Source: a virus. Taken from it: DNA of 23,934 bases. The notes under the pieces were generated by a model that saw only the letters and a program-made list of their open reading frames with translations, did no database searches and had not been told where the DNA came from. The stretch covers positions 1 to 23,934 of IMG/VR virus record IMGVR_UViG_3300030333_006068; one strand, written 5' to 3'. A program made the position numbers and the translations under genes. This document shows positions 1 through 23,934 of this stretch, in pieces; the first letter of the stretch is position 1, and every line of letters starts with the position of its first letter.

Positions 1-1
1 T

Positions 2-745
2 AATAGAGTAAAAGCCGCACAAGCTGGCTATAAATTTCCTATTAATCAAGAGGTGACACTAAATGCTGATGGCAGTGGTGGAACTATATATAAACAAACT
101 AAGGATGATGACGGATGGGGTTGGAGTGATACAGGACATTTAGCTTTAGATGTTTTAGGTATGATAGATGTTTGGGGTATTGGTACCGCAGCAGACTCTA
201 TTAATGCAGCTTGGTATTTAAAAGAAGGTGACGCAGCTAACGCAGCTATATCAACAGCCGCTGCTACTCCTGGTTTAGGTTGGGGTGCTACAATGACTAA
301 GTGGGGTAAAAGAGTAAATGAAGCAAGAAAACTTAAAAATTTATCAAAAAGTGCAGCTGTACAAGGAACACCAAATGCTGCAGATATGGCTAAAAAGCTT
401 AAAGACAAGAGCGATAATATTATGGGTAACTTACCTAAAAACTTTATTAAAGACATGGGTGAGAATCTAAAAAGGAAATTCACTGAAAGGCGACCATTTA
501 ACAGAGGGTTTTTTGGTAAAGTTATAGATATTGGCTCTATACCAGCAACTATAGGGGTTGAAACTAAAAGAGATGAGGAAAATAGTGAATACTACGGATT
601 AGGGGAAGCCGATAAGAATTTCGGAAAATTTAGTTGGGGTGAAGATAAAGAAAGAAAAAAAATAGCTGATAGTAGCTATAAACAAAGATATAACGATGGT
701 GTTGCTTTTACAGGAAGACAACACTGGACGAGATTTAAGAAATGA
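2..745 (+). CDS. Probable virion/cargo protein with Gly-rich hydrophobic hairpin (5' truncated by window)
   Basis: The frame is open to the window edge, so this is the 3' part of a longer gene; the GTG at 53 is probably not its start. About 247 residues are visible. The middle holds a Gly/Ala-rich hydrophobic stretch (LDVLGMIDVWGIGTAADSIN, then NAAISTAAATPGLGWGAT). This resembles the helical hairpin found before toxin domains in polymorphic toxins and also in internal virion proteins of marine phages. That likeness is from memory, not a search. The rest is basic and charged, with no enzyme motif. It ends in an ATGA overlap with the next gene, so the two are probably translationally coupled. 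An internal or injected virion protein is the likeliest role; a toxin is possible but unsupported. Confidence 0.6.
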   Translation, partial: NRVKAAQAGYKFPINQEVTLNADGSGGTIYKQTKDDDGWGWSDTGHLALDVLGMIDVWGIGTAADSINAAWYLKEGDAANAAISTAAATPGLGWGATMTKWGKRVNEARKLKNLSKSAAVQGTPNAADMAKKLKDKSDNIMGNLPKNFIKDMGENLKRKFTERRPFNRGFFGKVIDIGSIPATIGVETKRDEENSEYYGLGEADKNFGKFSWGEDKERKKIADSSYKQRYNDGVAFTGRQHWTRFKK

Positions 746-1161
746 GTTTTAGATTAAAAAGCAAAGAACAACTATTTGGCATTAGACAATTTGTCAATGG
801 TAACATACCAGTTTTCAATAAAAAACTAGATGATGGCGTAGTTGCTGAAGCAAATCGAGACAATACTATATATGTAGACGAAAATGCTCCAGATAGCTTT
901 TTAAGAGACAATTTCACATTAGAGGAAGAAACAGAGCATCTTCTTCAAATGAAAAAGGGTAATCAATATACTCATAATCATATTATTGAGAATACTCCAA
1001 GTGAATTTAATATATACAAAAGAGATGGTGATCGAATGATTCCCATCACAAATAAAGCTCAGGGAATAAAGAAAGAAGGTGATCCTTCATCTTCTTGGGA
1101 AGCTGAGGCTAAGTTTAATGCTAAAAACAATACGAACAATGTACAAAACATGGTATCATAA
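742..1161 (+). CDS. Small zincin-like protein with degenerate HExxH motif
   Basis: A 139-aa protein whose ATG overlaps the upstream stop (ATGA). Residues 61-73 (EEETEHLLQMKKG) resemble a family in marine Bacteroidota phages that carries HExxH followed by a QMKKGD-like stretch and later a W-E-x-E segment. Here the position of the first metal-binding His is Glu62, the catalytic Glu position is kept (Glu63), His66 is kept, and Trp119-Glu120-Ala-Glu122 follows. If the alignment is right, this is a zinc metallopeptidase fold that has lost one ligand, so it is either inactive and structural or binds metal differently. No signal peptide or membrane segment is seen. Its place among structural genes fits a virion or cargo protein. 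The family link is inferred from memory. Confidence 0.6.
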   Translation: MSFRLKSKEQLFGIRQFVNGNIPVFNKKLDDGVVAEANRDNTIYVDENAPDSFLRDNFTLEEETEHLLQMKKGNQYTHNHIIENTPSEFNIYKRDGDRMIPITNKAQGIKKEGDPSSSWEAEAKFNAKNNTNNVQNMVS

Positions 1162-1495
1162 ATTAAAAGAAAAACAACCTAGTTCACCTTTTCATGCGAG
1201 TGAAATGTTAATAAAGGGCGCTGGAGCGTTAGGTAGAAGTAAAAACATGATGTCTGGTATTCAAGATAAAGCAGCTGCAAAGGAACTTGATACAGGTGGA
1301 GATGATACTATTAAACCACCTATAGTAAATCAAAATGAAGGCGGTAGCACACTTGAAGTACAATTGAAAGAATTGCAAGATGAATTAAATGGAGATCCAG
1401 CACCAAGTGAAGAAAGAAAAGAAGAATTACTAAAACAAATAGCAGAAGTTGAAGCTCAAATTGCAGCAGCAGCAGATACTGAAGAAACAGAATAA
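1139..1495 (+). CDS. Small hypothetical protein with C-terminal coiled coil
   Basis: I place the start at ATG 1139, giving 118 aa and a 23-base overlap with the gene before. A GTG at 1079 would give 138 aa but a much longer overlap and an unlikely N-terminus. After a basic start the protein reads SPFHASEMLIKGAGALGRS, a short amphipathic or hydrophobic segment. It ends in an acidic heptad-like region rich in Leu, Glu and Ala (about residues 70-115) that should form a coiled coil. No enzyme motif is visible. It lies between a zincin-like gene and a large charged protein, so a small virion or scaffold-type role is plausible. Function is unknown. Confidence 0.55.
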   Translation: MYKTWYHKLKEKQPSSPFHASEMLIKGAGALGRSKNMMSGIQDKAAAKELDTGGDDTIKPPIVNQNEGGSTLEVQLKELQDELNGDPAPSEERKEELLKQIAEVEAQIAAAADTEETE

Positions 1496-1506
1496 ATATA
1501 AATATT

Positions 1507-3651
1507 ATGGCAAAAAGTTCACCAATAACACAAAAAGTAAAATCCTTTAAAAAGCAAGCGGTCATAAAAGACGGTAACTTAGTTTATCAAGGAGATATAG
1601 GGAGCACGGGTACTCCAGATAAAGTAACCCAGATTAATAAAGATCTAGGTATAAAATACTCTGGACCAATAACTGAAAAAGAAAAGTTTAGAAAGCAAAT
1701 GGAGGCTGATCAAAAGAAATATGCTGCAGAAGGCCATAATGTTGCTGATTTATCATTAGATGATTATATTGATTGGAAAGAGAAATATAACGCACAGCAG
1801 GGTAATACAAAATTCCAAGGAACAGAAACAATTGACGGTGTAACATCTGATGTTGATGCTACTAAATGGAGTGATGAAGATATAATGAAAGATACAAGAG
1901 AAGGTGGTATAACTAAAGAAGAAATAATAAAAGGTACTCCTGGAACTGAAGGTACTCCTGATATTCCTGTTGAATTAGAAGATGTGTATAAAACTGTACA
2001 CAAAAGAGATATAGCAGGAAATCTTAAAAGAACTAAAAACATGCAAGCTAGAGACGATGAAAGAACCATGAAAGGTGATTATCGTGATATTAAGCAAATG
2101 GGTAGACAGTCTTGGAGAGATCTAGATAAAGAAACAAAACAACAATATAAAGACGCTGGTATGACCAGAGCTGAATGGGTTAGACGTGGTGGACAATTCC
2201 AAGAATTTACAGCTGGTGAGAAAGGTAAACCAGGTAGTTTTGCTGATACTGATGAAAGTAAGTTTGCTGCTAACATGAGAGTAAATAGAAAACATGGTGG
2301 TAGTATTAAAGATATGATGAATAAATATGGTGGTAGTTCTGATGCTAACAGACAAACATTTAATGTAGCTTCAGATGGTAGATTAGGTATTGGTGATACA
2401 GAAAGAGTATCTGGAGGTTCACAAGCTAACGAAGCTAATATAGCTAGATACCAAGCGCAAAGAGATGCACAAAATGAAAGTGGTTTAGTAAATCGTGATG
2501 AAAATCCTGATTCTAACAATGAGCAATCATTTTTCAAACAAAAACCGCATAGTTTCTATAATCAAAAAACTTTACCATCTCATCCTGCTGTTGATGAAAA
2601 CGGTAATCCAATAACACCTAAGAAGAATGTAGGTAAAGTTATTAATAAAGCAGACGATATATACCAAGGTGGTAAAAAATGGTTAACTGACCTTGGAAAA
2701 AAATGGAGCAAAAAGCTAGATGCTGGAAAACAACAAAAACAACTTAACGCTCCAGGTGGAAACAGTGGAAGAAATCTTCCTGTCGTGTCTAGCGGTGGCG
2801 GTGGTGGTGCTACTAATCCTGGTGGAATTATGAACTGGGTAAAGAATAATCCAATTAAAACAGTTCTAGGTATTGGTGCATCTACAGTAATTCCTTTTGT
2901 AGCAGGTTCAGGTGACACTGATGGTGGTAATGGCGGTGATGATGATATTACTCCTACTCCACCAGAACCAAAAAAATCTAAATATGGTACTAAAACTTGG
3001 GAACAAGGTTATAAAGACTGGCAAGCTAAAGGTAATACAGGTACCATGGATCAATTTAAATCTGAAGCAAATGCTTGGTGGGATAGTGATGCTGGTCAAA
3101 AATATGCTAAAAAACACGATTACAAGCATAGAATAAAACAACCTAAGGTTGAACCAGTTAATGAAGTAACACCTTCATCCGTTACAGAAACTGGAAAAGG
3201 TGCTAAACCAAATTTCTCAGGACAAGGTACTTCCACTAGTGTTTCAGATAAATTTAAAGCGGATACTGATAAAATAGTAAGTAAAGTAAATGTACCAACT
3301 TCTTTTGATTCTCAACCTGAAGTATCAGAAAGGAATCAAAGGTTACAAGATAGAGTTACTAGATTAGAAGGTAGAAAAGAAACTCCAAGGAGACAAAGAA
3401 GAATAGAAAAGCAAAAAGCTAAAATAGCAGGTATTGATAGACAAGCTAGAAGAGCAGCTAAAACAAAAGCTAAAGCAGTTGAAGCTGTTAATAATATGGA
3501 TAGAGATTCTAGTGGCCAAACAACTGATACCAATAAAAATGTTATACTACAAGGTAGAGCTGTAAGATTAAATGAGAAGGCTAAAAACATTGCTAATAGA
3601 GGAAATAGTAGCTATAAGCAAAAAGGTTGGTCTGGTTATCAAAATAGATAA
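1507..3651 (+). CDS. Large charged low-complexity protein, probable internal virion (cargo) protein
   Basis: A 714-aa protein rich in Lys, Asp, Gln, Gly and Asn, without a recognisable catalytic domain. Visible features in order are a long hydrophilic part with GTPGTEGTPDIP; a GSIKDMMNKYGGSSDANRQ segment; a poly-Gly stretch near residue 435; a hydrophobic segment at about 446-468 (KTVLGIGASTVIPFVAG); a Gly/Asp-rich linker followed by TPTPPEPKK; a Trp-containing segment (TWEQGYKDWQAKG); and a strongly basic coiled coil at about 606-661. The single hydrophobic segment in a flexible, basic protein is typical of proteins packed in the capsid and ejected with DNA, but that role is inferred. It ends two bases before the holin-like gene. 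The start ATG follows an A/T-rich, SD-less leader. Confidence 0.6.
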   Translation: MAKSSPITQKVKSFKKQAVIKDGNLVYQGDIGSTGTPDKVTQINKDLGIKYSGPITEKEKFRKQMEADQKKYAAEGHNVADLSLDDYIDWKEKYNAQQGNTKFQGTETIDGVTSDVDATKWSDEDIMKDTREGGITKEEIIKGTPGTEGTPDIPVELEDVYKTVHKRDIAGNLKRTKNMQARDDERTMKGDYRDIKQMGRQSWRDLDKETKQQYKDAGMTRAEWVRRGGQFQEFTAGEKGKPGSFADTDESKFAANMRVNRKHGGSIKDMMNKYGGSSDANRQTFNVASDGRLGIGDTERVSGGSQANEANIARYQAQRDAQNESGLVNRDENPDSNNEQSFFKQKPHSFYNQKTLPSHPAVDENGNPITPKKNVGKVINKADDIYQGGKKWLTDLGKKWSKKLDAGKQQKQLNAPGGNSGRNLPVVSSGGGGGATNPGGIMNWVKNNPIKTVLGIGASTVIPFVAGSGDTDGGNGGDDDITPTPPEPKKSKYGTKTWEQGYKDWQAKGNTGTMDQFKSEANAWWDSDAGQKYAKKHDYKHRIKQPKVEPVNEVTPSSVTETGKGAKPNFSGQGTSTSVSDKFKADTDKIVSKVNVPTSFDSQPEVSERNQRLQDRVTRLEGRKETPRRQRRIEKQKAKIAGIDRQARRAAKTKAKAVEAVNNMDRDSSGQTTDTNKNVILQGRAVRLNEKAKNIANRGNSSYKQKGWSGYQNR

Positions 3652-3653
3652 AT

Positions 3654-4058
3654 ATGAGTAAAATATTAGGTAAGCTTTTTGGTAACGCTGGTGGCAGTGT
3701 TGTTGAAAAGATTAGCGGTGTTGTCGATAAGTTTGTTAGGACAAAAGATGAGAAAGCGGCGTTTGAAAAGGAAATGACTCAAATTCTTATTGAGGCAGAA
3801 GCTGCTATGCAAAAAAATGTCACCGAAAGGTGGAAAGCAGATTTAGAGCACGGAAACTGGTTAACGCGTTCAGTTCGTCCTCTCGTTTTAATATTCCTTA
3901 TAGTGGCGACCGTGCTCATGGTATTTATAGACAGTGGATCTATAGCTTTTAACGTTGAAGAAAAATGGACGGATTTACTTCAGTTAGTTCTGATGACTAC
4001 GATTGGTGCTTATTTCGGAGGACGAAGCGTCGAAAAATATAACAAACTAAAAAAATAA
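3654..4058 (+). CDS. Holin of the 3TM (gene-transfer-agent holin) type
   Basis: A 134-aa membrane protein. Residues 1-60 are amphipathic and charged. The family-like signature GNWLTRSVRPLVLIF spans about 67-81 and runs into a first membrane helix (77-93). A second helix lies at 107-122 (DLLQLVLMTTIGAYFGGR) and the tail is basic. The W-x-x-R-x-x-RPL pattern before the first helix is what I know from the GTA-type 3TM holin family (Pfam GTA_holin_3TM), and the length fits. It would form inner-membrane lesions at lysis. No endolysin is in the window, so any partner must lie outside it or be encoded unusually. The gene sits between the cargo genes and the fibre genes. Confidence 0.82.
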   Translation: MSKILGKLFGNAGGSVVEKISGVVDKFVRTKDEKAAFEKEMTQILIEAEAAMQKNVTERWKADLEHGNWLTRSVRPLVLIFLIVATVLMVFIDSGSIAFNVEEKWTDLLQLVLMTTIGAYFGGRSVEKYNKLKK

Positions 4059-4065
4059 TAATGAA

Positions 4066-4779
4066 ATGGCTAGAATTAGTTCCTATACTCATGATGAAAA
4101 CGTCCAAAAGGCAGATAAACTTATAGGTTCTGACGTAGACGGCAAAACTAGAAATTATAGTATAGCTAATATATCGCAATACTTAAGAGAATCAAATGCA
4201 ACTGGTGCTGTTGGGTATTTCCCATTTAAATTAACAACTTCAACACCAACCTCTGGAGAAGTAAAAGGTACTTTTTCAAGTGGATTAACGTTTGCTAATC
4301 TTACATCAATTAAGATGAATAAGTATATATATAAAGATACAGATACTGCTATGAATATAGCTTTTAGAATATTGAATCAAAGAGATGTACTTATTGTTGA
4401 TGCAAACGATCATAATAACTATGGTATATATGGTGTTGGTGATGTAACTCAAGATGGTAGTTCTGACAACTATGATTTATCATGTAGTTATAAATCTGGC
4501 AACGGAACATTTTCTGTTGAAAAAATATATGCTGTTTGCTTGTATCCTAGTGGAGCAGCAACAGTTCATAAGCACCATCAAAATAATGCTGCTACTGAAT
4601 GGACAGTTAATCATAATTTTGGCTTATCTGATTACTTACCTAACGTAACAGTAAAAATGTCTGGTGGAGTAACATATGCTAATGTTCAATCTATGGGAAT
4701 AGTAACTTATGTTACAGCAAACCAACTAAAGATAAATTTTTTAAGCGCGCATAGTGGCTACGCTTATATAACAAAGTAA
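4066..4779 (+). CDS. Tail fibre / receptor-binding-type structural protein
   Basis: A 237-aa protein. The N-terminus (MARISSYTHDENVQKADKLI, then GSDVDG-KTRNYSI) matches a short motif I associate with the attachment end of fibres in marine phages: a 'task or token' sentence naming a value and its accessors (inferred from memory). The middle is beta-rich with many Asn, Thr and Asp. The C-terminal part, from about residue 167 (HKHHQNNAATEWTVNHNFG), is a recognisable phage fibre domain: a W-x-(V/I)-x-HN-(L/F)G core, then P-x-V-x-V, then a beta hairpin ending SAHSGYAYITK. That domain often forms a beta-sandwich at fibre tips. It is the first of five consecutive fibre-type genes. The start ATG directly follows the holin stop. 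Confidence 0.7.
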   Translation: MARISSYTHDENVQKADKLIGSDVDGKTRNYSIANISQYLRESNATGAVGYFPFKLTTSTPTSGEVKGTFSSGLTFANLTSIKMNKYIYKDTDTAMNIAFRILNQRDVLIVDANDHNNYGIYGVGDVTQDGSSDNYDLSCSYKSGNGTFSVEKIYAVCLYPSGAATVHKHHQNNAATEWTVNHNFGLSDYLPNVTVKMSGGVTYANVQSMGIVTYVTANQLKINFLSAHSGYAYITK

Positions 4780-4810
4780 TAAAACTTAAACACATTAAAC
4801 AAAAACAACT

Positions 4811-6820
4811 ATGGCAATACCAATTTTAAATCATTTGGATTTTCAGCAATCAGCGGAAATTCAAAACGTTATCCTACACACTGAGTCTTCAGGTAGCGTC
4901 TCTGGCAACGTAGCTGGACAAATAATATATGACTCAGGAACGATAAAGTATAATAATGGAAGCGGATGGGTTTCGGTTGGTACAGCTAGTGGTACCATGA
5001 GTAACTGGATCGGAAGTGATGACGGCGGAGACGACGTTACTATAAGTGATGGTGAATATGTAAAATTTGTAGGTTCTGGTATAACAACCAATTGGACTGA
5101 TACAGATGGTGGTGGATCTTCAGACGAACATGATCTTACCTTTACAATCGATGCTGCTCAAACAGGAATAACAACTATATATAACACATCGTTAGTAGTT
5201 GGTAGTGCTTCTGCAGCACCAACAGATGGATCACGAAGATTTGTTGATTTCACTAATTCAGCTAGAACAATAATAGGTTATACTTCAGATTCTAGTGATA
5301 CAGAAACTATATACGAATTAAGACTAGGTGCTGGATTCTTTTCTCCAGGAACAGATAACCTAATAGATTTAGGTGCTAGTCTCAAAAAGTTTAAAGATTT
5401 ATATATTGACGGAGTAGCATACTTAGATGCTATTAATCTTAACGGAACAGCTATATCAGCTACAGCTGCTGAAATAAATATCCTTGACGGTGTTACGGCA
5501 ACTGCTACAGAATTAAATATTCTTGATGGAGTAACAGCTACTGCTACAGAACTTAATATCCTTGACGGAGTAACATCTTCAACTGCTGAGTTAAATGTAT
5601 TAGATGGTTATACGGGTAGTGTTACTGAACTTAATTACTTAGATACTTTACACGCAACAGGCGTTACAAGTACAGAGTTTGATTACTTAGACGGTGTAAC
5701 TTCTAATATTCAAACACAATTAGATGCAAAAGGTACTTCTAACTTAGCTTTAGGTACATCGGGTTCTACTGCTCTAGCAGGTAACACAACTGTTGACGAT
5801 GTTAGTGTTGCAAACTTAAAAACTAGATTAGCTGGTGGTTTTGCTTCTAATGCAGTACAAATTGGTGATAGTAACGATACTGTTACAATAGGTAATGACT
5901 TAATTATAACAGGTGATTTAACCGTATCAGGTGATACTATTACAGCTAACGTTGGAACATTAGAGGTTGAAGATAAAAACATAACAATTAATAAAGGATC
6001 AGGCGATACAAGTTCAACAGCAGATGGAGCAGGTATTACTATTCAAGATGCGGTAGACGCTTCTAACGATGCTAGCTTAACATGGAATGCTTCAAATGAT
6101 AAATTTGTATTTTCACATTTAATAGACGCACCAGGAACATCTATATTTGTTAATCTTGATGTATCAGGTGATGTTGATGTTGATGGTACTCTTGAAACAG
6201 ATGCTTTATCTATAAATGGTACAGCAGTAAGCGCAACAGCCGCTGAACTTAATATAATGGACGGTGTAACAGCTACAACATCAGAGTTAAACATAATGGA
6301 CGGTGTTACTGCTAGCACTAATGAATTAAATATTTTAGATGGTGTTACAGCTACAGCAACAGAACTTAACTTGCTAGATGGTATTACAACTCTTAGTGGT
6401 AGTAACACTGGTGACGAATCAGCTTCATCAAAAGTAGCTGCTGGTATTGTACAATTAGCGACTAACGCGGAAGTACAAACTGGTACAAATGCTTTAAAAG
6501 CTGTAACACCTGATACATTAGCTGCTAAATCAGTAGTAGCTACAATAGCAGCTGGTTCAATAGATTCAACACAATTATCAGCTGTAATACAACACGATTT
6601 AGGTACTAAAAACCTAATAGTTTCTGCGCAGATGGTAGATGAAGATGCTTCAGGAGATTATGGTAATTGTGTTATTGATTGGGAATGTACATCAAATGGA
6701 TCTACAGACAGTGATAACCATATATATATTAAATTTGCTGGTACTCCTTCTTCAAATGTTGTGGTGAACATATCATCAATAAAGGGTGCAACTAGTGTAT
6801 CTCCAACTTACCCGAGTTAA
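4811..6820 (+). CDS. Long tail fibre with ELNILDGVT repeats
   Basis: A 669-aa protein, Thr/Ala/Asp rich and nearly free of Cys. The N-terminus (MAIPILNHLDF) resembles that of the 134-aa fibre protein downstream (MAIEFLNDANI), suggesting a common attachment point. A segment of the kind GQIIYDSGTIKYNNGSGWV at about residue 36 is common in marine phage fibres. Two arrays of a 13-residue repeat (consensus DGVTATATELNIL) lie at about residues 217-298 and 475-526, separated by beta-rich sequence. A further familiar fibre segment (NAEVQTGTNALKAVTPDTLA) lies near residue 555. The last 75 residues form a more complex tip domain. The repeats probably build a trimeric beta shaft; the tip probably contacts the host. 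Family recognition is good, but no receptor can be named. Confidence 0.82.
   Translation: MAIPILNHLDFQQSAEIQNVILHTESSGSVSGNVAGQIIYDSGTIKYNNGSGWVSVGTASGTMSNWIGSDDGGDDVTISDGEYVKFVGSGITTNWTDTDGGGSSDEHDLTFTIDAAQTGITTIYNTSLVVGSASAAPTDGSRRFVDFTNSARTIIGYTSDSSDTETIYELRLGAGFFSPGTDNLIDLGASLKKFKDLYIDGVAYLDAINLNGTAISATAAEINILDGVTATATELNILDGVTATATELNILDGVTSSTAELNVLDGYTGSVTELNYLDTLHATGVTSTEFDYLDGVTSNIQTQLDAKGTSNLALGTSGSTALAGNTTVDDVSVANLKTRLAGGFASNAVQIGDSNDTVTIGNDLIITGDLTVSGDTITANVGTLEVEDKNITINKGSGDTSSTADGAGITIQDAVDASNDASLTWNASNDKFVFSHLIDAPGTSIFVNLDVSGDVDVDGTLETDALSINGTAVSATAAELNIMDGVTATTSELNIMDGVTASTNELNILDGVTATATELNLLDGITTLSGSNTGDESASSKVAAGIVQLATNAEVQTGTNALKAVTPDTLAAKSVVATIAAGSIDSTQLSAVIQHDLGTKNLIVSAQMVDEDASGDYGNCVIDWECTSNGSTDSDNHIYIKFAGTPSSNVVVNISSIKGATSVSPTYPS
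5459..5705 (+). repeat. Repeat array 1, 39-bp/13-aa ELNILDGVT units
   Basis: About six imperfect 13-codon units (A-T-A-T-E-L-N-I-L-D-G-V-T and variants such as STAELNVLDGYT and VTELNYLDTLH) inside the long fibre gene. Units 2 and 3 are identical in protein but differ in synonymous codons. The array decays at its 3' end into TSTEFDYLDGVT. Confidence 0.85.
6233..6389 (+). repeat. Repeat array 2, 13-aa ELNI(L/M)DGVT units
   Basis: Four further units of the same 13-residue repeat in the same gene (AELNIMDGVT, SELNIMDGVT, NELNILDGVT, TELNLLDGIT). Both arrays are introduced by an almost identical phrase (NGTAISATAAEI and NGTAVSATAAEL), which suggests an internal duplication of a shaft module. Confidence 0.85.
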
Positions 6821-6848
6821 TAGGTAAATAGGTAAATAACATAACATA

Positions 6849-6880
6849 AATATAGACGGTACTTATGTACCGTTTATATT
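6849..6880 (+). terminator. 14-bp perfect-register hairpin after long fibre gene
   Basis: AATATAGACGGTAC pairs with GTACCGTTTATATT around a TTAT loop: 14 pairs with one G-T wobble. It lies between the long fibre gene and the next gene. The downstream U tract is weak, so it may be a terminator, an mRNA-stabilising or processing hairpin, or both. Two copies of TAGGTAAA precede it. Confidence 0.6.
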
Positions 6881-6895
6881 AATTAAATATACAAT

Positions 6896-7300
6896 ATGGC
6901 AATAGAATTTCTAAACGACGCTAACATTGCAGGCGAATTAAATTTTCAAAAATCTGGGTTTACCACAATAACACATTCTGGTAATACTCATACTGTTGAT
7001 TTTTCTGCAAAGACAAATAATTATAGCATAACAGCACAAAATGCAACCAATACAATAACTTGGAGTAATTTAGGTGCTGGTGTCGTTGGAAAGTCTGGTA
7101 TTATTACTATAACTAATCCTAGTAGTAATGGTAGTTTATCTTTTGCCGCATTACCAGCAACAGCATATACACCAGGCGCTAGTGCAATATCATTTCATAC
7201 AGGTGCTGATGCTATAGCTGTTTTGTCATATTTTATAATAGCAAGTGATAAAGTATTAATTAATTACGTTGGGGCATTTGGTTCATATCCTCAATCATAA
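6896..7300 (+). CDS. Short tail fibre / fibre tip protein
   Basis: A 134-aa protein, Thr/Asn/Ser rich, without Cys or enzyme motifs. Its N-terminus (MAIEFLNDANIAGELNFQKS) resembles that of the long fibre, and it then reads as alternating short beta strands (THTVDFSAKTNNYSITAQN; NTITWSNLGAGVVGKSGIIT). The C-terminal part (FHTGADAIAVLSYFIIASDK, then VLINYVGAFG) is a pattern I associate with small beta-sandwich domains at the ends of marine phage fibres. It probably occupies the same attachment site as, or assembles with, the long fibre. The start follows the hairpin at 6849-6880 and an A/T-rich leader, so it may have its own transcript start or be the distal part of a processed message. The receptor is unknown. 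Confidence 0.6.
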   Translation: MAIEFLNDANIAGELNFQKSGFTTITHSGNTHTVDFSAKTNNYSITAQNATNTITWSNLGAGVVGKSGIITITNPSSNGSLSFAALPATAYTPGASAISFHTGADAIAVLSYFIIASDKVLINYVGAFGSYPQS

Positions 7301-7311
7301 ATTCAAATTAA

Positions 7312-9045
7312 ATGAAGTGGTTATGGAACAGACTAGATAGTTGGAACACCTCAAAAAATACTTCAGTATCTACAAGTAAATCAACAGGAGAGAAAAGACA
7401 AACGGCAACTACTTTCAATACTAGTACAAGTACGGAAACTACTAAGAGTACAACTACCGCATATAACACTTCAACTATAACAAGTAAAACAACCACTTGG
7501 TCAACAAATAAAAGTACAACTACTGTATTTAATACATCTACTTTAGATTTTACTTTTTATCTAACAAATTATAATACTAGTACTTCAACTACTACAACGT
7601 TCAATACAAGTAAAAACACAACTACTGCGTATACTACTACGTGGGAGACTAGTAAATCTACAACGACGGCTTACAACACGTCTACAACAACTTCAAAATC
7701 TACAACAACCACTTACGAGACTAATAAAAATACTACAACTACTTGGAGTACCAATAAAAATACTACTACTGTATATACCACAGCGTATAACACAAGTACT
7801 AGTACAAAACAAGGTTGTCATTATGAAACATCTAAAAGTACAGCCACAAGTAGAAGTACATCTAAAAGTACAACTACGACGTTTACTACTACTTTTAATA
7901 CCAGCACAGATACTATTACAGTTTATACTACTCAGTGGGAAACTAGTAAATCAACTACTACTACATACGAAACAACTAAGTCTACAACTACAGTATTTAA
8001 TACTACTTGGAGTACAAACAGAAGCACAAGTACAACTTGGGAGACTAGTAAGTCTACAACCACTTATTATACTACCACGTGGAGTACAAGTAATTCAACT
8101 AAACAAGGTTCTACGTATTCAACATCTAAAAGTACGACAACAACGTTTAACACAACTACTACTTATACTACAACGTATAACACGCAAAAGAGCACTACAA
8201 CTGTGTATAATACATCTACAAGCACTGTGGTTAGTACAAGTCGCTCTACTACCACTGTTTATAATACAAGTACATTAACTAATACTGTTTATAACACTAG
8301 TACAACGGTTAAACACCAGACATCTACAGTTTGGTCAACTAGTAAGAGTACTACTACTGTGTATAACACATCAAAAACTACAACTACAGCTTGGAACACA
8401 ACAATATCAACTAGTAGATCAACTTCCAAGAGTACTACAACAACTTACACAACAACTTGGGCCACAAGTCACTCAACTAAGCAAGGTTGTACTTATTCTA
8501 CTAGCAAGAGTACCACTACGACATACAATACAAGTAAGAGTACTAGTACATCATGGCAAACTAGTATTGTTACATCAAGAACGACATCAACTAGTAGAAG
8601 TACATCAACTAGTTGGACAACATATTGGAACACAAGTGTCACAACAACATTTAACACAAGTAGAACAACTACATATACTAGTTATTGGAATACTTCTAAA
8701 AACACAACAACTGCTTATACTGCTGTTACGTTTTATAATACTGATACATCTCATAGTACTACAACCACGTTTAATACTACACCTTGTTATACTTTCTATA
8801 GAGGATCATCTTCAGTACCAAAAGGAGTGTTTGCTTGTTCACACACCTGCGGTAATACAGTAAGTTCTCCTACGTCATTCTGGTCTCTTGGTGTGGGTTC
8901 ATATGTTTACTCAGGTAATAATTGCTCAAGTGCTTATAACGGTGGTAATTCCTTCTGGGCATTAGCAAGCTCATCAGGTGGGTCTGCATACTATTCAGCA
9001 AGAATAGCATCAAATGGATATATAAATATGATAATAAGTTGCTAA
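7312..9045 (+). CDS. Thr/Ser-rich beta-fibre protein A with Cys-containing tip
   Basis: A 577-aa protein made almost wholly of Thr, Ser, Asn, Lys and aromatic residues. The commonest unit is a 10-mer, [YFW]-[NES]-T-S-K-S-T-T-T-[TVA], mixed with units of 4, 6, 8, 12, 14, 16, 18, 20 and 24. All intervals I parsed between unit-starting aromatics are even, implying continuous beta alternation. Three 12-residue blocks contain STKQG (KQGCH, KQGST, KQGCT), possible turns. From about residue 494 the repeat stops and an 80-residue Gly/Ser/aromatic domain with five Cys follows, probably a folded tip. It shares the FTFYLT and TTVK(H/R)QT segments with protein B, so the two are paralogues. No signal peptide is seen. 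Role inferred: a virion fibre or host-binding spike. Confidence 0.7.
   Translation: MKWLWNRLDSWNTSKNTSVSTSKSTGEKRQTATTFNTSTSTETTKSTTTAYNTSTITSKTTTWSTNKSTTTVFNTSTLDFTFYLTNYNTSTSTTTTFNTSKNTTTAYTTTWETSKSTTTAYNTSTTTSKSTTTTYETNKNTTTTWSTNKNTTTVYTTAYNTSTSTKQGCHYETSKSTATSRSTSKSTTTTFTTTFNTSTDTITVYTTQWETSKSTTTTYETTKSTTTVFNTTWSTNRSTSTTWETSKSTTTYYTTTWSTSNSTKQGSTYSTSKSTTTTFNTTTTYTTTYNTQKSTTTVYNTSTSTVVSTSRSTTTVYNTSTLTNTVYNTSTTVKHQTSTVWSTSKSTTTVYNTSKTTTTAWNTTISTSRSTSKSTTTTYTTTWATSHSTKQGCTYSTSKSTTTTYNTSKSTSTSWQTSIVTSRTTSTSRSTSTSWTTYWNTSVTTTFNTSRTTTYTSYWNTSKNTTTAYTAVTFYNTDTSHSTTTTFNTTPCYTFYRGSSSVPKGVFACSHTCGNTVSSPTSFWSLGVGSYVYSGNNCSSAYNGGNSFWALASSSGGSAYYSARIASNGYINMIISC
7345..8790 (+). repeat. Degenerate Thr/Ser repeat tract A
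   Basis: Protein-level repeat tract with a 6-nt (two-codon) register and commonest unit of 30 nt. At DNA level the units differ at most synonymous sites (all four Thr codons and AGT/TCT/TCA/AGC Ser codons are mixed), so no long exact tandem DNA repeat is visible. Confidence 0.8.
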
Positions 9046-9049
9046 GATT

Positions 9050-9613
9050 ATGATAAACGAAAACTTAATAAACGAATATTCGGGAACAACTTTCTCAGTT
9101 ACTAAAGTAAATGGGGTGTCAAGAATGCAATATGCGTCTAGTGATGAGCATTGGATAGAAAATAGAGAAGAGTACGGAAGTATTTTTATGGGTGATGGAC
9201 CTTGTCCAGATCCAGATAATCCATTTGTATTAGGTTCTGTATTACATAAAAGAATATTTGAAGATATACCTAATTACGAAAATGTATTGGTTTTAGGATT
9301 AGGTATGGGTTTATTACCACAGTATATAAAAGAAAACAAAAGCTTTGTAAAAGTAATCGATGTTGTTGATAATAATCAAGAAGTTATAGATTACGTAACA
9401 TTTATTGATGATTCGATTAATGTAATAAAAGCAGATGCTTATACTTATACACCTGATAAAAATTATGATTTGATTATAGCAGATTTATGGTGGCATCATC
9501 AAATCACAGGTGAAATGAAAGATAATTTAAAAAATCACTATTGGGATAACATTAATTATAATGGTAGAATTTATTTTCCTATTAACCCAATAGCTTATAT
9601 TAAAACAGCTTAA
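9050..9613 (+). CDS. SAM-dependent methyltransferase, spermidine-synthase-like fold
   Basis: A 187-aa protein with a Rossmann methyltransferase core. Motif I is VLVLGLGMG (residues 79-87). The acidic end of strand 2 is KVIDVVDNN (Asp104/Asp107), a pre-motif IKADAYTY follows, and strand 4 is YDLIIADLWWH (Asp140, Asp145). The layout V-L-x-L-G-x-G-x-G followed by V-D-x-N is that of spermidine-synthase-like proteins, but the protein is shorter than true aminopropyltransferases and lacks their full C-terminal part. Methyl transfer is therefore likelier than polyamine synthesis. It lies five bases after fibre A and two before fibre B, so it is cotranscribed with both. Inference: it modifies or helps assemble these fibres. 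A host-directed or metabolic role remains possible. Confidence 0.72.
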   Translation: MINENLINEYSGTTFSVTKVNGVSRMQYASSDEHWIENREEYGSIFMGDGPCPDPDNPFVLGSVLHKRIFEDIPNYENVLVLGLGMGLLPQYIKENKSFVKVIDVVDNNQEVIDYVTFIDDSINVIKADAYTYTPDKNYDLIIADLWWHHQITGEMKDNLKNHYWDNINYNGRIYFPINPIAYIKTA

Positions 9614-9615
9614 CA

Positions 9616-11050
9616 ATGTCAAGTACTAGTAGATCGACAACAACGTATTACGGAACAGAGACCAAAAGGTCTACAGCAGCTTCCAGAAGTACTACAACTA
9701 CATGGAGTACTAGCCAAAGCACAAGTAGAACTACTACATATAATACTAGCCGTACTACTACATGGCAGACTAGTAGGAGTACATCTAAAAATACAACAAC
9801 TACTTTTAATACTACTACAACATATACTAGTTATTGGAACACAAGTAAAAATACAACCACTACTTATAACACAAGTAAGAGTACTACCACTACATTTAAC
9901 ACTAGTACATTTTGGAATACTACTACTACATATAATACATCAACCACAGAAAGTAGAAATACAACTACGTCGTGGACTACAACTTTTAATACATCTACAC
10001 AAACTAGTAAAAATACCACTACGACCTGGGAAACAAGTAAGAGTACTACAACTGTTTTTAATACAAGTACAAATACGTTTACTTTTTACTTAACTGAATA
10101 TAATACTAGTACTAATACTACAGAGTCATCATCTACTAGTAAAAGTACAACAACTACTTTTAATACAAGTACGACTACAGTAGTAAGCACAAGTAAAAGT
10201 ACAACTACTACTTATAATACTAGTAAAACTACAAGTAAATCTACTAGTACTTCAAGATCTACAACTACTACATTTAATACAAGTACTTTTTGGAATACAA
10301 CAACTGTATATAATACTTCGACAGTTACTAGTAAATCTACTACTACAGCATACAACACTAGTACTAATACTACAACAACGTTTAATACTTCTACAGCAAC
10401 AAGTAGTAGTACAACAACTAGATATAATACTTCTACGACTACAACTACAGCGTTTAATACTAGTACCATAACGCAACATAGTACAAGTACAACTTGGTCC
10501 ACAAGTAGATCAACTAGTAGGTCAACAACTACAACTTGGACCACTACGTTTAATACAACGACGGCATATAACACACAAACGTTTTGGAACACAACAACTG
10601 TATATAATACGTCAACTATAACGCAGAAGTCAACTAATACTGTATTTAATACTAGTACAACCACAAATACAGTGTATAATACAAGTACAAGTACTACTAC
10701 GTCATGGACAACTACTTGGGAAACAAGTAAAAGTACTACAACGGCTTATAATACTAGTACCATTACGTCTAAAACTACGACAACTACTTATGAAACTGAT
10801 AGATCTACTACAACGGTATATAATACTAGTACTACTGTAAAAAGACAAACAGATTATGGTCAATCAACTAGTAAAAGTACTACGACAACATTTAATACTA
10901 GTACCACAACAACATATACTACTACCTGGGAGACTAGTAAAAGTACTACAACTACATTTGAAACTACAACTACTTTCAACACTAGTACTAATACTTGGAC
11001 ACACTATCAAACTACAACGGTATATAACACTAGTACAAGTACTTCTTTTA
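9616..11050 (+). repeat. Degenerate Thr/Ser repeat tract B
   Basis: Second protein-level tract with the same two-codon register as in protein A. Synonymous codons are scrambled between units, and A/T-rich hexamers such as AATACT, ACTAGT and AGTACT recur because N-T, T-S and S-T pairs recur. Confidence 0.8.
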
Positions 11051-11127
11051 TGACCGATTGGTATGATGGTGATAGAACAGATGGAAATCAAGGTGGATAT
11101 TTTTGGGCTAGTGGTGGTTCTAGGTAG
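9616..11127 (+). CDS. Thr/Ser-rich beta-fibre protein B
   Basis: A 503-aa paralogue of the 577-aa protein. The repeats run from the first residues to about 475. Frequent units are [YFW]-N-T-S-T-T-T-T-[TAV] and WETSKSTTT, again with every parsed interval between unit-starting aromatics even. It contains about 35 N-T-[ST] triplets and no Cys. The shared FTFYLT segment is at residues 155-160. Unlike protein A it lacks the Cys-containing domain and ends in a short Gly/Asp/Trp-rich tail (TDWYDGDRTDGNQGG, then YFWASGGSR), which may be a tip or a partner-binding end. The start ATG is two bases after the methyltransferase stop. Role inferred: second fibre subunit or shaft. An ancestral domain-loss or allelic origin by duplication is likely. 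Confidence 0.7.
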   Translation: MSSTSRSTTTYYGTETKRSTAASRSTTTTWSTSQSTSRTTTYNTSRTTTWQTSRSTSKNTTTTFNTTTTYTSYWNTSKNTTTTYNTSKSTTTTFNTSTFWNTTTTYNTSTTESRNTTTSWTTTFNTSTQTSKNTTTTWETSKSTTTVFNTSTNTFTFYLTEYNTSTNTTESSSTSKSTTTTFNTSTTTVVSTSKSTTTTYNTSKTTSKSTSTSRSTTTTFNTSTFWNTTTVYNTSTVTSKSTTTAYNTSTNTTTTFNTSTATSSSTTTRYNTSTTTTTAFNTSTITQHSTSTTWSTSRSTSRSTTTTWTTTFNTTTAYNTQTFWNTTTVYNTSTITQKSTNTVFNTSTTTNTVYNTSTSTTTSWTTTWETSKSTTTAYNTSTITSKTTTTTYETDRSTTTVYNTSTTVKRQTDYGQSTSKSTTTTFNTSTTTTYTTTWETSKSTTTTFETTTTFNTSTNTWTHYQTTTVYNTSTSTSFMTDWYDGDRTDGNQGGYFWASGGSR

Positions 11128-11143
11128 AAATAGTAAAAAATAT

Positions 11144-11181
11144 GTAATAATATAAATACGAATATAATTAAATTTAATAAT
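11144..11181 (+). promoter_or_regulatory. Recurring A/T leader, copy 1
   Basis: The sequence runs GTAATAATATAAATACGAA, then TATAATTAAATTTAATAAT, up to the ATG at 11182. It aligns closely with the leader at 12113-12154 despite unrelated genes downstream. It may be a phage promoter, a translation leader, or both. No Shine-Dalgarno is present. Confidence 0.4.
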
Positions 11182-12096
11182 ATGGAAATGTTTAATCAAA
11201 AGGAACTAGATAAAAGAATAGGACCTTTAAAAAAGAATAAAAATCTATACGAACTTGAAAACGTAGAAGGTTACGTTATAAGAAAGTGTAGTGAATTTGG
11301 CATTAAAGCAAGTTATGATGTTTTAGCAGAAGAAATGCCTCATTTTAGAACCATGGGTTACACAGAGTTTGCAACATGTTTTTATATGCAACCTTTAAAC
11401 CTTAGGTTAAGAAGTGAACAATTATCTGATGCTTGGTATGATAAATGCGGAAATTGCGAAAAAGTAGATTATGCTGGTTATTTAATAGATAACGTATTAA
11501 ATAATAAAGCTAATAAATATTTGGAGAGAGAAGAAGAATTCGCTAAGTATCCACCAAAAGATAACATAGTTATCCTACCTGGATCTAATAAAATAAAAAC
11601 AAATATTTGTTTAAATAGATTAAGAGCGATTAAAAAATTACATGGAGATAATGTGTATTTTAAACCTCATCCAATAACAACTCATCAAATAATTGGTGAA
11701 TTAAAAGACTTTTTTGGTGAACATTGTATATTACCAAGGTCAATAGACATGTACTATTATATACAAAAAGCTGAAACTGTTTATACAACGCATATAAGTG
11801 AAAGTGCTATTTATGCTGCTTTATTAGGTAAAATGATACAACCAATAGATGTTTGGAACAATGTAATGAAAGGTTCTTTTGCATGTATTAATAGTTATTT
11901 ATTTACTAAGCAAGATAGAATAAAAGAATTTGTAAACCATACATTCTCAAGTTACAAATCTGGTATTATACATCCAAAGATTGATAAAGACTGGAGAAAA
12001 AAAGTTGATGAATATTTTAACTATATAATGGCTAAAAGATTAATGTATCAACACTGGTTTATAGATGATAGAAAACCAAAGCAAGAAAAGAAGTAA
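11182..12096 (+). CDS. Probable GT-B glycosyltransferase (capsule/sialyl-type)
   Basis: A 304-aa protein with no membrane segment. The C-terminal half looks like the nucleotide-sugar-binding domain of GT-B enzymes of the capsule or polysialyltransferase kind. A strand with NIVILPGSNK (residues 128-137) is followed by KPHP (161-164) and then an SES-x-x-Y-x-ALLGK segment (206-217), matching the 'KPHP ... S-x-S...A-x-x-LGK' pattern I know from those families. The N-terminal half (MPHFRTMGYTEFATCFY) is unassigned. Sugar and acceptor are unknown. It follows the Thr/Ser-rich fibre genes but has its own A/T leader, so it may be separately transcribed. Options are glycosylation of the fibres, change of the host surface, or masking of the virion; the sequence cannot decide. 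Confidence 0.6.
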   Translation: MEMFNQKELDKRIGPLKKNKNLYELENVEGYVIRKCSEFGIKASYDVLAEEMPHFRTMGYTEFATCFYMQPLNLRLRSEQLSDAWYDKCGNCEKVDYAGYLIDNVLNNKANKYLEREEEFAKYPPKDNIVILPGSNKIKTNICLNRLRAIKKLHGDNVYFKPHPITTHQIIGELKDFFGEHCILPRSIDMYYYIQKAETVYTTHISESAIYAALLGKMIQPIDVWNNVMKGSFACINSYLFTKQDRIKEFVNHTFSSYKSGIIHPKIDKDWRKKVDEYFNYIMAKRLMYQHWFIDDRKPKQEKK

Positions 12097-12112
12097 AAAT
12101 AGTGACATTTGC

Positions 12113-12154
12113 GTGATAATATAAAATATAGAACTTTAATTAAAATTTAATAAA
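12113..12154 (+). promoter_or_regulatory. Recurring A/T leader, copy 2
   Basis: The sequence runs GTGATAATATAAAATATAG, then AACTTTAATTAAAATTTAAT, then AAA before the ATG at 12155. It differs from copy 1 by a few substitutions and single-base indels. A TTTG at 12108-12111 lies just upstream, but the Bacteroidota -7 element TAnnTTTG is not present at the right spacing. Confidence 0.4.
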
Positions 12155-12412
12155 ATGGCAAAAAATAAAAAACTTACAAAAAAAGAATTAGAATCAATAC
12201 AAGGTAGAGTGAATGGAATAAATCAACTGCAAATGCAGATTGGTGCATTAGAAGTTCAAAAGTATGCTGCAGTATCACAAATAAAAGAACTGCAAAACGA
12301 ATTAAATGTAGTACAAGGAGAACTTGAAAAAAAGTACGGTAAAGTTAGTGTTAACATAAATGACGGTACTATAAAAGCAAAAGAAAATGGATCACTTGAT
12401 AAGAAAAATTAG
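12155..12412 (+). CDS. Small coiled-coil protein
   Basis: An 85-aa protein. After a basic start (MAKNKKLTKKELE) a heptad-like helix covers about residues 14-60 (INQLQMQIGALEVQKY; ELQNELNVVQGELEKKYG). A short beta-like end VSVNINDGTI follows. Small proteins with this helix-then-NI-DGTI layout are frequent in marine phage genomes near packaging genes; that is memory, not a search. Function is unknown. It has an A/T leader of its own and heads the run of small genes leading to the terminase, the next of which overlaps it by 26 bases. Confidence 0.7.
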   Translation: MAKNKKLTKKELESIQGRVNGINQLQMQIGALEVQKYAAVSQIKELQNELNVVQGELEKKYGKVSVNINDGTIKAKENGSLDKKN

Positions 12413-12608
12413 TATTGGTAAAGACTATAAAAACGAAGCTATGCATTACGCTGTAGGCCAAGAGGTTTACGGTGGGCATACAATATCTCATATTGTTGAG
12501 GAAGATGATAAATATACTATTTATATCAAAAAAGAAGATGAGATATTACCATGGAAAGATTTTAACAAAAATATGGCTATAGCTGTTGAGTATAATCTTG
12601 AATACTAA
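12387..12608 (+). CDS. Small conserved phage protein
   Basis: A 73-aa protein overlapping its upstream neighbour by 26 bases. I keep the start at 12387, because the segment before the next ATG (IRKISIGKDYKNEAMHYAVG) looks like a conserved N-terminus of a small family seen in marine Bacteroidota phages. It is followed by EVYGGHTISHIVEED, a beta hairpin, and ends ILPWKDFNKNMAIAVEYNLE. This reads as a small beta-rich domain with no catalytic motif. It ends in a TAATG overlap with the next gene, so translation is coupled. Function is unknown. Confidence 0.7.
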   Translation: MDHLIRKISIGKDYKNEAMHYAVGQEVYGGHTISHIVEEDDKYTIYIKKEDEILPWKDFNKNMAIAVEYNLEY

Positions 12609-13192
12609 TGCGTGGTTTATATAACTTTGTAGTCAAACCTAAAGGCTCTAGATATAATAACATTAAAAAAATTGGTGATAAAGAGTTAATATTGAATTCT
12701 GAAATATTTAATCATCAATTTGTAAATAGAGAGGCTATTGTCATATCTACACCTAAACTTATAGATACAGATATTAAAAAAGGTGACACTGTTATAATAC
12801 ACCATAATGTATTTAGAAGATGGCATGATCAACGTGGTATAGAAAAAAATAGTAGATCTTTTTTTAAAGAAGATCAATATTTTGTTGGAGTAGATCAATT
12901 ATTTTTATATAAAAGAAATAATAAATGGGTAACACCATTTGATTATTGTTTTGTAAAACCAATAGAATCTAATAGTATATATGACAACAAGGAAAAACCT
13001 CTAATTGGTATCGTAAAGTACACAAACGAAAAACTTCCCGTTAAAGAAGAAGATCTTATTGGATTTACACCAAACAGCGAATATGAATTTGTTATAAATG
13101 GTGAAAGACTATATAGATTATTATCTAAATTTATTACAATCAAATATGAACGCAAAGGAAAAGAAAAAGAATATAATCCAAGCTGGGTATAA
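12608..13192 (+). CDS. GroES-like (Cpn10-fold) tandem-domain protein
   Basis: A 194-aa protein whose ATG overlaps the previous stop (TAATG). It reads as two similar halves. The first starts VVKPKGSR at residue 8 and continues to IKKGDTVIIHHNVFRR (56-71). The second starts CFVKPIE at 114 and continues to GIVKYTNE, EEDLIGFTPNSEYEF and INGERLYRL (163-171). The V-K-P start, G-D-x-V step and GF-x-P-x-S-E-Y-x-F phrase recall the GroES fold. Phage co-chaperonins normally have one domain of about 90-110 aa, so a tandem would be unusual. If right, it may help fold the capsid protein through the host GroEL. A beta-barrel structural protein is the main alternative. Likeness judged by eye only. Confidence 0.45.
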   Translation: MRGLYNFVVKPKGSRYNNIKKIGDKELILNSEIFNHQFVNREAIVISTPKLIDTDIKKGDTVIIHHNVFRRWHDQRGIEKNSRSFFKEDQYFVGVDQLFLYKRNNKWVTPFDYCFVKPIESNSIYDNKEKPLIGIVKYTNEKLPVKEEDLIGFTPNSEYEFVINGERLYRLLSKFITIKYERKGKEKEYNPSWV

Positions 13193-13421
13193 AGCTGTTG
13201 ATGAGCTAATCAAAGTTGCTAAAGAACCTATAGTAGAAACTGAAGATGATATATCTGCAGATAGATTAAAGAATGCGGCTGCAACAAAAAAGCTAGCTAT
13301 ATTTGATGCTTTTGAGATACTTAATAGAATTGAAGACGAAAAAGATATTTTAGAAAATAAACCAAAAGAAGAAACTAAAGTTAAAACATTTAGCGGTTTT
13401 GCTGAGAGAAGATCTAAATAA
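13146..13421 (+). CDS. Possible small terminase subunit or packaging accessory protein
   Basis: I choose ATG 13146, giving 91 aa and a 47-base overlap with the previous gene; an upstream start at 13098 would overlap it by about 95 bases. The protein is helical and charged (KKNIIQAGYKAVDELIKVA; SADRLKNAAATKKLAIFDAF), with a C-terminal basic tail GFAERRSK. Small helical proteins next to a large terminase gene are often the small terminase subunit, which binds DNA at the packaging site, and that is the reason for the call. No helix-turn-helix is certain by eye. It ends in a TAATG overlap with the Cys-cluster gene. Confidence 0.5.
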   Translation: MNAKEKKKNIIQAGYKAVDELIKVAKEPIVETEDDISADRLKNAAATKKLAIFDAFEILNRIEDEKDILENKPKEETKVKTFSGFAERRSK

Positions 13422-13714
13422 TGAAATTTTTATGCTCTAGTTGTGGCGCTTGTTGTAGATCTGCCGGCAAGATGAACGGTGTTAAATATGGTTTACCAAT
13501 AAAGAAAGATGGTAGTTGTGCCCATTTAGTAGGTAATATATGCTCTATATATGATAAAAGACCTGATATTTGTAGGGTTGATAAAATGCACAATAAAAGT
13601 ATTTTTCAAACAAAAAAACAATATTTTAAACAAATAACTAAAATTTGTCATGAATTAATTGATCATGAGGGTTTAGATGAAAGTTTTAAAATAGATATTA
13701 AAGAATATAATTAA
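13421..13714 (+). CDS. YkgJ-like Cys-cluster (zinc/iron-chelating) protein
   Basis: A 97-aa protein. The N-terminus has Cys5-x2-Cys8-x2-Cys11-Cys12, followed by Cys33, Cys41, Cys51 and Cys76, with the phrase CSIYDKRPDICR typical of the YkgJ (CxxCxxCC) family, whose members are thought to bind zinc or an iron-sulphur cluster. It overlaps the gene before by one base and ends three bases before the large terminase. The position suggests a part in packaging, morphogenesis or redox protection of the packaging complex, but no such role is established. Family assignment is fairly safe; function is not. Confidence 0.75.
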   Translation: MKFLCSSCGACCRSAGKMNGVKYGLPIKKDGSCAHLVGNICSIYDKRPDICRVDKMHNKSIFQTKKQYFKQITKICHELIDHEGLDESFKIDIKEYN

Positions 13715-13717
13715 ATC

Positions 13718-15928
13718 ATGGCTTACGAACAAAGTTTATTTAAAGTTATACAACCTGTTAAAATAAACGCTTTAAAAAGATTAAATAAATCAAAAAAGTG
13801 GGAATATGGATATAATAGGGATCATGATATAGTTGTTATATCTAAAACAGGTCAAATAGGTGATATATACGAAATACAAAATCTAAAAATAGCTTTACCT
13901 AAAGTACCTAAAAAAGTTCATAAGTTTGATAGTGATAAATGGGAAGTAACTGAACAACCTAAGGCACTACAAAGAATTAAAACTATATTTGATTGGAAAG
14001 AATATCCAGCTGATTTTAAAGAACAGTATATAGATTATATAGAAGAAGAATTTAGTAGGAGAGAAGATGGTTTTTGGTATTATAATAAAGGTGTTCCAAC
14101 TTATATAACTGGAACTCATTATATGTACCTACAATGGTCTAAAATTGATGTAGGACATCCGGATTTTAGAGAAGCTAACAGATTGTTTTATATCTTCTGG
14201 GAGGCATGTAAAGCAGACCAAAGGTGTTATGGTATGTGTTACCTGAAAAACAGACGATCTGGGTTCTCTTTTATGGCTTCTGGAGAGCTTGTGAATATGG
14301 CTACATTAGCTAGTGATGCTAGATTTGGTATATTATCTAAAACAGGTCCAGATGCTAAGAAAATGTTCACTGATAAAGTTGTACCTATATCAGTTAATTA
14401 TCCTTTCTTTTTTAAGCCCATCCAAGATGGTATGGATAGACCTAAAACAGAATTAGCTTATAGGGTACCAGCTAGTAAATTAACTAGAAGAAAAATAGAA
14501 CAAGGTAGTGATGATGAAGATTTAGAAGGTCTAGATACAACTATCGATTGGAAGAATACTGGTGATAATAGTTATGATGGTGAAAAACTAAAATTATTAG
14601 CACATGATGAAAGTGGTAAATGGGAAAGACCAAATAATATATTAAATAATTGGCGAGTTACAAAAACTTGTTTACGATTAGGTGGTAGAATTATTGGTAA
14701 GTGTATGATGGGAAGTACATCAAACGCATTAGATAAAGGTGGAGATAATTTTAAAAAACTTTATAATGGATCAGATGTTACAAAAAGAAACCGCAATGGA
14801 CAGACTAGCTCAGGATTATATAGTTTGTTCATTCCTATGGAATGGAATTACGAGGGATTCATTGATTCTTATGGACACCCTGTATTCGATACACCAGAAA
14901 AAGAAATTAGAGGACCGTATGATGATTGGATAGATGTTGGTATTATAGATCATTGGCAAAATGAAGCTGATGGTTTGAAAAACGATGGAGATGCTTTAAA
15001 TGAATTTTATAGACAATTTCCAAGAACTGAAGAACACGCTTTCAGAGACGAAACTCAAAACAGTATATTTAATTTAGCAAGAATATACGAACAAGTAGAT
15101 TATAACGAAGAGGTTGTCCCACCTATAACTCAAGGTAATTTTCAATGGGCTAATGGAATAAAGGATTCAAAAGTAATGTTTTATCCAGATCCTAAAGGAA
15201 GATTTAAAGTTAGTTGGACACCTAAATATGCGTTACAAAATAATATAGTAATTAAAAATGGTAGAAAGTATCCAGGTAATGAACATATGGGTGCTTTTGG
15301 ATGTGATAGTTATGATATATCAGGAACTGTAGATGGACAAGGATCAAAGGGTTCTTTACATGGTTTAACTAAGTTTAGCATGGAAGATTGTCCACCTAAT
15401 CAATTCTTTTTAGAATATATAGCTAGACCACAAACCGCAGAAATATTTTTTGAAGATATGTTAATGGCAATAGTTTTTTATGGAATGCCTTTACTTGCGG
15501 AAAATAACAAACCTAGACTATTATATTATTTAAGAAGAAGAGGTTATCGAGGTTATTCAATGAATAGACCTGATAAAGTTTGGAATAAATTATCTACCGC
15601 AGAAAAAGAAGTTGGTGGTATACCAAACTCAAGTGAAGATATTAAACAAGCTCACGCTGCTGCAATTGAAATGTATATACAAGAACATGTTGGTATAAAA
15701 CAAGATGGATCACATGGTAATATGTATTTTAATAGTACGTTAAATGATTGGGCTAGATTTGATATAAATAATAGAACAAAATATGATGCTTCTATTAGTT
15801 CAGGACTTGCAATAATGGCTTGTAATAGACATATGTATAGACCTAACGCAGAAGTACAACGAGAAAAAGTAAATATAAGCATAGCTAAATATAAAAATAA
15901 AGGCATGCGATCAAAATTAATAAAGTAA
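13718..15928 (+). CDS. terL: Large terminase subunit (TerL)
   Basis: A 736-aa protein, longer than most terminases but normal for this group of Bacteroidota phages. The N-terminal part carries GVPTYITGTHYMYLQWSKID, the phrase I best know from these terminases. The ATPase segment MCYLKNRRSGFSF (about residues 175-188) replaces a canonical Walker A with a K-x-x-R-x-G-F-S form. The C-terminal part holds the likely RNase-H-like nuclease: GAFGCDSYDIS at about 523-533 supplies an acidic cluster. TerL drives ATP-powered DNA translocation into the procapsid through the portal and cuts the concatemer. The portal gene follows after one base, as usual. The start ATG lies three bases after the previous stop. 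Confidence 0.9.
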   Translation: MAYEQSLFKVIQPVKINALKRLNKSKKWEYGYNRDHDIVVISKTGQIGDIYEIQNLKIALPKVPKKVHKFDSDKWEVTEQPKALQRIKTIFDWKEYPADFKEQYIDYIEEEFSRREDGFWYYNKGVPTYITGTHYMYLQWSKIDVGHPDFREANRLFYIFWEACKADQRCYGMCYLKNRRSGFSFMASGELVNMATLASDARFGILSKTGPDAKKMFTDKVVPISVNYPFFFKPIQDGMDRPKTELAYRVPASKLTRRKIEQGSDDEDLEGLDTTIDWKNTGDNSYDGEKLKLLAHDESGKWERPNNILNNWRVTKTCLRLGGRIIGKCMMGSTSNALDKGGDNFKKLYNGSDVTKRNRNGQTSSGLYSLFIPMEWNYEGFIDSYGHPVFDTPEKEIRGPYDDWIDVGIIDHWQNEADGLKNDGDALNEFYRQFPRTEEHAFRDETQNSIFNLARIYEQVDYNEEVVPPITQGNFQWANGIKDSKVMFYPDPKGRFKVSWTPKYALQNNIVIKNGRKYPGNEHMGAFGCDSYDISGTVDGQGSKGSLHGLTKFSMEDCPPNQFFLEYIARPQTAEIFFEDMLMAIVFYGMPLLAENNKPRLLYYLRRRGYRGYSMNRPDKVWNKLSTAEKEVGGIPNSSEDIKQAHAAAIEMYIQEHVGIKQDGSHGNMYFNSTLNDWARFDINNRTKYDASISSGLAIMACNRHMYRPNAEVQREKVNISIAKYKNKGMRSKLIK

Positions 15929-15929
15929 T

Positions 15930-18356
15930 ATGGCAGAATCAGTTACAAAAGGTTATTTCCCTAGTCAAGTTGTTGGCGATCAAGAGAAAGCTAGCCAAGA
16001 ATATGGCTTAAAGGTTGCTAGAGCTATTGAATCAGAGTGGTTCAAACGTGATTCTGGTACCAATAGGTTTTATAATAATCAAAATGAATATCATAAATTA
16101 AGATTGTATGCTAGAGGAGAACAGTCAATACAAAAATATAAAGATGAGTTATCAATTAATGGTGATTTATCTTATCTTAATTTAGATTGGAAACCAGTAC
16201 CTATTATACCTAAATTTGTAGATATAGTAGTTAATGGTATGGCTGAAAGATTATATGATATAAAAGCTTATTCACAAGATCCATATGGTATGAGTAAAAG
16301 AACTGCTTATATGGAATCTATATTAAGAGATATAGAAACAAAAGAAATTATTGATTTTGCTCAAGACGCTTTAGGAATATCATTAGCTGAAAATGCTCCT
16401 GAAAAATTACCAGATAGTGAAGAAGAATTACAACTTCATATGCAATTAGATTACAAGCAAGAAGTTGAATTAGCTCAAGAGCAAGCTATAACAACAATAT
16501 TAACTGGTAATAAATTTGAAGAAACGAGAAAAAGATTATATTATGATTTAACTACTTTAGGTATAGCTTGTGTTAAGGACAAGTTTACAACATCTGAAGG
16601 GGTTAAAGTAGATTATGTTGATCCTGCTAGTATAGTTTATTCATATACCGAAAGTCCTTATTTTGATGATATATATTATATTGGTGAGGTAAAAACAATA
16701 CCTATAAACGAACTTAAAAAAGAATTCCCAGGATTATCAGAGGAAGAGTTACTTAAGATTGTTAAGCAACCTAATCAAAAATCAAATATGCATTATAGAA
16801 CTGCAGCTTCTAATGATAATAATGATAAAAACACCGTAGAAGTCTTATATTTTAATTATAAAACATACATGAATGAGGTGTATAAAGTAAAAGATACACA
16901 ATCAGGAGGTAGTAAAGTTATATTAAGAGATGATACTTTTGATCCACCAATTCAAGAAATGACTGGTCAATATGAAAAAATTGAAAGATCATTAGAGGTT
17001 TTATATGAAGGAGTTTTAATTTTAGGCACAGATAAATTACTTAAATGGGAAATGGCTAAAAATATGATGCGTCCTAAAAGTGATTATACTAAAGTTAAAA
17101 TGAATTACAACTTAGTAGCGCCTAGAATGTATAAAGGTAAGATTGAATCTTTAGTTGGTAGAATAACTGGTTTTGCTGACATGATTCAATTAACTCATTT
17201 GAAATTACAACAAGTAATGGCTAGAATGGTTCCTGATGGTGTTTATTTAGATGCTGATGGTTTAGCTGAAATAGATTTAGGTAATGGTACTAATTACAAC
17301 CCACAAGAAGCATTAAACATGTTCTTCCAGACTGGTAGTGTTATTGGTAGATCATTTACTTCAGAGGGTGATATGAATCCTGGTAAAATACCTATTCAAG
17401 AAATACAGAGTGGTTCTGGTGGACAGAAGCTAGCTAGTTTAATTCAAACATATAATTATTATTTACAAATGATAAGAGATGTAACCGGATTAAATGAAGC
17501 AAGAGATGCTAGTAAACCAGAAGAAAGATCATTAGTTGGTGTACAAAAATTAGCTGCAGCAAATAGTAATACTGCTACAAGACATATATTAAATTCTGGA
17601 TTATACTTAACAGCTGAAGTAGCAGAATCAATTTCTTTAAGAATATCTGATATTATAGAGTATTCTCCAACAAAAGAAGCATTTATTCAAAAAATAGGTG
17701 GTCATAATATTGGTACGTTAGAAGATATATCTAGTTTACATTTATATGATTTCGGTATATTTTTAGATGTTTCACCAGATGAAGAGGAAAAACAAATGTT
17801 AGAGAATAATATTCAAATGGCATTATCTCAACAAATGATAGAACTAGAGGATGCTATTGATTTAAGAAATATTAAAAATGTTAAGTTAGCTAATCAATTG
17901 TTAAAAGTTAGAAGAAAAAAGAAACAAGAAAGAGATCAATTGATACAAGAGCAAAATATAAAAACTCAAGCTGAAGCGAATGCTAATTCTCAAAAACAAG
18001 CAGCTGAAGCAGAGGTACAAAAAGATCAAGCTTTAACAGCTTCTAAAATGCAATTAGAACAAGGTAAAGCTGAACTAGAAAAACAAAGATTATTACATGA
18101 AGCTCAAATTAAAAAAGAACTCATGAATCATGAATTTGCTATCAACATGAGACTTAAGCAAGCTGAGCTTCAAGTTATTAATAGTAAAGAAACAGAAAAA
18201 GAAGATCGTAAAGATGAAAGAACTAGAATACAAGCTAGTCAACAATCTGAATTAATCGATCAAAGAAATAACAATAAACCACCTAAAAAGTTTGAATCTA
18301 TGGGTAATGATAGTTTAGGTGACCTAGGTAATCTAGGTATGTATGACCCTAGATAA
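15930..18356 (+). CDS. Portal protein
   Basis: An 808-aa protein immediately after TerL, in the standard order terminase-portal-scaffold-capsid. The N-terminal third has RLYARGEQSIQKYKDELS, then WKPVPIIPKFVDIVVNGMAE, a pattern typical of the clip and wing region of portals in this phage group. From about residue 655 to 770 the protein is a long Gln/Glu/Lys-rich coiled coil, probably the crown or barrel helix, and it ends in a short flexible tail. The ring of portal subunits is the channel for DNA and the head-tail junction. Length is at the upper end for portals but fits the crAss-like group. No catalytic motif is expected. Confidence 0.87.
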   Translation: MAESVTKGYFPSQVVGDQEKASQEYGLKVARAIESEWFKRDSGTNRFYNNQNEYHKLRLYARGEQSIQKYKDELSINGDLSYLNLDWKPVPIIPKFVDIVVNGMAERLYDIKAYSQDPYGMSKRTAYMESILRDIETKEIIDFAQDALGISLAENAPEKLPDSEEELQLHMQLDYKQEVELAQEQAITTILTGNKFEETRKRLYYDLTTLGIACVKDKFTTSEGVKVDYVDPASIVYSYTESPYFDDIYYIGEVKTIPINELKKEFPGLSEEELLKIVKQPNQKSNMHYRTAASNDNNDKNTVEVLYFNYKTYMNEVYKVKDTQSGGSKVILRDDTFDPPIQEMTGQYEKIERSLEVLYEGVLILGTDKLLKWEMAKNMMRPKSDYTKVKMNYNLVAPRMYKGKIESLVGRITGFADMIQLTHLKLQQVMARMVPDGVYLDADGLAEIDLGNGTNYNPQEALNMFFQTGSVIGRSFTSEGDMNPGKIPIQEIQSGSGGQKLASLIQTYNYYLQMIRDVTGLNEARDASKPEERSLVGVQKLAAANSNTATRHILNSGLYLTAEVAESISLRISDIIEYSPTKEAFIQKIGGHNIGTLEDISSLHLYDFGIFLDVSPDEEEKQMLENNIQMALSQQMIELEDAIDLRNIKNVKLANQLLKVRRKKKQERDQLIQEQNIKTQAEANANSQKQAAEAEVQKDQALTASKMQLEQGKAELEKQRLLHEAQIKKELMNHEFAINMRLKQAELQVINSKETEKEDRKDERTRIQASQQSELIDQRNNNKPPKKFESMGNDSLGDLGNLGMYDPR

Positions 18357-18360
18357 TTTG

Positions 18361-18382
18361 TTTAATTATATAATATTATATT
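18361..18382 (+). promoter_or_regulatory. A/T leader TTTAATTATA...TTATATT before scaffold gene
   Basis: TTTAATTATA, then TAATA, then TTATATT directly before the ATG. The leader of the gene at 21242 has the same two blocks five bases closer together. It may act in transcription or in SD-independent initiation. Confidence 0.35.
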
Positions 18383-19663
18383 ATGGCTAAAAATGAAAAC
18401 AAGGAAGTTGTTGAAGAAATTCAAGAACAACCTAAAGAACAAAAAGAGCAACCAGCAATAAAAACGAATGAAGAAGTTGCTGATGCTAAAATCAACACCC
18501 CAGTTGAAAAAGAGGGTGGCGATATGAAAATGAAAGCAAAACCTAAAAAACCTAAACAATTCGTTAATAAAGAAGAAGACGAGGTTATTAAGGTTGATTT
18601 AACTAAAAAAGCAGAAGAAGAAGATAAGGTAGAAGAAAAACCTGTTGAAGAAGAAGTTAAGGAAGAAGAAGAAAAAACTGTTGAAGAAGTTAAAGAAGAA
18701 GCTAAAAAAGAAGAAGTTAAAGAGGAAGAACAACCTGTAGTTGAAGAAATAACTGATGAGGAAGTTAAAGAAAAGGTAGAGGAAAAAAATGAAGAAGTTG
18801 TTGAAGCAATAAAAGAATCTAAAGAAACAGGTGAACCTTTACCAGAAAATATTCAAAAAGTTGTAGACTTTATGAAAGATACTGGTGGTAGTTTAGAAGA
18901 CTATGTAAGATTAAATCAAGATTATAGTAATCATGATGATATATCATTACTAAGAGAATACTACAAACAAACAAAACCTCATCTAACAGATGATGAAGTT
19001 AGTTTTATAATGGACGATCAATTTTCGTATGACGAAGAAACAGACGAAGAACGTGACATTAAGAGAAAGAAATTAGCACTCAAAGAGCAAGTTGCCGGTG
19101 CTAGAGCCCATTTAGACGGGTTAAAGTCTAAGTATTACGAAGAAATCAAAGCTGGATCGAAGCTCACGCCAGATCAACAAAAAGCAATTGAATTCTTCAA
19201 CCGATATAACGAGGAAAAGGAAACAACAGAAAAAGCTACAGAGGCACAAAAAGCCGCTTTTCTCCAAAAAACTGATAAAGTTTTTAATGATGATTTCAAA
19301 GGTTTTGAATATAATCTAGGAGATAAAAGATTTAGGTTTAATGTAAAGAATAGCGAAAAGGTTAAGGAATCTCAAAGCGACATAAATAATTTCTTCAAGA
19401 AGTTTCTTGATGATAAACAAGTTATGAATGACGCAGTAGGTTATCATAAATCTTTATATACCGCTATGAACCCTGATGCTGTTGCCAAACATTTTTACGA
19501 ACAAGGTAAAGCTGATGCTATTAAAGATAGTATGGCTAAATCTAAAAATATCAATATGGATCCAAGACAAGAACATACAAATTCTATTCCTAATCCAGGT
19601 TGGTCAGTAAAAGCTGTTCCAGGCGACTCGGTTTCCGATTTTAAAGTTAGAATCAAAAAATAA
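18383..19663 (+). CDS. Probable scaffold (capsid assembly) protein
   Basis: A 426-aa protein between portal and capsid genes. Its N-terminal third, about residues 60-150, is extremely rich in Glu and Lys (runs such as VEEEVKEEEEKTVEEVKEE), disordered or helical. The middle carries coiled-coil and short folded segments (ENIQKVVDFMKDTGGSLEDY; HLTDDEVSFIMDDQFS). The C-terminal part is basic to neutral with a positively charged end (DSVSDFKVRIKK), where scaffolds usually bind the capsid protein. Position, size, charge and absence of enzyme motifs together support a scaffold role. No protease domain was recognised. Confidence 0.72.
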   Translation: MAKNENKEVVEEIQEQPKEQKEQPAIKTNEEVADAKINTPVEKEGGDMKMKAKPKKPKQFVNKEEDEVIKVDLTKKAEEEDKVEEKPVEEEVKEEEEKTVEEVKEEAKKEEVKEEEQPVVEEITDEEVKEKVEEKNEEVVEAIKESKETGEPLPENIQKVVDFMKDTGGSLEDYVRLNQDYSNHDDISLLREYYKQTKPHLTDDEVSFIMDDQFSYDEETDEERDIKRKKLALKEQVAGARAHLDGLKSKYYEEIKAGSKLTPDQQKAIEFFNRYNEEKETTEKATEAQKAAFLQKTDKVFNDDFKGFEYNLGDKRFRFNVKNSEKVKESQSDINNFFKKFLDDKQVMNDAVGYHKSLYTAMNPDAVAKHFYEQGKADAIKDSMAKSKNINMDPRQEHTNSIPNPGWSVKAVPGDSVSDFKVRIKK

Positions 19664-19689
19664 AGTTAAACATTTAAAATTTAAAAATT

Positions 19690-21162
19690 ATGGCATTAGC
19701 TGGAACTGGTGCGGAATTAGCGCACTTAACTCCGAGACCAAATAAAACATTATTTGGCTCGAATTATCTCAGCATCTCAGGCAACGACTTCAATTTCACG
19801 AAGCAGTTCTTACCAGAAGTGTATGAAAAAGAAGTAGAGAGATATGGTAACAGAACTATATCTGGATTTTTGTCTATGGTAGGTGCAGAGATGCCTATGG
19901 CTTCTGATGAGGTCGTATGGTCTGAACAAGGTCGAATTCACGTTGCTTATGATGACGTTGAAGTCGAATCTGCTGGAAATAACTTACTAAGATTTTCAGA
20001 AGAACCTTTAATAAATGTAGGTGATACAATTGTTATTGGTAAAGCTGGTAAATCATTGAAATGTTATGTATCAGCTGTTAATGTTGGTGGTACTGCTACT
20101 GATATTACTGCACAACCTTATACAATTTCTACTTTAGCAGAAGCTGCAGGGCTTGGTGCTACTGGTGGTTCTACAGGATATTCTGTATTTGTATATGGTT
20201 CTGAATATGCAAAAGGCTCTGAAAACGCTGGAAACAAAAAAGACGCTACGTTTACTTCTTATAGTAATAAACCAATTATTTTAAGAGATAAGTATACGGT
20301 TAACGGTTCTGACACTGCTCAGATCGGTTGGGTTGAAGTTTCTACTGAAGCAGGTACTTCTGGATATTTATGGTATCTAAAATCTGAGCATGAAGCAAGA
20401 ATTAGATTTGAAGATCAATTAGAAATGGCTATGATTGAAGCTGAGAAAAAAGTAACGACTGGTGGTACAGCGTCTGCTATCTCTGCTACAGGTATTTCTG
20501 GATCTGAAGGTTTATTTGCAGCTATCAACTCAAGAGGTTTAGTATTTAATAACGCTGATTTTGATGATCACATGAACTATAACTATACTTTAGGTGATGT
20601 TCATCAAGGTTTAGCTGAGTTCGATACTATATTACAAGAACTTGATAAACAAGGTTCTATCGAAGAAAACATGATGTTCTTAGACAGAGCAACAGCTCTA
20701 TCTATTGATAACATGCTTGCGCAGCAAAATTCTCACGGTGCAGGTGGTACTTCATGGGGTGTATTTAATAATTCTGAGGAAATGGCTCTTAATCTAGGTT
20801 TCTCTGGTTTCAGAAGAGGTTCTTATGACTTCTACAAAACTGACTGGAAATACTTAAACGACTCTACTACTAGAGGATTGATTAAGGACGTAGAAGGTGT
20901 TATCGTTCCTGCTGGAACTTCAACAGTTTACGATCAGGTTATGGGAAGAAACATCCAAAGACCATTCTTACACGTTAGATATAGAGCTTCTGAAGCGGAC
21001 GATAGAAGAATGAAATCTTGGATTACTGGTTCTGTAGGTGGAAACTACACAAGTGACGAAGATGCAATGAACGTTCATTTCTTATCTGAGAGATGTTTAT
21101 GTGTTCAGGCAGCTAACAACTTTGTGTTACTGAAATCTACTGACGCGGTACAAGGTGACTAA
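19690..21162 (+). CDS. Major capsid protein (HK97-fold type)
   Basis: A 490-aa protein. The N-terminal segment QFLPEVYEKEVERYGNRTI (about residues 38-56), followed by GFLSMVGAEMP and VVWSEQGRIH, is the phrase I associate with the capsid proteins of marine Bacteroidota and crAss-like phages. A variable Gly/Ser-rich middle (about 150-200) probably forms a surface insertion. Later come a helix DQLEMAMIEAEKKV and the end region YRASEADDRRMKSWITGS. No N-terminal prodomain is obvious. Codons look more C/G-tolerant than in neighbours, as expected of a highly expressed gene. A strong terminator directly follows, consistent with a high-level transcript ending here. Confidence 0.87.
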   Translation: MALAGTGAELAHLTPRPNKTLFGSNYLSISGNDFNFTKQFLPEVYEKEVERYGNRTISGFLSMVGAEMPMASDEVVWSEQGRIHVAYDDVEVESAGNNLLRFSEEPLINVGDTIVIGKAGKSLKCYVSAVNVGGTATDITAQPYTISTLAEAAGLGATGGSTGYSVFVYGSEYAKGSENAGNKKDATFTSYSNKPIILRDKYTVNGSDTAQIGWVEVSTEAGTSGYLWYLKSEHEARIRFEDQLEMAMIEAEKKVTTGGTASAISATGISGSEGLFAAINSRGLVFNNADFDDHMNYNYTLGDVHQGLAEFDTILQELDKQGSIEENMMFLDRATALSIDNMLAQQNSHGAGGTSWGVFNNSEEMALNLGFSGFRRGSYDFYKTDWKYLNDSTTRGLIKDVEGVIVPAGTSTVYDQVMGRNIQRPFLHVRYRASEADDRRMKSWITGSVGGNYTSDEDAMNVHFLSERCLCVQAANNFVLLKSTDAVQGD

Positions 21163-21174
21163 TCAATAGTTAAT

Positions 21175-21216
21175 TAAAAGCAAAGGGAGCTTCGGCTCCC
21201 TCAGCTTTTATTTTTT
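21175..21216 (+). terminator. Rho-independent terminator with UUCG tetraloop
   Basis: Outer stem TAAAAGC/GCTTTTA, a 3x3 internal loop AAA/TCA, inner stem GGGAGC/GCTCCC and loop TTCG closed by C-G, then TTTTTT. The U-rich side and the C(UUCG)G loop make this the clearest terminator in the window, 12 bases after the capsid stop. Confidence 0.88.
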
Positions 21217-21224
21217 ACAAACTT

Positions 21225-21241
21225 TTTAATTATATTATATT
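21225..21241 (+). promoter_or_regulatory. A/T leader TTTAATTATA TTATATT before connector gene
   Basis: Directly downstream of the terminator and directly before the ATG at 21242. It shares both blocks with 18361-18382. Because transcription from upstream should stop at 21216, a promoter in or around this leader is likely, unless readthrough supplies the tail genes. Confidence 0.4.
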
Positions 21242-22018
21242 ATGGAAAAACAAAAAAAAATCCCAGGTGTACCAGAAGGTATGAATTGGGAGGTTAAAGA
21301 TAGAGTTTATTATTTAACCACTAAAGACACTCCAATAGTTTGGACATTACCTAGTAAGCACACTAGAAAAAAACCATTATTATGGTTTGATCCAGAAAAA
21401 AACTATCAAAGGGAGTTAAGATATGCTACTAACCAACCATCTCCATTAAGAGATGAACAAGAAGGTGCTTCTACGTTAGGACATATCATGTTTAGAGATG
21501 GAGCATTAGTTGTTCCTGCTAGACAGCAATCATTACAAAAACTATTATCAATATATCATCCGTTAAAAAATGTTCTATATTCTGAGCACGATGAGGTTGA
21601 AGTAGCAACTAATGATTTAGAGTACATGGAGTTAGAAATTGAAGCTTTAAAAATAGCTAAAGATTTAGATATAGATTTTGCTGAAGGGATATTAAGAGTA
21701 GAATCAGGTAGCAAAGTTAGTCAAATGACTTCAAAAGAAATAAAAAGGGATTTATTACTTTTTGCAAGAAAAAATCCTGCTTTGTTTATTAATTTAGTCC
21801 AAGATGAAAACGTACAGTTACGAAATTTTGGAATAAAAGCTGTTGAAGCTCAAATCATAAAGTTATCTCCAGATAATAGAAAATTTACTTGGGCAAGTAA
21901 TGGGAGAAAACTTATGACAGTACCTTTTGATGAACATCCATATTCTGCATTAGCAGCATGGTTTCAAACTGATGAAGGACTAGAAGTTTTCAACAATATT
22001 GAAAAAAGATTAAAATAA
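21242..22018 (+). CDS. Conserved virion or connector protein of unknown role
   Basis: A 258-aa protein after the capsid gene. The N-terminal half reads WEVKDRVYYLTTKDTPIVWTL, then SKHTRKKPLLWFDPEK, then a HIMFRDGALVVPARQQSLQK segment, a mixed beta fold without catalytic residues. The C-terminal half is helical (LLFARKNPALFINLVQDENV) and ends with FDEHPYSALAAWFQTDEGLE. I recognise it as a conserved protein following the capsid gene in marine phages, but not by name. Position suggests a head completion, decoration or head-tail joining role. Alternatives include a regulator of late steps. It has its own leader after the terminator, and its end is followed by a long hairpin. Confidence 0.6.
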   Translation: MEKQKKIPGVPEGMNWEVKDRVYYLTTKDTPIVWTLPSKHTRKKPLLWFDPEKNYQRELRYATNQPSPLRDEQEGASTLGHIMFRDGALVVPARQQSLQKLLSIYHPLKNVLYSEHDEVEVATNDLEYMELEIEALKIAKDLDIDFAEGILRVESGSKVSQMTSKEIKRDLLLFARKNPALFINLVQDENVQLRNFGIKAVEAQIIKLSPDNRKFTWASNGRKLMTVPFDEHPYSALAAWFQTDEGLEVFNNIEKRLK

Positions 22019-22026
22019 TAATCACT

Positions 22027-22066
22027 TATAGAGGTAACCATCTCTATGAGGTGGTTACTTACTATA
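22027..22066 (+). terminator. Long imperfect hairpin after connector gene
   Basis: TATAG pairs with CTATA, a single A bulge follows, then AGGTAACCA pairs with TGGTTACTT (one G-T), with a small inner CTC/GAG pair in the loop. No U tract follows (AAATAAAAAATT), so a factor-independent terminator is doubtful. An mRNA processing, stability or translation-control element for the gene at 22078 is as likely. Confidence 0.5.
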
Positions 22067-22077
22067 AATAAAAAATT

Positions 22078-22776
22078 ATGGCAGTTAACGTAGATACAGT
22101 ATATCAAAGAGTTTTAGCAATAGCTAATAAAGAACAAAGAGGTTATATAACACCTCAAGAATTTAATCTATTTGCTAATCAAGCTCAAATGGATATATTT
22201 GAACAATATTTTTACGACTTAGATCAGTTTATGAAAGTTCCGGGAAATGACTCTACGTATTCTGACATGGTTGATATAATAAAAGAAAAAATAGATATAT
22301 TTGAAAGATTCAGACAAGATGTAAGTATGAGTAGTGGTGGTGTAGGTACATTACCAGCACATTACAGAATGGGTGAATTATATTATCTATGCGATGGTAA
22401 TTATCGCGAAATTGAAAAAATAAATCAAAATGATTTACATCATATCATAAACTCACCTTTAATAGCACCAGCGGTCTCTAGACCAATATTTGTACACACT
22501 GGTGAAAGATCAATACAAGTTTATCCAACCACAATAACAAGTGGTGTGACATGTAATTTAATTACCACTCCTGCAACTGTAGAGTGGGCTTATACTACTG
22601 TCTTAAGTGAGGCATTATATAATGCTAATACATCTGTTAATTTTGAACTACACGCTTCAGAAGAATCAGAGTTAGTTATAAAAATATTAGAGTTAGCTGG
22701 TATAACAATAAAAGATCCTCAGTTATATCCAATAGCTTCTCAAGAGGAACAACAAAATGTACAACAAGAACAATAA
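22078..22776 (+). CDS. Head-tail connector / ring protein (type 1)
   Basis: A 232-aa protein. The N-terminus VDTVYQRVLAIANKEQRGYI, then TPQEFNLFANQAQMDIFEQY, is a highly recognisable helical start of a family found after the capsid gene in marine phages and crAss-like relatives. The middle has beta strands (HYRMGELYYLCDGNYREIEK) and the C-terminal part a helix and a Gln-rich tail (SQEEQQNVQQEQ). The layout of helical collar plus beta domain fits head-completion or ring proteins that stack below the portal. The assignment rests on family memory and gene order; the exact ring number cannot be given. It ends ten bases before the next gene. Confidence 0.65.
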   Translation: MAVNVDTVYQRVLAIANKEQRGYITPQEFNLFANQAQMDIFEQYFYDLDQFMKVPGNDSTYSDMVDIIKEKIDIFERFRQDVSMSSGGVGTLPAHYRMGELYYLCDGNYREIEKINQNDLHHIINSPLIAPAVSRPIFVHTGERSIQVYPTTITSGVTCNLITTPATVEWAYTTVLSEALYNANTSVNFELHASEESELVIKILELAGITIKDPQLYPIASQEEQQNVQQEQ

Positions 22777-22786
22777 ACAATAGACT

Positions 22787-23869
22787 ATGCCATTATTCAC
22801 AGGAACACAAAGAAGATACTACGACAACAGTCAGTCTATAACAGCTACAGCGGGGCAAACAGCATTTACATTTACATTTAATCCAGCTCCTGTTAATGAA
22901 TCAGATTTTGATATATTTATAGATGGAAGTGAAGTTAATCCTAATTTATATACATATAGTAATAATGTAGTAACATTTGGTAGTGGAAGAACAGCTGGTG
23001 AAGAAGTTGTTCTTAAGCAAATAATATTTAACGAATCGTTAGGTAATTATCAATATATTAAATTAATTGATATTGTTAACAATTTCTTATTTAACTATGT
23101 TGGCGAAGATAAAATAATACCTAAGGTAAAAAGAGCAGATGTAATTTTTCACGCATCAAGAGGAATTCAAGAATTTTCATATGATATATTTAGATCAGAA
23201 TTATCTCAAGAAATTGAAATACCACCTTCGTTGAAAATGAAATTACCACATGATTATGTAAACTATGTTAAATTAACATGGAAAGATTCATCTGGTATAG
23301 AAAGAATAATATATCCAGCTAGAAAAACTAGTAATCCAAAAGCTTTATTACAAGATGGTAGTTTTAATTATATATTTGGAGACAATGAGGAGCTTTTAGA
23401 AGCATCTGAATCAGATACTTGGGCTTTATTTAAAACTCAAGGAGATGGAGACGAAAGTGAATCAGATTCAAATCAAAATGCAGTAGATCAAGTATTAGCA
23501 GAAGGTAGAAGATATGGTCTAAATCCTGAGAATTCACAGGGTAATGGAATATTCTTCATAGATTCTTTAAGAGGTTACATACATTTTAGTGCTGATTTAA
23601 ACGGTAAAACAGTTATATTAAAGTATATTAGTGATAATGTTGCTACTGAAGATGACAAGATAGTACATAAATTTGCTGAGGAAGCAATGTATAAATATAT
23701 TGCTCATGCTATTTTAGCATCAAGATCATTAGTTCCTGAATATTTAGTAGCAAGATTTAAAAAAGAAAGATTTGCTGAGACTAGAAAAGCTAAATTAAGA
23801 TTATCAAATCTTAAATCAGAAGAGTTAGCTCAGGTAATGAGAAACAAGTCTAAAGTAATAAAACATTAA
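22787..23869 (+). CDS. Ring/connector protein with N-terminal fibre-like domain
   Basis: A 360-aa protein of two parts. Residues about 16-79 (SITATAGQTAFTFTFNPAPV; FDIFIDGSEV; VVTFGSGRTAGEEVVLKQI) match the small beta domain common at the start of T7-type fibres and phage appendage proteins. From about 88 the protein is a connector-type domain (YIKLIDIVNNFLFNYVGEDK; RADVIFHASRGIQEFSYDI; PHDYVNYVKLTW), ending in a basic helix. Such an N-terminal beta domain could be the docking platform for fibres on the neck. The acidic loop DGDESESDSNQNAVDQ near 224-239 interrupts the connector part. The tail-hub gene starts three bases after the stop, so the genes are cotranscribed. Confidence 0.65.
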   Translation: MPLFTGTQRRYYDNSQSITATAGQTAFTFTFNPAPVNESDFDIFIDGSEVNPNLYTYSNNVVTFGSGRTAGEEVVLKQIIFNESLGNYQYIKLIDIVNNFLFNYVGEDKIIPKVKRADVIFHASRGIQEFSYDIFRSELSQEIEIPPSLKMKLPHDYVNYVKLTWKDSSGIERIIYPARKTSNPKALLQDGSFNYIFGDNEELLEASESDTWALFKTQGDGDESESDSNQNAVDQVLAEGRRYGLNPENSQGNGIFFIDSLRGYIHFSADLNGKTVILKYISDNVATEDDKIVHKFAEEAMYKYIAHAILASRSLVPEYLVARFKKERFAETRKAKLRLSNLKSEELAQVMRNKSKVIKH

Positions 23870-23872
23870 GAT

Positions 23873-23934
23873 ATGCCAGAGATAAAACATCACTTTCGTT
23901 CAGGTAAAATGAATAAAGACCTGGATGAGAGACT
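23873..23934 (+). CDS. Tail hub / stabilisation protein, N-terminal fragment (truncated by window)
   Basis: Only 20 complete codons are visible: MPEIKHHFRSGKMNKDLDER, then a Leu codon begins. The 'K-H-x-F-x-x-G-K-M-N-K-D-x-D-E-R' phrase is the conserved start of a large tail-hub or tail-stabilisation protein (P22 gp10-like) in marine and crAss-like short-tailed phages. The gene continues beyond the window. The start ATG is three bases after the preceding stop. Confidence 0.6.
   Translation, partial: MPEIKHHFRSGKMNKDLDER

Follow-up and report, generated by a model that had tools for sequence, protein, structure and literature searches.

The locus analysed here raises the question of what two Thr-rich viral proteins with evenly spaced aromatic residues might form, and of what keeps this spacing. 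Both genes lie in the window, i.e., the whole stretch of 23,934 nucleotides that was analysed (IMG/VR record IMGVR_UViG_3300030333_006068), within a tail-fibre-type gene cassette that comprises the following features:

4066..4779, + strand: P0005, probable virion protein, start of the cassette
4811..6820, + strand: P0004, tail-fibre-like protein with TATELNILDGV-type repeats, an upstream cassette member in relatives
6896..7300, + strand: P0003, small protein immediately 5' of fibre A, conserved at the same place in relatives
7312..9045, + strand: fibre protein A, 577 aa (homologues aligned, C-terminus scanned); (x-Thr)n repeat body at about residues 11-490, followed by a Cys-containing C-terminal domain
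9050..9613, + strand: class I SAM-fold protein between fibre genes A and B, with weak aminopropyltransferase/methyltransferase matches
9616..11127, + strand: fibre protein B, 503 aa; (x-Thr)n repeat over nearly the whole length, with a C-terminal tail that aligns with the W[YF]...GQLG..PFS.GR-type tail of relatives
11182..12096, + strand: predicted GT-B glycosyltransferase of CMP-Kdo/CMP-sialic type, phrog_26179

The region from 7312 to 11127 had been described in the first-pass annotation as two proteins. Both are present, but a third, methyltransferase-like gene (9050-9613) separates them. Other relatives carry a guanidinoacetate-methyltransferase-like protein in this slot. A relationship between the GAMT-like methyltransferase and fibre Arg content found no support, the median R/(R+K) being 0.69 with the enzyme and 0.62 without it, with overlapping ranges.

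Even register and fibre character of the two Thr-rich proteins

Units were taken to start at [YFW]-x-T, and intervals were counted as residues between successive starts. All intervals of fibre B were found to be even (45/45, from 46 starts), as were 45 of the 47 intervals defined by the 48 starts of fibre A, where the odd values (9 and 1) are both due to the adjacent Y252-Y253. The original count of about 90 intervals, all even, therefore becomes 90 out of 92. Phase coherence amounted to 0.96 in fibre A and 1.00 in fibre B, values reached by none of 1000 residue shuffles, the comparison that had been proposed as a check on parity, and by none of 1000 Markov chains of order 1, 2 or 3. Order-4 chains trained on the protein itself reached the observed coherence in 20 of 1000 cases for fibre A and in 0 of 1000 for fibre B. 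Thr, aromatic residues and Lys/Arg occupy the in-register positions, and Ser, Thr, Asn, Val and Ala the off-register ones, in agreement with the two faces originally described.

No family was found for either protein in Pfam, PHROGs or NCBIfam, a phmmer search of the PDB with fibre B gave no match, and the same outcome with tblastn of fibre A against phages is no proof of absence, since BLAST masks low complexity. Scanning genome contigs with a profile of alignment A1 retrieved one Flavobacteriales MAG contig. A Pfam rve_2 match on the fibre A of one relative (L009) was rejected as a composition artefact. Peptidase_S74 is a fibre-tip chaperone; it was not matched at the C-terminus of the window's fibre A, and sub-threshold matches (E 0.04-0.06) were obtained in the C-termini of some A homologues (L006, L007). 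These weak S74-like C-termini, together with the cassette, back the long fibre proposed earlier. A beta fold of the Thr-x fibres is plausible. Nevertheless, a strictly alternating sequence is not in itself proof of beta structure, as this property is shared by the glycosylated serine-rich-repeat adhesins (PMC6973325), and the AlphaFold2 monomer of fibre B (22 homologues; pLDDT 31, no secondary structure) is uninformative on an oligomeric beta fibre.

The predicted downstream transferase and its pairing with the fibres

The gene at 11182-12096, which accompanies the fibres, was absent from the first-pass annotation. Its 304-aa product gave an AlphaFold2 model with a pLDDT of 88. In the VIA fold search, CMP-Kdo and polysialic-acid transferases made up all of the 17 best matches (Z 10.5 to 8.4), with KpsC/WbbB/KrkA at ranks 1-14 and 17 and polysialyltransferase at ranks 15-16; the match is modest (TM ≤0.45, 9-14% identity) and supports the fold class only. 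The motif K161-x-H163-P164 (KxHP) is invariant in 54/54 homologues, and (K/R)xHP is the CMP-binding motif of the retaining beta-Kdo transferases of families GT99, GT107 and GT140 (PMC12887879). A GT-B fold that carries a CMP-binding motif, (K/R)xHP, is thus predicted for the enzyme. Retaining Kdo transferases also possess a QxxxD motif, which contains the catalytic Asp nucleophile and, in KrkA, precedes HP by about 35 residues (PMC12887879). This motif is absent from the phage enzyme, which has no Gln in residues 100-162 and shows a conserved LPG[ST]N at that spacing. Donor and mechanism are uncertain, since the fold match is modest and QxxxD is absent. The protein had no match in Pfam or NCBIfam, whereas all 54 homologues match phrog_26179, listed as of unknown function. 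No description of this family or of Thr-x fibres was found in the literature within reach of the search, mainly open-access papers.

A motif-only DNA search for Thr-x fibres returned 120 stretches. The transferase gene was found directly downstream of the Thr-x fibre in 79 of 83 informative loci, mostly within 0-200 bases, whereas the remaining four (L256, L323, L326 and L334) have no such gene in the vicinity. Seen from the transferase side, a Thr-x protein was present in the locus of 58 out of 70 distant relatives, so that the gene pairing is near-reciprocal. It spans podo- and T4-type phages, Thr-x proteins of marine and freshwater phages being nearly always located beside this transferase, and the pair recurs beside tail genes in KVP40-type Vibrio phages and in two phages of Caulobacter, Cr30 and Lullwater, where gp41 is the Thr-x protein and gp42 the transferase of Lullwater. 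Such nearly constant pairing suggests a previously unrecognised kind of sugar-coated phage fibre. The reading that we favour, with a probability of roughly 0.55, is a two-fibre phage adsorption cassette with a dedicated CMP-sugar glycosyltransferase that acts on the (x-Thr)n shafts. Shaft glycosylation is a point that we infer, the acceptor being assigned from the gene pairing only.

An unlikely alternative is that the fibres are bare, beta-structured oligomers and that the transferase acts on the host surface, for instance by changing a receptor and blocking superinfection, with both genes travelling together through a shared role in adsorption. The register, the beta-favouring composition and the S74-like tips all fit a fibre of this kind, Kdo-type transferases normally target lipopolysaccharide or capsule (PMC10148158), and members of the transferase family also occur next to tail proteins that lack Thr-x repeats (DLP_6, L221, L223, L225, L226). 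However, an enzyme acting on the host surface is not expected to accompany a single low-complexity class in nearly all informative loci across unrelated phage types and hosts, nor to be encoded in the late structural block, between the fibre B and terminase genes.

Conservation of the register among relatives

Among 99 related proteins, 135 of 5,491 intervals were odd (2.5%). With 97.5% of the intervals even, the register holds across the family, but its strictness is not absolute, and some relatives shift register and then continue. A register change brought phase coherence below 0.6 in 14 of the 92 relatives with 20 or more units; the change is often placed at a conserved element, F-x-T-F-[VIL]-R-N-[ST]-[IV]-x-T-L-I-T-A-Y-N-T. 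Thr-x proteins from Lullwater and Cr30 keep parity far less well, with 10 odd intervals out of 27 in the former. The conserved feature is above all the in-register Thr, which accounts for 36 of the 39 invariant columns among 22 fibre B homologues, all at even positions.

Indels between close relatives are predominantly even in the fibre genes (357 even vs. 26 odd), in contrast to those in other genes of the same phages (392 even vs. 1,282 odd). Likewise, only 30 of 3,806 intervals containing TTT runs were odd, although runs of 3 are as frequent as runs of 4. Together with a coherence beyond that of the Markov models, these data indicate that the register is kept along the whole chain. This part of the initial interpretation is thereby strongly supported, and the long fibre is supported by its context, an unbroken beta alternation being plausible.

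The same data bear on the possibility, which we regard as improbable, that the fibres are glycosylated but devoid of beta structure, forming a flexible, sugar-coated bottle-brush in which the every-second-residue spacing is an enzyme recognition pattern. Such an arrangement has a precedent in serine-rich-repeat adhesins, where Ser alternates with Ala/Val/Thr in units of 10-20 residues and the transferases are clustered (PMC6973325), and the unstructured monomer model of fibre B is compatible with it. Nevertheless, local recognition does not require a single phase over 500 residues; order-4 Markov chains lose phase, and intervals with TTT runs remain almost all even. Moreover, in-register aromatics and Lys/Arg opposed to small off-register residues resemble the two faces of a folded rod.

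Finally, DNA slippage by units of 6 or 30 bases, with parity as its functionless by-product, can hardly be the explanation: Tandem Repeats Finder detected seven short arrays with periods of 12-30 bases and scores of 55-98, and repeats no more than 20 residues apart share somewhat more codons than expected, but gene-wide the repeated hexapeptides of the window proteins share codons at chance level (identity 0.377 vs. 0.402 and 0.511 vs. 0.488) and in-register Thr positions of the decapeptide stay near 100%. Since codons in the repeated peptides are random, the pattern is old and kept by selection on the protein, and not by recent repeat copying.

Proposed fibre architecture and known analogues

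In the glycosylated two-fibre cassette, a CMP-sugar of the host would serve the transferase as donor, and the acidic sugar it supplies (Kdo, pseudaminic acid or a different one of sialic-like type) would be attached to the in-register Thr. The shaft would be an extended rod, probably a beta oligomer, with alternate residues pointing in opposite directions. One face, made up of in-register Thr, aromatic residues and Lys/Arg, would carry the sugars, on which the aromatics could stack and whose carboxylates Lys/Arg could balance, and the small Ser/Asn/Thr/Ala/Val residues would form the packing face. An odd insertion would turn all later Thr to the wrong face, which would explain the bias towards even indels. 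The variable tip of fibre A (S74-like, Cys-rich or Hint-like in relatives) probably contacts the host. The fibres carry a net positive charge (5,212 K+R vs. 2,099 D+E), as expected if acidic sugars are added.

The closest analogue is the group of serine-rich-repeat adhesins (Fap1, GspB, SRRP), with a strict alternation of Ser, glycosylation and transferases clustered with the substrate gene (PMC6973325). Low complexity, a hydroxyl at every second residue, 10-residue units and a clustered glycosyltransferase are common to both. However, Thr-x fibres use Thr (62.5% of in-register residues) instead of Ser (0.8%), add in-register aromatics and Lys/Arg, and belong to a phage virion cassette, alongside which genes for SRRP export were not noticed; the neighbouring enzyme, whose best fold matches are CMP-sugar enzymes, may differ from GtfA/GtfB. 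It shares the predicted GT-B fold and (K/R)xHP with KpsC (GT107), WbbB (GT99), KrkA (GT140) and the polysialyltransferases (GT38). Unlike KpsC, WbbB and KrkA, it is short and devoid of QxxxD, and in contrast to Kdo transferases it is phage-borne and encoded next to a Thr-rich protein and not in a capsule or lipopolysaccharide locus. Mucin-like PTS proteins differ in their Pro/Thr/Ser repeats, fibre A containing 3 Pro and fibre B 0. The needle of the T4 long tail fibre, gp37, is an elongated trimeric beta structure with inward residues that alternate along the strands. Seven His-coordinated irons are spaced along it, with Phe in the hydrophobic core (PMC6957217). Thr-x fibres show no sequence match to gp37, have regular, Thr-rich repeats and contain only 0.4% His in register.

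The link of phrog_26179 to Thr-x fibres and to the CMP-transferase fold is proposed here. More tentatively, the loci may represent a widespread, undescribed fibre class, present in podo- and myoviruses of Bacteroidota and Proteobacteria, of long (x-Thr)n beta rods in which selection keeps a single register and one face receives sugars from a dedicated phage CMP-sugar glycosyltransferase. If so, a testable function would be provided for an unannotated phage family and for a group of Thr-rich proteins liable to be missed by homology searches that filter low complexity. Phages, like Gram-positive bacteria with their adhesins, would make dedicated glycosylated low-complexity fibres, the probably acidic sugars of which could influence adsorption, charge and stability in sea water, and the every-second-residue rule would offer a simple principle for designing long protein rods. 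The same gene pair is present in cultured phages (Lullwater, KVP40 type).

The even register of the Thr-rich fibres

Three genes lie within 7312-11127, and the predicted transferase gene follows directly.

Fibres, intervening protein and transferase
7312-9045 (+), fibre A, 577 aa
within 7312-11127 (+), SAM-fold protein between fibres A and B, 187 aa
9616-11127 (+), fibre B, 503 aa
11182-12096, transferase gene, directly after fibre B, 304 aa

The first-pass annotation had claimed even spacing of all parsed [YFW]-x-T unit starts in both fibres, reading it as an unbroken beta fibre. The spacing was borne out: 45 of 47 intervals are even in fibre A, both exceptions arising from the Y252-Y253 pair, and 45 of 45 in fibre B. 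No residue shuffle or Markov chain of order 1 to 3 (1000 each) reached the observed register, which is far above chance; chains of order 4, for which the same protein served as training sequence, attained the coherence in 20/1000 cases for fibre A and 0/1000 for fibre B. The even register is genuine, pronounced and conserved over a wide range of relatives.

Relatives were collected by scanning with fibre B (4 loci) and with the transferase (80 more), giving 118 Thr-rich fibre ORFs in 77 loci, window counted. Only 135 of 5,491 intervals are odd in the 99 distinct ORFs, and among the 92 fibres with at least 20 units phase coherence is at least 0.9 in 72 and below 0.6 in 14. Lasting shifts occur mostly at a conserved element, F-x-T-F-[VIL]-R-N-[ST]-[IV]-x-T-L-I-T-A-Y-N-T, which displaces the register by one residue in many fibres (e.g., fibre A of L006, L025, L034, L054 and L063) and is possibly a built-in joint. 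The most frequent unit has ten residues, [FYW]-[NS]-T-S-[TKR]-[SNA]-T-T-T-[TVA], with Thr at positions 3, 7 and 9 in 99-100% of 2,121 copies. In-register positions are 62.5% Thr, 19% aromatic, 12% Lys/Arg and 0.8% Ser, and off-register positions 31% Thr, 30% Ser, 16% Asn, 6% Ala and 6% Val. Across 22 fibre B homologues, Thr accounts for 36 of the 39 invariant columns, all at even positions.

Selection is favoured over DNA slippage as the source of the register, since codon sharing in repeated hexapeptides is at chance level (0.377 observed against 0.402 expected in fibre A, 0.511 against 0.488 in fibre B; higher, about 0.62, in very close repeats) and indels are overwhelmingly even. Close fibre homologues differ by 357 even and 26 odd indels, most commonly of 2 residues, whereas the remaining genes compared in these phages, among them terminase, portal and transferase, show 392 even and 1,282 odd, most commonly of 1 residue, a large contrast even though pairs are non-independent in both sets. 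Moreover, among intervals that include a run of at least three Thr, only 30 of 3,806 are odd, even though three- and four-residue runs occur equally often (1,945 and 1,954); the phase thus persists despite local sequence variation.

The predicted transferase and its pairing with Thr-x fibres

The transferase matched no Pfam or NCBIfam family and belongs to phrog_26179, where no function is listed. Its AlphaFold2 model, built on a 54-sequence alignment (pLDDT 88, pTM 0.84), gave WbbB with CMP-Kdo as top Foldseek match (E 1e-4), none of the matches listed exceeding a TM of 0.45. In the VIA re-alignment, the first 17 matches were all KpsC, WbbB, KrkA or bacterial polysialyltransferase (Z 10.5 to 8.4), other GT-B proteins appearing only from Z 8.0 downward. 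K161-x-H163-P164 is invariant in 54/54 homologues and corresponds to (K/R)xHP, the CMP-binding motif that Kdo transferases have in common with sialyltransferases; QxxxD, the nucleophile motif of retaining Kdo enzymes, is absent (PMC12887879). Fold matches and motif thus point to a predicted CMP-sugar-type transferase, a description that stops short of membership in the Kdo or sialyl families.

Among distant transferase relatives, 58 of 70 have in their locus a Thr-x protein, i.e., one with Thr or a bulky residue at every second position. Caulobacter phages Lullwater and Cr30 and KVP40-type Vibrio phages carry the homologue just 3' of a Thr/aromatic-rich protein, and several distant Thr-x proteins have another N-terminal domain (e.g., MAIYVNDSGTLR...). 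An independent search, using only a DNA motif for [YF]NT-x3-TTT-x-[YF]NT, found 118 loci, some on contigs recurring from earlier scans: 34 were too short to judge, 79 had a downstream transferase and 5 did not. One of these five, L296, consists of a fibre A truncated ahead of fibre B; setting it aside gives 79/83. Those truly lacking a transferase are L323 and one baseplate-linked type (L256, L326, L334). The latter encode very long proteins with Thr-x stretches (ORF up to 2,445 aa) and no adjoining transferase. Conversely, the transferase adjoins tail proteins without Thr-x repeats in DLP_6, L221, L223, L225 and L226. Tail protein and transferase are separated by a short coiled-coil-like ORF of about 60-110 aa in distant loci, T4-type ones included (L094:6757-6975, L168, L221, L223, L225, L095:1664-1837).

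Proposed mechanism and known parallels

Register, selection, gene pairing and transferase fold class are established steps. Building on them, two fibre shafts would be produced and the transferase would place a CMP-activated acidic sugar onto in-register Thr; the small residues of the opposite face would provide the packing of the rod, possibly as beta structure, and the decorated fibres may take part in adsorption. Lys and Arg outnumber Asp and Glu (5,212 vs 2,099 in the fibre set; 41 vs 12 and 32 vs 15 in the two window ORFs), and this net positive charge, with aromatics on the Thr face, fits acidic-sugar decoration. The AlphaFold2 monomer of fibre B has pLDDT 31 and no secondary structure. 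Our proposal extends the earlier fibre reading to a fibre with its own transferase, in which the pairing is observed and the glycosylation acceptor inferred.

The best functional parallel is with serine-rich-repeat adhesins, in which every second residue is Ser, with Ala, Val or Thr in between, repeat units frequently span 10 residues and transferase genes cluster with the substrate gene (PMC6973325). However, the Thr-x fibres carry Thr in place of Ser and are paired with another predicted enzyme class, which sets them outside that group. Structurally, the alternation resembles that of the T4 gp37 needle, without the iron-binding His of the latter (PMC6957217). No paper on these fibres was found in a literature search covering few subscription papers.

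Source phage and cassette variation

The window, an IMG/VR virus record of 23,934 bases, encodes a terminase with 63% identity to its counterpart in uncultured podovirus MW202828 and ~45% to those of Flavobacterium elemo phages; the remaining phage matches were to Cellulophaga, Tenacibaculum and Maribacter phages. The sole transferase relative found in bacterial genome contigs lies on a Flavobacteriales MAG contig with the entire phage cassette, terminase included. Both lines suggest that the window likely derives from a podovirus infecting Flavobacteriia.

The order P0003 (a small protein 5' of fibre A), fibre A, SAM-fold protein, fibre B, transferase, terminase, portal is kept in the first locus set, with somewhat variable content in the inter-fibre slot. 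In the L009 contig the cassette sits amid a different gene make-up, with primase-like and exonuclease-like ORFs and without a match to terminase, which suggests that the cassette moves between phage types.

In some relatives the inter-fibre slot holds a guanidinoacetate-N-methyltransferase-like protein (L012:4227-5276, L023:4726-5793, L026, L035; also L025:4807-5373), which in L023 matches PDB 3orh (E 5e-12) and in some relatives carries a fused Hint/intein-like domain at its C-terminus. Its methylation target might be fibre Arg or the glycan; the Arg content of the fibres does not track with this gene.

Fibre A C-termini differ strongly among phages, being S74-like, Cys-rich (GGGGC.RGC), Gly/Pro-rich or Hint-like; the window tip is a small Cys domain. 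Hint/intein-like C-terminal domains, found in a Thr-x fibre A (L009:4905-7853) and in a tail protein beside a transferase (L226:1-3786), suggest self-cleaving or ligating tips. Finally, the tail-fibre-like protein P0004 (4811-6820) contains two arrays of ~13-residue repeats (ATATELNILDGVT).
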